A model generated the notes under the pieces. That model ran no database searches, was not told the origin of the DNA, and saw only the letters and a program-made list of their open reading frames with translations. A DNA stretch of 64,000 nucleotides from Chryseosolibacter indicum (GTDB lineage Bacteria; Bacteroidota; Bacteroidia; Cytophagales; Cyclobacteriaceae): contig NZ_JAHESD010000004.1 in the NCBI RefSeq assembly GCF_018598585.1, positions 62,001-126,000 of the forward strand, written 5' to 3'. Shown in pieces: positions 1-64,000 of the stretch. The position numbers and the translations under genes are program-made. Numbering within the stretch: the first letter of the stretch is position 1; each line of letters opens with the position of its first letter.

Positions 1-84
1 TATCTTACATATTCGTGGTTACAATCAACCAATCGATATTATTTCGGTAAATCACTTATCTTTATAATACCTGAAGGCGTATGA
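1..84 (+). CDS. possible 3' end of an upstream gene (partial)
   Basis: Frame 1 is open from the left edge for 27 codons and ends in TGA at 82-84, overlapping the ATG of the next gene (ATGA at 81-84). Such an overlap is typical of co-transcribed genes. The 27 residues end in a hydrophobic stretch, IFIIPEGV, that I do not recognise. A 27-codon open stretch is not significant alone, so this rests mainly on the overlap. Confidence 0.35.
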   Translation, partial: YLTYSWLQSTNRYYFGKSLIFIIPEGV

Positions 85-2375
85 CTGCTCCCCACCTTAT
101 CAGAAGCGTTGTCAACAGGATCAATACGTTGTTGTTGATCCGAAGTATATGGTTTCCCAAATTGGTAAAGATCGTCTGGATCGTTACGCTTACTATTGCC
201 ATTGGTGTTCCGGTTTATGTCTATGCCTTAATTGCCAATCCGTATAACTTATTCGGTGCAATGCCTACCCTACGGGAAATCGAAAATCCTCATAATGATT
301 TCTCTTCTGAACTTATTTCTGTTGATGGGGTGTCACTGGGTAGGTTCATACGTTATAACCGTAGTCCTGTAACTTTTTCAGATCTTTCGCCGGATTTAGT
401 GAATACATTACTCGTCTCTGAGGATCACCGGTTTCATTCACATTCAGGTATGGACTTCGCTGCATACTTCAGGGTTATCAAGGGCATGATTACCTTTAGT
501 GCACAAGGAGGTGGAAGCACACTCACACAGCAAACTGCTAAGAATTTATTCAGAACAAGGGAAGAAGAATTAAGTGGTAAGCTTTCAAAACTGGCAGAAC
601 CTCTCGAAATTCTTATCAGTAAGACAAAAGAATGGATTATAGCAGCAAGGCTGGAAGAAAATTTTACTAAGGAAGAATTAATAGCGCTATACCTCAATAC
701 AGTTCCGTTTAATAATAACGCATATGGTATCAAGGTGGCAGCCGAAACTTACTTTCAAAAGTCTCCCGCCGAGCTTAATATACAGGAGTCTGCATTGCTT
801 GTAGGTATGTTGCAGGGTACAACCATTTATAATCCTGTTGCCTATCCGGAAAGAGCGAAACGTAAACGAAATGAAGTAATTCAGAAGCTCTATCGCCTTG
901 GCTACATTGCTTCTCAGGTGGAAACGGACTCACTAAAAGCACTTCCCTTGCAGTTAAATTTTAATATTCAGAATCATAATGAAGGCCTTGCGCCTTATTT
1001 CAGAGCTGCTTTACAGAATGAACTGCTTCCGTGGTGTAAGGAAAGAGGTTATGATCTGTTTGAATCGGGATTGAAGATTTATACCACAATTGATAGTCGG
1101 CTGCAGCAATACGCCGAAGAGGCAATGCGGGAGCATATGGCTTTACTTCAGAAGAATTTTGAAGCAGATTGGGGAGATAGAAATCCCTGGGTAGACGATA
1201 ACGGATACGAAATAGAGAATTTTCTGGAAAAGAAAATCCATCAAACTGAGGCATATAAAGTCCTGAAATTAACTTATGGGAATAATGTAGACTCTATTAA
1301 CCTGAAACTTCATGAGAAGAAATCCATGCGAGTTTTCTCCTGGAGAGGGCAGCGTGATACGCTTTTTAGTACGTGGGACTCACTGCAATACTATTATAAA
1401 TTTCTCCATGCCGGACTTTTAGCTGTAGATCCGTCAACTGGAGGAATAAAAGCATGGGTAGGGGGTATTAATCATACATACTTCAAATATGATCATGTAA
1501 GGCAGGCTACCCGACAACCGGGTTCTACTTTTAAACCTTTTGTTTATGGTGCTGCTATAGAAAACGGCTTTTCACCATGTCAGTTATATTATGATATTGC
1601 TCCTGCTATACCTGTTAACGGAAGGATCTATCAGGCAAGAAATGCAAATGGCACATTTGGCGATGGCAAACAATATACAATCCGACAAGCGTTAGCCAGA
1701 TCGTTAAACTCTGTTTCCATCCAGGTTATTAAAGAGATCAGGCCAGAGAATGTAGCATCATTTGCGAAGAGAGTCGGTATTACTACACCCTTAGATCCTG
1801 TGTACTCGCTGGCGTTAGGTACAAGTGACGTTTCCCTCTATGATATGGTAGCCGCTTATAGTACCTTTGCAAATTTGGGTTTCTATATCAAGCCTTACTA
1901 TATCACGCGCATAGAAGATCAAAACGGAAATGTTATCGAGAATTTTTTCCCAGTGCCTAAACAGGTTCTGAATGAAAGCACTGCCTATACCATGATTCAT
2001 ATGTTAAAAGGGGGTGTTGAAGAGGAGGGAGGCAGCTCTCGTGCATTAAGCGAAATGGTAAAGAGTGAGAATGAAGTTGGCGGGAAAACAGGTACGACAG
2101 ATAATGGCTCTGACGGATGGTATATGGGGGTTACACATAACCTTGTTGCAGGTGTATGGGTTGGCGGCGATGAACGCAGCATTCATTTCCCTCATTGGGG
2201 AGAGGGCTCTGGAGGTAAGGCAGCCCTGCCCATCTGGGATAAATTTATGCAAAAGGTGTACGCTAATGCTAAAGCAGGTTTCACACAGGGAGCCTTCAAA
2301 AGGCCTGTTGAGTTTAATATTAACTTCGATTGTGATAAGTATACAAAAATAGATTCACTGCTAACAATACAGTAG
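81..2375 (+). CDS. class A penicillin-binding protein (transglycosylase/transpeptidase)
   Basis: Bifunctional peptidoglycan synthase of 764 aa, anchored in the inner membrane and acting in the periplasm. A cytoplasmic tail and one membrane segment (about residues 29-52) precede the GT51 glycosyltransferase domain, which shows the catalytic Glu114-Asp115 (SEDHRF) and the GGGSTLTQQ motif at 143-151. The transpeptidase domain carries all three serine-enzyme motifs: SxxK with Ser482 and Lys485, SxN as Ser541-Leu-Asn543, and KTGT at 669-672. Both active sites therefore look intact. It resembles PBP1A-like proteins, though the C-terminus is short with no extra domain. The start overlaps a possible upstream stop codon. 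Confidence 0.95.
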   Translation: MTAPHLIRSVVNRINTLLLIRSIWFPKLVKIVWIVTLTIAIGVPVYVYALIANPYNLFGAMPTLREIENPHNDFSSELISVDGVSLGRFIRYNRSPVTFSDLSPDLVNTLLVSEDHRFHSHSGMDFAAYFRVIKGMITFSAQGGGSTLTQQTAKNLFRTREEELSGKLSKLAEPLEILISKTKEWIIAARLEENFTKEELIALYLNTVPFNNNAYGIKVAAETYFQKSPAELNIQESALLVGMLQGTTIYNPVAYPERAKRKRNEVIQKLYRLGYIASQVETDSLKALPLQLNFNIQNHNEGLAPYFRAALQNELLPWCKERGYDLFESGLKIYTTIDSRLQQYAEEAMREHMALLQKNFEADWGDRNPWVDDNGYEIENFLEKKIHQTEAYKVLKLTYGNNVDSINLKLHEKKSMRVFSWRGQRDTLFSTWDSLQYYYKFLHAGLLAVDPSTGGIKAWVGGINHTYFKYDHVRQATRQPGSTFKPFVYGAAIENGFSPCQLYYDIAPAIPVNGRIYQARNANGTFGDGKQYTIRQALARSLNSVSIQVIKEIRPENVASFAKRVGITTPLDPVYSLALGTSDVSLYDMVAAYSTFANLGFYIKPYYITRIEDQNGNVIENFFPVPKQVLNESTAYTMIHMLKGGVEEEGGSSRALSEMVKSENEVGGKTGTTDNGSDGWYMGVTHNLVAGVWVGGDERSIHFPHWGEGSGGKAALPIWDKFMQKVYANAKAGFTQGAFKRPVEFNINFDCDKYTKIDSLLTIQ

Positions 2376-2403
2376 AAACCTTTTCTTTGATCTTAAAGCA
2401 TAA

Positions 2404-4461
2404 TTACTTTATAGATTCTATAAAGCTGATACTCTCCCTCGAATAAGTAAGTAGTAGCTGATGCATAGCCCTTGTACAGGCGATGTACAACATGCGTTTA
2501 TCTACTTCTGTCTGGTAGTTTCGTGCTGAAGCAAATGGTACAATTACTTCATCAAACTCCAGACCCTTAGCGAGATGTGCTGTAGTTATAATAATTCCAT
2601 CTTTAAAAACTGTACTATCTGCAGTAAGCAGGTGAACGCGTGGTTGCTTTAATTCTTCATAAGCAAACTCAGCCTGTTCCTGTGTCTTACATATTATCCC
2701 TAATGATTGATGTCCTGATTCCTTAAATACCGCGATTCTCTTTTTTATCTCTTCAAGTTCTTCGATATTATTTTCAAACCGCTTTACTTCCGGCTCTTCT
2801 CCATGCCTTTCCATAGCAATCAAGTCAGGGTTATGATAGAGTCGTTGGGCAAAGGCGGTAATTTCCCAGGTGGAGCGATAACTTCTGAAAAGCTTAATCG
2901 TTTCTCCTTGTGGAAAGACCTGACCTATTCCTTCTGCCGAAGAAGCACTATAAGGATTGACCTTTTGACTGATATCGCCCAGAATGGTCTTCTTACATTT
3001 AAACAATCTAGATAGTACAGCATATTGAACAGGGGTATAGTCCTGCATCTCATCCACTAGCAAATGCTTAACGTGGTCGTATGATTGAACTCCCTCCATT
3101 CTTATCTTACAATAGATAAGCGGAAAGACATCGGCATATTCAAATGTTTCATTGGGAAGAACGTTGAATAGATCGGGTCTCTTTATCCAGTTATAGAAGT
3201 TTTTATATAAATCAAACACATTGTTAACCTTTACCATTCTTGGTACAGCTTCCCATATCTGTGCTTTTTCATGCCCAGTTAACTTTCGGCGTACATCATC
3301 TCTTACGTATTGCTGTATGTCCTTTACTACTTCATGGAAGCGTTTCAATAAAGGGATACGATGATAGGCTCTAAACTTTTCATGAATAAAGGGTGAGGGT
3401 ACTACTGTTTTTCCTATTCTTAACTCGATAGGTTCAAAGAAGTTATTCTCAATGTGAATAAGGTATTGATTTAGTTTGGCCAGAAACTCAAACGAAGATT
3501 TGAATTGAATGCGTTCAATAAAAGCCTCATCATGTTTCTCCAGCAGTGAAGATACCTGTTGAAAGAAAGTTTGGAACTTAACCTTGTTTTCTAATACTTC
3601 CGCGGCTAACTCTTCAATAACCATTTCTGGAATCTGCTCTTCGCCTAATTCAGGTAATACGTTTGAGATGTAATCAGCAAACACTTTATTGGGGGAGATA
3701 ATAAGAATATCTTTGGAGGCGATAGACTCGCGAAAGCGATACAGCAAAAAAGCAATGCGGTGAAGCGCAATAGAAGTCTTGCCAGATCCTGCAACTCCCT
3801 GGATGATCATAACAGGCGCCGTTTCATTCCTGATCACGGCATTCTGATCGCGTTGAATAGTGGCGACAATGTTCTTCATCTTGTCGTCCGATGATTTACT
3901 CAGCTCTTTCTGTAAGATATCGTCATGGATGTTTACGGCATTTTCAATCATAAACTCCATCTGGCCTTCCTTGATCTTGTACTGACGTTTCAAGGCAATC
4001 TCTCCCTTAATTTCACCCGAAGGTGTCTTGTAGCTTGCCTCACCTAATTCGTAATCGTAAAACATAGAGGAAATAGGTGCTCTCCAATCGTAAATAAGAT
4101 TAGCCCGTATGGTCTCATCCGAGAAGGTATAGATACCAATGTAAATTGGAGTTCGTTCACTATTATCGCCGGTGATAAAATCAATACGTCCGAAATAAGG
4201 TGAGTCGCCCAGCTTCAATAGCTTACGTTTTCTCGCTACAGCAGATTCGCCAGTAAACGCCATTCTGTCAATAGATTGTCCTGCAGCCACCATGTCGGCC
4301 TCATCCATTCCGGATTGGTGTTCATGGATATATTGCTTGTTTTGCCTGAGTTCTTCTGAAAATTGTTTTACCCGGTCATCAACTCTACGGATGGCCAATA
4401 ATAGCTTTTCTTTGATTTCTTCAAGGTACTCTCTCTCTTCCTTCTCGGTTGTATTAATCAT
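2404..4461 (-). CDS. helD: HelD-family RNA polymerase recycling ATPase/helicase
   Basis: Superfamily 1 (UvrD/Rep-like) ATPase of 685 aa. Proteins of this family clear stalled or post-termination RNA polymerase from DNA. The N-terminus is a charged helical region (about 1-60) of the kind HelD inserts into the polymerase channel. Walker A is GVAGSGKTS with Lys228, Walker B is LLVDEMQDY in the middle third, and late helicase motifs HLAKGLEFDEV and YIACTRAM lie near the C-terminus. The frame extends six codons further to a TTG at 4479, but the ATG at 4461 is the better start. Convergent with the penicillin-binding protein gene, 28 bp away. Confidence 0.88.
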   Translation of the reverse strand: MINTTEKEEREYLEEIKEKLLLAIRRVDDRVKQFSEELRQNKQYIHEHQSGMDEADMVAAGQSIDRMAFTGESAVARKRKLLKLGDSPYFGRIDFITGDNSERTPIYIGIYTFSDETIRANLIYDWRAPISSMFYDYELGEASYKTPSGEIKGEIALKRQYKIKEGQMEFMIENAVNIHDDILQKELSKSSDDKMKNIVATIQRDQNAVIRNETAPVMIIQGVAGSGKTSIALHRIAFLLYRFRESIASKDILIISPNKVFADYISNVLPELGEEQIPEMVIEELAAEVLENKVKFQTFFQQVSSLLEKHDEAFIERIQFKSSFEFLAKLNQYLIHIENNFFEPIELRIGKTVVPSPFIHEKFRAYHRIPLLKRFHEVVKDIQQYVRDDVRRKLTGHEKAQIWEAVPRMVKVNNVFDLYKNFYNWIKRPDLFNVLPNETFEYADVFPLIYCKIRMEGVQSYDHVKHLLVDEMQDYTPVQYAVLSRLFKCKKTILGDISQKVNPYSASSAEGIGQVFPQGETIKLFRSYRSTWEITAFAQRLYHNPDLIAMERHGEEPEVKRFENNIEELEEIKKRIAVFKESGHQSLGIICKTQEQAEFAYEELKQPRVHLLTADSTVFKDGIIITTAHLAKGLEFDEVIVPFASARNYQTEVDKRMLYIACTRAMHQLLLTYSRESISFIESIK

Positions 4462-4677
4462 CGTCAGAATAAAATTCAAAGTTCAAAAAATCAAACAGAT
4501 ATTCTAGCAGAAAGGCCACCTGTTTTCTTTTTTCTTAATTCAATTAAAAGGAAGGGGAGATAGTAGCGTAATGCTCATTGGATATTTAGCGAAATATCTA
4601 AGGTAAAGAAAGCTGTCTCAAAATCAGGTCCACGTTTCCATCGTTACTTCTAATTTTGGAAACAGCCTTCTTTCTTT

Positions 4678-6396
4678 CTATCGGATAAAGGTTACTCTCG
4701 TTATTTTGCCGTCTTTTACTTCATACACGGCAATAGCATTTATCTTCTTGCCGTTGTAAACCAAGCTTTCATGATCCATGATTTTATTCGCCAATGTAAT
4801 TCGGTTTACAATCTGAACAGGCTTAAACCCTGGGTTTTTAAATAAGGGTTCATAGATCTTACGCATCGCATCTTTACCCTTCGCCATCAAGCTATCAGGG
4901 AAATTGAATAATTCAATCTCATCACTATAAGTGTCAAGAAACGCATCAATATTTCCTGCGTTGTACGCAACAACTTGTCGTTGCACTAACATTTCAGGTG
5001 TTTCTTTTACGATTGAATCTGCTGGAATAGTCCTGCCTGATTTGACAACTATTTCGATGGTATTTAAGTTGTCGAGCTGTTCAAGGGGATTCTTAGTTAG
5101 CAGCAATAGATCCGCTGTTTTTCCTTTCTCTACCAATCCCTTATTGTTGTTGAATAATGTTGAAGCATTGAGAGTGGCAGCACGAATAATTTCTGCATTA
5201 GACAAGCCTGCTCTCTTCATCGCTTCAAGTTCTTTAAAGTAAGAAGACGCATGCATTGTTCCAGGATTGCCAGCATCTGTACCAGTAACTACATTAACAC
5301 CTGATGAGAATACCTTTTTCAAGTTGACAGCCATTATGGAATCAGTTGTTTTAGAAGAGCGAACCATGCCGCTGCTCCGTAAGCCTTTAAAATTGGCAGG
5401 CCATTTATCTTCGGGTATCCATAAGGGTTCAAGAGTGGAACTGTAGATAAAAGGATTGCTCCAGCGAAGTTCGTGAGGATGATTATCAAGTTTACCGAGT
5501 CCGCTTTTATACCAGTTCGATGACACAATCAATGTCGGGATATAGGACACCTTTTTAGTAACCAGCTTCTTTGTAAATTGATCACTAAAAACCTGATCGT
5601 CTACACTATGTACAAGAATATCAGCGCCTGCATCTACTGCAAGTTCCGCAGTCTTTGCTTCTGTAGCATGAACAGCTAATTTAAGGCCTGCTTTGTGTGT
5701 ACGTTCTGCAATGTGTTTAACTACTTCAAAACCTTTTTCTGCAGGAAAATCAGGAGTTATAATGTACCAGACTTTAATATAGTCCGGCTTCTTCTCCAGA
5801 AGTTTATCGAGAAGGAGATCCGCATCTTCTTTTGTAACTGTTTTTACAACAATGGGATCGGTAAGGTCGAGTTTAGGATTTGAAACATTTGAAAAAAGAG
5901 AACCAGTAACCAGAACATCAGGGCCGTTAAATGTTCGGGCGATTGAATCTCTGATTTTGAAGTTGCTCAGAGGGCCACCCATATCCGCTACCGTTGTAAT
6001 ACCGCATCTGAGGTATCTCCTTAGGTAATCTTCCGTGTTATTAAAGCCTTCCTGTCTTTCCTTGTCATAGGGACGAACGGAAGTAAAGTCAAACCCATCT
6101 GGTCTTGTAAACAATCCTCCTGACTGAAAAAAGTGTATGTGAGCATCAGTCATACCTGGCATCAGGTATTTCCCGCTCCCGTCTATTACTACAGTTGTAC
6201 CATCAGTTTCAAGTCTTCGGGTCGGAACGATATCTGTTATGAGTTCTCCTTTAATAATAACAGACATGTTGTTTTGAACTTTTCCCTTTTTAACATCAAT
6301 AACGTTGATGTTTTTTATTACTGTTACTGAAGGAGATTGAGCCTGGAGGAAGTTTGAAAGTAGAAGAGTGACAGAAAATGTGATACTAAATTTCAT
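4678..6396 (-). CDS. secreted amidohydrolase with C-terminal NTF2-like (SnoaL) domain
   Basis: Metal-dependent hydrolase of the amidohydrolase superfamily, 572 aa, exported by a Sec signal (MKFSITFSVT...LQAQ, about 1-20). Metal-site residues visible are the HxH pair His86/His88 (DAHIHF), a Lys in the KPDYIKVW strand, His in VHATEA, His in LVHSVDD and Asp in GTDAGNPG; this is the imidazolonepropionase-like/prolidase-like layout. From about residue 465 a separate small domain follows, opening with a QRQVVAYNAGNIDAFLDTY-type helix as in SnoaL/NTF2-like ketosteroid-isomerase folds. The frame extends upstream to an ATG at 6471, but the signal peptide begins at 6396. Substrate unknown. Confidence 0.85.
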   Translation of the reverse strand: MKFSITFSVTLLLSNFLQAQSPSVTVIKNINVIDVKKGKVQNNMSVIIKGELITDIVPTRRLETDGTTVVIDGSGKYLMPGMTDAHIHFFQSGGLFTRPDGFDFTSVRPYDKERQEGFNNTEDYLRRYLRCGITTVADMGGPLSNFKIRDSIARTFNGPDVLVTGSLFSNVSNPKLDLTDPIVVKTVTKEDADLLLDKLLEKKPDYIKVWYIITPDFPAEKGFEVVKHIAERTHKAGLKLAVHATEAKTAELAVDAGADILVHSVDDQVFSDQFTKKLVTKKVSYIPTLIVSSNWYKSGLGKLDNHPHELRWSNPFIYSSTLEPLWIPEDKWPANFKGLRSSGMVRSSKTTDSIMAVNLKKVFSSGVNVVTGTDAGNPGTMHASSYFKELEAMKRAGLSNAEIIRAATLNASTLFNNNKGLVEKGKTADLLLLTKNPLEQLDNLNTIEIVVKSGRTIPADSIVKETPEMLVQRQVVAYNAGNIDAFLDTYSDEIELFNFPDSLMAKGKDAMRKIYEPLFKNPGFKPVQIVNRITLANKIMDHESLVYNGKKINAIAVYEVKDGKITRVTFIR

Positions 6397-6619
6397 ATTT
6401 AGAAAAGTGTAAGGGTTATTTTTTGGGTAAGATAGGAATAGAAAGAAAATAATCAATTCATACAGCATCACCTTATCGTTAAAACAGCATTAATAATACA
6501 TCTCTTCATAACAGCGTATCAGTTATCTTTTGTAATTCCACATATTGCGTACTGTACTTACTCCTGCTATCGTTGTGCTGATGCAGGGGCACGATATTTT
6601 TTTATTAGTAAAAAAGCTT

Positions 6620-7315
6620 ATGCAAAGAAAGAGAATAGTATTATATGCGGTGTTAGTGTTTTGTTTTGCTGCGTGCCAACCAGCAACTGAAATTACAGGT
6701 TCTTGGAAGAATACGAATGCTACGGCAAACAATCAAAGATTCAATACGATATTGGTTACTGCTTTAACAGCACGAACAAATGTGCGCCAGCAGGTTGAGC
6801 GTGATATAGCAGCTGCTCTCGAAAAGAGAGGTTATAAGACGGTAAAAAGTTTTGATGTGCTGCCTCCATTTACTGAAGGAAAAACGCCGGATAAGGAGGT
6901 ATTGTTTTCCAAAATAAATCAAACGGGTGCCAATGCTATTATGACCGTTGCGCTTATTGATAAGGAAACTGAAAACAGATATGTACCTGGTAGCACAGGA
7001 TATGCCCCTGTCCCACGTTTCGGTTATTATGGTTCGTTTTGGGGCTATTACAATACCTGGTTTCCTACTTTATATTCACCCGGATACTACGAGGAAGATA
7101 AAGTATACTTTATAGAAACGAACCTATATAATGCACGTACAGAAGAATTATTATGGTCAGGACAATCAGAGACATATAACCCAAGTAGTCTTGATTCTTT
7201 CTCCCGCGAATTTGCTCAAGTTGTTGTTGCAAAGATGGAGAACGATGGGCTGTTACGAAAAGATGCATCTGGTGAAGAATTAGCAAAAGAACGCGGTAAA
7301 GAACGCAGTCAATAA
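6620..7315 (+). CDS. lipoprotein, DUF4136-like
   Basis: Outer-membrane-type lipoprotein of 231 aa. The frame is open from 6545, but the ATG at 6620 starts a clean lipoprotein signal (MQRKRIVLYAV...FAAC, Cys19). The mature part contains an alpha/beta region with a helix (QVERDIAAALEKRGYKTV) followed by an aromatic and Gly-rich patch around YYGSFWGYYNTWF, then a strand ending in WSGQSET, resembling DUF4136 proteins. No catalytic motif is apparent. The C-terminal tail is highly charged. Function unknown. Confidence 0.7.
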   Translation: MQRKRIVLYAVLVFCFAACQPATEITGSWKNTNATANNQRFNTILVTALTARTNVRQQVERDIAAALEKRGYKTVKSFDVLPPFTEGKTPDKEVLFSKINQTGANAIMTVALIDKETENRYVPGSTGYAPVPRFGYYGSFWGYYNTWFPTLYSPGYYEEDKVYFIETNLYNARTEELLWSGQSETYNPSSLDSFSREFAQVVVAKMENDGLLRKDASGEELAKERGKERSQ

Positions 7316-7432
7316 CAATTGTAATAGTAGGTTGTTTCAAATCAAAGTTATGACCTTACTTTTCTGATAAACGAAAACAGGTTCTGCGTTTGAGAAGACC
7401 TATCTTATAAAGGACTATCTTAGCGGCTAATT

Positions 7433-7711
7433 ATGAGTAATAAGAAATTTTTGAATCCTGACTGCGTACTTTATATATGTTGTGGTAGTAAATGCAAAAA
7501 GAGGGGAGGCAAACACATTTTTAAAGAACTTAAAGTGCGTTTAAAAGCTGCTCATTTAAAAGGTTCTATTCAGGTCATTAAAACAGGCTGTACAGATAGG
7601 TGTAAATGGGGGCCTGTAGTGGCCGTTATGCCTGACAATAAATGGTATCTTGAAGTCTCCTCAGAGGAGGCTGTAGCATTACTAGCGACAAAGATTGATA
7701 AGATCAGGTAG
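7433..7711 (+). CDS. thioredoxin-like 2Fe-2S ferredoxin
   Basis: Small electron carrier of 92 aa with the thioredoxin-like 2Fe-2S fold related to NuoE. Cys residues at 16, 17 and 21 (YICCGSKC) and at 53 and 57 (GCTDRCKWGP) supply the cluster; the most likely ligands are one of 16/17 with 21, plus 53 and 57. The CTDRCxxGP element and the closing pattern WYLEVSSEEA are characteristic of this ferredoxin family. It is monocistronic, and a strong hairpin terminator follows. Confidence 0.85.
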   Translation: MSNKKFLNPDCVLYICCGSKCKKRGGKHIFKELKVRLKAAHLKGSIQVIKTGCTDRCKWGPVVAVMPDNKWYLEVSSEEAVALLATKIDKIR

Positions 7712-7748
7712 GCAGATATTCGTTTCAAAATAAATTATAACGATAAAT

Positions 7749-7780
7749 GGAGGTGCTGAAATTCAGCACCTCTATTTTTA
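7749..7780. terminator. hairpin terminator between convergent genes
   Basis: Perfect 10-bp stem GAGGTGCTGA (7750-7759) / TCAGCACCTC (7763-7772) with a 3-nt AAT loop, followed on the plus strand by TATTTTTA. It lies between the ferredoxin and the metallopeptidase genes, which converge here, and could end transcription from both sides; the T-run favours the plus strand. Confidence 0.8.
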
Positions 7781-7787
7781 GTAACTA

Positions 7788-8852
7788 TTAATTTGGCTCT
7801 ACACGGAAAGAAGAAATTCTGTCATTCCACCCTTCGTTAACAAAACAGTTGTCATCTCCGGTTTTTACGAGTGTTGCACCAGCGAAATTGTCATGTTCAT
7901 AGAAGGTAACCCTGAGCCCAGCAGGAACACGAACAGAGGAAGCGTCATCATTTATTCCACCTGCTGCGTTAATGGCAGCAAGGTTGTAATTACCAACACC
8001 AAAGGAAGCAGCCCATCCTGTATAATCACAATGCTGATACAAGGTTATTGATCCAGATGATGTCTCAGGATATAGTACTTGTACTGCTACCTGATCATAA
8101 TAGGTAAAGCCATTCCATGGAAGAACAAAAGAATTCATTACAGAATTTGCGTCTGTTTCAGGTGTACCAGGAATCATGGTACCATCAGTTTGGTTAGTGT
8201 GCAACAAGCCGAAGTTATGCCCCATTTCATGTGCCATTGCAAAAAGCTTTTGCCCTGCACTAAGCGAATTGTGATATGTATTAATTTCCATAAAGCTGCC
8301 CGGCGCTCCATTTGAAAAAGGTAATGCGGCGCGTGCTACCCAGTTAGCTCCACCTTCATAAAGCGCCCTTACATTAATATTAGCACTGGCACTCGATGAT
8401 ACTTGTGACAAGAATAACTTGGTGCCATTAACAGCATTCCATTGGCTTATAGCATCTGCTATGGCAGTACGCCACTCTGCGGGTACAGTACTATCAAGGT
8501 AGTACTTGATGTTAGTGACGTAGGCATCGCTTACAATGTATGTATAGCGCCTCTGTTCCGTACGACCATTTGGCGAAGTTGATTGCCTGGTGATATAATT
8601 TTCAACTTCCTCTTTGGATATGATCATATCCTCATGAATCGTAAAGATTTGTTTTTTGTCATCGAAAGATATTTCATCTCTTCCATATCCCGTTGTTCCA
8701 GTAAGGAACTGGTAGTGCGCTTCGAGATTACTTGGCGTCTTTGGAGTGATACTATTACTATCTTCCTTATCACATGAAATGATTGTTGCAAATAAGAGCA
8801 TGCACATTATTTTAGAGCATGACAGAATTGATGAATTACTTGGTAGTTTCAT
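7788..8852 (-). CDS. M57-like zinc metallopeptidase lipoprotein with crystallin-like C-terminal domain
   Basis: Surface or periplasmic protease of 354 aa, exported as a lipoprotein (Cys27 in ATIISC). The catalytic motif HExxHxxGxxH is complete: His208, Glu209, His212 and His218 in AMAHEMGHNFGLLH. The preceding region fits the M57/dual-action HEIGH metallopeptidase group common in Bacteroidota. Residues about 273-352 form a second module with the repeated pattern ITLYQHCDYTGWAASF ... VTFYEHDNFAGATLV, two Greek-key-like halves as in beta/gamma-crystallin or peptidase-inhibitor I36 domains. The tail may bind calcium or protect the enzyme. Family assignment of the catalytic part is good; substrate unknown. 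Confidence 0.85.
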   Translation of the reverse strand: MKLPSNSSILSCSKIMCMLLFATIISCDKEDSNSITPKTPSNLEAHYQFLTGTTGYGRDEISFDDKKQIFTIHEDMIISKEEVENYITRQSTSPNGRTEQRRYTYIVSDAYVTNIKYYLDSTVPAEWRTAIADAISQWNAVNGTKLFLSQVSSSASANINVRALYEGGANWVARAALPFSNGAPGSFMEINTYHNSLSAGQKLFAMAHEMGHNFGLLHTNQTDGTMIPGTPETDANSVMNSFVLPWNGFTYYDQVAVQVLYPETSSGSITLYQHCDYTGWAASFGVGNYNLAAINAAGGINDDASSVRVPAGLRVTFYEHDNFAGATLVKTGDDNCFVNEGWNDRISSFRVEPN

Positions 8853-9357
8853 AAGTTAAAAGTTTGGTTGTTAAAAATATATTATAGTAATGCGCGCAAA
8901 ACCAACTCAGTAACATGTGTATAAGGACACGATCAATCTTTAGCCTCCTTAGTAGAGGAAAAGATTTTGAAGGCCACAATGTGTTTTTAAAAGCACACAG
9001 TGTAAGTATATGTTTAATTGCTGCGGGGGAATTAATACTAAAGTAGCGCTTTTAATAACGTTTTGGCTATTGTTTATTTTTACTTCATCGATTGGTAAGG
9101 AAGATAATCGATTGTTTATGAAGGCAATGGAGATGATTCTTGTGTGCTTTTCGTAACACGAAAAAATAAATGAAAAAAGCTAGAATGCGATTAGCACGTG
9201 TGTGATGTAAAACACTTTTAACGGATAAGTATAAGGATGAATTTAACTGGAGGGCTATGTAATGATATAGTCAATTATACTATGTTTATTTAGCCATGAA
9301 CAGAGGAATTTGTAAGAAGAGGCGAATAGTTGTTGGCCCACTTAGTATCGCACAATA
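8853..9357. other. intergenic gap, no gene recognised
   Basis: About 500 bp between two minus-strand genes. It presumably holds the metallopeptidase promoter at its left end. I see only short open frames with no recognisable product, a weak dyad around 8944-8960, and no tRNA, repeat array or insertion sequence. Confidence 0.5.
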
Positions 9358-9402
9358 TATAATATAGTAAGAAAGCCTGCACGGCTTTCTTACTATATTA
9401 TA
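9358..9402 (-). terminator. very long perfect hairpin downstream of a lipoprotein gene
   Basis: The arms 9358-9377 and 9383-9402 are exact reverse complements (20 bp) around the 5-nt loop TGCAC. The outer part is AT-rich and the inner part is AGAAAGCC/GGCTTTCT. It begins eight bases after the stop of the minus-strand lipoprotein gene, so it most likely terminates that transcript or caps its 3' end. The stem is longer than the others in this window. Confidence 0.75.
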
Positions 9403-9409
9403 ATTGAAA

Positions 9410-9889
9410 CTATTGGCAAACAGGGACGGTAAAATTGCCATTTACAAAAGTTTTACTATCCATTCGCGCGTCTATTCTGCCGGACACTTTTGTGTCTGTT
9501 ATTTCAGTGATTTCAACCGCACCTTTTGATGCTATATAGTTCATTGTTTTATCTGCCTCGAATAAAGTAACAGTATGAGATTCTGTTTGTGTGAATTTCA
9601 ACGCTGTAATTTTAATTGCTTTGTCAATAGTAAAGAATACCTGGTTCCCTTCCGGAATGAACATCGCGCAGCCTGGGTTGTCTTGAGGAAGTGATAAAGT
9701 TATTCTTATTTCATTATTACTTATGTCTGCGTATCCATCTGCATAAGTAAATGGAACATTATTGATTTTTCCCGTTGCATCCACGTTATCAAATTTGTAA
9801 GCAGAAGTAGCACTCTCGTCGTCATCGCTGCAAGAAATAAATATGACAATGGAAAAAAATAGGGCTAGGGTTAAAAAATTGTATTTCAT
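9410..9889 (-). CDS. small lipoprotein of unknown function
   Basis: 159 aa with a textbook lipoprotein signal (Cys20 in IFISCSDDD); the acidic SDDD after the Cys resembles the lipoprotein export signal of Bacteroidota surface lipoproteins. The mature part reads as an all-beta domain with alternating short strands (FTYADGYADI, EIRITLSLP, GAVEITEITDTKVSGRIDA), as in small immunoglobulin-like or lipocalin-like lipoproteins. I cannot name a family. It has its own hairpin terminator. Confidence 0.75.
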   Translation of the reverse strand: MKYNFLTLALFFSIVIFISCSDDDESATSAYKFDNVDATGKINNVPFTYADGYADISNNEIRITLSLPQDNPGCAMFIPEGNQVFFTIDKAIKITALKFTQTESHTVTLFEADKTMNYIASKGAVEITEITDTKVSGRIDARMDSKTFVNGNFTVPVCQ

Positions 9890-10052
9890 TGAAGTGTAGT
9901 TATTTATATAAAGTTAGAATGAAAACTATATGTGTAATCAGTTAATAGTGACTTAACATTACATTAGTTAGAGAAGTAGTTTCAATACACTTGCCATACC
10001 TAAAAGCAATTGCTCTTGTCTTAATTTAATTCCAATATTCTTTTTATTTAAA

Positions 10053-12320
10053 TCAATTTCTATCCCTAAGCCTTTTAATCTTCTGCGAGGCTTCCTGTTC
10101 GGACATTAATGAAATAATGATCCAATTAACATCTCTTATGTCTAAAGGAGCATACGCAGTAAGAATGTCTTCCTGTAGATCATTCTTTTCTAGTTTTGTA
10201 CCCGTCTTCTTTGCCAGCGCCTCTTTGATCGATTCAAGTTTTATTTCCTCTAATAAAATGCTGGTGTTAGTCTTTTTGATTTTATCTGCCAACACTTCTG
10301 TGTAGCCCTTCTTTTTAAGTTCCAGTAGATACTCTTCTGGGGCTTGAATTAGTTTCCTTGATATAGAACGCAATTTAAAATCAGCCCCTATAAGAAGTGT
10401 CTCACCACTTTCTCCTAACCCATCGTCTTCCCATTTATTATCGCCCGTCAGAAGTTGATTAATTTTGTTGATAGGCATCTGAAATACTAGTATTCCTACT
10501 TTTGTTTCCTGATCATAAACAGGACAAGCAATAAAGGAAGCCGGGGCTCCATAAGACGGATCGTACGCTTCGAAGTCTACAAGCTTAACAAAGTTTTTAT
10601 CATTACTAGATGCAGCGGATTTTACGGCTTGTCCAAAGTTTGTATTACTATATATTCCTGTAAAGAGACTTGTGGCAAAGTCTACTTCTTTAAATACTGA
10701 ATAGATCATGTTGCCGGTTTCATGGTCTATCAGAAAGATGTCATAGTATCCAAAACTCTCCTGAAATCTCTTAAACTCCTGATGATATGTGGCATGTACT
10801 TCATTGTATTCAAAATTATTTTTAGCCCTGTTCAAAAAATATTTTTTTCCTGTAGGAAATTCATTGGAGGCAATATAAAGGTCTTGAAGCAGTAATGTTT
10901 TACTGGCTTTTGGAACGTACTTTTCCATTTGCGCAGGAACGCCTGCATTCTCAGTTAATTTAGGAATGAAGTCTTGTTTATAATAACGGATCAGGTTCTC
11001 GGAAATAACGTTTAATTGCTCAACTTGCAAGTCAGGTAGTTTATTAAAAGCATCTTTAAATTTTTTAACAGCTTCGATGATTGTAGTATTATTGGCGTAT
11101 GTAAGAATTTGTTTTCTGATTATGTCGAAGTAATACTCGACATTACGTTTTTTAGTAGCGTTTATAGCTTTTAATTGATCAAATTTAGATTGATAGTTTA
11201 GATCTATAAGTTCGCTAAAGAGTGCGTTGTATTTTCTGCTTATTTCTTCCTGCGTCGCCTGCAGCTCTTCCTGGTTTTGTTTAAGGTTCTCTTCCTGTAA
11301 ACGCATTTGCTCCGTCTTCTTCTGGCTTTCGTCAAGAAGGTTTCGGGTATTCTCATTAATTTTATAGTTAGTGAGAGTATGCGCTATGTTCTGTGCCAGC
11401 TTCTCTACAAAGTCGATACGGTATTTTTCAAATTCATTAAAAGATGCTAGTTCAAGCACACCTACTACTACCTCATTTGCGATAAGTGGAACAATGAGAA
11501 CACAAGTTGGATTCGCCTGCCCCAGACCTGATGTTATTCTCACATAATCATCCGGCACCTTCTTAAGGTAAATTGTTCGCTTCTCTAAGTATGATTGTCC
11601 AACCAATCCCTCTCCAATAGCAATGTGCTTGTTTATATACTTACGCCTGTCATAGGCGTAGCAGGCAGTCATTTCCAGAAAAGGAGTTTCCGTTTCATGG
11701 AGTATGAAAACTGTTCCCTGGGTGGCATTCAACATTTTTACTAAGTTTTTGATAACATCTTCACTTAAGGATTTTAAATCTCTAGCTGTTTGTAGTATAC
11801 CTGCGAACATTCCCAGGCCTTCTGCAGCCCAATTTCTTTTTATGTCTTCTGCTTTAATTCTTACTAACGCTTCTTTCATTCGCAGCAGCGAGTGCCCTAA
11901 TAAATCTGCCTCGCTGAAAGGTGTGTAAGCCGCGTTCAGGTTTCCGCTTTCAATTTGTGTGGTAAATTCTGTTTTCTGTTTAAATCCTAGTGCTACTTTA
12001 TTAATGGCTTCTGTAATCTGAGCTATTTCATCCGTTCCTTCGGCTTCTAGGGTATGATCTAGGTCTCCATTTGAAAGGTCAACGATCGCATCACGAACTG
12101 TTTTTATTTGTGATGATAGCTTTTTAGAAAATACCAAAGCAACTATCGCAACTAATACGAGAATGCAACCGGATAATAAGACCAGTCTCGCCACCGACAC
12201 TTCCTGACTTATTGAAATATAGATTAACAATATTATAAGGCATAGTACAGGGAAGATGGTAGTTATGAATAGCAGTCTATTAAAAATGCTCTGTTTCTTT
12301 GAGAAGGAAGCCTGTGACAT
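10053..12320 (-). CDS. membrane sensor with HAMP, GAF and C-terminal Cache-like regions
   Basis: Signalling protein of 755 aa with no kinase, cyclase or GGDEF output domain. Two membrane segments (about 14-36 and 44-64) are separated by only a few residues, so almost nothing faces the periplasm. A HAMP linker (about 64-117), a GAF domain (about 190-330, with VPLIANEVVVGVLELAS) and a Gln/Glu-rich coiled coil (about 335-380) follow. Residues about 390-740 resemble the double-Cache sensor region of chemoreceptors (YDIFLIDHETGNMIYSV, FKEVDFATSLF, VGILVFQMPI). Cache domains are normally extracellular and N-terminal, yet no further membrane segment is visible here. Partner proteins unknown. Confidence 0.75.
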   Translation of the reverse strand: MSQASFSKKQSIFNRLLFITTIFPVLCLIILLIYISISQEVSVARLVLLSGCILVLVAIVALVFSKKLSSQIKTVRDAIVDLSNGDLDHTLEAEGTDEIAQITEAINKVALGFKQKTEFTTQIESGNLNAAYTPFSEADLLGHSLLRMKEALVRIKAEDIKRNWAAEGLGMFAGILQTARDLKSLSEDVIKNLVKMLNATQGTVFILHETETPFLEMTACYAYDRRKYINKHIAIGEGLVGQSYLEKRTIYLKKVPDDYVRITSGLGQANPTCVLIVPLIANEVVVGVLELASFNEFEKYRIDFVEKLAQNIAHTLTNYKINENTRNLLDESQKKTEQMRLQEENLKQNQEELQATQEEISRKYNALFSELIDLNYQSKFDQLKAINATKKRNVEYYFDIIRKQILTYANNTTIIEAVKKFKDAFNKLPDLQVEQLNVISENLIRYYKQDFIPKLTENAGVPAQMEKYVPKASKTLLLQDLYIASNEFPTGKKYFLNRAKNNFEYNEVHATYHQEFKRFQESFGYYDIFLIDHETGNMIYSVFKEVDFATSLFTGIYSNTNFGQAVKSAASSNDKNFVKLVDFEAYDPSYGAPASFIACPVYDQETKVGILVFQMPINKINQLLTGDNKWEDDGLGESGETLLIGADFKLRSISRKLIQAPEEYLLELKKKGYTEVLADKIKKTNTSILLEEIKLESIKEALAKKTGTKLEKNDLQEDILTAYAPLDIRDVNWIIISLMSEQEASQKIKRLRDRN

Positions 12321-12432
12321 AATACTTTAATGATGGACATGGATAGAATACTTAATAATAAACAATTTGTTTGGCAAGAAACAAAGCCGGGGTAAGGTTT
12401 TAGAGAAAAGTGGCGGAGTTTTAGGGTTAAAA

Positions 12433-12468
12433 AAACATCATTCGCAGGCAAGCAAACGAATGATGTTT
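12433..12468 (-). terminator. terminator of the M14 carboxypeptidase gene
   Basis: Twelve-base arms AAACATCATTCG (12433-12444) and CGAATGATGTTT (12457-12468) enclose a 12-nt loop. On the minus strand the stem is followed by a run of Ts, giving a Rho-independent terminator about 75 bases beyond the stop of the minus-strand carboxypeptidase. Confidence 0.75.
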
Positions 12469-12542
12469 ATATAGGAATAATATTAGCGGACTATAAAAGG
12501 TAGATTAAAAATATAGTGGGTACTTATGATCAGGGATAACAT

Positions 12543-14327
12543 TTATTCTTCTATCCCTACTGGATAAAGAAGATACCTGTTATCCACATAAGGTGATCGC
12601 GTATAAAACCATTCGTATACGGCACGAGTATTATTTATAAATGCAGGATCCTTCTGTTTTTGTAGTTCGAATTCTGCTTTAAGTTTAGGATCATTAGCAA
12701 GCATATTACGTGCGAGAGGCTCAATGGCATATTCTTCAATGTACTCTGTTCTGGTGAATATTTCAGGAAAGAATCCCCACTGAAGAAAGCTGTCCGGTGA
12801 AGATGGTTCAAGCAGGCAGATGGCAAGTTCGCCCAGAGTTTGATTGGTCTCGATTCTTACTGAGCCAGGATAAAAAACTTCCTGTCGTGTTTCCGGAACT
12901 GCCGATCCAGATACCGTAAAGTGTCCTTCGAAGGGTTGCAGGGAAAATTTATAATCTCTGATTCTGTACATCTTTACTTCGATAGAACGGGGCGCGTTAA
13001 TTTCTTGTACATTAATACCATGAAGTTTTAATCTTGAAATAACATCTTTATGTGTTGCTGGTATCCAATATGCTTTTGGTCGTTTAGCTACAATACCAGG
13101 TTTGGTATTTTTAATATAAGGTATTTTTTGAGTTACAGGCTTTCCTGTCCATACAATGTAATCTTTACCTGTTAGGCTTGACTTCATAAGCTTTGATTCA
13201 ACTCCAAGAAGAGTCATTGTATCAGGCTTTTCAGATTGATTATACGTTAATACACTCTCAGCATTTCGTAAAGCTTTATCCGCTTCTATTGCGTTCTTTA
13301 GTGCACTTCCTTCTTTTGCCAGTAAGGCCAGTACGCTTTCGATGAATACATACGTACCAAGAACTCTCTGTTTGAAAGGTTTTAGAGAGTGGTTTTCAAC
13401 AAGAATTGATGGAATGCGTCTTAAGTCGCCATAGTTGTTTGAGAAACGCGGAGAGTATGCAAACTCCACATTACCCTCTGTAAAGTCGCGATCATTGGCA
13501 GCAAACATCAATGGACCTGGTATATGACCATTGGTCTTAAGGTACTGATCTGTAGCAGGCTTAAAAGTGTTGTCAAGCCACTTGACGATAGAAGGGGAAA
13601 TGCCTGAGTAACCATAAGTAATGTCGTATTGATAATCAGCGCCATCTGTTACGTGTAGGTCCAGGTAGAGCGTTGGATTATACTCATTCATTACCTGTAC
13701 TACACATCTTATCTCTTCACTGTCAAGTTTTGTATAGTCACGATTAAGATTAAGGTTACGCGCATTTGTTCTCCATCCCATATTTGACGGGCCACGCTGG
13801 TTTACCCTGTTGTATTGCGAAGCACGTTCATGTCCATCTACATTGAGTATAGGTATAAAGAGAATGTTGACGTTTTTAAGCAAATCTCTTTTCTTACCAA
13901 AGGCAATATCTCTTAACAGCATCATGCCTGCATCTTTTCCATCAATTTCACCTGCGTGAATACCAGCCTGTGCTAGCAACAACGGTTTTGCTGATTTACT
14001 CAAGGCTGTTTTATCAAATATTCTATCCTGACTTGCAATAACAATAAATATGTCTCGGCCATTGGCGCTTTTGCCAATGGAAACCATTTCCATAAAATCT
14101 GAATGCTTACAAAGGTTATCAAGCCATGCTATGGTTTCTGAATATGAGGGCGTGTTTACAAAATCGTTCTTTTCCGCGGGTGTAATCCAAACATTATCCT
14201 TCTTTGCTATCAATTCCAGGCTTTTTCCTTTCCATGATAAAACAGGAGGGAGGATGTCTTGTTGTTGCGCATAAGTAACCGTATGGAGCAGGGTTAACAC
14301 CAGGTAAAGTTTAATCAATTTCTTCAT
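12543..14327 (-). CDS. secreted M14-family zinc carboxypeptidase
   Basis: Exopeptidase of 594 aa with a Sec signal (about 1-20, ending TYA). The M14 zinc ligands are visible as HxxE (His124 and Glu127 in GIHAGEIDG) and His225 in YLDLHVTDG; the Asn-Arg substrate-binding pair is in NARNLNLNRDY. The catalytic Glu is probably in ILVENHSLK near residue 313. After the catalytic domain (to about 345) there are some 250 residues of beta-rich C-terminal region without a recognised family. Such proteins occur widely in Bacteroidota and act on peptides in the periplasm or outside the cell. Confidence 0.88.
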   Translation of the reverse strand: MKKLIKLYLVLTLLHTVTYAQQQDILPPVLSWKGKSLELIAKKDNVWITPAEKNDFVNTPSYSETIAWLDNLCKHSDFMEMVSIGKSANGRDIFIVIASQDRIFDKTALSKSAKPLLLAQAGIHAGEIDGKDAGMMLLRDIAFGKKRDLLKNVNILFIPILNVDGHERASQYNRVNQRGPSNMGWRTNARNLNLNRDYTKLDSEEIRCVVQVMNEYNPTLYLDLHVTDGADYQYDITYGYSGISPSIVKWLDNTFKPATDQYLKTNGHIPGPLMFAANDRDFTEGNVEFAYSPRFSNNYGDLRRIPSILVENHSLKPFKQRVLGTYVFIESVLALLAKEGSALKNAIEADKALRNAESVLTYNQSEKPDTMTLLGVESKLMKSSLTGKDYIVWTGKPVTQKIPYIKNTKPGIVAKRPKAYWIPATHKDVISRLKLHGINVQEINAPRSIEVKMYRIRDYKFSLQPFEGHFTVSGSAVPETRQEVFYPGSVRIETNQTLGELAICLLEPSSPDSFLQWGFFPEIFTRTEYIEEYAIEPLARNMLANDPKLKAEFELQKQKDPAFINNTRAVYEWFYTRSPYVDNRYLLYPVGIEE

Positions 14328-14477
14328 GCTTCGTTAGTTGAGGCACTAAAATGTGCTAAATACAAGTTAAGTGCAAGTGGGTTTATTTGCATAGAATTGC
14401 TTTACTCGCAATTGATGTTTTAGAAGGTAAGGTAAGTAGGTCAACGATTGTTGAAAGTGTAATCAGACTATTGGTTG

Positions 14478-14837
14478 CTAAACAAAGAATTGTTCTGATA
14501 TTATCTTTCCGTCTCTTACAACATACACACACAGCTCTGGTGCTTTCATTCGGCCTTTGCCTTTCATTGTTACATCCATCTGTAGGGTAAAGGCGATGGA
14601 ATTGCCGGCAATTAATGGTTGCGACACTTCAATGCTGTGCATCTGTTCTATCATCTCGTCAAACTTTTTACCTTTAGCATGTATGGCATTCAAGCCCATC
14701 GTTTCTTTTTCAAAGTCAGGCGTAGCGTAAGGCTCTATACTAACAGCGGATTCATCGTATAATTCTTGTTGGGCGCCATCCCAATCTCCTTTACGGCAAT
14801 AGGCCGCTAACCGTTCTGCAATTTCTTGAGTAGTCAT
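14478..14837 (-). CDS. SnoaL-like (NTF2 fold) protein
   Basis: Cytoplasmic protein of 119 aa with no signal peptide. The opening helix (EIAERLAAYCRKGDWDGAQQ), the middle AIHAKGKKFDEM and the closing strands (FTLQMDVTMK, ELCVYVVRDGKI) follow the SnoaL-like polyketide-cyclase/NTF2 pattern. The fold is used for many reactions and for binding, and no conserved catalytic set can be asserted. A comparable domain ends the amidohydrolase at 4678-6396. Confidence 0.75.
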   Translation of the reverse strand: MTTQEIAERLAAYCRKGDWDGAQQELYDESAVSIEPYATPDFEKETMGLNAIHAKGKKFDEMIEQMHSIEVSQPLIAGNSIAFTLQMDVTMKGKGRMKAPELCVYVVRDGKIISEQFFV

Positions 14838-14919
14838 AACAATTGGTTTTAGGTAAAAGATATAATTTTATTCTTATACGTTCAATAACCACTGTTGTCT
14901 CCTACATTGTTAACTGCAT

Positions 14920-14950
14920 AAAAAAACCTTGGAACTGTGTTCCAAGGTTT
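14920..14950 (-). terminator. Rho-independent terminator
   Basis: Perfect 12-bp stem AAACCTTGGAAC (14924-14935) / GTTCCAAGGTTT (14939-14950) with a TGT loop. On the minus strand it runs into seven Ts, so it terminates the small lipoprotein gene at 14998-15309 before the SnoaL-like gene. Confidence 0.85.
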
Positions 14951-14997
14951 GATAGCTAAAGCACGACCCTTACATAACTTTAGCAATGTTTTCAATG

Positions 14998-15309
14998 CTA
15001 TTGGTCAGCAGATGTTTCGTCGTTAGCAAGGCCTGAATCTTTTGCCATACAGATCTTGAATTCTGACTCAACTGCTCCAATCGCTTTTTCGTTAGCAGCA
15101 ATCATGTCGAAGCCTTCGTTCTGGAATTGGTTGAATGTGATAAACCATTTCTCCATTCTTTGCTCGAAACAACTTCCATCTTTCAGAATGCCTTCCATGG
15201 ATGCCTTCTTACCTTCTGTTGGCTTTTCGGCTTCTGTTTTTGAAGTTGTGTTACACGCTACTATAACACACAGCATGAATAATAGTGTTGCAATGTTGGT
15301 TAGTTTCAT
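14998..15309 (-). CDS. small lipoprotein with a paired-cysteine helical domain
   Basis: 103 aa with a lipoprotein signal (Cys19 in CVIVACN). The mature part is mostly helical and has two further Cys residues (in DGSCFEQR and FKICMAK) that could form one disulfide in the periplasm. No family recognised. It is followed by a strong terminator, so it is probably a single-gene transcript. Confidence 0.65.
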   Translation of the reverse strand: MKLTNIATLLFMLCVIVACNTTSKTEAEKPTEGKKASMEGILKDGSCFEQRMEKWFITFNQFQNEGFDMIAANEKAIGAVESEFKICMAKDSGLANDETSADQ

Positions 15310-15653
15310 GAGGTTTTGAAATTAGTAGCAGCAATTTACATCGTTCGATATTCAAAATTTATTTAAACAGCTGCTTTACCTTATTTTCATGATACCGTCC
15401 TGATTTTTTTATGGCAATGAAATTCATGGTTAAAATCTGCCATTAGTCTTTAAAAGCTACTACTGCGATGGAGTAAAAGTACTTTAATGGAGTCCGTAGT
15501 ATTACTTAGATTGTTAGTATCTGCTATTTAAAGGGGCATAAGATCATTTCTTTTTTAGATAAATCTTACATTATCGCTTTGGATATTAGGTGATATGAAC
15601 GGATAATAACAGTATATGTGTGGTATAAAAGATTACTTTTTTTGAGTCATAGA
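15310..15653. other. intergenic gap, nothing recognised
   Basis: About 340 bp of AT-rich DNA between two minus-strand lipoprotein genes. It must contain the promoter of the downstream small lipoprotein, but I see no convincing promoter consensus, hairpin, repeat or small gene in it. Confidence 0.45.
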
Positions 15654-16109
15654 TCAATTTGTTGATTTGGCTGGCTTGAATGCCATATGACAACCTTCAA
15701 TACAGAAACGGTAGGCGAGGCGTAGATTGCCATCTTTAACTTCAAGGTTATAGCTGTGCTCAAGGTTATTTATTTCAACAAAACCTTCTGGTTTTGCTTT
15801 AAACAATGCTAATACTTTTACTTGTAGATTAGTATCATCAAGGATCTCATAAAATTTGTAGTCTGAGAGGCCCTGTATGTTTGAAGTAAACCTTTTTGTT
15901 TGTTCCAAAGTAATCTCTTGCGCAGGATTTGCAGGTATTTGCTCAGTGATGTATCCGCTACCTGGTGAATAACCTCTTTCGTAAAGCACCCAGCGACCTG
16001 CAACGTTTTTAGGTTCTACTTGCGAAACGTGTGATTCATTATCGTCACAAGTGGATGCAAGGGAAATGATAGAAAGCACAACTGCTATAATAGAAGGGAT
16101 CTTTCTCAT
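15654..16109 (-). CDS. small lipocalin-like lipoprotein, unknown function
   Basis: 151 aa, exported with a lipoprotein-type signal ending LASTC (Cys21). The pattern VAGRWVLYERGY at the start of the mature domain and following beta strands resembles small lipocalin-like lipoproteins of Bacteroidota. Two Cys near the C-terminus (FCIEGCHM) may form a disulfide or bind metal with the adjacent His. No firm family. Confidence 0.65.
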   Translation of the reverse strand: MRKIPSIIAVVLSIISLASTCDDNESHVSQVEPKNVAGRWVLYERGYSPGSGYITEQIPANPAQEITLEQTKRFTSNIQGLSDYKFYEILDDTNLQVKVLALFKAKPEGFVEINNLEHSYNLEVKDGNLRLAYRFCIEGCHMAFKPAKSTN

Positions 16110-16192
16110 ATTAATTTCTTTTCTTTATAGACACGCATAAATCTCATACCGTTGGAATCAGGATTTCTTAGTTCATAAATTCAGGAAACCAT

Positions 16193-17125
16193 TTAAGACA
16201 ATAGCTTGCTTTTGAGACTATGGAATGTTTTATCCAATCCCTTATAGCGAAGGGTTTCTGCCGACATACTGTTTACTGCAGTAAGAAGCGCGCTTTTTTC
16301 TTTATCGGTTAATATATCTACTTCGTAAAAGTAAGTCCTGATGGTAAACAGAAAAGTGTTCACTTCGGGGAATCCAATCAGGTTTTGGCGTTCAGTGCGT
16401 ATAAAAAATAACTGGTTGGTATTATTGGTTTGTCTTCCGTTCCATATTGCAGCATCTGTATGCGGTGGAGGCTCCGGATGATGATTTAATCTGGTATCTG
16501 TTGCTATGCCCCATGCAAATCGCGTAAACGGACCTCGGGAATTAATGATGGAAGAAAGCATTTTAAAATAATGGGATGTCACGCGCTCCATATTTGGAAC
16601 CGGCTCATGTATCTGATCAAAGGGTTTACCGATTTTAGCTGCGGGGGACCAGTGATTAGGTGCACAAAGATGTATTGCTGTGAGATAATCTTTTTCATTG
16701 TCGTCTATTTGAAAGACAGCTACATCTTCCTGCAGCTGGCAGCACAACGCATCAAACAAGGAGAGATACAAATTTCCTTCAACCGATGTCCAATCATCGC
16801 TCCATTGAATCTTTTCTTCTGTTGTTCTATTGACAAGTGAATAGTTGTTGTCATCGTTCTCAAAAATGAATTGCTCCGGGTATTCTTTTACTAACTGATG
16901 CAGAATATATCGGTTAATAAGTGCGGTTGTTGAGGTCGCAAGCGCATGTTCCAGGTAGTATTTTCTGATATCTTCTTTTCGACACATAACTTTGTTGTTC
17001 AGGTACTCTTTATAGGTTTCATCAATGTGAAAAACAAGTTGATCTTTTCCCGGAGTTGCCTTGTTCATTAATGTTAAACCTGGTGCAGTCGAATATGTTC
17101 CTAGTATAAAGGGCAGGTATTTCAT
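16193..17125 (-). CDS. heme-dependent oxidative N-demethylase family protein (DUF3445)
   Basis: Cytoplasmic enzyme of 310 aa. The most telling block is CAPNHWSPAAKIGKPFDQIH followed by PVP, which matches the DUF3445 core, and a later block with FFIRTERQNLIGFP and a FTIRTYF strand. Members contain heme and oxidatively remove methyl groups from dimethylamine-type substrates; the substrate here is unknown. Possible heme ligands are the His residues in the NHHPEPPPH stretch. Stands alone, no partner genes. Confidence 0.82.
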   Translation of the reverse strand: MKYLPFILGTYSTAPGLTLMNKATPGKDQLVFHIDETYKEYLNNKVMCRKEDIRKYYLEHALATSTTALINRYILHQLVKEYPEQFIFENDDNNYSLVNRTTEEKIQWSDDWTSVEGNLYLSLFDALCCQLQEDVAVFQIDDNEKDYLTAIHLCAPNHWSPAAKIGKPFDQIHEPVPNMERVTSHYFKMLSSIINSRGPFTRFAWGIATDTRLNHHPEPPPHTDAAIWNGRQTNNTNQLFFIRTERQNLIGFPEVNTFLFTIRTYFYEVDILTDKEKSALLTAVNSMSAETLRYKGLDKTFHSLKSKLLS

Positions 17126-17564
17126 ATCATGTGATTAGGGCAGGGTTAAAATAACATAATTTCCGCATTCCCTGATTCCGAATCAAATTCTTTAATTGTA
17201 TAACATACGTAGTGATGACGCAGTGTAGCCGGGGAGTAGTTATGGAGATCGTTTCATAGATTCTGCATTTTATGGAACGATCTCTCATGCTACCCTTTCC
17301 TTATCTGATGACTAATGGGAGAACAATCGGAGAAAAGAAAGGTGCTTGACTAGTGATCTACTGGTAACAATGGGAGAAATTGAGAGCCCATCTATAGAAC
17401 AATGGGAGCCATCTATACAACGTCTATAACCCATTTAGACAATATCGCTAGCTACACTGAACCTACTCGGATGCTACATGGTTAGCACTGGTTATTTGTT
17501 TACGTTGCATAGCTGGTAGGTATTGGGCAACAGGCGTAAGCCGCGTAATTGCTTCGCACTGCCT
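17126..17564. other. intergenic gap with a hairpin and short repeated words
   Basis: About 440 bp between two minus-strand genes. It holds a 14-bp hairpin (listed separately) and three copies of AATGGGAG near 17313, 17369 and 17401, along with repeated CATCTATA and CTATA words. These look like eroded short tandem repeats but show no clear constant period. No gene recognised. Confidence 0.45.
17245..17284. repeat. 14-bp inverted repeat
   Basis: Arms GAGATCGTTTCATA (17245-17258) and TATGGAACGATCTC (17271-17284) pair with a single G-T wobble around a 12-nt loop. There is no T-run, so it is either a weak terminator for the PAP2 gene some 280 bp upstream on the minus strand or part of the leader of the N-demethylase gene. 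Confidence 0.55.
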
Positions 17565-18374
17565 TTAAAGCTTACAGGTAAGTGATAATCCTCCGGGGTA
17601 GGGAGTGACATGCCACGATACAGAATTGTTTCTCCGGGGTCTGCTTGTGTTTACACTGAGTCGCCTTAACGCTGTCTCTCCGCAAAACCAGGCAATGGCA
17701 CCACCAAAGGCGATATCAGAGATCCAATGGGCATCTGAATAAAGGCGTGAAATAGCAGTACTTGCTGCAAGGCTATAGAAAAATATTTTTACTGGTATAT
17801 AGGTGATGCGTTTTGCCATTACAAGGCTTATGCCGAATGCTACAGACATGTGACCTGAGGGAAAAGAGTGATAACCAACGTCCTGGCTAAAAGGCTTAAA
17901 ACGATAAGCACCGACATCAGTGCCGGGTCGTGCCCTGCCAACAGCATCTTTCAAAAAGGTTTGAAGCAGTCCACTTGTAAGCAATGTTGCGCCTAATCCA
18001 ATTCCCGTATCCTTAGCCCACCGGTTGTTAAGAATGAGCCCGCCAATGTAAAATGTTCCCGTAAATGTAAATGCGCTGTAGGGTTTACCATAGTGAAATC
18101 CGATCCTCTCTATACGCTCGTAGAACTTTCCTTCAGCACCATCAAAAAAGTCCTGAACAGGTTTATCGGCCAGGGTTACAAGGGCAGTGCCTGCCAGAAG
18201 CCCTGCTAGAGTTATCCAGTTCTTTTGCTTCCACCGCAGGGGTTGTGTATAAGTATAGGCTACGCCATCAGCAAACCGATATATGTCATTGGAAATGATA
18301 AGTGAATCCTGAGCTTTAGCAGTTTTACCTGCTATTAGTAGAACCAGAATCAAAAAATAAGTAATCAGGCGCAT
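17565..18374 (-). CDS. PAP2-superfamily phosphatase
   Basis: Membrane or periplasmic phosphatase of 269 aa with a Sec signal (about 1-21) and several hydrophobic helices. All three acid phosphatase signature motifs are present: KxxxxxxRP from Lys142 to Arg149-Pro150, PSGH with Ser173 and His175, and SRxxxxxHxxxD with Arg210, His216 and Asp220. The fold hydrolyses lipid phosphates or pyrophosphates, such as undecaprenyl pyrophosphate or phosphatidic acid; the substrate is not deducible. No fused domain. Confidence 0.88.
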   Translation of the reverse strand: MRLITYFLILVLLIAGKTAKAQDSLIISNDIYRFADGVAYTYTQPLRWKQKNWITLAGLLAGTALVTLADKPVQDFFDGAEGKFYERIERIGFHYGKPYSAFTFTGTFYIGGLILNNRWAKDTGIGLGATLLTSGLLQTFLKDAVGRARPGTDVGAYRFKPFSQDVGYHSFPSGHMSVAFGISLVMAKRITYIPVKIFFYSLAASTAISRLYSDAHWISDIAFGGAIAWFCGETALRRLSVNTSRPRRNNSVSWHVTPYPGGLSLTCKL

Positions 18375-18495
18375 GAGAAAATGACAATCCTAAACTAATC
18401 AAAGCCTGTTGTATTCCTAAATAACGAAGTCTGTAAATTAAGTTGAAAGTAGTTCTTGCCGTTGAAAGAAAGATAAAGAAACTGTTAAGGCTTGG

Positions 18496-18933
18496 TTAAT
18501 TGCGTCGGGAATACTGGTTAATACCTTGTTTTACCCCCTGGTGAACTGCGGCAAAGAATGCAATTCCGCGATCAGTGGCAAATGCACTGAAAGATCTAAA
18601 TCTGTTTCTAATGTCTTTTCTGATAACCCACCTGTATGTGATCATCTTATACTTAGGAAAGTTCTTATCAATCCTTTCTTTTACAACTTTTGTAATGATT
18701 TCAAAAACGATAAATCCAATAATGATTGAAACGATCCATTCCAGATCCTGAAACGTTTCTTTATTGACGACAGTCTTTTTAGCAGTTAGCCCCCAGAGGT
18801 TTCTAATGCTCCGTGTTTCGAAAAACTGTGATACCAGTCCTGTTGCAGAGGCTCCAATCAAAAAGCCTGTAAAGTTGCCAGTAAGCTGTTCGTATAGGTA
18901 TGAGAAGATCTTTTTTGTGTTTATCCTTTTCAT
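18496..18933 (-). CDS. small two-helix membrane protein, unknown function
   Basis: 146 aa from the ATG at 18933 (the frame stays open to 18975 without a better start). Two membrane segments, about residues 20-40 (FTGFLIGASATGLVSQFF) and 66-85 (WIVSIIIGFIVFEIITKV), separate basic cytoplasmic parts; the C-terminal 60 residues are strongly basic. No family recognised. Confidence 0.55.
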   Translation of the reverse strand: MKRINTKKIFSYLYEQLTGNFTGFLIGASATGLVSQFFETRSIRNLWGLTAKKTVVNKETFQDLEWIVSIIIGFIVFEIITKVVKERIDKNFPKYKMITYRWVIRKDIRNRFRSFSAFATDRGIAFFAAVHQGVKQGINQYSRRN

Positions 18934-19070
18934 TGCAGAAGGAATTCTCCTACAAAGTAAAAACAGCAGAATCAAAGAAAACTTTTAATCGGCAGCAAAT
19001 TCCTACATGCTATCCGTTTTAAACAAAATCCTGGTTACGCTATGCAACGCTCAAAACCTCAATGCTATTA

Positions 19071-19328
19071 TCAGTCTCTTTTTCCAAAACCAATTGTAGT
19101 TGCGGTAGCCTCATGCTTCTCTGTTTTGCATCTGTATTCTAAAATTGCTTCTGAAGTATCCGTTCTTACAATTACCTTATTTACCTCCGTTAGCCTCACT
19201 TCCTCGATTTTACCATTTACATTTTGTATCGTATATATTTCGCCTTTAACGGGTTTTTCATTGCTTTCAAAAGAAATTTCACTTGACTTCTTATCTTCAA
19301 TAATGAACTTAATCTTATAAGGTAACAT
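19071..19328 (-). CDS. small hypothetical protein
   Basis: 85 aa, no signal peptide, mostly predicted beta strands (KIKFIIEDKK, GEIYTIQNVNGKIEEVRL, KVIVRTDTS). The pattern is plausible for a small regulatory or stress protein. A competing frame on the plus strand has less protein-like composition. No family recognised. Confidence 0.5.
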   Translation of the reverse strand: MLPYKIKFIIEDKKSSEISFESNEKPVKGEIYTIQNVNGKIEEVRLTEVNKVIVRTDTSEAILEYRCKTEKHEATATTIGFGKRD

Positions 19329-19455
19329 GATTTAATTAGGTTTAATATTAATCCCTTGACAAGGTAAACCTTACAACCGGTATTTGCCAACTGAATTGCC
19401 GGCATATTCTGGCGTGCTTTTTTTTGCTATCGTGGCTCAAATAAAAAAACATCTT

Positions 19456-19911
19456 ATGAGCTACCCAACATTGTCACAAGGAGCGAGGTTAACAGCAGTA
19501 AAACTTAAAGATACTGCAGGAAATGAAATTGGTAAAGTTGTAGAATGGATAATGGATGTTGTACAGGGAAAAGTTGTATACGTTGTCGCCGATTTAAAAG
19601 AGGCGGATAACTATTACGCTATTCCTTGGGCATTGATGAAGGCCGACCTTCAAAATGGAGGATACATTGTAGATCGTAAAACGGTTGAAACGTCAAACGT
19701 TAGTATTGACAGGACAGCAATTAACAACCTAGTAAATGACAAAGATTTTCTTGACCGGATGCTTACGAGCTATAACGTGAGTGGGGAGCAAACGTCCGGG
19801 CAGCAAGGTGAACGTAGCCCCTCTGCAGGTCAAACAGAACAGCGGGAAAGAAGCGAGCAGACTTATCCTTCAAATGCAGAAGTAAGTGAAGGTAAAGGGT
19901 ATGGCGGATGA
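19456..19911 (+). CDS. PRC-barrel domain protein
   Basis: 151 aa from the ATG at 19456; the frame continues upstream to a TTG at 19384 with no homology-like sequence. Residues about 5-80 form a PRC-barrel: LTAVKLKDTAGNEIGKV then IMDVVQGKVVYVVADL and YYAIPWALMK. PRC-barrels bind RNA or protein in ribosome maturation factors and photosynthetic complexes and are common in stand-alone stress proteins. The last 40 residues are Gln/Ser/Glu-rich and probably disordered. Confidence 0.8.
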   Translation: MSYPTLSQGARLTAVKLKDTAGNEIGKVVEWIMDVVQGKVVYVVADLKEADNYYAIPWALMKADLQNGGYIVDRKTVETSNVSIDRTAINNLVNDKDFLDRMLTSYNVSGEQTSGQQGERSPSAGQTEQRERSEQTYPSNAEVSEGKGYGG

Positions 19912-19980
19912 TTTTATACCTCTTTTTGATGGCACAACTATTTTGCCTTTAATTGGACTGAAAGGCAAGATGTGCCATCG

Positions 19981-19989
19981 AAAGGAGGT
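19981..19989 (+). promoter_or_regulatory. strong Shine-Dalgarno site deciding the next start
   Basis: AAAGGAGGT at 19981-19989 lies three bases before the ATG at 19993. It is close to a full anti-Shine-Dalgarno complement, which is unusual in Bacteroidota, where leaders seldom rely on it, and it selects 19993 over the upstream in-frame candidate at 19972. Confidence 0.6.
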
Positions 19990-19992
19990 CAT

Positions 19993-20244
19993 ATGAATGT
20001 GTTTGATAATTTAGATTTTGGAATAAAGCGTGACATCATAAAAAGACACGCAACCCTTGTTTTAAAATTGGATTACTTCAATTATGAAGTAAGACTGTAT
20101 TCATGGGATAAATATTTCATAGAAGAATATTTCGAAACGTCAGCGCAGAAGGTAACACGGATTTCATTGGCTTCTGAGAAGGACTTGCTGAAGTTTATCA
20201 GAAATATTTGTATTACTGACTTGGGCTTTAATTGTCTGTCGTAA
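19993..20244 (+). CDS. small hypothetical protein
   Basis: 83 aa, no signal peptide. It reads as two helical segments around a strand (HATLVLKLDYFNYEVRLYS, then ASEKDLLKFIRNICI). The start is fixed by the Shine-Dalgarno site just upstream. No family recognised. It lies 80 bp after the PRC-barrel gene on the same strand and converges with the DUF4142 gene 12 bp away. Confidence 0.6.
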   Translation: MNVFDNLDFGIKRDIIKRHATLVLKLDYFNYEVRLYSWDKYFIEEYFETSAQKVTRISLASEKDLLKFIRNICITDLGFNCLS

Positions 20245-20256
20245 AGTCGTTAGTAC

Positions 20257-20814
20257 TTAATTTGATGACACCCTTTTATTTTCTTCCAGCTGTTTTATTT
20301 TCTCCAGGTGCGATTCTACTATCGGCAAGTAGGTCTCTGCAAATTTCTGAATGTCCTTATCCTTAAAATCCGTAGCATCTTCAAAATCATTCACATCTCT
20401 TTTGTGATCGATTTTCATCATTTCAATAAATTTTTCATCAAAATCCTGTCCTTGTTGTCCTTTTAAATCTTCAAGGCCATCCGCTTTTTTATTGCTCAAT
20501 GTATTTGGCAGAATAATGTTCTTTGAAGCAGCCAGCATTCTCAGTTCGCGAAGCATTTTAGTGTGGTCGGCTACCATCCACTCGCCATATTGTTTTAACT
20601 CAGGAGTAGTAGCTTTTGTAGCAGCAAGTTTACCTTCTTCAATATCCATCATTCTAGCATCGGCAGCTTCGGTCATAAACCTTGAAATTTCTTCATCAAT
20701 AGCAGAGTTTAAGTTCTGCTCCTGTGCCTGCTTAACACTATCCTTATTGGATGAATTACAAGAGAGAATCATAGATATGACGGCAATAACAAATACCTGG
20801 TAAATTGTTTTCAT
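20257..20814 (-). CDS. DUF4142 lipoprotein
   Basis: 185 aa with a lipoprotein signal (Cys19 in SMILSCNSS). The mature protein is one helical DUF4142 domain, a ferritin-like four-helix bundle, with signature segments AADARMMDIEEGKLA, QYGEWMVADHTKML and LPIVESHLEKIKQLEE. DUF4142 proteins are periplasmic or surface proteins often induced by stress; their activity is unknown. A second copy is at 42183-42764 and shares the ARMM/TRMM, IEEGKLA/IEQGKLA, DHK and LPxVIESHLE patterns. Confidence 0.85.
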   Translation of the reverse strand: MKTIYQVFVIAVISMILSCNSSNKDSVKQAQEQNLNSAIDEEISRFMTEAADARMMDIEEGKLAATKATTPELKQYGEWMVADHTKMLRELRMLAASKNIILPNTLSNKKADGLEDLKGQQGQDFDEKFIEMMKIDHKRDVNDFEDATDFKDKDIQKFAETYLPIVESHLEKIKQLEENKRVSSN

Positions 20815-20945
20815 AGCTTATCTTTTATTCTTGCTATTCAAAAATTTATGCCGTAGCCACCTAATGTTGTGTTATATGGTTAGCCTGCCAAAACAGCGCT
20901 GTTAGTTCTTTGCTGCTTTTTAAGTTACACATTGCGATGGTGTTT

Positions 20946-21506
20946 CTATAAGGTTAGAACAGCTTCAGGCGTGCAAAGAAAAAGGGGCGAATTTATATAG
21001 GAAGTACTACGAGTTGTACGTTTCTTCTTTCGGTAATTCCACGGAGGTGTAGGATTAGGCATAGACCATATTGCTTTCTTTTCCTTCCTGGCCTTTAGCT
21101 CCAGCTTTGCCCATTCCTTGTTGTTGTCGTATTGCGTATAGTGCCAAACCAATCCTTTTTTGAGCAACGCTTCATTTACATTAATACCTTCTACAGTAAC
21201 AATTCCTACTACTCTTTTGTAACGGTCCTTGTTAATCTGTTTTACTACAACTTTTTTTTTAAAGATTAGGTCAGATAAGTATTGTTTTGATACGTTATGA
21301 AAGTCCTGTCCCTTCTCAGGGGCATCAACGCCATATAATCTAACGCGAATTTGTTTGTTGGCAGGTGTAAGCAGGGTAAATGTATCACCATCAGCAATTG
21401 CTGTAACACTTCCCGTTATTTCTGGTTCAGCGAATTGAACAAGAAGGAAAAATAACAGAATGAGTTGTGCAGCGCGATGAAGTTTATTTTTAAAAATTGT
21501 AATCAA
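20946..21506 (-). CDS. thermonuclease (SNase-like) family nuclease
   Basis: 186 aa with an N-terminal hydrophobic export segment (about 15-27). The staphylococcal nuclease fold is clear: Asp41 (ADGDTF), Arg56, Asp61 and Glu64 (RVRLYGVDAPE) and Arg98 (DRYKRVVG) match in identity and spacing the catalytic Asp21, Arg35, Asp40, Glu43 and Arg87 of SNase. It should cut DNA and RNA in a Ca2+-dependent way in the periplasm or outside. A short basic segment (YRKKKRTTRS) ends the domain. Confidence 0.88.
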   Translation of the reverse strand: MITIFKNKLHRAAQLILLFFLLVQFAEPEITGSVTAIADGDTFTLLTPANKQIRVRLYGVDAPEKGQDFHNVSKQYLSDLIFKKKVVVKQINKDRYKRVVGIVTVEGINVNEALLKKGLVWHYTQYDNNKEWAKLELKARKEKKAIWSMPNPTPPWNYRKKKRTTRSTSYINSPLFLCTPEAVLTL

Positions 21507-21630
21507 TTTTTTTTGCTTGCGAAGCTAATGCAACCAACAGATTCTCCAAAGTAAGTGCTTGAAATAGTGTGCCTAACAACGCTTTTACCAATCGGCTTTA
21601 ATATTTAAGCGGCTGTGCGTATCTTGTGGA

Positions 21631-22449
21631 ATGCGTTTCAGAAGGACTGCTGTAATAATGTTCCTGAGCTTCACCCTGCTCACGGTATTATTGCTGTCGT
21701 GTAATCGTGCAGAGCATTACGTTGTTGTTGCTGATACTGTTGAAGTAAAATCCCTTCACGACATTATCTCCCTTAAGGATACTTTGGTTAAGCCTGTTAT
21801 CTACAATAAAGTAACTGGCCTCGGTGAACTTCCTGTAACCAAGGCCAAGCAGAAATTTATTGCTACCATTCTTCCTGCTGTTCTCATTGCAAAACATGAA
21901 GTAGAAACTTTAAGAAGTAAATTAATTAAGCTGAAGGAAAAAAGAGTATGGCAGAAAGAAGACAGTATGATGTATCAGCAAGCCAAAAGACGCTACAACG
22001 GGAAGAATATTGATGATGTTATTAACCGAATGATCGTGTTGCCCAACAGCATAGTTTTAGCACAGGCTGCAACAGAAACAGGTTGGGGACAATCGCGTTT
22101 TTTTGAGGAAGCAAACAATATCTTCGGAATCTGGTCAGTAAAAGAAAATGAAGAAAGAATTGCAGCCCGGAAAACACGAAACAACAAGACGATCTATGTA
22201 AGATCTTATCCTAACCTCCTTCAATCTATTCGTGATTATTTTTCTGTGTTATCACGCTCCAATGCTTATAAGTCACTTCGCAAGTCATGTTCAGAGACAT
22301 CCGATCCCTTTCTGCTTGTTAAACATTTAAGTAATTATTCAGAACGAAAAAATAAATATACCAGAGATCTGAAGAAGATAATTGAGCAGAACAATCTCAC
22401 CATGTATGACAAGTATAGAATAGACCCTCAGTTTCTTATTGCTGAATAG
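21631..22449 (+). CDS. glucosaminidase-domain (Bax-like) lipoprotein
   Basis: 272 aa, exported as a lipoprotein (Cys24 in VLLLSCN). The central and C-terminal domain matches bacterial Bax/N-acetylglucosaminidase-type hydrolases: the catalytic Glu149 sits in AATETGWGQSRF, followed by NNIFGIW and VRSYPNLLQSIRDYF. It likely cleaves peptidoglycan glycan strands in the periplasm. Convergent with the FkbM gene, eight bases between stops. Confidence 0.85.
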   Translation: MRFRRTAVIMFLSFTLLTVLLLSCNRAEHYVVVADTVEVKSLHDIISLKDTLVKPVIYNKVTGLGELPVTKAKQKFIATILPAVLIAKHEVETLRSKLIKLKEKRVWQKEDSMMYQQAKRRYNGKNIDDVINRMIVLPNSIVLAQAATETGWGQSRFFEEANNIFGIWSVKENEERIAARKTRNNKTIYVRSYPNLLQSIRDYFSVLSRSNAYKSLRKSCSETSDPFLLVKHLSNYSERKNKYTRDLKKIIEQNNLTMYDKYRIDPQFLIAE

Positions 22450-22457
22450 GTTCTTTA

Positions 22458-23273
22458 TTAATTAGTACATCGTATTAATAATTCCGACGCATGAGTATGT
22501 AAAATGTCATTAGAAACTGTACATGCCCGATAAAATGGTTTTAGTTGCTTAATGAAGTTTTCGACAGGTTGTAGGGTTATCATAAGGTGGTATTCAATAA
22601 TCATCTGTTCTGCGAATCGTATCTTCTGGTTTTCCATTAAATCTTCAATAATTGCCAGCTCAGAGCCTTCTACATCTATCTTTAAAAGATCAACTGGCTC
22701 TGAAATATAATTTGTTAATCTTGCCGATTGCACTGCACCTTGAGCTGTACTTCCTGCTGTATAAAATAGCCTTGTATTAAGAAGACCTTCATGATGTGAA
22801 CGATATAACATCACTTCGCCATCATGTTTTGTGAGGGCTATATTAAATGCGAACACTTCTGTTAAATTATTCTCATGGATATTTCTCTCAAGCAAGTCAA
22901 AGGCTTTTTTGTCAGGTTCAAACGCATATATTATTGCTGAAGGATAAAGCCTTTTGAAGAATAATACAGATATGCCTATGTTGCTTCCGCAATCTATAAT
23001 AGTGGGAGTATTCCGTACGCTTTCAAATTTGTATACCTGGTAAATAAAGATTTCTTCAATCATATCAATAAGCTGACCATAGTCATCGAAAGTAATATTG
23101 AAACCTAAAAATTTACAACATGCATTATTATTGATTCGTTTTGAAATCTTGTGATGTATAAATGAATTTATTACTAATACAACATAGTCAAGGAAGAGGG
23201 AGAACTTCTTATAGGAATACGTGCTGGAAAATAAATGCGATATGACTTTCGCATAATGTTTAATATAAGTCAT
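22458..23273 (-). CDS. FkbM-family methyltransferase
   Basis: 271 aa SAM-dependent methyltransferase. The SAM-binding loop is TIIDCGSNIGISVLFF, the acidic loop IYAFEPDKKAFDLLERNI, and LLKIDVEGSELAIIEDL closes the conserved core; these are the FkbM signatures. Family members O-methylate sugars or small-molecule products. No sugar or lipopolysaccharide cluster surrounds it here, so its acceptor is unknown. Confidence 0.87.
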   Translation of the reverse strand: MTYIKHYAKVISHLFSSTYSYKKFSLFLDYVVLVINSFIHHKISKRINNNACCKFLGFNITFDDYGQLIDMIEEIFIYQVYKFESVRNTPTIIDCGSNIGISVLFFKRLYPSAIIYAFEPDKKAFDLLERNIHENNLTEVFAFNIALTKHDGEVMLYRSHHEGLLNTRLFYTAGSTAQGAVQSARLTNYISEPVDLLKIDVEGSELAIIEDLMENQKIRFAEQMIIEYHLMITLQPVENFIKQLKPFYRACTVSNDILHTHASELLIRCTN

Positions 23274-23373
23274 AGTCTTGTACCACTGTCATTAAAACAC
23301 ATAAGTGTAAAAATAACGAGAGTGGTGCAATTATATGCTTTCTGCTTTGCATCTCTTTTTATTCCTTTGTAAA

Positions 23374-23766
23374 ATGTTATTAAAGCACTGTTGGCCAGGC
23401 ATTGCCTGGTCGTTGTTTATCCTGATTATTACGCTTCTTCCCGGTAAAGCAATTCCTGATGTAGGGGTATGGAATGCTGATAAGTATGTCCATTTTTTTA
23501 TTTTCGGCTTACTGGTAATCTTGTCAGCACACGGACTTACGAAAAGCAACCTGATCAAAAACAAAATTCCAAAACCTTTGTTAGTGGCAGTTGTTTATTC
23601 CTTTGTTCTGGGCATCCTTATTGAAGTACTGCAATTGTTTGTACCTGGTCGTAACTTTTCGTTTTTAGATGTTGTCGCGAACTCGATAGGTGTTGCTTTA
23701 GGGTATCTTATTTTTGTCAGATTTAAGAATAGCATCCATAAACTGATGGAAAAGTTTCATGCGTAG
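23374..23766 (+). CDS. VanZ-like membrane protein
   Basis: About 130 aa from the ATG at 23374; an alternative in-frame ATG at 23335 adds 13 residues with a hydrophobic stretch. VanZ-family pattern: DKYVHFFIFGLLV, ILIEVLQLFVPGRNFSFLD and VANSIGVALGYL, with four predicted membrane helices. VanZ proteins lower teicoplanin susceptibility in enterococci, but most members in Bacteroidota are uncharacterised, and here it is a lone gene. Confidence 0.83.
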   Translation: MLLKHCWPGIAWSLFILIITLLPGKAIPDVGVWNADKYVHFFIFGLLVILSAHGLTKSNLIKNKIPKPLLVAVVYSFVLGILIEVLQLFVPGRNFSFLDVVANSIGVALGYLIFVRFKNSIHKLMEKFHA

Positions 23767-23863
23767 TTAATGAATTCAATCTTTAGTTTCAGTCCTCGTT
23801 GTTATCTTAAAAGATACAGATGGTATGTTATTTTTCAATCAATTAGAAAAAGTACAAACTATA

Positions 23864-24568
23864 ATGACAATGAATTGGAATAGAAAACTAAAGCTAGTTG
23901 GATTATCATGTGTAGCAGCTATTGCAATACTTAGCTGTGACAAGGCTCCTAAGGGCGATGATGCTAAAATTGCAGATGCTGAACAGGCTGTTCAGCCTAC
24001 AGGAGTTACGTATGTAGTGGATACAGCTACTTCGTGGGTGAAGTTTACAGGTCATGGTGTAGGTAAAAACCATCCTGGATATTTTAAGTTGAACTATGGC
24101 GCTACGGCAATTAACAAAGATTCAATTTCAGGCGGCAGTTTTGTAATCAATGTTAAATCCATGCGCATGGAGGAAAAGGGTGAACATATAGAAGGGAAGC
24201 TAAAGCCTCACTTAATGAGTGGTGATTTTTTTGAGGCCGATAAGTTCGGAACCGCAACATTTGAAATTACGAATGTTGTTCCTTACAAACTGGAGCAGGA
24301 TGGTACCAAGTCTTTAGTCGAAGGAGCTAATTTTAATATAAGCGGTAACCTTAAGATAAAGGATGTGACTAAAAATATCACGTTCCCTGCAAGGGTTGAC
24401 CTCGACGGAAATAAACTTAAAGCAAAAGCTAATTTTGATATCGACAGAAGGCAATGGAATATGAACTATGGAAATGATAAGACCTTAGGAGATAAGTTCA
24501 TATCCGAAGTAGTAAATATAGAATTCTATTTAGAAGCTACTCAGCCAGATTCAGTGTCATCCTTTTAA
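23864..24568 (+). CDS. YceI-family lipoprotein
   Basis: About 235 aa, exported as a lipoprotein (AILSC near residue 24 from the ATG at 23864; ATG 23870 is equally possible, and the frame extends to 23825). The YceI lipocalin-like barrel that binds polyisoprenoid chains is evident: YVVDTATSWVKFTGHG, GGSFVINVKSMRME, FFEADKFGTATFEI and NISGNLKIKDVTKNITFPA. Members occur in acid- and osmotic-stress regulons. It has its own terminator just downstream. Confidence 0.88.
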   Translation: MTMNWNRKLKLVGLSCVAAIAILSCDKAPKGDDAKIADAEQAVQPTGVTYVVDTATSWVKFTGHGVGKNHPGYFKLNYGATAINKDSISGGSFVINVKSMRMEEKGEHIEGKLKPHLMSGDFFEADKFGTATFEITNVVPYKLEQDGTKSLVEGANFNISGNLKIKDVTKNITFPARVDLDGNKLKAKANFDIDRRQWNMNYGNDKTLGDKFISEVVNIEFYLEATQPDSVSSF

Positions 24569-24594
24569 AAGATCATGTTAACTGAAATAAAGTA

Positions 24595-24622
24595 GGAGCA
24601 GGGAGACCTGCTCTTTTCTTTT
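24595..24622 (+). terminator. terminator after the YceI gene
   Basis: Seven-base stem GAGCAGG (24596-24602) / CCTGCTC (24607-24613) with a GAGA loop, followed by TTTTCTTTT. It closes the YceI transcript before the NAD-dependent epimerase gene. Confidence 0.75.
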
Positions 24623-24670
24623 GTAAAATATTGACCATTCTTCCGTCAATGTTCATCTAACAGTTTTCTT

Positions 24671-24678
24671 TATTTTTG
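24671..24678 (+). promoter_or_regulatory. possible -7 element of a Bacteroidota promoter
   Basis: TATTTTTG matches the TAnnTTTG consensus of the primary sigma factor of this phylum and lies 20 bases before the epimerase start, which would give a short leader. No TTTG -33 element at the usual spacing was found, so this is tentative. Confidence 0.35.
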
Positions 24679-24698
24679 TTGAGTACTACAGATAATTA

Positions 24699-25472
24699 AT
24701 GACTTCAATTAGTATTCTTGGATGCGGATGGCTTGGGCACCCGCTGGCAATAGAATTAATAGCCTCAGGCTACCAGGTAAAAGGGTCAACTACGCAGCAG
24801 GAAAAACTATCATTGCTGGAAAGAGGTGGTATAGAGCCGTACCACCTTAAATTTACATCCAGCGTTGAAGGCGAACTTGGTGACTTTTTTAAATCGGAGG
24901 TCTTAATTGTAACAATTCCACCCAAAAGAAAATCAGGACAGACAGATATCTATCTTCAGCAGATTAAATCAATAGCAGAAGCCGTAGTCGGGTATCAGGT
25001 TAAGAAGTTACTATTTATCAGCAGTACATCCGTTTACCCTGATGTAAACAGGGTTGTAAATGAAGAAGATGCTGACCCGCTACATTACCTTGTGCAGGCA
25101 GAAGATATCGTAAAAAAGCTTTCGCCTACCCGTACAACTATATTACGATTTGGAGGGCTTATAGGGCCTGGCAGACATCCAGGTAAATTTCTAAGCGGGA
25201 AGAAAGATATTAAGGGTGCTAACACTCCCGTTAACATTATTCATTTAGATGACTGCGTTGGTGTAATTAAAACTTTGTTGAAGCAAGATATATGGGGAGA
25301 AATCTTTAATGCTTGTTCAGATAAACATCCTGCTAAAAAAGAATTCTACACCGCGGCAAGTGCTGAGTTAGATTCAGAACCTCCTCATTTTTCTGAAGAA
25401 GAAAATATACCGTATAAGATTGTGAGCAATGCGAAAATTAAAGCGCGTACAGGATACCGGTTTATCTACTGA
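24699..25472 (+). CDS. NAD(P)-binding epimerase/dehydratase (YeeZ-like SDR)
   Basis: 257 aa Rossmann-fold protein with an N-terminal dinucleotide-binding motif (GCGWLGHPLA near residues 8-17). The segments LLFISSTSVYP and LRFGGLIGPGRHPGKF are typical of the extended-SDR YeeZ-like group. The classical YxxxK catalytic pair is not apparent in the expected window after the SSTSVYP strand, so the reaction cannot be inferred. Likely cytoplasmic and monocistronic. Confidence 0.8.
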   Translation: MTSISILGCGWLGHPLAIELIASGYQVKGSTTQQEKLSLLERGGIEPYHLKFTSSVEGELGDFFKSEVLIVTIPPKRKSGQTDIYLQQIKSIAEAVVGYQVKKLLFISSTSVYPDVNRVVNEEDADPLHYLVQAEDIVKKLSPTRTTILRFGGLIGPGRHPGKFLSGKKDIKGANTPVNIIHLDDCVGVIKTLLKQDIWGEIFNACSDKHPAKKEFYTAASAELDSEPPHFSEEENIPYKIVSNAKIKARTGYRFIY

Positions 25473-25528
25473 ATTTAAAGAATACGTTGTTAGGAGTCAG
25501 TTTACTTTCGCTTGTATGCAGCTAGGTA

Positions 25529-25795
25529 TTAAATGCCATCTTCATTAATGTCATCTATGTCGCCAACATCATGCTCTTCCAAAAAGGTGACGCTGAGCAG
25601 CGTGTCTGTTTCGTTGTCATACATCAACTCAACAACATTGTCTTCTAAACTATAGAACAACAACCTGTAGCTATAATCATCCTCCGCTTCAATTAGGTGA
25701 CCTTTATTCTTTATATAAAGCTCCTTTTCGTTAAGCGATAGGCCATTAAATTGGTCCATGTTCATAGAGAATGAAGAAGATGATATTGTTGTCAT
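25529..25795 (-). CDS. small acidic protein, unknown function
   Basis: 88 aa, strongly acidic, cytoplasmic, ending in several Asp/Glu-rich residues. It reads as a small alpha/beta domain (helix LNEKELYIKNKG, strands YRLLFYSLEDNVVELMYD and LLSVTFLEE). No family recognised. It is convergent with the epimerase gene. Confidence 0.55.
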   Translation of the reverse strand: MTTISSSSFSMNMDQFNGLSLNEKELYIKNKGHLIEAEDDYSYRLLFYSLEDNVVELMYDNETDTLLSVTFLEEHDVGDIDDINEDGI

Positions 25796-25971
25796 AATAC
25801 TAAAAGTCTCTACTAGCTGTATAAAGCCAATAGATCAATTTGTTCAGAATTTAAAAACGTGTGCCAGGGGAGGGGCTTTCTTCAATTTTACGAATAAAAT
25901 TAATTTAAATCGATTGTTGGTGAATTAATTTTGTATTAAAAGCAGAGTTATTATAAGGTTTTAAATCATAG

Positions 25972-26478
25972 TTAATCAATTTCCCTGTTCATTTTCATCA
26001 TATCGGTATAACCCTGTTGTTTTGATAGCACCATGAGTGCTACTGTCAATCGTTTTGTTTTGGTATTCGATGTCTTGGCACTTTCTATCCATTTGCTAAT
26101 GTATTGCTGATGAGATTTCGTGAGCGTTTTAAAATATTGCGCTGCAAGCGGATCATCTTTAAGGCAATCCAAAAGGTCTTTTGAAATCTTCAGCGGACGC
26201 TCATCTGCTTCTATTTGTACCTTTATGATATCTCCTGCTTTTTTTGAAGTGCTTTTACGCATACTAGCGTTAAATGGGATAATGAATGATCCATCTCCCA
26301 TAGGGAGAAGTGCTGTTTGTTTGATCGGATACTCATCGAGCCTGCCTTTAACACGAAAGCCAATGCGGTTTCCGGGCTTAAGTTTCTCTGCTTGTTGTTT
26401 GGTTATCTTGATATACATCCACCCCGATTTCTCTCCCTGCTTATCAAATTGATTAATTTTTGTAGAAAAGATTACCAT
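25972..26478 (-). CDS. YdeI/OmpD-associated family protein with DUF1905 domain
   Basis: 168 aa, cytoplasmic. The first 95 residues are a DUF1905-type beta domain (GWMYIKITKQQAEKL, GFRVKGRLDEYPIKQTALLP). The last 70 hold the YdeI helix-rich part: DPLAAQYFKTLTKSHQQYI, KWIESAKTSNTKTKRL, VALMVLSKQQ. This two-domain arrangement is common in Bacteroidota; function unproven. Divergent from the Gfo/Idh/MocA gene. Confidence 0.83.
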   Translation of the reverse strand: MVIFSTKINQFDKQGEKSGWMYIKITKQQAEKLKPGNRIGFRVKGRLDEYPIKQTALLPMGDGSFIIPFNASMRKSTSKKAGDIIKVQIEADERPLKISKDLLDCLKDDPLAAQYFKTLTKSHQQYISKWIESAKTSNTKTKRLTVALMVLSKQQGYTDMMKMNREID

Positions 26479-26612
26479 AATTATTGACCCGGGTTAAAAT
26501 ACGAATTTATAAGTGTGCTGTACCGCTCTTTGTACCATATACACAATAGAAGTTGCATGTGTGTAGTCTTTTACCTTTCTTCAAACATTGCTTTAAACTA
26601 CTCCCAAAATAT

Positions 26613-27953
26613 ATGAATCGCCGTAATTTTATAAAAGGAACAGGCTCTGCTTTGGCAGGAGGCCTTTTGCTTGCCCCGGAAATTGTCAGCGCCGGAAGAA
26701 TTTTCTCCGCTAACAATAAAATCAATGTAGCTGTTATTGGTTGCAATGGTATGGGTTGGTCTAACACAACTTCAATATTAAAACAGCAGGACGTTGACCT
26801 GGTTGCAATTTGTGATGTTGACAAAAACGTAATTCAGAAACGCCTTACAGAGTATGCTCAGCTTCGTAAAAATAAGCCAAAGGTTTATGGAGACTACCGC
26901 GAGCTACTTAATGATAAATCTATAGATGCAGTTATCATAGGAACGCCTGATCATTGGCATTGCCGAATGATGGTAGACGCTGTGAACGCTGGTAAGCACG
27001 TGTACGTTGAAAAACCAGTCGCCAACAGCATTGCAGAATGTAATTTGATGGTAAATGCACAGGAAAAGACCGGAAAGATAGTTCAGGCGGGCCAGTGGCA
27101 GAGAAGCGGGCCGCATTACCGTAAGGCGATAGAGATTGTACGGTCTGGCGTGTTAGGAAAAATACGCCTTGTTAAAGTATGGGCTTACCAGGGCTGGATG
27201 AAACCGGTACCTGTCGCCCCTGATTCCAATCCCCCTGAAGGTGTAGATTATAACATGTGGCTGGGTCCCGCAAACAAGAGACCTTTCAATCCCAATAGGT
27301 TTCATTTTAACTTCCGCTGGTTCTGGGATTATGCAGGTGGATTGATGACCGATTGGGGTGTACATGAAATTGATATTGCCCTGTACGCCATGCAGGTTAA
27401 CGCACCAGTTTCTGTAATGGCATCGGGAGGAAAACTGGCATACCCTGATGATGCTTCTGAGACGCCTGACACATTACAGGCTATATTTCAATACGAGAAT
27501 TTTAGCATGCTTTGGGAACATGCCACCGGTATTGATAACGGGCCTTACAACAGAAGGGAAGGTATTGCGTTTATCGGAAATAACGGAACCGTAGTGGTAG
27601 ACCGCGGAGGTTACGAGGTGCTGATCGAACGCCAGGCACAAGGTTATTCATCAACTGGGGAGCCTAAAATGCAACCTATAGAAGGTTATAAAAAGCCAGC
27701 AGAACTAAATTACCTTGACCTTCATACACAGAATTTTGTTGAGGCCATAAAGAAAAATGATCAGTCGTTTTTAAATACACCTATTGAATCAGGAAGTATT
27801 GCAGCAATCAACGCGCAGATGGGTAATATAGCTTATCGTACTGGCAGTAAAGTGTTCTGGGATTCAAAGGCGGGAAGTTTTATTAACAACGCTGAAGCGA
27901 ATAAATACATTACACCTCAGTATCACAATGGCTGGGAATTACCTAAAGTATAA
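26613..27953 (+). CDS. Gfo/Idh/MocA-family oxidoreductase with Tat-like signal
   Basis: 446 aa. The ATG at 26613 starts a twin-arginine-like signal (NRRNFIKG, hydrophobic to about residue 27); the frame continues to 26553. The Rossmann motif is VAVIGCNGMG, and the catalytic Lys is in YVEKPVANS. A second domain contains DYAGGLMTDWGVHEIDIAL. The family oxidises or epimerises sugars with NAD(P), and the Tat signal implies folded export with cofactor bound. A second Tat-type member of this family is at 40829-41980. Confidence 0.87.
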   Translation: MNRRNFIKGTGSALAGGLLLAPEIVSAGRIFSANNKINVAVIGCNGMGWSNTTSILKQQDVDLVAICDVDKNVIQKRLTEYAQLRKNKPKVYGDYRELLNDKSIDAVIIGTPDHWHCRMMVDAVNAGKHVYVEKPVANSIAECNLMVNAQEKTGKIVQAGQWQRSGPHYRKAIEIVRSGVLGKIRLVKVWAYQGWMKPVPVAPDSNPPEGVDYNMWLGPANKRPFNPNRFHFNFRWFWDYAGGLMTDWGVHEIDIALYAMQVNAPVSVMASGGKLAYPDDASETPDTLQAIFQYENFSMLWEHATGIDNGPYNRREGIAFIGNNGTVVVDRGGYEVLIERQAQGYSSTGEPKMQPIEGYKKPAELNYLDLHTQNFVEAIKKNDQSFLNTPIESGSIAAINAQMGNIAYRTGSKVFWDSKAGSFINNAEANKYITPQYHNGWELPKV

Positions 27954-28021
27954 TTTCTGATTAACTTAACTGATGCTTAAACCGCTGATTGTAGTTTAAG
28001 CATCAGCTAACATTTTACGCA

Positions 28022-28438
28022 ATGCCTGCACGAAGAAAAATAACTTCTGATCTCATTCTGGGAGAACTGGAATTCATTACATCCCGAGCCGGAGGACCAG
28101 GCGGGCAGAACGTTAATAAAGTAAACACAAAAGTTACTATAAAATGGGATGTTCAGCACTCAGCAATTTTATCGGAAGATGAAAAAGAAGTAATTCTGAA
28201 AAAACTGGCATCGAGAATTACAAAAGAGGGTATGTTGGTAATATCTGCTGATGACAAACGCTCGCAGTTACAAAACAAGCAGGAAGCACTAGAAAAGCTT
28301 GAGCAGGTTGTAAACAAGGCTTTTGAAAAGAAGAAAGTAAGAAAACCTACTAAGCCAACAAAAGCTTCTATAAAAAGCAGAATTGATTCAAAAAAGCAGA
28401 ATTCTGAAAAGAAAAAATGGAGACAAAAGCCTTTTTAA
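28022..28438 (+). CDS. arfB: ArfB-type alternative ribosome-rescue factor
   Basis: 138 aa peptidyl-tRNA hydrolase of the class I release-factor family. The catalytic GGQ (Gly27-Gly28-Gln29) lies in SRAGGPGGQNVNKVNTKV, and the C-terminal basic tail (from about residue 100, many Lys) is the part that enters the mRNA channel of stalled ribosomes. It releases nascent chains from ribosomes without a stop codon. Confidence 0.92.
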   Translation: MPARRKITSDLILGELEFITSRAGGPGGQNVNKVNTKVTIKWDVQHSAILSEDEKEVILKKLASRITKEGMLVISADDKRSQLQNKQEALEKLEQVVNKAFEKKKVRKPTKPTKASIKSRIDSKKQNSEKKKWRQKPF

Positions 28439-28465
28439 AGGCATCGCCTCCAATTTTAATATTTC

Positions 28466-29317
28466 TTAGTCACCCGTGGCAATTGTTCTTCCCGTACGAG
28501 ACCATTCACTCCATGAGCCAACATAAAGTTGTGCGCCTGTAATGCCTGCGTGTTCCATGGCAAGAAGGGTGTGACATGCAGTAACACCTGATCCGCAATG
28601 AACGATTACATTTTCTGAGGGTCTTTCTCCAATGACCTGCTTATATCGTTGTTCCAACTCTTCAGCAGGAAGAAACTTGCCCTCCGTGTCAAGGTTGTTG
28701 ATGTAAGGGATGTTTACAGCGCCAGGAATGTGTCCGGCAACAAGATCAATAGGTTCACGTTCCCCTCTGTACCTAAAAGCCTCCCTTACATCAACCACGA
28801 GAAATCGCGAGTCTGACGCAGCCTTTTCTACGTCTTCAATTCTTTGTGTCGGTCTCTTCCATTTATCTACGGGGTATGATGATGTTGGTGTAACTACAGA
28901 TGCATCAGTGGCGCTTGCAATGCCTTCTTTTACCAGAGCATCAAGGCCACCATTAACAACTTGTACTTTTTCATGACCTACCGCCTTCATCATCCACCAA
29001 AACCGCGCAGCTGCATTAGCACCATTTTTATCGTCATACGCAATAATGTGTGACGAAGGTGTTATACCAAGCTTGCCCAGAAGGCTTGAGAATTCTTCTA
29101 TTGCAGGCAAAGGATGACGTCCGCCTTTAGCAGCGTCTTCTGGTTTTTTAGAAAGATCTTTGTCAAGGTCTACGTGTATTGCTCTGGCAACGTGCCCTTT
29201 GCTATACCTTTCAAAAGCATCAGGTCCGCTGCGTGCATCAATAACAACAGTGTTGCTTATCGCAAGATGCTGTTTTACTTCACTTGCATCAATGAGAGGA
29301 GGATTAATTTTAGCCAT
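28466..29317 (-). CDS. sseA: rhodanese-type sulfurtransferase (3-mercaptopyruvate/thiosulfate)
   Basis: 283 aa with two tandem rhodanese domains. The second carries the active-site Cys241 in VHCGSGVTACHT, the CGSGVT signature of 3-mercaptopyruvate sulfurtransferases; the N-terminal domain (VIDARSGPDAFERYSKG) lacks a catalytic Cys at the equivalent loop. It transfers sulfur to cyanide or thiol acceptors in the cytoplasm. Convergent with arfB, 27 bp apart. The choice of mercaptopyruvate over thiosulfate is inferred only from the loop. Confidence 0.87.
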   Translation of the reverse strand: MAKINPPLIDASEVKQHLAISNTVVIDARSGPDAFERYSKGHVARAIHVDLDKDLSKKPEDAAKGGRHPLPAIEEFSSLLGKLGITPSSHIIAYDDKNGANAAARFWWMMKAVGHEKVQVVNGGLDALVKEGIASATDASVVTPTSSYPVDKWKRPTQRIEDVEKAASDSRFLVVDVREAFRYRGEREPIDLVAGHIPGAVNIPYINNLDTEGKFLPAEELEQRYKQVIGERPSENVIVHCGSGVTACHTLLAMEHAGITGAQLYVGSWSEWSRTGRTIATGD

Positions 29318-29494
29318 AATTGTAAATATAAAAACTATAAGTAATTCATAAAAAAGTAGTATGGGTTTTGAGAAATCTTCAATAATTGACCTGAAAAATT
29401 AAAATGGATAGTAAACGTAGCGTAATATGGATTGAGAATGTGCTAATCTTAATGCTGGTTTGTATCTTAGAGGATAATCTAAAAGAATGACCCC

Positions 29495-30079
29495 ATGATT
29501 ATTAGGTATGTGCTGTGTCTGGTGCTTTCAATCTCTTCTCTGATTTCTTACGCACAAACTGTTAACCTTCCTTGTCCTAAAGGTTGGAGTACTGAATCGT
29601 TTAAGCTTCCGGTAGATTTTGCGCCAAACATTCCTTACAGTGGTATTGAAGAGCTTAGATTTTCGCCTGGGTGGGGAACTCCTGGTAATGAAGAGTTATG
29701 GTCTTACTGTTATTTGTGGTGGATTGATGGTGAGGTGGAAGTAACAGCATCCAATCTTAAAAATCACCTTGAGGACTACTACAATGGATTGGTGAGTAGA
29801 AATGTTGCAAGTCGCAAAATAGAAACATCGAAAGTAGTGCCTACAAAAGCGAGGTTTAAGCAGGTAACGGATGCATCAGGTAACTATTTTGTTGGCACGG
29901 TATCTATGCTTGATTATATGAGCGAGAAGCCAATTGTTTTAAATATCAAGGTAAACAAAACCTTTTGTAAGGAACACAATAAGGAAGCAGTCTTCTTTTC
30001 AATATCGCCCCAATCAAAGGAGCATCGTGTATGGAAAGAGTTAGACCAAATATGGGCGGGATTCCAGTGCAGTAAATAA
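29495..30079 (+). CDS. secreted protein of unknown function
   Basis: 194 aa with a cleavable Sec signal (about 1-21, ending SYAQ). Five Cys residues in all; in the mature part, Cys in LPCPKGW, WSYCYLWW, FCKEHN and FQCSK could form two disulfides. Aromatic-rich strands (GIEELRFSPGWGTPGNEELW) are visible but no family is recognised. The zinc-ribbon gene starts nine bases downstream, so the two are probably co-transcribed. Confidence 0.7.
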   Translation: MIIRYVLCLVLSISSLISYAQTVNLPCPKGWSTESFKLPVDFAPNIPYSGIEELRFSPGWGTPGNEELWSYCYLWWIDGEVEVTASNLKNHLEDYYNGLVSRNVASRKIETSKVVPTKARFKQVTDASGNYFVGTVSMLDYMSEKPIVLNIKVNKTFCKEHNKEAVFFSISPQSKEHRVWKELDQIWAGFQCSK

Positions 30080-30087
30080 GTGCGAAA

Positions 30088-30252
30088 ATGAAGAAAAAAG
30101 AATGTCCGTCTTGTGCCATGGAGGTGGATGTAAAAACAAGGACGTGTCCCATCTGTGGTTATGAATTTACCACCTCTTCGTCTTCATTGAGATGGGTAGC
30201 CCTGTTACTAGCACTACTGTTTATTATCTACATTATTATCTCCATTTTTTAA
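30088..30252 (+). CDS. 54-aa zinc-ribbon membrane microprotein
   Basis: Short gene reading ATG at 30088 to TAA at 30250-30252. The protein has two CxxC knuckles, CPSC (residues 6-9) and CPIC (20-23, followed by GYEF), spaced as in zinc ribbons, then a Ser/Thr linker and one C-terminal membrane helix of about 20 residues (WVALLLALLFIIYIIISIF). It probably exposes the ribbon to the cytoplasm. It follows the preceding secreted-protein gene by nine bases. Codon use and the intact motif make chance unlikely. Confidence 0.7.
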   Translation: MKKKECPSCAMEVDVKTRTCPICGYEFTTSSSSLRWVALLLALLFIIYIIISIF

Positions 30253-30371
30253 TACACATCAATAAGTACATCTGTTACTTGTTATCCAGCAGGTTAATCT
30301 TTTACATTTGATTTTTAAAAGAGATCTCTGTTAAAGAAATTCGTATTTGCTTATTGTAAATTAACTGTATC

Positions 30372-30662
30372 ATGAAAGCCTACGTTATTGTTGATGTTAA
30401 AATTAATAATCCTGCATTGTATGACGACTACAAGAAGCTGACACCAGGATCGCTGAAACCTTTTGAAGGGAAGTTTATTGTACGGGGAGGAGAAACTGAA
30501 ACACTTGAAGGGGACTGGGAGCCGGGGAGAATAGTAATACTCGAGTTTCCATCGCTCGAAAAAGCGAAAGCTTGGTGGTCATCAGAAGAGTACGCGCCTG
30601 CTAAAGCTTTAAGGCAATCAGCTTCTGTTACACGCATGATCGTAGCTGAAGGTTTTGAGTAG
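30372..30662 (+). CDS. DUF1330 small protein
   Basis: 96 aa, cytoplasmic, an alpha/beta ferredoxin-like barrel of the DUF1330 family. Diagnostic segments are AYVIVDVKINNPALYDDYKK, GKFIVRGGETETLEGDW, RIVILEFPSLEKAKAWW and SEEYAPAKALRQ. No biochemical role established for the family. Monocistronic. Confidence 0.87.
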   Translation: MKAYVIVDVKINNPALYDDYKKLTPGSLKPFEGKFIVRGGETETLEGDWEPGRIVILEFPSLEKAKAWWSSEEYAPAKALRQSASVTRMIVAEGFE

Positions 30663-30760
30663 AAATACCTTCATCAACAAGGAAGTAAAGCAGACTTGTA
30701 TACCTGGTTTACTTCCTTTTTTATGTAATGCCTGGCATAATAATTAGATGTTATGCGTGT

Positions 30761-31147
30761 ATGAAACTGCAATCTGTTTTTATTTATATATCAATTATTT
30801 TAATGCTTGCTGCTTTTCAGGTAAAAGCACAAAGTGATAGTACTGCCTATGTACATGGCCTACCGGTTAGTGAAGATGATACGGTAGCTGTATTCCCGCA
30901 ATCTGATCTGGGGCCTCAGGAAAACATTGTGGCTGTACCTGAATCTCAAATACCGAAGAAAGTAAAGAAAGCCCTTCGAAAAGGCGATCAATATGAAGGC
31001 TGGCAGGGGAGTACCGTTTATTACGATAAGAACACACACCTTTATCTTGTAGAGATTAAAAGAGGTAACGCGTCCAGGATTTACGGATTAGACGAAAGCG
31101 GCCGCCCTGTTACCTATGACGAAGTGAGTAAGAACGACGATCAGTAA
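30761..31147 (+). CDS. PepSY-like secreted protein, copy 1
   Basis: About 129 aa from the ATG at 30761; the frame reaches 30728. Sec signal to about residue 25 (ending VKAQS). The C-terminal 70 residues read IPKKVKKALRKGDQYEGW, then VYYDKNTHLYLVEIKRG and IYGLDESGRPVTYDE, the PepSY-like/BLIP-like beta-lactamase-inhibitor-type repeat frequent in Bacteroidota. The acidic tail KNDDQ is shared with the next gene, its paralogue. Role unknown; extracytoplasmic. Confidence 0.75.
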   Translation: MKLQSVFIYISIILMLAAFQVKAQSDSTAYVHGLPVSEDDTVAVFPQSDLGPQENIVAVPESQIPKKVKKALRKGDQYEGWQGSTVYYDKNTHLYLVEIKRGNASRIYGLDESGRPVTYDEVSKNDDQ

Positions 31148-31272
31148 AGCTGCTTTTTCTTTACCTAAAACTTTTGCCGCTAGTCGCGCATTTTGTTTCC
31201 TGCGCTGCCGGCTGGCATATTTCTTCTCTGTTCTGCGAGTGATTTTTAGTTTGAATAAAATTGAAGAAAGCC

Positions 31273-31638
31273 ATGGAAAAGAGGTTAGTTTTAATCTTGT
31301 TGTCATTTGTTTTTGCGTCAGCGCTATATGCCCAAACTGATACAACGCGTAATCTAACGCTTAAAAAAAGTGATACACTTTCAATGCAAAATGAAGGCAG
31401 TGATTTTCTTAATCAATACGTTCAAAAAGTTGATGTAGATGATATTCCTTCTGATCTGAAAAAAACACTCTCACAAAAAGATCAGTACAAAGGATGGGAA
31501 AATCAGACGTTGTATTATGATTCTCAAAACAAAATTTATTTACTCGAGAAGAAGGAAGGCATAACCACCCACATTTATCGTTTTAATAAAGAAGGTAAAC
31601 CAATAACGGGTATGCTTAATGAAGATGATGATCAATAA
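31273..31638 (+). CDS. PepSY-like secreted protein, copy 2
   Basis: 122 aa from the ATG at 31273 (a TTG at 31261 would add four residues). Signal peptide to about residue 20 (ending ALYAQ). The domain aligns with copy 1: IPSDLKKTLSQKDQYKGW, LYYDSQNKIYLLEKKEG, IYRFNKEGKPITG and a terminal EDDDQ. The two genes are 125 bp apart and arose by tandem duplication, with N-terminal linkers diverged. Followed by a GC-rich hairpin. Confidence 0.78.
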   Translation: MEKRLVLILLSFVFASALYAQTDTTRNLTLKKSDTLSMQNEGSDFLNQYVQKVDVDDIPSDLKKTLSQKDQYKGWENQTLYYDSQNKIYLLEKKEGITTHIYRFNKEGKPITGMLNEDDDQ

Positions 31639-31648
31639 AAATAAGAAT

Positions 31649-31669
31649 GCCGCCCCTGGGAAGGGCGGC
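31649..31669. terminator. hairpin between convergent genes
   Basis: GC-rich 7-bp stem GCCGCCC (31649-31655) / GGGCGGC (31663-31669) with a seven-base loop. On the minus strand the downstream side is ATTCTTATTTTTATT, so it suits the gene at 31720-32112; it may also stop the PepSY-like transcript. Confidence 0.65.
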
Positions 31670-31719
31670 AGATTCTCACATTCACATTAACCTAATTGAA
31701 AAAACCAACTAACGAAAAG

Positions 31720-32112
31720 TTATCTGTAAGTAAGTGTAACTACTTCACCTCTCTCAATTACACTTAGCTTTAATGTCTTATCTGTTATCTCAATAACGTC
31801 AAGTACTTCCTCATCAAACTTGCCTTTATTAAGAAATAACTTATTTCCTTCCACATACCACTCACCGTCAACATTCTTTTCAAAGAACTTCTCTTCATAT
31901 TGTTTAGTACTTGAGAAGTAGAAAGATGAGTTGTTATACAAGGTGTTAATAACATGACTGATGTCTCCATTTAAAGATTCGGCTCTGTAAAAAGCCCAGT
32001 CTTTATTTGTTAACGCTCTTTCTATTTTTGAGCTTTCGATCACCTCAGCCCTGAAACCACTAATGGCTACTGCCAGGATGCCGAGAAGAAGTGTGAGAGT
32101 ATAATTTTTCAT
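31720..32112 (-). CDS. secreted lipocalin-like protein, unknown function
   Basis: 130 aa with a Sec signal (about 1-22). Beta-rich sequence (KDWAFYRAESLNG, SSFYFSSTKQYEEKFF, GEWYVEGNKLFLNK, LKLSVIERGEVVTLTYR) resembles the small lipocalin-like proteins common in Bacteroidota. No cysteines and no catalytic motif. Confidence 0.6.
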   Translation of the reverse strand: MKNYTLTLLLGILAVAISGFRAEVIESSKIERALTNKDWAFYRAESLNGDISHVINTLYNNSSFYFSSTKQYEEKFFEKNVDGEWYVEGNKLFLNKGKFDEEVLDVIEITDKTLKLSVIERGEVVTLTYR

Positions 32113-32436
32113 GGGGTTTAATTTGATACCACTATTGCCATTTTAATGCCTCAATTAAAAATCAGTGCAATCGTTGTAAAAACGGCCGTTTCGCCATTAT
32201 TGAACAAAAAACCGTCTCAAATTGAAACTAGAAAACAGGGTAATTGTCCCATATTTGGAATAGAGGAATAAGTTAGGGGTTGTTTTCAGATTTAAGTTTT
32301 GCTACTTAAACGCTTGTTGTGGCCTTCGCCATCTCTTACTTTTTTTGTATCTTTAAGTAATTCATAGTGGCCCATATTTTCCCGGGTTTTAAATCATTTT
32401 ATTTATAAATTTCGTTTCAACACAACTCCCTGGGGA
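32113..32436. other. intergenic gap, left part
   Basis: Between the divergent genes at 31720 and 32748. It holds a 12-bp palindrome AAACGGCCGTTT at 32180-32191 upstream of the minus-strand gene and a CTCCCTGGGGAG dyad at 32426-32437 directly before the repeat arrays. No gene recognised. The remainder of the gap is the two repeat arrays. Confidence 0.5.
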
Positions 32437-32523
32437 GTGCAGAGAAAGTGCAAAGAGAGTGCAGAGGGTGTGGAGAATGTTTTAGAGGTGCCTTAGAGGA
32501 GCTTTAGAGAATACTTAGCAGAG
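32437..32523. repeat. degenerate tandem array, about 11-bp period
   Basis: About eight consecutive units of 11 bp (one of 10). The first units start GTGCAGAG or GTGCAAAG; later units share TTAGAG with varying flanks. The two halves drift from one consensus to the other. It lies immediately before the 7-bp array in a gap with no gene, so both look like products of local slippage or word duplication. Confidence 0.7.
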
Positions 32524-32551
32524 CCAAGCCCAAGTACGCTTAGCGCCTTTG

Positions 32552-32690
32552 CCCAATTCCTAGCTCCCAGCCCCTAATCCCCAATTCCCACTCTACAATG
32601 CCTAATACCAACCCCTAATGCCTAATGCCTGGTGCCTAATTCCCAATACCCGTTGCCTAACCCCCAATGCCTGATTTCTAATCCCTATTT
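32552..32690. repeat. degenerate tandem heptamer array (STRR-like)
   Basis: About 19 units of 7 bp, phase-constant except for one 6-bp unit at 32608-32613. The commonest word is CCTAATG; others differ by one to three bases (for example CCCAATT, CCTGGTG, CCCAATA). The phase survives even where bases differ, so units diverge by substitution more than by indel. The array ends 58 bp before the start of the unknown 188-aa gene. Family members are described in cyanobacteria; none is known to me in this phylum. Confidence 0.85.
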
Positions 32691-32747
32691 TCATTTTTGA
32701 CACTATTTGTCACTGGCATACCCTAGTTTTCCAGGAAAAAGAAAAAT

Positions 32748-33314
32748 ATGGCTATCATAACTCATAATTCCCTTACAAAAGGCGCCAGGGGTGCCTTCGG
32801 TAGTGTTATGTTCAGGCAGGTGCGCAATAAGACAATTATGTCAGCAAAGCCTTCTCCACCCGAAAAGCAAAGTGAAGGCCAGCGAAGAAATCGCGAGAAA
32901 TTTCGAAGCGCCACCATTTATGCTAAGCATGTTTTGCTAGACCCGCAGAAGAAGGCCTACTATCAGCATAAGGCCAGGAAGTTAAAATTGCCAAACGCAT
33001 ATACTGCAGCCATTACAGAGTATATGCGAAAAGGAGAGATTAAAGCAATAGCCGTAAACAAAAAGAATGGTAAGGTGCAAGACACCGTAAAGATTAATGC
33101 GTATAAGAAAGATTTTGCAGTTAGAAAGGTGAGGGTTGTTATTTACGGTGAGAATGGCTTACCTGTGTTTAAAGGCGAGGCAAACAAGAGCGACAAAACG
33201 GAATTTATACTTCATACCGGACATGATTTCTTGCTTCGTCATAACATGAAGATCCATGCATTTATTGATGATTGCGATATGGGTAGTACACCATTTGTTT
33301 ACACGGTTGAGTAA
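32748..33314 (+). CDS. protein of unknown function (basic, 188 aa)
   Basis: No signal peptide. Residues 1-95 are very basic, with AFGSVMFRQVRNKTIMSAKP, a Pro/Gln/Arg linker and helices ending KLKLPNAYTAAITEYM; this arrangement loosely recalls phage- or conjugation-associated small proteins such as DUF6266 but is not a clear match. Residues 105-188 are beta-rich (VRVVIYGENGLPVFKGEA, GHDFLLRHNMKIHAFIDD). Lies directly after the heptamer array and before an esterase gene. Function not assignable. Confidence 0.65.
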   Translation: MAIITHNSLTKGARGAFGSVMFRQVRNKTIMSAKPSPPEKQSEGQRRNREKFRSATIYAKHVLLDPQKKAYYQHKARKLKLPNAYTAAITEYMRKGEIKAIAVNKKNGKVQDTVKINAYKKDFAVRKVRVVIYGENGLPVFKGEANKSDKTEFILHTGHDFLLRHNMKIHAFIDDCDMGSTPFVYTVE

Positions 33315-33409
33315 ATGGAAAATGAGTCTTCTTGGTTTACGCGAAGGTTATTAGGAGTGCTTTGGAATCTTTGTATTTTAACGCCTCGATCTGTTAACCA
33401 TTCCTCACG

Positions 33410-34483
33410 ATGCTTTTAAGATTAGTCTTACAGGTTTTTATTTTTGTTTTTTTGTATAACAGCGTAAGCGCGCAACAGCATGCAGGAAAATTTTTTGCTG
33501 CAAGTGATCCGTTAATTCAATATGTAGGACGTATTGATGCATCCAATCCCGAAGCTCTACGTTTTTGGCAGCCGGGAGTTTACATAAAAGCAAAGTTCTA
33601 CGGCACCTATTGCGAGTTGCATATTAATGACGAAGAGCTTTGGGGTAAATCCCATAATTACATTTCCATTATTGTCGATGATAATGCACCCATTCGTCTG
33701 CAAACAAAAGGCAAGAAGAATGTTATTGATACCGTTAGAAACCTTTTGAAAGGCGAGCATACTATTGTGATCTGTAAGAATACGGAAGCTGGCATTGGTT
33801 ACCTTGAGTTTGTCGGGTTAAAATGTGAGAAGCTCTTGCGCCTGCCTAACAAACCTTCACGAAAAATTGAATTTATTGGCAATTCGATTACGTGTGGTAT
33901 GGGTAGTGATCTGTCAGTGATCCCATGTGATAGCGGGCAATGGTACGATCAGCACAATGCTTACTTAAGCTATGGTGCTCAGACAGCCCGCAGACTTAAT
34001 GCACAATGGCATCTAAGTTCTGTTTCCGGTATTGGTCTTATTCGCAGTTGCTGTAATATGGAGATAACCATGCCTGATGTTTTCGATAAAATAAATATGA
34101 GAGATGATACTATCCTGTGGGACTTTAAAAAATATCAACCTGAGGTGGTGAGTATTTGCCTGGGCCAGAATGACAGAATTCAGGACTCGGTAAAGTTTTG
34201 CTCCGCTTATGTTTCTTTCATCAAAAATATAAGAACGCTTTATCCCAGAGCACAGATACTTTGTATCACAAGTCCGATGGCGGATGAGAAGCTGGCGGAA
34301 GTTATGCGAAGATATCTTACAGGTGTGGTTTCACATCTTCAAAGTAACGGCGAGAAAAAAGTTGATAAATATTTTTTTTCAAGAAGTTTTAACAATGGTT
34401 GTGGCAGCCATCCTGATTTACAGGATCATACATTAATCGCCAATGAGTTAACGGCGAAAATAAAATCATTGATGGGTTGGTAG
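33410..34483 (+). CDS. secreted SGNH/CE2-like carbohydrate esterase
   Basis: 357 aa with a Sec signal (about 1-21). An N-terminal beta-sandwich (about 25-140) precedes an SGNH hydrolase domain, the arrangement of carbohydrate esterase family 2 deacetylases. Ser159 is the nucleophile in FIGNSITCGMG, the Asn of the SGNH set lies in CLGQND, and His334 in GSHPDLQDH completes the triad. It should remove acetyl groups from polysaccharides outside the cytoplasm. Neighbours give no substrate clue. Confidence 0.85.
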   Translation: MLLRLVLQVFIFVFLYNSVSAQQHAGKFFAASDPLIQYVGRIDASNPEALRFWQPGVYIKAKFYGTYCELHINDEELWGKSHNYISIIVDDNAPIRLQTKGKKNVIDTVRNLLKGEHTIVICKNTEAGIGYLEFVGLKCEKLLRLPNKPSRKIEFIGNSITCGMGSDLSVIPCDSGQWYDQHNAYLSYGAQTARRLNAQWHLSSVSGIGLIRSCCNMEITMPDVFDKINMRDDTILWDFKKYQPEVVSICLGQNDRIQDSVKFCSAYVSFIKNIRTLYPRAQILCITSPMADEKLAEVMRRYLTGVVSHLQSNGEKKVDKYFFSRSFNNGCGSHPDLQDHTLIANELTAKIKSLMGW

Positions 34484-34540
34484 CATATTACTGTACGTTA
34501 ATAATTCGTATCTGTTTTTTAAACTTGTATATTAGCATAT

Positions 34541-35503
34541 ATGAACAGAATTGATCGCTTAACAGCTATTCTTATACAATTACAGACAAAGCGTGTAGTT
34601 AAAGCAGAAGAAATTGCTGAGCGATTTGAGATAAGCCTCAGAACAGTTTATCGCGATGTTAAGGCGTTGATGGAGGCGGGAGTACCCATTGGTTCAGAAG
34701 CAGGGAAAGGATATTTTATAGTAGACGGATATCATCTTCCTCCCGTCATGTTCAGCCAGGAAGAAGCAAGTGCTATGCTCACAGCCGGGAAACTGGTAGA
34801 AAAGATGACCGATGTATCTATTCGTAAAGCATATGAATCAGCACTTCTTAAAATAAAATCCGTGCTTAACGATTCGGAGAAAGACCATCTTGAAAATCTT
34901 CAATCTGCTATTGAAATACTAAGGCACGATAAACAAGAGGACTATCCGAATGAATATATGGCCGAAATTCAAAATGCCATCTCCAAGAAAAACGTGATGC
35001 GCGTCGAATATCTCTCTACGAAGGAGGAGAGAACCACACGTGAAATTGAACCTATCGGGATTGTACACTACTCAGGGCGTTGGCATTTAATAGGCTGGTG
35101 CAGATTACGCAATGGCTATCGCGATTTTCGTGTTGACCTTATTCAATCGTTGAAGAACACCGGTGCCAGTTTTGATTCACGCAACCTGTTTACTTTGCAG
35201 GAATACTTCCAAAGCCTTACTGCAGCACACCAGGAAATGGAGAAGGTTACCTTGCTGTTTGATAAATCAATGACACGCAATGTTAAATATGCGCGCTACT
35301 ACTACGGCTATGTGTCTGAAGAGGATTTGGGAGACAGGTGCCGTATGACCTTTTTGGTTGCAAACACACGCTCTTTCTGCAAGTGGCTTCTCATGTATGG
35401 AAACGCCGTAGAAATCGAAAACCCGGATAAGTTAAGGGGAATAATGGAGGAAATGGTGGATGAACTTGTACTACACTATAAAGGTGCATTAAAGTTTTCG
35501 TAA
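34541..35503 (+). CDS. HTH/WYL-domain transcriptional regulator
   Basis: 320 aa. An N-terminal winged helix (about 1-60: RLTAILIQLQTKRVVKAEEIAERFEIS then RTVYRDVKALMEAG) is followed by a helical linker, a WYL domain (about 145-215, with IEPIGIVHYSGRWHLIGWC and YRDFRVDLI) and a C-terminal WCX-type extension. WYL domains bind ligands including nucleotides and nucleic acids; this group acts as a DNA-damage or metabolite-responsive repressor or activator. The two following genes, transcribed in the same direction, may be controlled by it. Confidence 0.9.
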   Translation: MNRIDRLTAILIQLQTKRVVKAEEIAERFEISLRTVYRDVKALMEAGVPIGSEAGKGYFIVDGYHLPPVMFSQEEASAMLTAGKLVEKMTDVSIRKAYESALLKIKSVLNDSEKDHLENLQSAIEILRHDKQEDYPNEYMAEIQNAISKKNVMRVEYLSTKEERTTREIEPIGIVHYSGRWHLIGWCRLRNGYRDFRVDLIQSLKNTGASFDSRNLFTLQEYFQSLTAAHQEMEKVTLLFDKSMTRNVKYARYYYGYVSEEDLGDRCRMTFLVANTRSFCKWLLMYGNAVEIENPDKLRGIMEEMVDELVLHYKGALKFS

Positions 35504-35604
35504 TCCTCCTGCAGTTACCAACCACATTAATCAATCAATAGTTCTTTTCACCCTGCTGACATAAGGTTGTCAGCTTTGTGCCTGTATTTAGCAAAAAAAT
35601 CAGT

Positions 35605-36060
35605 ATGATGCAGGTTAAAGAAGTACCGCCAATTAGTTTTTTGTTTTTCAGAACGGAAGCTCAGATTAATACACTTACCCAATTCCTCCCGGTTTCGCAG
35701 GAGTTGTATAAGGAAGCTGTGAAGAATAAAATTCCTATTACAGGCCCTGTTCATTGGCATTACCACAGCTTTACGGGTGGTGAACAACAAGCCTTTACGC
35801 TCGAAATTGCACTTCCTGTTGCTTATGTTCTTGAGGAATACGATGGCAATTTTCACTTCAAAAGAACGGGAGCTTTCAAGTGCCTGGCCTTAGTGCATGA
35901 AGGAAACTGGCTCGACTTTCCAAGAAGTTATGATGTTGCATTTCATTACATAGCAGATAATAAATTGGAACCACTTGCTGTTAATCGCGAGATCTATATA
36001 AATGTAGATTTTAAACATCCCGAGGCAAACGTCTCTGAAATACAAATTGGGCTTAAATAA
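35605..36060 (+). CDS. GyrI-like (AraC effector-binding) small-molecule-binding protein
   Basis: About 151 aa from ATG 35605 or 35608. Two-fold repeated alpha/beta GyrI-like fold of the SOUL/AraC-effector type: QVKEVPPISFLFFRTEA then TGPVHWHYHSFTGGEQQ, and FKCLALVHEGNWLDFPRSYD followed by NREIYINVDF. The family binds drugs or small hydrophobic molecules. It sits between the WYL regulator and a DHFR-like gene on the same strand, so probably an accessory ligand-binding protein. Confidence 0.77.
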   Translation: MMQVKEVPPISFLFFRTEAQINTLTQFLPVSQELYKEAVKNKIPITGPVHWHYHSFTGGEQQAFTLEIALPVAYVLEEYDGNFHFKRTGAFKCLALVHEGNWLDFPRSYDVAFHYIADNKLEPLAVNREIYINVDFKHPEANVSEIQIGLK

Positions 36061-36083
36061 TAAAACAACTACATTATAACTTT

Positions 36084-36605
36084 ATGAGAAAAATAATATT
36101 GGCAGTAGCTGTTACGCTGGATAATTTTATTGAAGGTCCGAATGGAGAAATTGATTGGTGTTTCACCGATCAGGATTATGGTATGACTGATTTTCTCAAC
36201 AGGATTGATACAATTTTATATGGCAGAAAAAGTTATGAGCTTGTAGTTAAGATGGAAGGAGGCCTTGGTATGTATGGGAACAAGAAAAACTATGTATTCT
36301 CCAATACAATAAAGGGGCAGCTTGAAGGTGCTGAATTAGTAAGGGGAAGTACCTTAGAACAGGTAAAGGAAATTAAAGCTGCACCCGGAAAAGATATCTG
36401 GTTGTTTGGCGGTGCCGCCTTAACGGAGTCGTTGATGCAAGCAAATCTTGTTGATGAATTCTGGTTTACGGTTCATCCCATTATACTTGGAAAAGGAAAA
36501 CCACTTTTCACCAACCTTCAACATCCTATCAATCTTACGCTAGTAAACAGCAAGGTGTATGAAACAGGTTTGGTTTCATTAAACTATCAGCTGAAAGAGA
36601 AGTAA
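36084..36605 (+). CDS. DHFR/RibD C-terminal-type reductase
   Basis: 173 aa of the dihydrofolate reductase-like family (RibD_C). Seen: ILAVAVTLDNFIEGPNGEIDW, ILYGRKSYELVV, GKDIWLFGGAALTESLM (NADPH-binding Gly pair) and WFTVHPIILGKGKPLF. It begins 24 bp after the GyrI-like gene and probably is the last gene of a WYL-GyrI-DHFR operon. The natural substrate of this stand-alone subgroup is unknown. Confidence 0.85.
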   Translation: MRKIILAVAVTLDNFIEGPNGEIDWCFTDQDYGMTDFLNRIDTILYGRKSYELVVKMEGGLGMYGNKKNYVFSNTIKGQLEGAELVRGSTLEQVKEIKAAPGKDIWLFGGAALTESLMQANLVDEFWFTVHPIILGKGKPLFTNLQHPINLTLVNSKVYETGLVSLNYQLKEK

Positions 36606-36626
36606 TAGTTTAACGCTAATGGATGT

Positions 36627-36669
36627 AAAAAAAAGAAGAGAGTTACTCAACGTTCTCTCTCTTTTGTTT
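36627..36669. terminator. A/T-flanked hairpin between convergent genes
   Basis: Eight As, then GAAGAGAG pairing with CTCTCTC and TTTTG on the far side. It sits between the DHFR-like gene and the minus-strand hydrophilic gene; with poly-A on one side and Ts on the other, it can end transcription in both directions. Confidence 0.6.
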
Positions 36670-36693
36670 GGTTTATAGACCTTGCCTTTTTGG

Positions 36694-37098
36694 CTAATCA
36701 GATAACTGCCTGGTGCTGCCTTCTGTTCTTGTTACTGAACCTTCATTTTCCCTTGCATCTGCTTTTCGCTCCAGCTCATTGTTACCCGCACGTTGTTCCT
36801 TGCGTTCTCCTGCTGTACGTGGTGGCATTCCCGAATGTAAATTTCGGGTATCATAGTTTGCACCACTTTCAGGAAACCTGTTCTCATTTCTGCTACCTTC
36901 ATTAAAAGTTGCAGATGGGCGTTCCTCTCGTTGCATTTCGTCAGCAATATCTTCATCCGTACTGGCAGCAACATCTTTTATTATGTGCCGCTTACCATAT
37001 CTTGAATTCGCTAAGATATCCTGATACATGAATCTTTCCCCGTCAACTTGTAGCTGACCAGGATAGACTTTTTGCCGGTTGTATTCGTAATTGTCCAT
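36694..37098 (-). CDS. hydrophilic protein of unknown function
   Basis: 134 aa with almost no hydrophobic core: many Glu, Arg, Asn and Gln, low-complexity toward the C-terminus. The first half has a plausible folded start (YPGQLQVDGERFMYQDI). It resembles stress-induced disordered proteins, but no family is recognised. An overlapping minus frame at 36732-36974 is less plausible. Confidence 0.5.
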   Translation of the reverse strand: MDNYEYNRQKVYPGQLQVDGERFMYQDILANSRYGKRHIIKDVAASTDEDIADEMQREERPSATFNEGSRNENRFPESGANYDTRNLHSGMPPRTAGERKEQRAGNNELERKADARENEGSVTRTEGSTRQLSD

Positions 37099-37324
37099 AA
37101 CACAAATCCTTTCTACACTTCTTGTTGTACTGAAATAACCATGCCTTTTAAAGCAGGTTGTTTAACATTAATAAATGCAATTGCTGGATCATTTCTTCTG
37201 CTGGTAGTACGTCAGGAATAGAATTTTAATAATCGGCTTTTGCCTGTTATACCTCCCTGAAGTCTGTTAGGTCAAGAAGTCAACATTTCAAACAACAGAA
37301 TCTGGCTTTAAAGTATTGAAGTAC

Positions 37325-38935
37325 ATGAAGGAAAAACAGAACCACTTATGGTGGCAGGAAGGAATTATATATCAAATTTATCCACGTTCTTTTCAGGATA
37401 GCAATGGCGATGGGGTAGGAGATTTAAAAGGAATAATTACCCGTCTTGATTACATAAAGAATTTAGGAATTGATGCCGTTTGGATCTCACCAATATACCC
37501 ATCACCCATGGCAGATTTTGGTTATGATATTTCAGATTATACCGGTATCCATCCTTTGTTTGGTTCTCTTGCTGACTTTGATGTGCTGTTAAAGGAAATT
37601 CATAACAGGGGAATGAAGCTAATTCTTGATCTTGTTCCTAATCACACTTCAGATCAGCATCCCTGGTTTCTTGAGTCACGCTCATCAAGAGATAATCCCA
37701 AACGCAATTGGTATATATGGAAAGATCCAGGTCCTGATCATTCACCACCTAACAACTGGCTTGCTGCATTTGGGGGAAGTGCGTGGGAATGGGATGAAAA
37801 GACTCAACAGTATTACTACCATGCGTTTCTTAAAGAGCAACCCGATCTTAATTGGAGAAACCCGGAAGTTCAAAAGGCGATGCTGAACGTAATGAAGTTC
37901 TGGTTGGATAAAGGTGTTGATGGCTTCCGTGTAGATGTAATGTGGCACATGATAAAGGATGATCAGTTCAGAGATAATCCTGTTAATCCAACATATCAGC
38001 AACACATGGCCACGTATGATCAACTGCTTCCTGTGTTTTCTACTGATCAGCCTGAAGTTCATAAGATCGTGAGGATGATGAGGGATCTGCTCGATCAGTA
38101 CGATGAGCGTATGATGATAGGAGAGATCTACCTTCCGATACAAAAACTGGTTACGTACTATGGTGCAGAAAGAAAAGGTGCACATCTTCCTTTTAACTTT
38201 CAACTGTTAACCTTACCGTGGGATGCAACACAGATAGCACTCGCCATAGCGGAGTATGAAAATGCTTTACCCGAACATGGATGGCCTAACTGGGTTTTAG
38301 GAAATCATGATCAACCAAGGGTGGCAAGCAGACTTGGTTCTGAACAAGCACGTGTGGCAGCCATGCTTCTTCTTACGTTAAGAGGCACACCTACTATTTA
38401 CTATGGTGATGAAATCGGGTTGAAAGATGTACCGATACCGGTTGAAGAAATCCAGGATCCGCAGGGTTTAAACATGCCCGATAAGAACCTGAGCCGGGAT
38501 CCTGCAAGAACACCCATGCAATGGGATGCCTCGACTAATGCAGGGTTCTCAACAACTAAGCCGTGGCTGAGAGTTGACAGGAACTATACGCGGCAGAATG
38601 TAGAAGCACTCCGCAATAATGAAACGTCAATATATAATTTATATGCTAAGCTTATCGCTTTACGTAAGAAGGAGTCATCATTATCCGTAGGAAGTTATAC
38701 TCCGGTTTATTCGGATCACCAGATGATAGCTTACATACGAAAAGCAGAAGGCTCCCCAGCATTTCTTATCATTCTTAATCTCACCCATAGACCATGTTAT
38801 TTCAGGCAGAAGCAAACATCTTATACGGGTACTATTGTAGTTTCTACTTCTCCTGAGCTTGAAGGTACAGCAGTAGAAGGTACAATAAGTTTAAGCGGAG
38901 ATGAAGGTATTATTATCAAATTAAAAGAAAATTAA
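37325..38935 (+). CDS. GH13 alpha-glucosidase
   Basis: 536 aa from ATG 37325 (TTG at 37316 would add three residues). A complete (beta/alpha)8 alpha-amylase-family enzyme: DLVPNHTSD, nucleophile Asp204 in GFRVDVMW, acid/base Glu267 in MIGEIY and transition-state Asp329 in GNHDQPR. The insert PGPDHSPPNNW and QPDLNWRNP are typical of GH13 subfamily 30-like alpha-glucosidases. Cytoplasmic, no signal. Its 23-bp gap to treZ suggests one operon for degrading maltodextrin or making trehalose. Confidence 0.9.
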   Translation: MKEKQNHLWWQEGIIYQIYPRSFQDSNGDGVGDLKGIITRLDYIKNLGIDAVWISPIYPSPMADFGYDISDYTGIHPLFGSLADFDVLLKEIHNRGMKLILDLVPNHTSDQHPWFLESRSSRDNPKRNWYIWKDPGPDHSPPNNWLAAFGGSAWEWDEKTQQYYYHAFLKEQPDLNWRNPEVQKAMLNVMKFWLDKGVDGFRVDVMWHMIKDDQFRDNPVNPTYQQHMATYDQLLPVFSTDQPEVHKIVRMMRDLLDQYDERMMIGEIYLPIQKLVTYYGAERKGAHLPFNFQLLTLPWDATQIALAIAEYENALPEHGWPNWVLGNHDQPRVASRLGSEQARVAAMLLLTLRGTPTIYYGDEIGLKDVPIPVEEIQDPQGLNMPDKNLSRDPARTPMQWDASTNAGFSTTKPWLRVDRNYTRQNVEALRNNETSIYNLYAKLIALRKKESSLSVGSYTPVYSDHQMIAYIRKAEGSPAFLIILNLTHRPCYFRQKQTSYTGTIVVSTSPELEGTAVEGTISLSGDEGIIIKLKEN

Positions 38936-38958
38936 AAACAACTCTTGGTATAACTTCT

Positions 38959-40809
38959 ATGGGAACTACGCTCGCTACCAATCTGGCCGGTGCCAGGTTT
39001 AATGGTTCTGAATGTACATTTTCTGTCTGGGCTCCTTTAAAGGAGCGTATGATTCTTCATCTAACAGAATCAAAACGACAGGTTGAGATGAAGAAAGATG
39101 ATGAAGGTTATTTTAGTATAACATTAAAAGATGTAAAGCAGGGAGCGAAGTACTTCTTTAGACCCGATAACGAAAAAGATTATCCTGATCCTACTTCATT
39201 CTACCAGCCAGAGGGCGTGCATGGTCCCTCACAGGTTTATACCCATGACTATGAATGGAAGGACCAGGCATGGCGTGGATTGCCTTTTAAAGACCTTATA
39301 CTTTACGAAGTCCACGTTGGTACATTTACTCAAGAGGGTACTTTTGAAGCCATTATACCTTATCTGGACGAGCTTTATGAAACAGGAATTAATGCGTTGG
39401 AGCTTATGCCTGTGTCACAGTTTAGCGGAGGTAGAAACTGGGGTTATGATGGTGTTTATCCTTACGCTGTTCAAAATACTTATGGGGGACCTGATGGATT
39501 AAAAAGACTGGTTGATGCCTGTCATCAAAGAGGTATCGCTGTATTCCTGGATGTGGTATATAATCATATTGGCCCTGAAGGAAATTACCTCCCTCAATAT
39601 GGACCTTATTTTACAGATACATATTGTACACCCTGGGGAGATGCCATTAATTTCGATGGAGACTGGTCGGATGGCGTAAGAGATTACTTCTGTAACAATG
39701 CTTTGTATTGGTTTAAATACTTTCACCTTGATGGACTGAGACTCGATGCAATTCACATGGCCTATGATAATGGTGCATATCATTTCTGGCAGTATGTAAA
39801 CGATAAGGTAAAGCAATTGCAGGAAGAGGTAGGACGACCGTTGCATATGATCGCAGAGAGTGACTTGAATAGCCCTCGCGTAATTAATCCTTTAGTAATA
39901 GGAGGATATGGTTTCACAGCCCAATGGCTTGACGACTTTCATCATGCGCTGTATGTGATGCTCGACCCAAAAGGCAGAGAACGGTATATTGATTTCGGAT
40001 TGATAGAACAACTTGCGAAAGCATATACAGATGGCTTTGTTCACAGCGGGGAGTATGTAAAGTTCAGGAAGAGAAAGCACGGTGTTTCTTCTGCAGGTAT
40101 CCCTGGTGATAAATTCGTAGCATTTAATCTTAACCACGATCAGATCGGAAACCGCATACATGCTGAACGTCTATGTGTTCTTGTTAATCATGAGAAAGTT
40201 AAATTAGGAGCAGCGGCCTTAATGCTTTCGCCCTACGTGCCGATGCTATTTATGGGCGAAGAGTATGCAGATCAATCTCCTTTCTACTATTTCGTAAGCC
40301 ACACAGATCCTGCCCTTGTTGAAGCTGTAAGAAAAGGAAGAAAAGAAGAATTTAAAGATTATAAGGGAGAAGGAGAATCACCAGATCCTTATGATGAGAA
40401 GACTTTCAATGACTCAAAGTTGAAGTGGGTTAAACGAAATGAAGGCAAGCACAAAATTACGCTTGAATGGCATAAGAGGCTTATTCAGCTAAGAAGATCG
40501 AACAAAGCAATAGGAAATTTTGACAAGAACGATATCACGGCTCAGGTTATCGCTCAGGATGCACTTGTTATTCATCGCCAGGCAGTAGGAGGAAGTGATC
40601 ATGTGCTATGTCTGTTTAATTTTGGCGAGCAGAAAGTAAGATACACAATGCCTCTGGGAAATAAGAAATGGAGAAAGATTCTTGATTCCCAGGAAGTACA
40701 ATGGAGCGAAGACGGAAAGCAAAAGCAAACACTGCCTTCATTAACTACTTCATCAGAAGAGGTAGTAATTCCACCAACAAGTGTAATTGTATATGAAGAA
40801 GTAAGGTGA
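38959..40809 (+). CDS. treZ: malto-oligosyltrehalose trehalohydrolase
   Basis: 616 aa. A CBM48/isoamylase-type N-terminal domain (about 10-95, with FSVWAPLKERMILHL) precedes the GH13 core: WGYDGVYPYAVQNTYGG, nucleophile Asp in GLRLDAIH, acid/base Glu in MIAESDLN and a LNHDQIGN transition-state Asp. These are hallmarks of TreZ, which releases trehalose from malto-oligosyltrehalose made by TreY. The partner treY is not in the window. A branching enzyme (glgB) is an alternative, but LDDFHHALYVML and the HDQIGNRIHAERL pattern favour TreZ. Confidence 0.88.
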   Translation: MGTTLATNLAGARFNGSECTFSVWAPLKERMILHLTESKRQVEMKKDDEGYFSITLKDVKQGAKYFFRPDNEKDYPDPTSFYQPEGVHGPSQVYTHDYEWKDQAWRGLPFKDLILYEVHVGTFTQEGTFEAIIPYLDELYETGINALELMPVSQFSGGRNWGYDGVYPYAVQNTYGGPDGLKRLVDACHQRGIAVFLDVVYNHIGPEGNYLPQYGPYFTDTYCTPWGDAINFDGDWSDGVRDYFCNNALYWFKYFHLDGLRLDAIHMAYDNGAYHFWQYVNDKVKQLQEEVGRPLHMIAESDLNSPRVINPLVIGGYGFTAQWLDDFHHALYVMLDPKGRERYIDFGLIEQLAKAYTDGFVHSGEYVKFRKRKHGVSSAGIPGDKFVAFNLNHDQIGNRIHAERLCVLVNHEKVKLGAAALMLSPYVPMLFMGEEYADQSPFYYFVSHTDPALVEAVRKGRKEEFKDYKGEGESPDPYDEKTFNDSKLKWVKRNEGKHKITLEWHKRLIQLRRSNKAIGNFDKNDITAQVIAQDALVIHRQAVGGSDHVLCLFNFGEQKVRYTMPLGNKKWRKILDSQEVQWSEDGKQKQTLPSLTTSSEEVVIPPTSVIVYEEVR

Positions 40810-40828
40810 TTAATTTAGAGACAATGCA

Positions 40829-41980
40829 TCAGGAAATTGTCACCTTTTTTCCTGTGCGCATAGCCTCGTAAATTGCCTGTATGATTTTAACATCCTGTTT
40901 TCCCATTTCACCTGGAACAGTTGATGGTTTGTTTTCCTTTATTGCTTGTGCGAACGCATCCATCTGCAAGGCTTGTTGGTTTACTTCCGGAAAATCCATC
41001 TTACCATTTGAAGTTTCTCCCTTTATACCTTTATAAGGATAGGCAGGAGATAGTTCGGCCCAACCGTTTTCACCTTCAAGGCGAAGTTTGTTCATTTCGT
41101 TGGTGTAGGCAGTTTTACATTCTGCTATAATACCTCCCGGCATTTCCATGGTCCAGCTTAGCGAATCTTCTATATCTTTAAATCGATCTTTGTCTTTTTT
41201 AGGACCTTCTTTAGCAGTAACAGCTATCGGTTCCATTCCTGTTGTATAACGCACGCCTTGTATGGCATAGATTCCGACATCCATAAGAGAGCCACCGCCC
41301 GCGAGTGCTTTGTTTAATCGCCAGCCTTCTGTATCACTCATGCCATTTTCTGCAATTACCTTTTTAATGTTGCCGAATACTTTTTCAGTTCCAAAGCGAG
41401 TCATCTCCCGATTGTAGGGTTCGAAACGTAAGCGGTAACCGATAGAAAGCATCTTACCGGCTTCCTTGCATGCAGCTATCATTTCGTCACATTCCTGTAC
41501 GGTAACAGCCATTGGTTTTTCGCATATAACATGCTTGCCCGCTTTCGCTGCTCTTACAACAAATTCTTTGTGCATGGCGTTAGGAAGCACAACATAGATG
41601 ATGTCGATATCAGGGTTATCTTTTATCTGATCGAAATTCTCGTAGTTGTAAATATTCTTCTCCGGAATATTATACTTCGTTTTCCATTCATCTGCTTTAT
41701 CAGGAGAACCTGTAACGATTCCGGAAAGGTAACAGTGCTGTGTTTCCTGAAGCGCAGGAGCAAGTTGTCCTTTGCTGTAGTTACCAAGTCCTACCAACGC
41801 AATACCTAGTTTCTTTGATGCCTGTTGTTCTGATACATTCTGTTCGCTTTTCTCTTCCTTCTCCTGTTTACTCTGGCAAGAAGTAAGCGAAGAAAATGAA
41901 TACACTGAGAAAGCAGCAACACTATAGCGATAAGAATGTTCGATGAAAGTTCTTCTTGATAACTGAAAGGATTTTTTCAT
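40829..41980 (-). CDS. Gfo/Idh/MocA-family oxidoreductase, Tat-type lipoprotein
   Basis: 383 aa with a twin-arginine motif (SRRTFIE near residue 8) and a lipobox Cys35 in SLTSCQSK, so it is probably exported folded and lipidated. The Rossmann start is LGIALVGLGNYSKG, the catalytic Lys in HVICEKPMAV, and GGGSLMDVGIYAIQG is in the second domain. Glucose-fructose oxidoreductase-like proteins act on sugars. Convergent with treZ; no evident operon link. Confidence 0.87.
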   Translation of the reverse strand: MKKSFQLSRRTFIEHSYRYSVAAFSVYSFSSLTSCQSKQEKEEKSEQNVSEQQASKKLGIALVGLGNYSKGQLAPALQETQHCYLSGIVTGSPDKADEWKTKYNIPEKNIYNYENFDQIKDNPDIDIIYVVLPNAMHKEFVVRAAKAGKHVICEKPMAVTVQECDEMIAACKEAGKMLSIGYRLRFEPYNREMTRFGTEKVFGNIKKVIAENGMSDTEGWRLNKALAGGGSLMDVGIYAIQGVRYTTGMEPIAVTAKEGPKKDKDRFKDIEDSLSWTMEMPGGIIAECKTAYTNEMNKLRLEGENGWAELSPAYPYKGIKGETSNGKMDFPEVNQQALQMDAFAQAIKENKPSTVPGEMGKQDVKIIQAIYEAMRTGKKVTIS

Positions 41981-42182
41981 AGGGAATTGCGTTTCTCAAT
42001 AAATGTTAAAAATTATACCTATACATTTATTATTGGATTACGTTAGTGAGCATTGGAAGTGCTGCGAAAACGTTAATGCAATGCTGGTAACATTTAACTC
42101 GAAATATTTCCTTTTGTCGTACGATGTGTTTTAAGTTTTACAAAAGGCATAATTATTGGAATGTGAAGGAGGATTATCTAAA

Positions 42183-42764
42183 ATGAAAAGAGTTCTGATT
42201 AGTTTACTCATTATCAGCGTGGTGTTTTTTTACCAATGCACAATGGGTGAAAAAGAAAACGTAAATAATGTAAGTGAAGAGGAACACGCAATGGTTGACG
42301 ACCACATTGCAGCGTTTATTATTCAGGCTGCTGATACCCGAATGATGGGCATAGAACAAGGTAAGCTGGCTAAAGAGCGTGGTACTACCGAAGAAATCCG
42401 CGCTTATGGCGAAAAGATCATACAGGATCAGTCAAAGGTACTTGAAGAGCTTAAAGAACTTGCTGAAAAGAAAAAGGTAAGGCTTCCTAAAGCTTTAAGC
42501 AATAGAAGAACACATGGGTTATATGAGTTAAGAAGTGAGAATGGAAGATTCTTCGATAAGAAGTTTGTTCGTATGATAACGCTTGATCACAAACATGATC
42601 TCCGTCAGTTCAGCAGAGCGAAAAAGTTTAGTGATCCCGAGGTTCGTGATTTTGTTGTAAACAATCTTCCTGTAATTGAATCACATCTTGAAGATATCGA
42701 GCAGATTGTTCAGACAGAAAAAAGCTCTGGTAGTCTTTCCGTGAGCAGGAATGATGAAGAATAA
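42183..42764 (+). CDS. DUF4142 lipoprotein, second copy
   Basis: 193 aa from ATG 42183 (a TTG at 42156 lies upstream). Cys19 of the lipobox is in VFFYQC. Helical DUF4142 domain with AADTRMMGIEQGKLAKERGT, MITLDHKHDLRQFSRA and LPVIESHLEDIEQIV. An AAGGAGG at 42166-42172 lies ten bases before the ATG. Paralogue of 20257-20814; function unknown. Confidence 0.85.
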   Translation: MKRVLISLLIISVVFFYQCTMGEKENVNNVSEEEHAMVDDHIAAFIIQAADTRMMGIEQGKLAKERGTTEEIRAYGEKIIQDQSKVLEELKELAEKKKVRLPKALSNRRTHGLYELRSENGRFFDKKFVRMITLDHKHDLRQFSRAKKFSDPEVRDFVVNNLPVIESHLEDIEQIVQTEKSSGSLSVSRNDEE

Positions 42765-43006
42765 ATGAATGCATCTCGTATAAACCCTTGCAGGTCCAGC
42801 AGTGATTTGATCAGTTACCACTAAGCTAGGTAATTGGCATTAAGTTACATTGAGGTTAGGGTAGGACCTACAAACGCACGTTGTTTCTAACTTGCAGAAG
42901 GGTACGCTACCCCTTTCAAGACGACTAAGAATTGTTACCAGCAGTGCGCCGCCGGTTAATTCAGACAATAAAAGTAGCTGTTCGAAACACCCAATTTCTC
43001 CTTCGC

Positions 43007-43022
43007 AACATGCCGGCATGTT
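43007..43022. promoter_or_regulatory. perfect 16-bp palindrome upstream of a receiver gene
   Basis: AACATGCCGGCATGTT reads the same on both strands with no loop, 30 bp before the ATG of the lone receiver gene. A looped terminator is unlikely, so an operator-like site is a fair guess. Confidence 0.5.
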
Positions 43023-43052
43023 TTTGTTCCTCAAATAAGGAAATGTTACAGT

Positions 43053-43421
43053 ATGAAAGAGGACTTGGAAATAGTGTTGATTGAGGATAATGAAGACGAC
43101 GCTGAACGTTTAATTAAATTCCTTCGAAGTCACGTAAATAATAAGATAAGATATATTCAGGATGGGGCAGAGGCGGTTAAGTTTTTACTTTTTGAATCTG
43201 ACGGTGCTCCTAAGCTTATTCTTTTGGATTTAGTACTGCCATCTGTTGATGGGTTTGAAGTCTTTGATATAATCCGATCGGAACCAAAGGAAAGGGAACT
43301 ATCCGTAATCTTTCTAGTCTCATCGCTTCGTTCCAAAGAGTACGTGGAATCACTGGGAGTAAAGCCCGATGGTTATCTTATAAAACCTAAACTTGAAGAA
43401 GGACTTCCTTTTCGCCTTTAG
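43053..43421 (+). CDS. stand-alone receiver (response regulator) domain
   Basis: 122 aa phosphoreceiver: acidic pair Glu11/Asp12 (LIEDNEDDA), phosphoacceptor Asp59 (LLDLVLPSVDG), Ser90/Ser91 at the Thr position and Lys111 (LIKPK). It ends ten residues after the Lys, so the last helix is short. CheY-like, with no output domain, in a cluster with a histidine kinase, a NarL-type regulator and another lone receiver. Confidence 0.87.
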   Translation: MKEDLEIVLIEDNEDDAERLIKFLRSHVNNKIRYIQDGAEAVKFLLFESDGAPKLILLDLVLPSVDGFEVFDIIRSEPKERELSVIFLVSSLRSKEYVESLGVKPDGYLIKPKLEEGLPFRL

Positions 43422-43425
43422 TGTT

Positions 43426-43803
43426 TTACTTATTACTTCTTTTCAACAGCAGGGGTTTCGCTAAGGCGAGCCATGTAATGAGAAAGATGATTTGAATGAT
43501 GCCGTCGCCCAAATAGATGTCAGAGATTACATCATTGAGTGCGTAATAGAAATCAATGCTGATAAAAGCAGCAGAGGTAAGGCTTCCGAGTATAAAAACT
43601 GGTCTCTGATCTGTATCTATAAATAAAAAAGATAGCATGGTGAGCGCTACAGGAATAAGAAGTGCGCCCACGGTTTTTATAAGCCAAATGTCTGTTTTGT
43701 AACCCGTAGCCAACATGAAGCTATGAATATCAACCAATGGCCATATTGCTGTTAACAACGTATAACATCCTTGTATCCAAAGTAAAGTTCTGAAGATGTT
43801 CAT
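43426..43803 (-). CDS. four-helix membrane protein, unknown function
   Basis: 125 aa, four predicted membrane helices (LLWIQGCYTLLTAIWPLV, TVGALLIPVALTMLSFLF, FILGSLTSAAFISIDFYYAL, GIIQIIFLITWLALAKPL). It resembles small uncharacterised DUF-type membrane proteins. Its stop lies four bases from that of the receiver gene, transcribed toward it. Confidence 0.6.
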   Translation of the reverse strand: MNIFRTLLWIQGCYTLLTAIWPLVDIHSFMLATGYKTDIWLIKTVGALLIPVALTMLSFLFIDTDQRPVFILGSLTSAAFISIDFYYALNDVISDIYLGDGIIQIIFLITWLALAKPLLLKRSNK

Positions 43804-43923
43804 GCTTGCAATTCGTTACTTTTCTTATTAGCCGTTAAAATGACTCCTTTTGACTGGTTATCAATTGGTGTATCGGTTGTATGAAAGTGTTCAGGGCTTT
43901 GTAGTGAGTAAATTGGTAGTGAA

Positions 43924-45015
43924 TTAAGAAGCATGCTCGATGTCATCCTTAGGGAACGTTAATGTAAATGTGGTTCCCACGTTTTCCTTACTCTCAAAGT
44001 CTACTTGGCCATTCATGAGCTGAACAAGTTTCTTTACAATGTATAATCCCATACCTATTGATTTTTCGCCCATGAGACCCGGTCTGCTGGCAGGAGTGTT
44101 CTTTTGAAAAAGTGCCGATTTCATTGAATCAGGTATTCCAATGCCAGAGTCTTTAAAGGCAATGATTACAGTTTTTGGTGATTCTGTTATTGCTATCTCA
44201 ATGGTAGACTTTGTTGGTGAAAACTTAACAGCGTTTGAAATAAGATTGTTAGCAACCTGTAAGAACTTAACATCATCCGCCTGTATGGTGATATCTTTTT
44301 GCTTAGTATTGATCTTAAAACTATAATCAGGATATGATTTTCTTATACGTTCAATTATGATTTCCAGCTTTTCAATAACGTTGAATGGATTTGCCTTTAC
44401 GCTGATATGTTCCGATACCAGGTGCTCTTCTTCAAGGAAGTCGTTGACAATATCTATACAATGATTAGTATTTTCTTTTATTAGTTCAAGCTGAGCCTGA
44501 ATATCTGATACTTTTGAAATTCTGTTGCGTTCTATAGACTCTATAATATTCCTGGATAGATGCAAAGGGCCAGCAAGATTATGTGTTACCATATCAAGTA
44601 GAGAATTCTTTTTTGCCCCATAATTAATAACATACTCTTCCCGCTCTTTAAGTTCCGTAACGTCTTTAATGATACCAACTACGTATTCATTGTTGTATTT
44701 ATAGGCGTTTAATTGCAAATACCTGAATGTACCATCATGCTGCTTGATTCTAAATAGTACATCTTCCACTTTATTTAACCTGGAGAATAAGCTGTACTCG
44801 GCCTGCAGATGTTCCAAATCTTCGCTTAAAATATGATTAATAAAAAAGGCAGGTTGGGAGCTAAAAGATGTGTGACTGATATCGAAAATCTTCAATAGCG
44901 AAGAATTTGTGTAATCGAGTGTATTTTTTTTTACGTTATATAGAAAGTACCCATCCTTCGCTAACGCTCCGATTGCGCTTATTACTTCTGGTATAGATGA
45001 TTTTGTCACTGGCAT
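43924..45015 (-). CDS. PAS-domain sensor histidine kinase
   Basis: 363 aa, cytoplasmic, no membrane segment. A PAS domain (about 15-120, ending YVVGIIKDVTELKERE) leads to a DHp helix with His145 in VTHNLAGPLHLSRN, and a HATPase domain with NNLISNAVKFSP (N box), FKDSGIGIPD (G1) and GEKSIGMGLYIVKKL (G2). It probably phosphorylates the NarL-type regulator that precedes it by 32 bp on the same strand. Confidence 0.92.
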   Translation of the reverse strand: MPVTKSSIPEVISAIGALAKDGYFLYNVKKNTLDYTNSSLLKIFDISHTSFSSQPAFFINHILSEDLEHLQAEYSLFSRLNKVEDVLFRIKQHDGTFRYLQLNAYKYNNEYVVGIIKDVTELKEREEYVINYGAKKNSLLDMVTHNLAGPLHLSRNIIESIERNRISKVSDIQAQLELIKENTNHCIDIVNDFLEEEHLVSEHISVKANPFNVIEKLEIIIERIRKSYPDYSFKINTKQKDITIQADDVKFLQVANNLISNAVKFSPTKSTIEIAITESPKTVIIAFKDSGIGIPDSMKSALFQKNTPASRPGLMGEKSIGMGLYIVKKLVQLMNGQVDFESKENVGTTFTLTFPKDDIEHAS

Positions 45016-45047
45016 TAATTGATTAGGTATAGCCAGATAAACTTAGG

Positions 45048-45725
45048 TTATTTTTTAATCAATCCTCTTAGGGAAGCATAAGTAATAAGCTCAACAGTGT
45101 TTTTTACTTTCGCTTTCTGAACCAGGTTTTTTCGATGCGACTCTACTGTTTTTTCGGTGATAAAAAGCTTTTTAGCGATCTCTCTTGAAGAGGCGCCACT
45201 CGCGAGAAGTGCCAACACTTCTTTTTCCCTCTTTGAAAAAAACTCTTCAGTACTTTCAAGCGTATCTTCTAAACCTGCCAGAAACTGATTAAGGTTCTTC
45301 AGTTTTTTTGATGTCTCCTGGCAAATGTATTTCTTTCCCGAATGTACAATTTTAATCGCGTGGATCAACTCAGCATAGCCAGCTTTCTTAGATACAAAGC
45401 CAAGCGCACCAGCCTTGAATATTGTCGCTACACGATCAGCATCATCATATACAGAATGTGCAATCACTTTAATTGAAGGAGCAATTTTCTGAAGCCGCTT
45501 ACAGATTTCAAATCCGTCAATAGTTTGCAGGTGCTCCATAGAATCAAGATAGATGTCGAGAAGCAGTACATCTATATCAACAGTGTTAACTATTTTTAGG
45601 AACTGCTCTCCCTGGTGTGCTTCTCCTACCAGGTTCATGTCTTTGTCTTGTGAGAGGAGAAATCTAATACCATCTCTCATGATGGTGTAATCTTCGAGGT
45701 GAAAAACCTTTATTCTTGAAGGCAT
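45048..45725 (-). CDS. NarL/FixJ-family response regulator
   Basis: 225 aa: receiver domain (1-125) with the phosphoacceptor Asp57 (LLLDIYL), then a LuxR-type HTH (about 158-220: FSKREKEVLALLASGASSRE, KKLFITEKTVESHRKNLVQ). Together with the adjacent histidine kinase it makes a two-component system; the kinase follows 32 bp downstream. A TCCGGGA/TCCCGGA dyad lies just upstream of its start and could be an autoregulatory site. Confidence 0.92.
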   Translation of the reverse strand: MPSRIKVFHLEDYTIMRDGIRFLLSQDKDMNLVGEAHQGEQFLKIVNTVDIDVLLLDIYLDSMEHLQTIDGFEICKRLQKIAPSIKVIAHSVYDDADRVATIFKAGALGFVSKKAGYAELIHAIKIVHSGKKYICQETSKKLKNLNQFLAGLEDTLESTEEFFSKREKEVLALLASGASSREIAKKLFITEKTVESHRKNLVQKAKVKNTVELITYASLRGLIKK

Positions 45726-45798
45726 AGGTCTATGAAGGCAGCAAATGTATACGGAGCCTCCATTACAGACAATATTATCGATAAAAAAGTGCTAAAAA

Positions 45799-45814
45799 TC
45801 CGGGATTTCCCGGA
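45799..45814. promoter_or_regulatory. 7-bp inverted repeat in a divergent promoter region
   Basis: TCCGGGA (45799-45805) and TCCCGGA (45808-45814) form a dyad with a 2-bp centre. It lies between the divergent NarL-type regulator and the receiver gene starting at 45904, a position suited to a binding site for the regulator itself. Confidence 0.45.
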
Positions 45815-45892
45815 TAGCTAATTGATAAGCCCCTAACTACATTTGTTACTGACTAAGATAAAAAGCCTACCTGAAGGCTTGCCGCTTATACC

Positions 45893-45898
45893 TGGAGG
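45893..45898 (+). promoter_or_regulatory. Shine-Dalgarno site supporting a TTG start
   Basis: TGGAGG five bases before the TTG at 45904 supports initiation at that rare codon for the receiver gene; no ATG is available in frame at a suitable place. Confidence 0.55.
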
Positions 45899-45903
45899 TT
45901 TCT

Positions 45904-46332
45904 TTGCCTGATACTAAAAAAATAAACAACTACAAAAATCAAAGCGTCTTATACATTGATGATGATGAAGACGATCTGTCTTTATTTAAGATGGCTCTGG
46001 ATGCTTTAGATAATCGTATTCCGTATTTCGCAGTAGATTCAGCAGCAGAGGCTTTAAATCTTTTAAGTGAGGGAGAAATATCGCCTGACCTCATCCTTCT
46101 TGATCTAAATATGCCAGGACTTACAGGATTTGATTTCCTTTCAATCATCAAAGCGCATAGCGGACTCAGTTATATCCCCATTATAGTTCTCTCTACCTCT
46201 GTAAATGAAAAGGACATGTTGCGGGCAAAGGAGCTTGGCGCTAAAGCATTCTTTACAAAGCCAAGTACTTTTAACGAGCTTTGTAACATACTGACTCAGG
46301 TATTCAAAGATGAATACCTTATCGCAGAATAA
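45904..46332 (+). CDS. stand-alone receiver (response regulator) domain
   Basis: 142 aa from a TTG start. Receiver features: acidic DDDEDD cluster, phosphoacceptor Asp67 (LILLDLNMPG), Ser/Thr in VLSTSV and Lys in AFFTKPST. Single domain, the rcp1/CheY-like type; probably shuttles phosphate in the neighbouring two-component system. Divergent from the NarL regulator. Confidence 0.87.
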   Translation: MPDTKKINNYKNQSVLYIDDDEDDLSLFKMALDALDNRIPYFAVDSAAEALNLLSEGEISPDLILLDLNMPGLTGFDFLSIIKAHSGLSYIPIIVLSTSVNEKDMLRAKELGAKAFFTKPSTFNELCNILTQVFKDEYLIAE

Positions 46333-46386
46333 ACCGCTAGTCTTTCTCTTTCGTCTTACAAAAGAAATCTTCCTGTTTTAGGCAGG

Positions 46387-47784
46387 TTAAAGCAGATTAA
46401 TCAGCATATCCGGGAAAATTCCCAGTACCACTGTTACTATAAGGCAGATAACAAGGAGAATCTGATTAAGTACCGGAACTGCAATTGATTCAGTTTTATC
46501 TGATGACTTCAAATACATTGCTATAATTACACGGAAATAGTAATAGATGCCTATTAATGACGTAACAATTGCTAGTAAGACAAGTCCTACATGCCCTGCC
46601 TGGAAGGCTACGGTAAAAATGTAATACTTGGCAAAGAAGCCAGCAAGGGGAGGAATACCCGCTAATGATAATAACGAAACTGCCATGGTAAAAGCGAGAA
46701 AAGGATTACGTTTGGCCAAGCCGTTGAAGGAATCAACAATAGCATAGTCGCCTTCACCAGCTACATTGTGTAGTACAGCAAATGCACTAATAGAAGCGAC
46801 AGCATAAGCTAGCACATAATAAAACATGGCTCCTGATGAGATATCAGTTAATGAGACCAATGTAATTAACATATAACCGGCATGCGCAACACTTGAATAA
46901 GCAAGAATTCTCTTAACGCTATGTTGATAAACAGCGGTAACGTTGCTAACAACCAATGTAAGAACCGTGATGACAATAAGTACGTCAGTCCACTGAGGGG
47001 AAACAGGGCTGAAGCAAGTAGTAAATAAACGGAAGAAAGCAGCAAATGCAGCTATCTTTACGATAGTTGACATAAACGCTGTAACAACAGTAGGAGAGCC
47101 CTCATAAACATCCGGTGCCCAAAAATGAAAAGGAACTGCTGAGATTTTAAACAACAGACCAACCATCATTAGAAGAACGCCAGCATATAGTAAGGCGCTT
47201 GTTTCAGACTCCGGACTTAAAATCTTTTGCGCTATCTGACTCAAATCAAATGAGGCTGTAACGCCATAAATCAGCGCGATACCAAACAACAGGAATCCAG
47301 TAGCGAATGAACCCATTAAAAAGTATTTGAAGGAAGCTTCGTTTGAAAGGAGATCCTTCATTTTACTTCCCGCTAGAATGTACAAGGCAACTGAAAGTAT
47401 TTCAATGCCCAGGAATAACATAGCAAGGTTGCTATAAGAAACCATAAATACGGCACCTACCAACGCAAAAATCACCAATGCGAAATGATCAGTAACATGG
47501 GTGTTATTATGGAAATAGTCACTGGACATCATAAACCATAACAAAGCAATGACAGAGATGCCGGTGCTGAAAGCGACAGCATAATTGTCAAAGGTAAGCA
47601 TGTTGCTATAGTAGGAATGACCAGTATTCCAATCGAGGATAAGTAGTACAGCAGAAGCAATTAATCCAAGAACAACAATCGGAAATAGTGCTCTTCTGAA
47701 ATTGAATATTTCAGCTATCAATGAAAAAATTCCTAATCCTGAAAGAACAAATACAGCGTTCATAATTTCTATAATTAAGCGCAC
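46387..47784 (-). CDS. nuoN: NADH-quinone oxidoreductase subunit N
   Basis: 465 aa antiporter-like membrane subunit of complex I, with about 14 helices. The proton-pumping motif region WAPDVYEGSPTVVTAFMST and KISAVPFHFWAPD, plus SSVAHAGYML and SLLSLAGIPPLAGFFAKYY, are diagnostic. Last gene of the nuo operon; the start may instead be the ATG at 47763 (MNAVFVLSGLG). Gap of 142 bp to nuoM. Confidence 0.92.
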   Translation of the reverse strand: MRLIIEIMNAVFVLSGLGIFSLIAEIFNFRRALFPIVVLGLIASAVLLILDWNTGHSYYSNMLTFDNYAVAFSTGISVIALLWFMMSSDYFHNNTHVTDHFALVIFALVGAVFMVSYSNLAMLFLGIEILSVALYILAGSKMKDLLSNEASFKYFLMGSFATGFLLFGIALIYGVTASFDLSQIAQKILSPESETSALLYAGVLLMMVGLLFKISAVPFHFWAPDVYEGSPTVVTAFMSTIVKIAAFAAFFRLFTTCFSPVSPQWTDVLIVITVLTLVVSNVTAVYQHSVKRILAYSSVAHAGYMLITLVSLTDISSGAMFYYVLAYAVASISAFAVLHNVAGEGDYAIVDSFNGLAKRNPFLAFTMAVSLLSLAGIPPLAGFFAKYYIFTVAFQAGHVGLVLLAIVTSLIGIYYYFRVIIAMYLKSSDKTESIAVPVLNQILLVICLIVTVVLGIFPDMLINLL

Positions 47785-47926
47785 ATCCTGTGCAATACTT
47801 TTTATCTTATAAACCTCATCTTATACTTTTAGGTTAGATAGATGAGATAGTTTTAGTGCTTATCGTTTATCCGTGGCTTACTCCTTGCCTAAATTACCTG
47901 CTCATTAAATCAATAACCCAAATCTC

Positions 47927-49402
47927 TTATTGGCCTTTTAAAGCTTGGTAACTGCTGATTATCGTGTACAGGTTATCGACCGCAGCTTCTGAGATCTTTA
48001 AAAGAGGGGCAGGATAAACTCCGATAAAAATAATAATGGCTACAATAGGGAATAAAACTAGTTTCTCTGTTGTACCTAAATCTATAAAACCTCTGGTGTT
48101 TGAATTTGTTTCTCCCAGCATGGTCTGCTGGAAGCTTCTAAGCATGTACACGGCTCCGAGAATCATTGTCAAGCCTGCTACAGCGCCGATAATGTAGTTG
48201 TATTGAAATACAGAGTTAATCAACAGGAATTCGCCGACAAACCCACTGGTCAACGGCAATGAAACATTACCAAGCATGATGATAACAAATACAGTTGTAA
48301 AAACAGGAGCGATATTCCTGATTCCTCCTAGGTTTGATATTTCCTGGGTAGCTGTTCTGGAAATAATGATATCAATAACATAGAATAACCCTACAATAAT
48401 GAATCCGTGACTCACCATTTGAATGATTGCACCCTGCATACCAAGCTTATTCATCGTAAACAACCCTGCTGCTATTAGACCAACGTGCGCAATAGAAGAG
48501 TAAGCGATAAGCCTTTTCAGATCTTTCTGTACAATTGCTAAGCAGGATGCATATACAATTCCGATAACTGAGATTATTAGAGCAACATTGCCGTATATAG
48601 CAACACCCCCCGGTACTACAGGGATAAGCCAGCGTATAACGCCATAAATGCCCATCTTTAACATGATACCAGAAAGCAGCATAGTGCCTTGCGTAGGCGC
48701 CGTATTGTAAGTATCTGGTTGCCATGTATGGAAAGGAAACACTGGCATTTTTACTGCGAAAGCAATAAAGATGGCCCAGAATATTATCCGTTGATCAAAT
48801 TCAGAAAGGCTTTGTCCCGCAGCATAAAGTGCCTTGATATCAAAGCTATGACTTCCAGGAGTTTGATAGTACAGATAAATGAATCCCAGAAGCATTACTA
48901 AACTTCCTGCAAGTGTGTAGATAAAGAACTTTAATGTAACAGCACCTCTGTTAATTCCTCCCCAGCGCAGGCAGATGAAATAAATGGGTATCAATGCCAT
49001 TTCCCAGAATATGTAAAACAGGAAGCCGTCAAGTGCGACGAAAACACCTACAAGGGCCATCTCCATAAACAGGATTAGACTGTAAAAGGAGTTAGCTTTT
49101 TCGTAGTTATGGTTGAAAGAAGATAATACAATGAAAGGGGTAAGTACTGTGGTGAGCAGTACGAGTAATAAGCTGATACCGTCAATCGCTACATGAAAGT
49201 TAATACCCAAAGAAGCTATCCAAGGAGTATTTATTTCGAATTGAGCTTCTGCAGTAGGTTGAAATTGAAAGGCTACGTAAATAGAAAGAACAAGCTCAAT
49301 TAAGGAAGCAGTTAAAGCCCAACCCTTTGCCTGATTGGAATTAAGTGCTAACACAATGAGGGCCGCAACAAAAGGCCAGAAGATCAATACAGCAGTCAAC
49401 AT
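47927..49402 (-). CDS. nuoM: NADH-quinone oxidoreductase subunit M
   Basis: 491 aa from ATG 49402, starting just before the first helix; an in-frame ATG at 49429 adds nine residues. Antiporter-like subunit: FWEMALIPIYFICLRWGG, KMPVFPFHTWQPDTYNTAPT, YSSIAHVGLIAAGLF, and MVSHGFIIVGLFYV. Contains the Lys and Glu residues of the membrane proton path in helices 5-8. Preceded by nuoL, 74 bp. Confidence 0.93.
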   Translation of the reverse strand: MLTAVLIFWPFVAALIVLALNSNQAKGWALTASLIELVLSIYVAFQFQPTAEAQFEINTPWIASLGINFHVAIDGISLLLVLLTTVLTPFIVLSSFNHNYEKANSFYSLILFMEMALVGVFVALDGFLFYIFWEMALIPIYFICLRWGGINRGAVTLKFFIYTLAGSLVMLLGFIYLYYQTPGSHSFDIKALYAAGQSLSEFDQRIIFWAIFIAFAVKMPVFPFHTWQPDTYNTAPTQGTMLLSGIMLKMGIYGVIRWLIPVVPGGVAIYGNVALIISVIGIVYASCLAIVQKDLKRLIAYSSIAHVGLIAAGLFTMNKLGMQGAIIQMVSHGFIIVGLFYVIDIIISRTATQEISNLGGIRNIAPVFTTVFVIIMLGNVSLPLTSGFVGEFLLINSVFQYNYIIGAVAGLTMILGAVYMLRSFQQTMLGETNSNTRGFIDLGTTEKLVLFPIVAIIIFIGVYPAPLLKISEAAVDNLYTIISSYQALKGQ

Positions 49403-49476
49403 GTTTATCTGTTTTTCTTTGTGTTTCATTTACAGATGCACACAAAAGGGCATCTGTTTACTACACACGAAGTATT

Positions 49477-51375
49477 TTAAATTAAACTCTTTACAACAAG
49501 AATGATAATGATGCTAATAACCATTGTGAATATGTAAAAACCAGTATTACCAGTTTGTACAATACGAATGGTCTTTCCGCCCCACGTTACAATTCGTCCT
49601 GCGCCATTCACGATACCATCGATAAATAATCTTTCTATAACAGCATCCATTGCCTTGGATAAAGCATTGAGCGGTTTAGTGATTAAAGCCGCATAGAGTT
49701 CATCTATATAATATTTGTTATAAACTAGTTTCTGTATTCCATCAATTGACTCATCATTCGCTGGTACTTGTTTTCCTCGTACATACATTACATAAGCTAC
49801 AACAATCATAACGAGAGTCAATCCGATAACTAATCCCATAAGCATCAATTCTGTAGCATGTTCCAGGTGATGTGGCTGAGCTATTGCAGTTGATTTTTCA
49901 AATACAGGAGCGAGGAAGTTATTTAACGCATGATGTCCTCCAAGTACTTCAGGAATACCAACAAAACCACCGATGATTGAAAGTATACCAAGAACTATCA
50001 AAGGAATTGTCATGCTCTTTGGGGATTCGTGAATGTGGTGTTGTACTTCATGCGATGCTCTTGTGTCTCCTGAGAAAGTCAGGAAGAAAAGACGGAACAT
50101 ATAGAAGGCAGTGAGTAAAGAAGCAACTAATGCAATTCCGTATACAAATGGGTTATGAGCAAAGGCATTTGCAAGTATTTCATCTTTTGAGAAAAATCCT
50201 GCAAAAGGAGGTATACCAGAAATCGCAAGCGTTCCAATAAGAAAAGTAGCGAAGGTAACAGGAAGATATTTTCTTAAACCTCCCATTTTACGAATATCTT
50301 GTTCGCCGCTCATTCCATGAATTACACTACCTGCACCTAAGAACAACAATGCCTTAAAGAAAGCATGTGTCATCATGTGAAAGATACCTGTTGTGTAAGC
50401 ACCTAGACCTAACGCAACAAACATTAACCCCAATTGGCTAACGGTGGAATAGGCGAGTACTTTTTTAATATCGTTTTGAGTAATAGCAATGGTGGCAGCA
50501 AATAAAGCAGTAGCCAAACCGATAATGGTTACAATATCAAGTGCAAGCGGTGATAGAGAATAAAGAACGTTATTTCTGGCAATCATATAAATACCAGCAG
50601 TAACCATGGTTGCTGCGTGAATCAACGCAGAGACAGGCGTAGGACCTGCCATCGCATCCGGAAGCCAGGTATATAAAGGTATCTGAGCGCTTTTACCAAC
50701 CGCACCAACGAAAAGAAGGACAGTAATCCAGGTAATTATTTCTGAGCCAGTAGTAAAACTTCCTGCAGTAGCAAATACATCAGCATAGGCAACACTTCCG
50801 AAATGAACAAAGATTAGGATGACGCCAAGGATTAACCCAAGGTCTCCAATGCGGTTCATTATAAAAGCTTTTTTAGCAGCGTTATTGTACTCCGTGTTTT
50901 TGAACCAGAACCCTATCAATAGATAGGAGCATAAACCTACGCCTTCCCAGCCAACGAACATCAGAAGATAGTTTGCTCCCATTACAAGGAGTAGCATGAA
51001 GAAGATAAAGAGGTTCAGGTACGCAAAAAATCTGTTGAACCCTGCATCCTCGTGCATATACCCTGTAGAGTAGAGGTGAATTAGGAAACCAACTCCTGTG
51101 ATGATTAGCATCATCAGCCCACTCAAAGGGTCAACAAGGAATGAGAAAGAAACAGAAAGTTTACCTGTAGTAATCCAGTCAAAAGCTGTAAGTGTTAGTG
51201 CATGCTGACCCTCTTCCAATTGGAGAAATACAAGAATTGAAAGAATGAATGAAATGAGCACAGAGGCACAGGCTATTACTGACACCAATCCTTTAGATAA
51301 ATATCTGTTGAATAAACCAATGATCAGAAAACCAAGAAGGGGAGAAAGCGGAATTAAACCTATCAAGTTGTCCAT
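49477..51375 (-). CDS. nuoL: NADH-quinone oxidoreductase subunit L
   Basis: About 632 aa; the ATG at 51375 overlaps the nuoK stop by one base (TAATG), a translational-coupling arrangement; an ATG at 51381 would add two residues. Motifs VGWEGVGLCSYLLIGFW, AGPTPVSALIHAATMVTAGIY, YSTVSQLGLMFVALGLG and GIPPFAGFFSKDEIL identify the largest antiporter-like subunit, with the C-terminal lateral helix region beginning about residue 500. Confidence 0.94.
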   Translation of the reverse strand: MDNLIGLIPLSPLLGFLIIGLFNRYLSKGLVSVIACASVLISFILSILVFLQLEEGQHALTLTAFDWITTGKLSVSFSFLVDPLSGLMMLIITGVGFLIHLYSTGYMHEDAGFNRFFAYLNLFIFFMLLLVMGANYLLMFVGWEGVGLCSYLLIGFWFKNTEYNNAAKKAFIMNRIGDLGLILGVILIFVHFGSVAYADVFATAGSFTTGSEIITWITVLLFVGAVGKSAQIPLYTWLPDAMAGPTPVSALIHAATMVTAGIYMIARNNVLYSLSPLALDIVTIIGLATALFAATIAITQNDIKKVLAYSTVSQLGLMFVALGLGAYTTGIFHMMTHAFFKALLFLGAGSVIHGMSGEQDIRKMGGLRKYLPVTFATFLIGTLAISGIPPFAGFFSKDEILANAFAHNPFVYGIALVASLLTAFYMFRLFFLTFSGDTRASHEVQHHIHESPKSMTIPLIVLGILSIIGGFVGIPEVLGGHHALNNFLAPVFEKSTAIAQPHHLEHATELMLMGLVIGLTLVMIVVAYVMYVRGKQVPANDESIDGIQKLVYNKYYIDELYAALITKPLNALSKAMDAVIERLFIDGIVNGAGRIVTWGGKTIRIVQTGNTGFYIFTMVISIIIILVVKSLI

Positions 51376-51707
51376 TACCATTTCAGTTTATTCAATACTT
51401 TAATATCAGTAGAGCGGGTGTTATTATAAATCACGATCAGGATGGCAAGCCCAACAGCAACTTCTGCCGCAGCCACTGCCATAATAAAGAATACGAAGAC
51501 TTGCCCTGCGCCATCACCATGATGCGCGGAAAATGCTACAAGTAACAGGTTTACTGCATTGAGCATTAATTCAATGCACATGAATATGATGATGATATTT
51601 CTTCTGTAGAGAACACCAAGCACCCCGATTACAAAAAGTGCTGTGCTAAGCCAGATATAATAATTTAACGGCACGCCTTGTATGGCCGCACTAACAGCAT
51701 TATTCAT
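51375..51707 (-). CDS. nuoK: NADH-quinone oxidoreductase subunit K
   Basis: 110 aa, three membrane helices. The family block [20 protein letters not shown], with the conserved membrane Glu in [11 protein letters not shown], and [18 protein letters not shown] with a second Glu are clear. It starts eight bases inside the end of nuoJ and hands over to nuoL by overlapping stop and start. Confidence 0.94.
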
Positions 51708-52284
51708 TGGTAAGCTCTTTTACTTTAATATTATTAGTTGCCGAATCGGCGAATTTCCCATTTCTGTTTTTAGCAATTTGCTGTGCTCTACGCATATGAT
51801 TTTTTCCGAGCATTACTGCACCTACCATCGCTGTTAATAAAAGCAGAGACACAATTTCAAAAGGCAAAAGAAACTCATTGAATAACAGGTTTCCTAAGTT
51901 CTTTACAAGACCGATCTTGCTATTGCTGCCTAGCTCGATAACACCTGTTTCAACTCCTCGTAAGGCGCCAATAATTACAACCATTAGTAATCCTGATGAA
52001 ATTACTGCAGCAAATTTGAGTATGTTACTTTTCTGAGACTCCGTCTCCTGATTCAAGTTAAGAAGCATAATCACATAGAGAAAAAGTACCATAATTGCTC
52101 CGGCGTAAACAATGATGTGAACTGCAGCCAGGAATTGTGCGTTAAGCAGTAGATAGTGGCACGCTACACAAAAGAACGTGATTACAAGGTACAATACACT
52201 GTAAATCGGGTTCCTCGAAAACACAACCATCAGTGCACTCAGCACAGCCAGGAAGGAGAGGAAGTAAAATGCGTATAAAGTCAC
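51700..52284 (-). CDS. nuoJ: NADH-quinone oxidoreductase subunit J
   Basis: 194 aa, five membrane helices. [20 protein letters not shown] and [20 protein letters not shown] are the typical motifs. The start is GTG at 52282-52284, with no ATG before the first helix. It is separated from nuoI by 364 bp of non-coding DNA, an unusually large gap for this operon, holding heptamer repeats. Confidence 0.92.
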
Positions 52285-52403
52285 GATACTTAAGTTGTTT
52301 AGTATTACGTTTTGTGCCGCAAATATGGCACTTCGGACTTAAAGTCCCTTATTTATCTAATTCATTTTTCTTACACTTCAAAGCTCATCTGGCTTTTGAA
52401 GGG

Positions 52404-52562
52404 GCATTGATCATTAGTCACTGGTCATCGGATTCACTTTGACTAGTTCACTTCTCTTGCAACTCAAATTCATCAAATCTTATCAGAGTCACTCGTCATC
52501 AGTCAACGGTCATTAGTCATTAGTAATGTACTCTCGACTATCTACTATTGACAATTGACTTT
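52404..52562. repeat. degenerate heptamer repeats in the nuoJ-nuoI gap
   Basis: In 7-bp phase from 52404 the gap reads as related words. The clearest run is 52488-52522, five successive units starting GTCA (including GTCATCA, GTCAACG and two GTCATTA); a second run, 52535-52562, has units such as CTACTAT and TGACAAT. Other units in between diverge. It resembles STRR words based on GGTCA and TGACAA. Confidence 0.75.
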
Positions 52563-52619
52563 TTTAAGCACGAAACTTAAAAAAGAACAATTATCATGAT
52601 CACAGGCGCCAGAAAATGA

Positions 52620-52654
52620 ACTGGCAACTGCTCTTTGCCTACTGCCTACTATTT
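52620..52654. repeat. short heptamer run touching the nuoI stop
   Basis: Five 7-bp units (pattern ACTGCCT and variants) at 52620-52654. The last unit, ACTATTT, contains the stop codon of the minus-strand nuoI (TAG at 52649-52651 on that strand). The run may therefore have supplied or altered the end of the gene. Confidence 0.55.
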
Positions 52655-53218
52655 ATTATGACTAAACTCTTTGTGTTTCTTGAATTCAAGAACAGCAGGA
52701 GTTTGCCTTTTTGTTACATCAATTCTTTTATCAACAGGCTCTACCAGTTTATCTTTTCCATAGATAAAGCCATCTCTGCCGTAATCTGTAGAGACAAGTC
52801 TGTCTGTTAAGAAAATCGCTTCTTTAGGACAAGCTTCTTCACAAAGTCCGCAGAAGATGCAGCGAAGCATGTTAATTTCATAGGTAACTGCGTATTTCTC
52901 TTCCCTGTATAGATGTTCTTCACCTTTCTTACGTTCGCCGGAAGTCATGGTAATTGCTTCTGCAGGGCAGGATACAGCACAAAGTCCGCACGCCGTACAG
53001 CGCTCCGCACCTTTTTCATCACGCTTTAATACGTGATGTCCGCGCCAGATAGCACTAAACTCTCTTTTCTTTTCCGGATATTTTATAGTTGTCTTTCTCT
53101 TGAAAAAGTGACGAAGGGTAATCATTACACCACCGAGAATCGCTGGGAGGTACATACGCTCCGCCAGCGTCATCTCTTTCTTTACAACAACTTTTGATCT
53201 TCCCGATAAGGATTGCAT
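52649..53218 (-). CDS. nuoI: NADH-quinone oxidoreductase subunit I
   Basis: 189 aa with two 4Fe-4S clusters: Cys74/77/80/84 in CTACGLCAVSC and Cys120/123/126/130 in CIFCGLCEEAC, the N6a and N6b sites. Carries electrons from the hydrophilic arm to NuoB. Start 20 bp after nuoH; its end is inside the repeat run noted above. Confidence 0.95.
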   Translation of the reverse strand: MQSLSGRSKVVVKKEMTLAERMYLPAILGGVMITLRHFFKRKTTIKYPEKKREFSAIWRGHHVLKRDEKGAERCTACGLCAVSCPAEAITMTSGERKKGEEHLYREEKYAVTYEINMLRCIFCGLCEEACPKEAIFLTDRLVSTDYGRDGFIYGKDKLVEPVDKRIDVTKRQTPAVLEFKKHKEFSHNK

Positions 53219-53238
53219 AGCAAATCTCCTTTATATTT

Positions 53239-54279
53239 TTATTTAACTAATATCTTCACTAGTCCTGTGATCGCAACATTGGCGATTGCCAGAGGAATTA
53301 AAATTTTCCAGCCCAGGTTCATCAGCTGATCATATCGGAAACGAGGTAAAGTCCAACGTACCCACATGAAGAAGAAGATGAAGAAGCCTATCTTTAAAAA
53401 GAAAGCTACTGTTCCTAGTATTGTAACAAGGTTAGGATCTAATCCCAGGTCATTTTGGAATGGGAAATTGAACCCACCGAAGTAAAGCGTAGCCATTAGT
53501 GCAGAAGATGTAAACATGTTTATATACTCTGCAAAGAGGTAGAAGCCAAGCTTCATACTGCTATACTCCGTATGGTAGCCACCTACAAGTTCAGTCTCTG
53601 ATTCAGGTAAATCGAATGGCATACGGTTACATTCTGCAAAAGCGCAGATAATGAACATTAGAAATCCTACAGGCTGATACACCACATTCCACATGTTCCA
53701 ATCACTTCCAACGCCGCCACCTTGCATTAAAGCAATTTCTCGTAGCGATAAGGTGCCTGTTAGCATAATGAGCGCTATAATGGATAACCCCATAGCTAAT
53801 TCATAGCTAATCATCTGGGCGGAAGCACGAATGGCACCTAATAAAGAGTACTTATTATTGGACGCCCAGCCGCCGATCATAATACCATAAACGCCGATTG
53901 ACACAACTCCGAAAACATAGAGAATACCAATATTAATATCAGCAATCTGTAGGGTGTAGGTCTCTCCACCAATAGTAATCGTATTTCCCCAAGGGATTAC
54001 AACCCCAGCCATAATAGCTGTGATCATGGCAATACAGGGCCCTACAATAAATAGAAACTTGTTAGATACATTGGGAATAATCTCTTCCTTCATAAACATC
54101 TTCACACCATCAGCCAATGGTTGAAGAATTCCGAAAGGACCTGCTCTGTCCGGACCAACACGATCCTGCATGAATGCAGCTACCTTTCTTTCTAGGTAGG
54201 TTGAATACATGGCCACCAGAAGGGTGATTCCAAACACTGCGAGAACAAGTGCTAACTTATAGATTAAAAAAGTGCTCAT
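53239..54279 (-). CDS. nuoH: NADH-quinone oxidoreductase subunit H
   Basis: 346 aa, eight membrane helices. Family signatures are YLERKVAAFMQDRVGPDRAG, PFGILQPLADGVKMFMKE, NRMPFDLPESETELVGGYH and LPRFRYDQLMNLGWK. Forms the quinone entry chamber with NuoB and NuoD. ATG overlaps the nuoG stop by four bases (ATGA). Confidence 0.95.
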   Translation of the reverse strand: MSTFLIYKLALVLAVFGITLLVAMYSTYLERKVAAFMQDRVGPDRAGPFGILQPLADGVKMFMKEEIIPNVSNKFLFIVGPCIAMITAIMAGVVIPWGNTITIGGETYTLQIADINIGILYVFGVVSIGVYGIMIGGWASNNKYSLLGAIRASAQMISYELAMGLSIIALIMLTGTLSLREIALMQGGGVGSDWNMWNVVYQPVGFLMFIICAFAECNRMPFDLPESETELVGGYHTEYSSMKLGFYLFAEYINMFTSSALMATLYFGGFNFPFQNDLGLDPNLVTILGTVAFFLKIGFFIFFFMWVRWTLPRFRYDQLMNLGWKILIPLAIANVAITGLVKILVK

Positions 54280-55280
54280 GCAGGTGTATTATTAGCTTCG
54301 TTTAATCTTTTTCCTTCCTGAAACTTGAGCTGACGTTCTACATCAGCCTTTAATTTTACCAGGTCAATCTTTTCGTAATGATTTTGAGAGATTACAGAGC
54401 CACGTTCAATATGACGAGGGCCTTCAATAACCCAATCGTTCATATCTTTATGATCGTAGCGGCATTCATTACAGATAAATTCTTTTACTTCATTATATTG
54501 ATCTTTACGCGCTGTAACACGTAATACATCATTTCCTTTTGTCCAAAGAACAACTTTACCAGAACATTTAGGGCAATCTCTATGGGCATCAAGTGGTTTT
54601 GTAAACCATACTCTTTGTTTGAAGCGGAATGTCTTGTCTGTAAGTGCACCTACAGGACAAACATCAATCATGTTTCCCGAGAATTCGTTGTCTATTGCTT
54701 TCTCAATATAGGTGCTGATCTCCGCATGATCGCCGCGATTTAAAACACCGTGTACACGGTTGTCTGTCAGCTGATCAGCTACATACGTGCATCGGTAGCA
54801 AAGAATGCAACGATTCATGTGCAGCTTAATCTTATCTCCTATATCATGTTGCTCAAAGGTTCTTCGCTCTTCCTCATAGCGTGTTTTAGATACGCCATGA
54901 TTATACGCAAAGTTCTGAAGATCACATTCACCAGCCTGATCGCAGATAGGGCAATCCAATGGGTGATTCAGCAGCAGGAATTCTACAACGCCTTTACGTG
55001 TTTCTAAGACGGTTGGGTTGGTAATGTTCTCTACCACCATGCCATCCTGAACTGTGGTAATGCATGAAGGCACTAGCTTTGGCATTGGTCTTGGATCTTT
55101 AGCAGAACCCGCTGCAACTTTTACAAGACATGCACGACATTTACCTCCGCTATTTTTTAACGTGGAATAGTAGCACATCGCAGGAGGTACAATTTCTCCC
55201 CCGATTTGTCTGGCAGCCTGAAGGATGGTTGTTCCATCCGCTACTTCAATCTCTATTCCGTCTATTGTTACTTTGGCCAT
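54276..55280 (-). CDS. nuoG: NADH-quinone oxidoreductase subunit G, short form
   Basis: 334 aa; NuoG is commonly 680-900 aa. It retains the 2Fe-2S N1b site (Cys36, 48, 51, 73), the His-Cys N5 site (His106, Cys110, 113, 119) and the N4 site (Cys158, 161, 164, 208). A fourth set, Cys236, 239, 270 and 273 (CPKC and CNEC), stands where the molybdopterin-type domain would start. The protein then ends, and nuoH follows with an overlap, so the large domain has not been lost by a recent frameshift. A short NuoG is recurrent in Bacteroidota. Confidence 0.93.
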   Translation of the reverse strand: MAKVTIDGIEIEVADGTTILQAARQIGGEIVPPAMCYYSTLKNSGGKCRACLVKVAAGSAKDPRPMPKLVPSCITTVQDGMVVENITNPTVLETRKGVVEFLLLNHPLDCPICDQAGECDLQNFAYNHGVSKTRYEEERRTFEQHDIGDKIKLHMNRCILCYRCTYVADQLTDNRVHGVLNRGDHAEISTYIEKAIDNEFSGNMIDVCPVGALTDKTFRFKQRVWFTKPLDAHRDCPKCSGKVVLWTKGNDVLRVTARKDQYNEVKEFICNECRYDHKDMNDWVIEGPRHIERGSVISQNHYEKIDLVKLKADVERQLKFQEGKRLNEANNTPA

Positions 55281-55321
55281 TCTTCTTTCGTCTATTTGGC
55301 AATTCGTTAATATCTATTTCA

Positions 55322-55421
55322 TCAAATCGTAAGCAATGCTCGATTCTGGATTCTTGATGCTGGCAATGCAATCACCATTGAGTGTCTACCAACATTTAGA
55401 GAACTGGCATCCACTATCCTG
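55322..55421. repeat. nuoG-nuoF spacer with heptamer words
   Basis: Within the 141-bp spacer, 55341-55361 shows three 7-bp units on the pattern GATTCT/GATGCT with a shared last CT, followed by GGCAATG-type words. Fewer units than in the other arrays, so the assignment is weaker. Confidence 0.45.
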
Positions 55422-56780
55422 CTACGCAGCTACTGCTTTCTTTTCTGAGACAAATGGTTCTTTTTCAAAATGCTTAGGATCTTTTACTTTTTCAGGGTAA
55501 CGCACATGATACTCAAACTCTTCCCTGAAGTGACGTACTGCCGCGGCTACTGGCCATGCAGCAGCATCACCTAAAGGACAAATTGTATTTCCTTCTATTT
55601 TCTTCGCAACATCAACAAGAAGATCAATGTCGCTCATTTTTCCGTGACCCGTTTCAATACGATGAAGTACTTTCTCCATCCAGCCTGTTCCTTCTCTGCA
55701 CGGACTGCACTGCCCGCATGATTCGTGATGGTAGAATCTGGCGTATGTCCATGTATTACGAACAATACAAGCAGTTTCATCAAACACAATAAATCCTCCG
55801 GAACCTAGCATAGAGCCTGTTGCAAAACCACCATCTGAAAGCGATTCATAACTCATTAACCTGGGCTCGCCTTTAGCGGTTTTCAACATGAGTTCGGTAG
55901 GAAGAATAGGAACAGAAGAACCGCCAGGCACGCAAGCTTTCATCTTTCTTCCTTTCCAGATACCGCCACAGTATTCATCCGAGTAAATAAACTCTTCTAC
56001 GGGTAATCCTAATTCAATTTCATAAACACCAGGTTTGTTGATATGACCAGATGCTGAAATAAGTTTAGTACCAGTACTCTTCCCTATACCGATTTTTGCG
56101 TACTCATCGCCACCCATGTTTAAAATGTGTGGTACGGTAGCAATTGATTCAACGTTATTGACCACAGTAGGGCATCCGTAAAGGCCGACTACAGCAGGGA
56201 ACGGAGGTTTATTTCTTGGATTACCTCTTTTTCCTTCAAGAGATTCGATCTGGGCAGTTTCTTCACCGCAGATGTAAGCACCTCCTCCGGAATGAACATA
56301 GAGTTCAAGGGAGTAATCAGTGCCTAACATATTGTTGCCGAGGAAGCCAGCTGCGCGGGCTTCTTCAATCGCTTTTTCAAGAATAGGGAAGATCCAACGG
56401 AACTCACCACGCATGTAGATATATGAGGTGTTAGCACCAAGCGCAAAACTTGATACGATCATACCCTCAATCAGGGCGTGAGGAAGATATTCCATTAAGA
56501 AACGGTCTTTGAAAGTACCGGGCTCACTTTCATCTGCATTGCAAATGAGGTAGCGAGGTTTATCTGATTTTCTATCGAGGAAGCTCCATTTCATGCCAGT
56601 AGGGAAACCTGCACCTCCGCGACCGCGTAAGCCTGATTTCTTAACTTCTTCCATGACTGAATCCGGCGTCATAGTCTTCAGCGCTTTTTCTACTGAAGCA
56701 TAACCGCCCATCTTCCGGTATACCTCGAAAGACTTAATGCCTGGTACGTTAATGTCTTTTAATAATAATTTCCTTCCCAT
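55422..56780 (-). CDS. nuoF: NADH-quinone oxidoreductase subunit F
   Basis: 452 aa NADH-dehydrogenase flavoprotein. The FMN/NADH site is [13 protein letters not shown] (50-62) with [16 protein letters not shown] at 171-186; the 4Fe-4S N3 ligands are Cys355, 358 and 361 (SCGQCSPC) and Cys401 (CPLGD). Receives electrons from NADH. Gap of five bp to nuoE. Confidence 0.95.
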
Positions 56781-56785
56781 TGCTA

Positions 56786-57364
56786 TTAACCGTTATTTTC
56801 TGGTGACACCGGATATGGTGATCCATAATCCGGATTCGGAACATTATGCCTTGTTTTTAACTGATCGAGAACCTCATCCATTTTTTCAACAGAAAGGTTT
56901 TCTATATAATGATTGCCAACCTGCATCATTGGTGCTGAACCACATGAAGCAAGACATTCCACTGCCTTTAAAGTGAACATGCCATCGGCAGTTGTTTCGC
57001 CTTCTTTAATACCCAATTTGTTTTCGAGGTATTCAATGATATCGTCAGAACCTCGTAATGCACACGGACCTGTACGGCATACTTCAAGTACACACTTACC
57101 AACAGGTCTCATGTTGTACATCGTATAGAACGACGCAACCTCGTATACTTCGATGGGTTTAATGTTAAGGATAGAGGCCACGTAGTCCATTGTAGATGGG
57201 CTAAGCCATCCGCCAAATTCTGCCTGTGCGATATGAAGTATGGGAAGCAATGCAGATTTATGTCTTCCTTCAGGATATCTTTTAATAATTTTCTGAACCA
57301 ATGCCATCGCGGCAGGTGAGAATTGGGGTTGTTCCATCGTTCCTAGTTGAATTCTGTCAGTCAT
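56786..57364 (-). CDS. nuoE: NADH-quinone oxidoreductase subunit E
   Basis: 192 aa, thioredoxin-like 2Fe-2S protein: ligands Cys96, Cys101 (VCRTGPC), Cys137 and Cys141 (CLASC). Together with NuoF it forms the NADH-oxidising tip of complex I. The fold is the same as that of the small ferredoxin at 7433-7711. Confidence 0.94.
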   Translation of the reverse strand: MTDRIQLGTMEQPQFSPAAMALVQKIIKRYPEGRHKSALLPILHIAQAEFGGWLSPSTMDYVASILNIKPIEVYEVASFYTMYNMRPVGKCVLEVCRTGPCALRGSDDIIEYLENKLGIKEGETTADGMFTLKAVECLASCGSAPMMQVGNHYIENLSVEKMDEVLDQLKTRHNVPNPDYGSPYPVSPENNG

Positions 57365-57424
57365 TCTTCTTTCTGTTTACCGGTCGCCAGCTCCCTGTTT
57401 CCGGTTAAAGTTCTAGATTTTGCC

Positions 57425-57466
57425 TAATTGACATTATTGTCAATTGTCAACTGAAAATTACCTACT
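57425..57466. repeat. nuoE-nuoD spacer with heptamer words
   Basis: In 7-bp phase from 57425, the spacer contains GTCAATT and GTCAACT (57439-57452) and a following ACCTACT, matching the words of the nuoJ-nuoI array. The whole spacer is about 105 bp. Confidence 0.5.
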
Positions 57467-57469
57467 GCT

Positions 57470-58675
57470 TTATGCATCAAGCTCCCCGGCAATTACATTC
57501 ATGCTACTCATGGTAAGAATAGCATCGGATATGTTTGTTCCCTGAATCATTTCAGGATATGCCTGGTAATAAATAAAACATGGTCTTCTTAAGTGAAGCC
57601 TGAAAGGTGTTCTTCCGCCATCACTGATCAGGTAAAAACCCAACTCGCCATTGCCGCCTTCAACGCAATGATATACTTCACCTTTTGGAACATCTGTCTC
57701 ACCCATCACAATTTTAAAGTGATAGATAAGGGCTTCCATGTTATTGTAAACTTCCTGTTTCGGAGGAAGATAAAACTCAGGTACTTCAGCATGATGAGGG
57801 CCTTCAGGAAGTTTCTCGATAGCCTGTCGGATAATGCTTAAGCTTTGCCACATTTCTTCCTGGCGCACCATAAAGCGGTCATACGTATCACCGTTTGTTC
57901 CTACAGGCACAATGAAGTCAAAATCCTCGTAAGAAGAGTAAGGATTCATTACACGCACATCGTAGTCAACACCTGCAGCACGAAGGTTAGGACCTGAGAA
58001 GCTGTAGCTTAATGCGCGCTCAGCACTGATAGGACCTGCACCAATAGTACGATCCATAAAAATCCTGTTACGCATTACCAGTTTTTCAAACTCCTTGAGG
58101 GCATCAGGATATTCTTTTAAGAACTTATCAATTTTTGCCCATGCTTTAGGAGAAAAGTCTCTTTCAAATCCACCTATGCGGCCAATGTTGGTTGTTAAAC
58201 GAGCACCGCAGATCTCTTCATAAATCTCATAGATCAGTTCCCTGAATTGGAAGAGGTAAACGAAACCTGTTAGTGCTCCTGTATCTACACCAATAACCGT
58301 ATTGCAGATCAGGTGGTCAGAAATACGTGCAAGCTCCATAATGATAACTCGGAGGTATTGCACACGCTTAGGGATGTCAGCACCAATTAGTTTTTCAACC
58401 GTCATGTGCCAACCAATATTATTAATAGGAGAGGAGCAATAGTTCATCCTGTCAGTAATCGGTGTGATCTGATAGAATGGCCTGCGCTCCGCTAGTTTTT
58501 CAAATGCACGGTGAATGTATCCGATTGTTGGTTCGGATTTTACAATCACTTCGCCATCCATGGTAAGTACGTTTTGGAAAATACCATGGGTGGCAGGGTG
58601 TGTTGGACCAAGGTTTAACGTGGAGTAACCTTTCTCTACGTCGCTGGGTGTATTTAATATATCTGTACTCGCCAT
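57470..58675 (-). CDS. nuoD: NADH-quinone oxidoreductase subunit D
   Basis: 401 aa, the 49-kDa-type subunit that forms the quinone-binding site with NuoB. Seen: GPTHPATHGIFQNVLTMDG, IGYIHRAFEKLAE, DRMNYCSSPINNIGWH and ICGARLTTNIGRIGGF. Separate from NuoC here. Starts three bases after nuoC. Confidence 0.95.
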   Translation of the reverse strand: MASTDILNTPSDVEKGYSTLNLGPTHPATHGIFQNVLTMDGEVIVKSEPTIGYIHRAFEKLAERRPFYQITPITDRMNYCSSPINNIGWHMTVEKLIGADIPKRVQYLRVIIMELARISDHLICNTVIGVDTGALTGFVYLFQFRELIYEIYEEICGARLTTNIGRIGGFERDFSPKAWAKIDKFLKEYPDALKEFEKLVMRNRIFMDRTIGAGPISAERALSYSFSGPNLRAAGVDYDVRVMNPYSSYEDFDFIVPVGTNGDTYDRFMVRQEEMWQSLSIIRQAIEKLPEGPHHAEVPEFYLPPKQEVYNNMEALIYHFKIVMGETDVPKGEVYHCVEGGNGELGFYLISDGGRTPFRLHLRRPCFIYYQAYPEMIQGTNISDAILTMSSMNVIAGELDA

Positions 58676-58678
58676 GAT

Positions 58679-59191
58679 TTATCGTCCAAACATAAAGTCT
58701 TTTTTGTCTTCACGTGTTTGATCTTCCAACGGATATTCCTTCCGTAGTGGATGTATGATCATATCTTCAACATTCAGAATTCTTCTCAAGTCAGGGTGGC
58801 CGGTAAATTTCACTCCGAAGAAATCATACGTCTCACGTTCCATCCAGTTTGCCCCTGCAAAAACAGTTGTTAATGTAGGTACTACAGGATTTTCTTCAGG
58901 TAAATAAATCTTTAGCCTAACTCTCCAATTGTTGGTTAAGCTGTGAAGCTGGTACATGATAGCAATTTGCTTCACATCAGGATAATGAATGCCACAGACC
59001 GTCGTCAGGTATTGAAACTTGGCTTCCGGGTGATTGTACAAGTACCGGATGATCTCAATAATGTTGTCCTGTTTTAAATTAATCGTAAGGAAATTATATG
59101 GCGTTTCTATTGAAAGGATGTCGCCTTCAAACTTCTCTTTAATAATTGATATAATCTTCTCCTGAATTGTACTATCCATGGGGTTATTCAA
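58679..59191 (-). CDS. nuoC: NADH-quinone oxidoreductase subunit C
   Basis: 170 aa, 30-kDa-type subunit. The C-terminal signature [20 protein letters not shown] and [19 protein letters not shown] is conserved. Overlaps the end of nuoB by eight bases. Confidence 0.94.
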
Positions 59192-59747
59192 TACCGTATT
59201 TGTTTAGCATCGCCTTGTATTCAGGTGAATCTCTTCTGCGAAGGGATTCAGTCTCTACCAGGTGTTGTATTTTCATAATACCGTCTATAATTTGTTCCGG
59301 GCGTGGAGGGCATCCTGGAACATAAACATCGACAGGAATAATTCTGTCTATACCTTGAAGAACGCTGTAGGTATCAAAGATACCACCGCTGCAAGCACAA
59401 GCACCTACACTAAGAACCCAACGTGGCTCAGCCATTTGTTCATATACTTGTCTTAGTACCGGTCCCATTTTCTTTGCAATGGTTCCCATCACCATCAATA
59501 GGTCAGCCTGACGGGGAGAAAAGCTCAAACGTTCAGAACCGAAGCGTGCTAAATCGTAATGAGCACCCATTGTTGCCATAAATTCAATACCGCAGCAAGA
59601 CGTTGCGAATGGTAAGGGCCAAATTGAATTTTTTCTGGCCATTCCTACAACCTTATCAAGACTGGTTGCAAAGAAACCTGCGCCTTCGTAGCCTTCTGGC
59701 TTCTCAACAAGTTTTATATCTGTATTTTGTGTTTGTGTTGCTTGCAT
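59184..59747 (-). CDS. nuoB: NADH-quinone oxidoreductase subunit B
   Basis: 187 aa with the N2 4Fe-4S cluster, the last carrier before quinone. Ligands Cys51, Cys52, Cys117 and Cys146 have the exact spacing of the E. coli Cys63, 64, 129 and 158. [18 protein letters not shown] and [13 protein letters not shown] are conserved. Twelve bp after nuoA. Confidence 0.96.
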
Positions 59748-59759
59748 CTCTTTTAAATT

Positions 59760-60131
59760 TTAATCTTCCCACTCCAACGCCTTCTTTTTGATGATATAGA
59801 AGAATCCAACCAGCAAAAGTGCTATGAATAAAATCATCTCAATAAATCCAACTATGCCAAACTCTTCAAAATTAACAGCCCATGGATACATGAAGATTAC
59901 TTCTACATCAAACAATACAAAGAGAATGGCTACCAGGAAGTACTTAATGTGAAAGGGAGCACGGGCGTTACCCTTTGTCTCAATTCCACATTCAAATGAT
60001 TCGAGTTTTACCTTGGTTTTACGCTTAGGTCCTAACCAATGTGTTACTACCATAGTTACAGCAACAAAGCCTGCCGCGAGTAGAAACATTAAACCTATGG
60101 GTAAATAATCTGCTAAACCTGGATTTGTCAT
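59760..60131 (-). CDS. nuoA: NADH-quinone oxidoreductase subunit A
   Basis: 123 aa, three membrane helices. The motif ESFECGIETKGNARAPFHIK followed by YFLVAILFVLFDVEVIFMYP is diagnostic. First gene of the operon; the promoter should lie in the 258-bp gap above. Confidence 0.95.
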   Translation of the reverse strand: MTNPGLADYLPIGLMFLLAAGFVAVTMVVTHWLGPKRKTKVKLESFECGIETKGNARAPFHIKYFLVAILFVLFDVEVIFMYPWAVNFEEFGIVGFIEMILFIALLLVGFFYIIKKKALEWED

Positions 60132-60153
60132 ATCGTATTGCTTAACAAGCCGC

Positions 60154-60161
60154 CAAAATTA
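60154..60161 (-). promoter_or_regulatory. possible -7 element for the nuo operon
   Basis: On the minus strand this reads TAATTTTG, a TAnnTTTG match about 23 bases above the nuoA start. No matching -33 TTTG at the usual distance, so tentative. Confidence 0.35.
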
Positions 60162-60373
60162 AGTCTTATTTTCAATAGAAATTATCATTAACGACAATAT
60201 TCTGACATTTAAAATGAATTTAAATAATCAATTACTCCAACACATAATTTTACAATTTTGTTAACCAGCAGGGCCATTAAAAAACGATTAAATTTTTACG
60301 CTTAAAAAAGTATAACTTTTGATGGTGCAATCGGTTGAGAGAAAATATTGCATGAATAAATCATCTTCTGTCT

Positions 60374-60381
60374 TAACTTTG
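60374..60381 (+). promoter_or_regulatory. possible promoter of the YkgJ-like gene
   Basis: TAACTTTG at 60374-60381 matches TAnnTTTG, with a TTG at 60348-60350 for the -33 element, 23 bases apart. The ATG at 60390 would give an almost leaderless mRNA. Confidence 0.4.
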
Positions 60382-60389
60382 TGTTAGAA

Positions 60390-60962
60390 ATGGAATTGAT
60401 TGAGAAAGTTAAGGCGGTTGAAGAGGTCTTTAATGACCTCGATAATAAGATTGCAGCGTTTCAGTCAAAGTCTACCCTTCATTGTAAATTTGGCTGTGGT
60501 AAATGTTGTTTTAAATCTGATATTGAGGCAACAGCGCTCGAATTCTTGCCTTTTGCCCTTGAGCTGTACAAGAACAACGTTGCATACGAATGGTTAGAAC
60601 GGCTGCAAAATACCGACACTTCACTATGTCTTATTCTTAATCCAACTAAAGAAGGGGCAGGTTTGTGTTCTGAATACACTTATCGTGGTTTAATTTGTCG
60701 GTTATTTGGTTATTCCGCCCGTACTAATAAATATGGAAAAAAAGAGCTTGTAACCTGCCAGGTAATTAAAACTGAACAGGCAGAAGCTTACGAAAAATCA
60801 AAGATTGAAGTTGAGGAAGATGAAATTGCACCGGTAATGAATCAATATTACATGAAGCTTCATGGGATTGACTACCAGCTGGCGCAGGATTTTTATCCAA
60901 TCAATAAGGCCATTCAACGCGCCATTGAAACTGTTCTTCACTACTATGCTTATCGAAATTAG
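60390..60962 (+). CDS. YkgJ-like cysteine-cluster protein
   Basis: 190 aa from ATG 60390 (a GTG at 60381 precedes). Eight Cys in the zinc/iron-cluster arrangement of the UPF0153/YkgJ family: Cys32, 36, 39 and 40 in LHCKFGCGKCC, then Cys in TSLCLIL, GAGLCSEY, LICRLFG and VTCQVIK. No enzymatic role proven. Its last 17 bases overlap the start of the next gene. Confidence 0.82.
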   Translation: MELIEKVKAVEEVFNDLDNKIAAFQSKSTLHCKFGCGKCCFKSDIEATALEFLPFALELYKNNVAYEWLERLQNTDTSLCLILNPTKEGAGLCSEYTYRGLICRLFGYSARTNKYGKKELVTCQVIKTEQAEAYEKSKIEVEEDEIAPVMNQYYMKLHGIDYQLAQDFYPINKAIQRAIETVLHYYAYRN

Positions 60963-61527
60963 ATCACTGCTAGGTCTCGGTATACTGTTAATACTACTAT
61001 CTACTACCATTTCTGTTGCTCAAAAAAATCAAACATTAAAGGCGGACACCATTAGCATAAGACCTTTTGCCAGATACTGGACCAAGCCACGTGTTGTGCC
61101 AAAAGTAGGTTTCGGTGTTCAGGAAACAGGATTTGGAGAAATAGGTGCACAATTGCATCAGATCTACGTGCATCCATTAAGTCTTGCCTCTATGGGACCA
61201 TACATTTCGGTTGATGGCGTATTTCAAACTGACGAGGTTATTATAGGTCCGAAGGCTGGTTATGAGCTCACTGCAGGACTTCTCGGTTTAGCGGCAGACT
61301 TTACTTATTATACCGACTTTGATAAGCATAAATCAGTAATGTTTACCCCTAAAGCTGGCATCAGCCTCTTTGGTTACGTAAGCATCTTTTATGGAAGGAA
61401 TATCAATTTAAATGACGAGACATTTAAGGCAATCTCATCCAATAGATTCTCTATTATTTTTAATCTCAATCCTGATTACTACAATATTCGCGAAGCACGG
61501 AAAATGCCGCAAAGGGCCAGGAGATAG
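60946..61527 (+). CDS. secreted beta-rich protein, unknown function
   Basis: 193 aa from ATG 60946, chosen because it starts a signal peptide (MLIEIRSLLGLGILLILL...ISVAQ); the frame is open farther upstream. Short amphipathic strands alternate with turns (YISVDGVFQTDEVIIGPKAG, YELTAGLLGLAADFTYY, GISLFGYVSIFYG), suggesting a small outer-membrane barrel of eight or so strands. Translationally coupled to the YkgJ-like gene. Confidence 0.65.
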   Translation: MLIEIRSLLGLGILLILLSTTISVAQKNQTLKADTISIRPFARYWTKPRVVPKVGFGVQETGFGEIGAQLHQIYVHPLSLASMGPYISVDGVFQTDEVIIGPKAGYELTAGLLGLAADFTYYTDFDKHKSVMFTPKAGISLFGYVSIFYGRNINLNDETFKAISSNRFSIIFNLNPDYYNIREARKMPQRARR

Positions 61528-61529
61528 GC

Positions 61530-61769
61530 TTATAAATTAAAAGGAAATTTCTTTAGGGAGATAAGTTCTGAAGCAGAGTGAATCACAACTTTGGAGACAG
61601 CGCTTTTTAATAAAGTAGGTTTATTTGGGGCCGTCGCAGATTCTGGCTGAGGTAACTTTATCCATAACGTTAACATCACAACAACAACTGCAACCACAAT
61701 TCCGATTGCCATTGTTATCTCTTTATATGTAATGCGATGTTTCACTTCAATCGGATTTACGAATAACAT
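61530..61769 (-). CDS. possible small membrane protein
   Basis: About 79 aa from ATG 61769 (open to 61868) with one membrane helix (MAIGIVVAVVVVMLTLWI). Convergent with the preceding gene, two bases apart. The composition is protein-like but not conserved to my knowledge; a chance frame remains possible. Confidence 0.35.
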   Translation of the reverse strand: MLFVNPIEVKHRITYKEITMAIGIVVAVVVVMLTLWIKLPQPESATAPNKPTLLKSAVSKVVIHSASELISLKKFPFNL

Positions 61770-61939
61770 GCCAGTTGTAAAAAATGCGTTTTTACGTGAT
61801 CTGATTCTACTTTCTCCATTTATGATGTTCACATTTGGACATAGATAACAGAAGATTCGTACATACATTACCAGTTTAAATGACAGAGGTTACAGAATTT
61901 GGCTGAAAAAGATTAAAAGCAAGTGAGCGGTTTTATTGC

Positions 61940-61947
61940 TAAATTTG
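61940..61947 (+). promoter_or_regulatory. possible -7 element
   Basis: TAAATTTG, a TAnnTTTG match 28 bases before the ATG of the thioredoxin-fold gene at 61975. No matching -33 element found. Confidence 0.35.
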
Positions 61948-61974
61948 TTTTTATCCGAAAAGAGATATTTTAAT

Positions 61975-62550
61975 ATGAATAAGGTTTTTGTTGCGTCTTT
62001 TATTGCTGTTGCTTCAGTGTTGTTATTGGCAGCATCTTCTGGCTATGACGCCGCTCCCCCAGAAGCGGGTTTAGTCAAGTGGATGTCTTTTGAAGAAGCT
62101 GTAGAAAAGTCAAAAACGGATAAGCGCAAGATTTTTATTGATGTTTATACAGACTGGTGCGGTTGGTGCAAAGTTATGGACAAAAACACTTTTAATGATC
62201 CTAAAGTTGCCGACCTTCTGAATAGAAACTTCTACCCCGTAAAATTTGATGCAGAGCAAAGGGAAGATGTGATTTTTAATGGCAACACCTTCAAATTTGT
62301 CGAAAGCGGCAGGAATGGTTATCACCAGCTTGCAGCTGCCCTTTTAAACAACCAACTAAGTTATCCAACAGTGGTTTTTCTCGACGAGGAATTTAAAATG
62401 ATTCAACCCGTGCCAGGATATCGAAAAGCACCTGAGTTCCATATGATCGCCCAATTTATTGGCGAAAATTATTACAAGACAGTTAAATGGACTGACTGGC
62501 AAACTAAATATAAATCGCCATATGGGCCGGAAGAAAGACAGAACAATTAA
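61975..62550 (+). CDS. secreted thioredoxin-fold protein
   Basis: 191 aa from ATG 61975 (open to 61936). A Sec signal (about 1-25) precedes a thioredoxin fold with the redox-active CGWC in DVYTDWCGWCKVMDKNTF, a central LLNRNFYPVKFDA and SYPTVVFLDEEF. This DUF255/thioredoxin_7-like form is common in Bacteroidota envelopes, and could reduce disulfides in periplasmic proteins. Ends at a clear terminator. Confidence 0.88.
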   Translation: MNKVFVASFIAVASVLLLAASSGYDAAPPEAGLVKWMSFEEAVEKSKTDKRKIFIDVYTDWCGWCKVMDKNTFNDPKVADLLNRNFYPVKFDAEQREDVIFNGNTFKFVESGRNGYHQLAAALLNNQLSYPTVVFLDEEFKMIQPVPGYRKAPEFHMIAQFIGENYYKTVKWTDWQTKYKSPYGPEERQNN

Positions 62551-62574
62551 AGAATAGCATAACATCGAGATAAT

Positions 62575-62602
62575 AAAAAAGCCCTGGCATCAGGGCTTTT
62601 TT
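62575..62602. terminator. bidirectional terminator
   Basis: Twelve-base arms AAAAAAGCCCTG (62575-62586) and CAGGGCTTTTTT (62591-62602) around GCAT. A-run on one side and T-run on the other allow termination of the thioredoxin-fold gene and of the minus-strand microprotein. Confidence 0.9.
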
Positions 62603-62630
62603 ATTATATATCCTACTGATGATTAATCAT

Positions 62631-62762
62631 TTAGTCTTCCTTCTTGTCGGCCTTTTTTGTTTTAAGAAAATCTACATAACCTAGGGCTGTAGCAAAGCCT
62701 ACAAGCACAGCTACTATTGCTATGAATGTGTTGGCACCGTCCTGAAGATATTGATTGAACAT
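62631..62762 (-). CDS. 43-aa single-helix membrane microprotein
   Basis: Short gene from ATG at 62762 to TAA at 62631-62633. The protein has a short polar N-terminus (FNQYLQDGANTF), one membrane helix (IAIVAVLVGFATALGYVDFL) and a Lys/Glu/Asp-rich tail (KTKKADKKED). It shares the terminator at 62575-62602 with the thioredoxin-fold gene. No known family. Confidence 0.6.
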   Translation of the reverse strand: MFNQYLQDGANTFIAIVAVLVGFATALGYVDFLKTKKADKKED

Positions 62763-62848
62763 TGTTGTATTTTTTACAGGGGCAAATCTATATTATATAG
62801 TTGAATTGAAAAATGAATTTCTGTTAAAATTGTGTAACGAATTAAATT

Positions 62849-63562
62849 ATGATCAGATTGCTACTTCTCAGTAATTCTACAATGCCTGGAACAAACTTCT
62901 TTACATGGCCGCAGCAATGGGTTAAAAGGTTCTTGGGAAAGGATTCTAAGCAGTTGATTTTCATTCCATTTGCTGGAATTACAATTTCCTGGGACGAATA
63001 TTCGTCTAAAGTTGAGACTGTATATAAAGAGATGGGATACAGTATTAAAAGTATTCATAAAGTTAACGATAAAACCCAGGCTATACGCGATGCAGATGCC
63101 ATCATAGTAGGAGGTGGCAATACTTTTGGTCTTCTTAGTAATTTATATAATGAAGATCTGCTCGAGGTAATTAGAGAGCGGGTTTTCAACGGCATTCCTT
63201 ATATTGGATGGAGCGCGGGTTCAAACATTGCATGTCCTACTATTATGACAACCAACGATATGCCCGTAGTAGCACCTCCATCGTTTAACGCGCTTAACCT
63301 GGTGCCATTTCAGATTAATCCGCATTATCACGAGCTGAAATTTGCAAACCAGGGAGGAGAAACAAGAAGAGAGAGACTTGAGGAATTTATTGCAGTAAAT
63401 CCGGCACGTAAGGTTCTGGGTTTACCAGAGGGTATGCTTATTCAACGGGAAGGGGATAAGCTTTCGCTTCAGGGAGAAGGAATTGCGAGGTTGTATGAAT
63501 TTCATAAACCAATTGTTGATATAAAAGCAGGTGAGGATATCAGTTATCTCCTCGAACTCTAA
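62849..63562 (+). CDS. pepE: dipeptidase E (S51 family)
   Basis: 237 aa cytoplasmic peptidase that removes N-terminal aspartate from dipeptides. The nucleophile Ser122 lies in YIGWSAGSN and His159 in INPHYHE, with GGGNTFGLL nearby, as in the PepE catalytic set. Monocistronic. Confidence 0.92.
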   Translation: MIRLLLLSNSTMPGTNFFTWPQQWVKRFLGKDSKQLIFIPFAGITISWDEYSSKVETVYKEMGYSIKSIHKVNDKTQAIRDADAIIVGGGNTFGLLSNLYNEDLLEVIRERVFNGIPYIGWSAGSNIACPTIMTTNDMPVVAPPSFNALNLVPFQINPHYHELKFANQGGETRRERLEEFIAVNPARKVLGLPEGMLIQREGDKLSLQGEGIARLYEFHKPIVDIKAGEDISYLLEL

Positions 63563-63618
63563 ACAACGTCACTATTCGTTGCCGTATAACGGTTCGAAAA
63601 AAGGAGGAGTGATTGTCT

Positions 63619-64000
63619 TCAAAGGCCTAACTCTTCCTTATTCTTTTTCAGAACATCTATAATGAAAGCGATGTGCGCAGTCAGTTCTACGCCTAGCAGT
63701 TCTACTCCTTTATGTATCTCGTCTCGTTCTACTTTAGCAGCAAACCCTTTATCCTTTAGTTTTTTAATAACTGACTTTGGTTCAAGGCTTGCAATTCCTT
63801 CAGGCCTTACCTGGGCACATGCTACAATAAAACCTGTGAGTTCGTCACAGGCAAGTAAAGCTCTATCAAGCGTATTGGTGTAAGGAACACCCCATTTGGT
63901 ATAGTGAGCAGATATAGCATGTGCTATTTTCTCTTCTCCCATACTTCTTAGTTTATCAACTATAATAGAAGGATGTTTGTCAGGAAAAGCTTCATAGTCA
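63619..64000 (-). CDS. HD-domain phosphohydrolase, partial at the right edge
   Basis: The frame is open from the right window edge: before the ATG at 63942 it continues with DYEAFPDKHPSIIVDKLRSMG, so the real start lies outside the window and the visible part is the C-terminal 126 residues. HD hydrolase signatures are DYEAFPDKHP, HAISAHYTKW and DELTGFIVACAQVRP. The family hydrolyses nucleotide phosphates; the substrate is not deducible. Confidence 0.82.
   Translation of the reverse strand, partial: DYEAFPDKHPSIIVDKLRSMGEEKIAHAISAHYTKWGVPYTNTLDRALLACDELTGFIVACAQVRPEGIASLEPKSVIKKLKDKGFAAKVERDEIHKGVELLGVELTAHIAFIIDVLKKNKEELGL

Follow-up and report, generated by a model that had tools for sequence, protein, structure and literature searches.

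The 139-base array at 32552-32690 of the analysed window is a real tandem heptamer repeat and belongs to a class of repeats that fill intergenic gaps in Chryseosolibacter indicum, its relatives and several other phyla. The window is a stretch of 64,000 nucleotides in contig C128 of the 5.8 Mb draft genome of C. indicum (G000). The original prediction had described about 19 degenerate heptamers in a gene-free gap, with a single short unit. The unit table agreed: eight heptamers (32552-32607) were followed by the 6-base unit CCAACC (32608-32613) and eleven further heptamers (32614-32690).

The heptamer array of the window and its gap

The features of the window considered here were as follows.

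31720-32112, minus strand: divergent upstream gene, whose weak lipocalin-like match falls short of the Pfam cut-off.
32436-32480, no strand assigned: period-11 array (AGTGCAGAGAA) in the same gap (Tandem Repeats Finder at 32436-32466, and lag scan).
32481-32524, no strand assigned: second period-11 array (TTAGAGGAGCC; Tandem Repeats Finder, direct repeats).
32552-32690, plus strand: array of degenerate heptamers with the consensus CCYAATN, made of 19 full units and a single unit of 6 bases (lag-7 identity, Tandem Repeats Finder, unit table).
32697-32712, plus strand: 16-base dyad TTGACACTATTTGTCA, common to the promoter regions of a 41-copy gene family and starting 7 bases past the last base of the array.
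32748-33314, plus strand: downstream gene, one of about 41 dispersed paralogues that have no assignment in Pfam or NCBIfam.
52486-52564, no strand assigned: second period-7 stretch of the window, in which GTCATTAG units are followed by inverted ACTATTGAC units, making an inverted pair (lag-7 scan and direct reading).

The gap at 32113-32747 contained no gene-like ORF. The lag-7 identity of the array was 0.591, and none of 5000 dinucleotide shuffles reached this score (mean 0.292, standard deviation 0.041, maximum 0.462). Identity was also raised at lags 14, 21 and 28. Elsewhere in the window, beyond the gap of the array, the lag-7 identity of 139-base stretches did not exceed 0.485. Tandem Repeats Finder, the second check proposed originally, called period 7 with 13.1 copies (62% matches, score 49) and period 21 with a score of 74; detection was weak because the units differ. 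The array is compositionally skewed, as it would be if the period had arisen by chance in DNA rich in A and T or in pyrimidines. Given the shuffles and a genome-wide count of 96 matches to the unit pattern against 4 to its reverse, the probability of such a chance origin is negligible, and the earlier statement that the period is more than plain AT-richness was upheld.

Departures from the majority letter at unit positions 1 to 7 numbered 2, 1, 8, 3, 6, 3 and 13 (n = 19), an uneven distribution (p = 0.003). Position 7 was free, position 3 was C or T and the others were mostly conserved; positions 1, 2, 4 and 6 were well conserved and positions 3, 5 and 7 variable. This clustering of departures at positions 3, 5 and 7 is unlike even point decay. 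The gap folded worse than its shuffles (z +2.3), the array matched no RNA family, and the gap held no inverted heptamer arm or convergent partner.

The array ends 57 bases 5' of the start codon of the downstream gene, beyond the dyad. A role as a leader or translation element of that gene was rejected, since a conserved promoter-region dyad lies between the array and the gene and arrays in same-direction gaps show no clear preference for gene direction. Paralogues of the downstream gene numbered about 41 in C. indicum, 0 and 1 in the congeners G001 and G002, and about 20 in two other genera. The dyad TTGACA[CG]TATTTGTCA, or a sequence close to it (for example TTGACACAAGCTGTCA), lay 30-73 bases upstream of 21 of the 24 copies examined, and TTGACANTATTTGTCA sites (at most one mismatch) numbered 29 in C. 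indicum and 0-2 in five relatives. Judged from these shared sites, the dyad-bearing paralogues look like one regulon. The period-11 arrays go with the same family: the AGTGCAGAGAA word matches 11-mers upstream of other copies, and period-11 arrays preceded 16 of 23 copies compared with 6 of 74 control genes (p = 1e-8). The family is unrelated to the heptamer array. That the array might be part of a cassette carried by the family was rejected, as a period-7 run lay upstream of only 1 of the 23 other copies.

Heptamer arrays in C. indicum, its congeners and other phyla

The expectation that the unit would occur elsewhere in the genome proved correct. Three consecutive units of the pattern MCYANT-N, matched 96 times as noted above, formed about 24 separate arrays in C. 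indicum, and the main sub-words of the family were GCCYAAT and GACYATT. In an unbiased scan of 453 kb, periods 7 and 11 stood out in noncoding DNA, and period 11, the second of the two, involved many unrelated words. With genes defined as longest ORF calls, nearly all of the approximately 24 arrays lay in gaps and two overlapped an ORF call. All kinds of gap were represented (convergent, divergent and same-direction), even those within operons, such as nuoC-nuoD, argG-argC and ilvE-ilvD. By our count, the arrays in same-direction gaps ran with the genes in 7 cases and against them in 5.

Change in array length was seen on contig C120 (L245 3980-5430) of C. indicum, where a unit of about 220-310 bases occurs six times in tandem, each time containing a heptamer array; an assembly gap in this region leaves the number of large units uncertain. 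The 96-base right flanks of the copies were 94-97% identical and gapless, and the five closed arrays measured 39, 40, 43, 62 and 75 bases. Because the arrays differ in length while their flanks match, the number of heptamer units changes in place. Each large unit, read by eye, also has a short open frame (...FEYHVITPELIFGLARACADKVQREIMVRGPAGPGGEKTL).

In samples of 400-450 kb per genome, period-7 runs in noncoding DNA numbered 6 in 51 kb of C. indicum, 31 in 36 kb of G001 and 48 in 44 kb of G002, compared with 0.7, 0.3 and 0 in the corresponding Markov sequences. Period 7 dominated the intergenic DNA of both congeners, at roughly one array per kilobase, and periods that are not multiples of 7 gave far fewer runs. 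The words were diverse: AGCTTGC, GATTTAA and AATAGCC in G001, and GTCSACR, AGRAGYM, CGTAYYT, GTTRCCR and AAGTTTA in G002. In G040, which belongs to another family of the same order, period-7 arrays were few. Near-perfect arrays were observed in G001 (L317 5281-5495, about 28 units of AAATCTT) and at several loci of G056:C1 (ACTAATC, 14-20 units); these are probably young, and would be good places to measure change in unit number.

Orthologous gaps in the congeners were located with a chimeric query of the flanking proteins. The flanking genes were conserved across the three genomes and the gap sequence was not. The argG-argC gap carried GACYATT in C. indicum, AGCTRCA in G001 and GTTGCCA in G002, and the nuoC-nuoD array was long in G001, short in C. 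indicum and absent from G002. Since orthologous gaps keep their genes and not their array words, array replacement outpaces species divergence within the genus; neutral gap DNA would be equally unalignable at such a distance, so the gap comparison by itself is no proof of a special rate.

These data bear on whether the units are recognised by a sequence-specific DNA-binding protein with a part in organising the chromosome or in repressing adjacent genes. Such a protein would account for the conservation of unit positions 1, 2, 4 and 6 with variation at 3, 5 and 7 in the window array, and for the many dispersed copies. We consider it very unlikely, because the congeners run many unrelated words simultaneously, the words of orthologous gaps differ, and no fixed distance from array to gene was found among the approximately 24 arrays of C. 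indicum.

The word itself extends far beyond the genus. A 23-base run of the window word matched at least 118 stretches across many phyla, compared with about 0.06 expected by chance according to our arithmetic. Among the matches listed were Bacteroidota, Cyanobacteria, Planctomycetota, Clostridia, Verrucomicrobia, Acidobacteria, Proteobacteria and others, many of the genomes being metagenome-assembled. A period scan of contigs away from the word matches, which took only genomes selected for carrying the word, gave 68 period-7 runs in Bacteroidota (at most 11 for any other period below 14), 16 in Cyanobacteria (at most 3 for other periods) and 5 in Clostridia (0 for other periods). In an even draw across the phylum, three consecutive CCYAAT units were found in 36 of 395 genomes.

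Inverted pairing and polarity at gap ends

Arrays sharing a gap were compared by a composition-corrected similarity score, for which thresholds of 0.70, 0.75 and 0.80 were concordant. In G002, 15 of 22 neighbouring arrays in the same gap were inverted copies of one word and none were direct copies, compared with about 4% expected for each from unrelated gaps. The corresponding numbers in G001 were 6 inverted and 2 direct of 17. At other Bacteroidota loci, 24 of 94 pairs were inverted and 16 direct, and at Clostridia loci 6 of 7 were inverted against a background of about 20%, so that both sets tilt toward inverted pairing as in G002. The second period-7 stretch of the window, at 52486-52564, ends in a T run, and its inverted units could form a hairpin.

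Array orientation was also related to position in the gap. In side-of-gap tests, which include related arrays, 18 of 24 arrays of C. indicum had a C-rich strand that ran rightward at the right gap end and leftward at the left (p = 0.02), and in G002 word orientation tracked the side of the gap for 141 of 185 similar pairs (p = 4e-4). Orientation and gene strand were not clearly linked in G002 (p = 0.06 and 0.30). The purine content of the two ends of array gaps in G002 was 0.548 and 0.434 (p = 9e-6), compared with 0.514 and 0.495 in array-free gaps (p = 0.11). In G001 the purine difference between arrays was present and the word-orientation effect absent. The window array follows the expected polarity, its G-rich strand starting beside the 5' neighbour gene, with the partner absent. 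Replication-strand bias was rejected for the single-contig genome G040, in which matches, judged by eye, occurred on both strands along the whole chromosome.

The inverted pairs and their polarity at gene ends are what would be expected of a structural element, in which paired arrays form long hairpins or G-quadruplexes at gene boundaries and act in transcript ending, stability or insulation, the window array being a half-element. Several observations count against this reading. The window gap lacks an inverted heptamer arm and its folding is poorer than that of shuffles, orthologous genes manage without the array or with a different word, and polarity showed no clear dependence on gene direction in G002, the sole genome testable with power. 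Words with only GG runs are, moreover, poor formers of G-quadruplexes. Precedents point both ways: some cyanobacterial STRRs form hairpins within operons (PMC2670836) and Xanthomonas repeats form G-quadruplexes in vitro, and for the latter Rehm et al. (2015, PMC4692102) found no regulatory role or function. On balance, we regard a structural role as unlikely.

Arrays in separate gaps of G002 were related in sequence as well. Those of one word family shared unit order beyond shuffles (KS p = 1e-5), which points to copying between loci, and had shared starts such as AAGAGTCCAC. In an arm-register test, the untrimmed combined value (p = 1e-4) was biased by array edges, and after trimming there was only a trend for the arms. 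Shared starts, similar unit order and the small number of word families per genome would fit REPIN-like elements, that is, short palindromes with heptad arms copied between gaps by a transposase or gene conversion. The inner cores between paired arrays look unrelated and vary in length between 0 and about 200 bases, and no conserved core was seen in the inverted pairs of the congeners. Y1 transposase genes were few (4, 5 and 4), and their counts did not track array density, array-poor G040 (5) equalling the array-rich congeners. Copying within a genome, furthermore, cannot put one word in distant phyla. A dispersed element of this kind seems quite unlikely to us.

Relation to known heptamer repeats and origin of the arrays

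The class is known in outline. Rehm et al. (2015, PMC4692102) found GGGAATC heptamers to be abundant between the genes of Xanthomonas, where each genome has 70-75 convergent inverted pairs, and described related GGGGA(C/T)T heptamers in Nostoc; the G-rich strand lies near the gene on the 5' side in Xanthomonas, and the Nostoc repeats have a like preference. Thus inverted pairing was known from Xanthomonas, and polarity from Xanthomonas and Nostoc. The present arrays share with both a period of 7, heterogeneous units, occurrence on both strands, convergent inverted pairs, and length and sequence that vary between relatives; they too consist of tandem 7-base units, are dispersed and mainly intergenic, and show gap-end polarity (18 versus 6 in C. 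indicum, p = 0.02). They differ in that one G-rich word was followed per genome in Xanthomonas and Nostoc, whereas the present genus carries many words, most with runs of GG at most. An inverted partner is frequent but not universal among the repeats of that study; the window array has none, and partners are common in G002. As to runs of three or more G, from which a quadruplex could form, C occupies position 3 in only 8 of the 19 units of the window array and never in four units running.

The original prediction had likened the array to cyanobacterial STRRs. The likeness holds in kind, as both consist of tandem heptamers, intergenic and at many loci per genome, with related words. The word is not a cyanobacterial trait and recurs in other phyla. 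The window array belongs, besides, to another phylum and its units are more degenerate. The STRR words, which we take to be CCCCAGT and CCCCAAT, do not occur in tandem in the window array, where CCCCAAT, one step from the window unit, is present only singly.

The same prediction had supposed such arrays to be undescribed in this phylum, which was mistaken: heptamer arrays in Bacteroidetes were published in 2015, when TAACTGA direct repeats were reported from Beggiatoaceae, Cyanobacteria and five Bacteroidetes (MacGregor 2015, PMC4679880). Like the present arrays, those are heptamers in Bacteroidetes gaps and are missing from the orthologous gaps of close relatives. However, the TAACTGA unit is absent from the window array, and in Beggiatoaceae the repeats are mostly forward and a few bases from start codons, unlike the 57 bases and the 7 with and 5 against found here. 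Among long simple sequence repeats of 5-11 bases, heptanucleotides are the commonest in most genomes and polymerase slippage was proposed, according to Mrazek et al. (2007), as cited in PMC4679880 and PMC4692102. Relative to the open-licence literature, what is new is the breadth of words within one genus, the replacement of words in orthologous gaps, and the tandem copies of one locus with unequal array lengths and like flanks. Surveys of the Mrazek type reportedly tally repeats that are near-perfect, and would probably miss the window array because of its degeneracy.

We lean, by a modest amount, towards the view that the heptamer arrays form a satellite that is mostly neutral and is reshaped by slippage in 7-base steps, with a set of words spread or favoured within each genome. 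The window array is then most likely an old, degenerate member of a genome-wide intergenic heptanucleotide class. Arrays would arise and then change in place as 7-base units are gained or lost, probably through slippage in replication or repair with a favoured 7-base step; because such a step shifts the reading frame, they would be tolerated mainly between genes. Their wholesale replacement between congeneric species fits this picture. Many arrays stand as inverted pairs at both gap ends, with the purine-rich or G-rich strand starting at the gene boundary. The stock of words in each genome is limited and common to many loci, suggesting that copying between loci or a preference for words also acts.

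Plain slippage does not explain gap-end polarity and inverted pairing, or the recurrence of one word across phyla. Since polarity and mirrored pairing lie outside it, some probability stays with a structural function, or with a process of directional synthesis, beside the neutral satellite. As for the latter, a DNA process common to several phyla might write inverted heptamer arrays on both gap ends, the G-rich or purine-rich strand leading away from the gene boundary; a single enzyme, a slipping or 3'-end-extending polymerase, would set both the 7-base step and the polarity, and the words would be lineage-specific. This is speculative, and we give it only a small chance of being right.

Period-7 arrays are common enough in the congeners to shape many gaps, and genome annotation passes over them. 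The preference for seven bases and the mirrored pairs at gene ends are the question that remained after the 2015 studies, and genomes of one genus that carry different words in the same operon gaps are a natural experiment on both.
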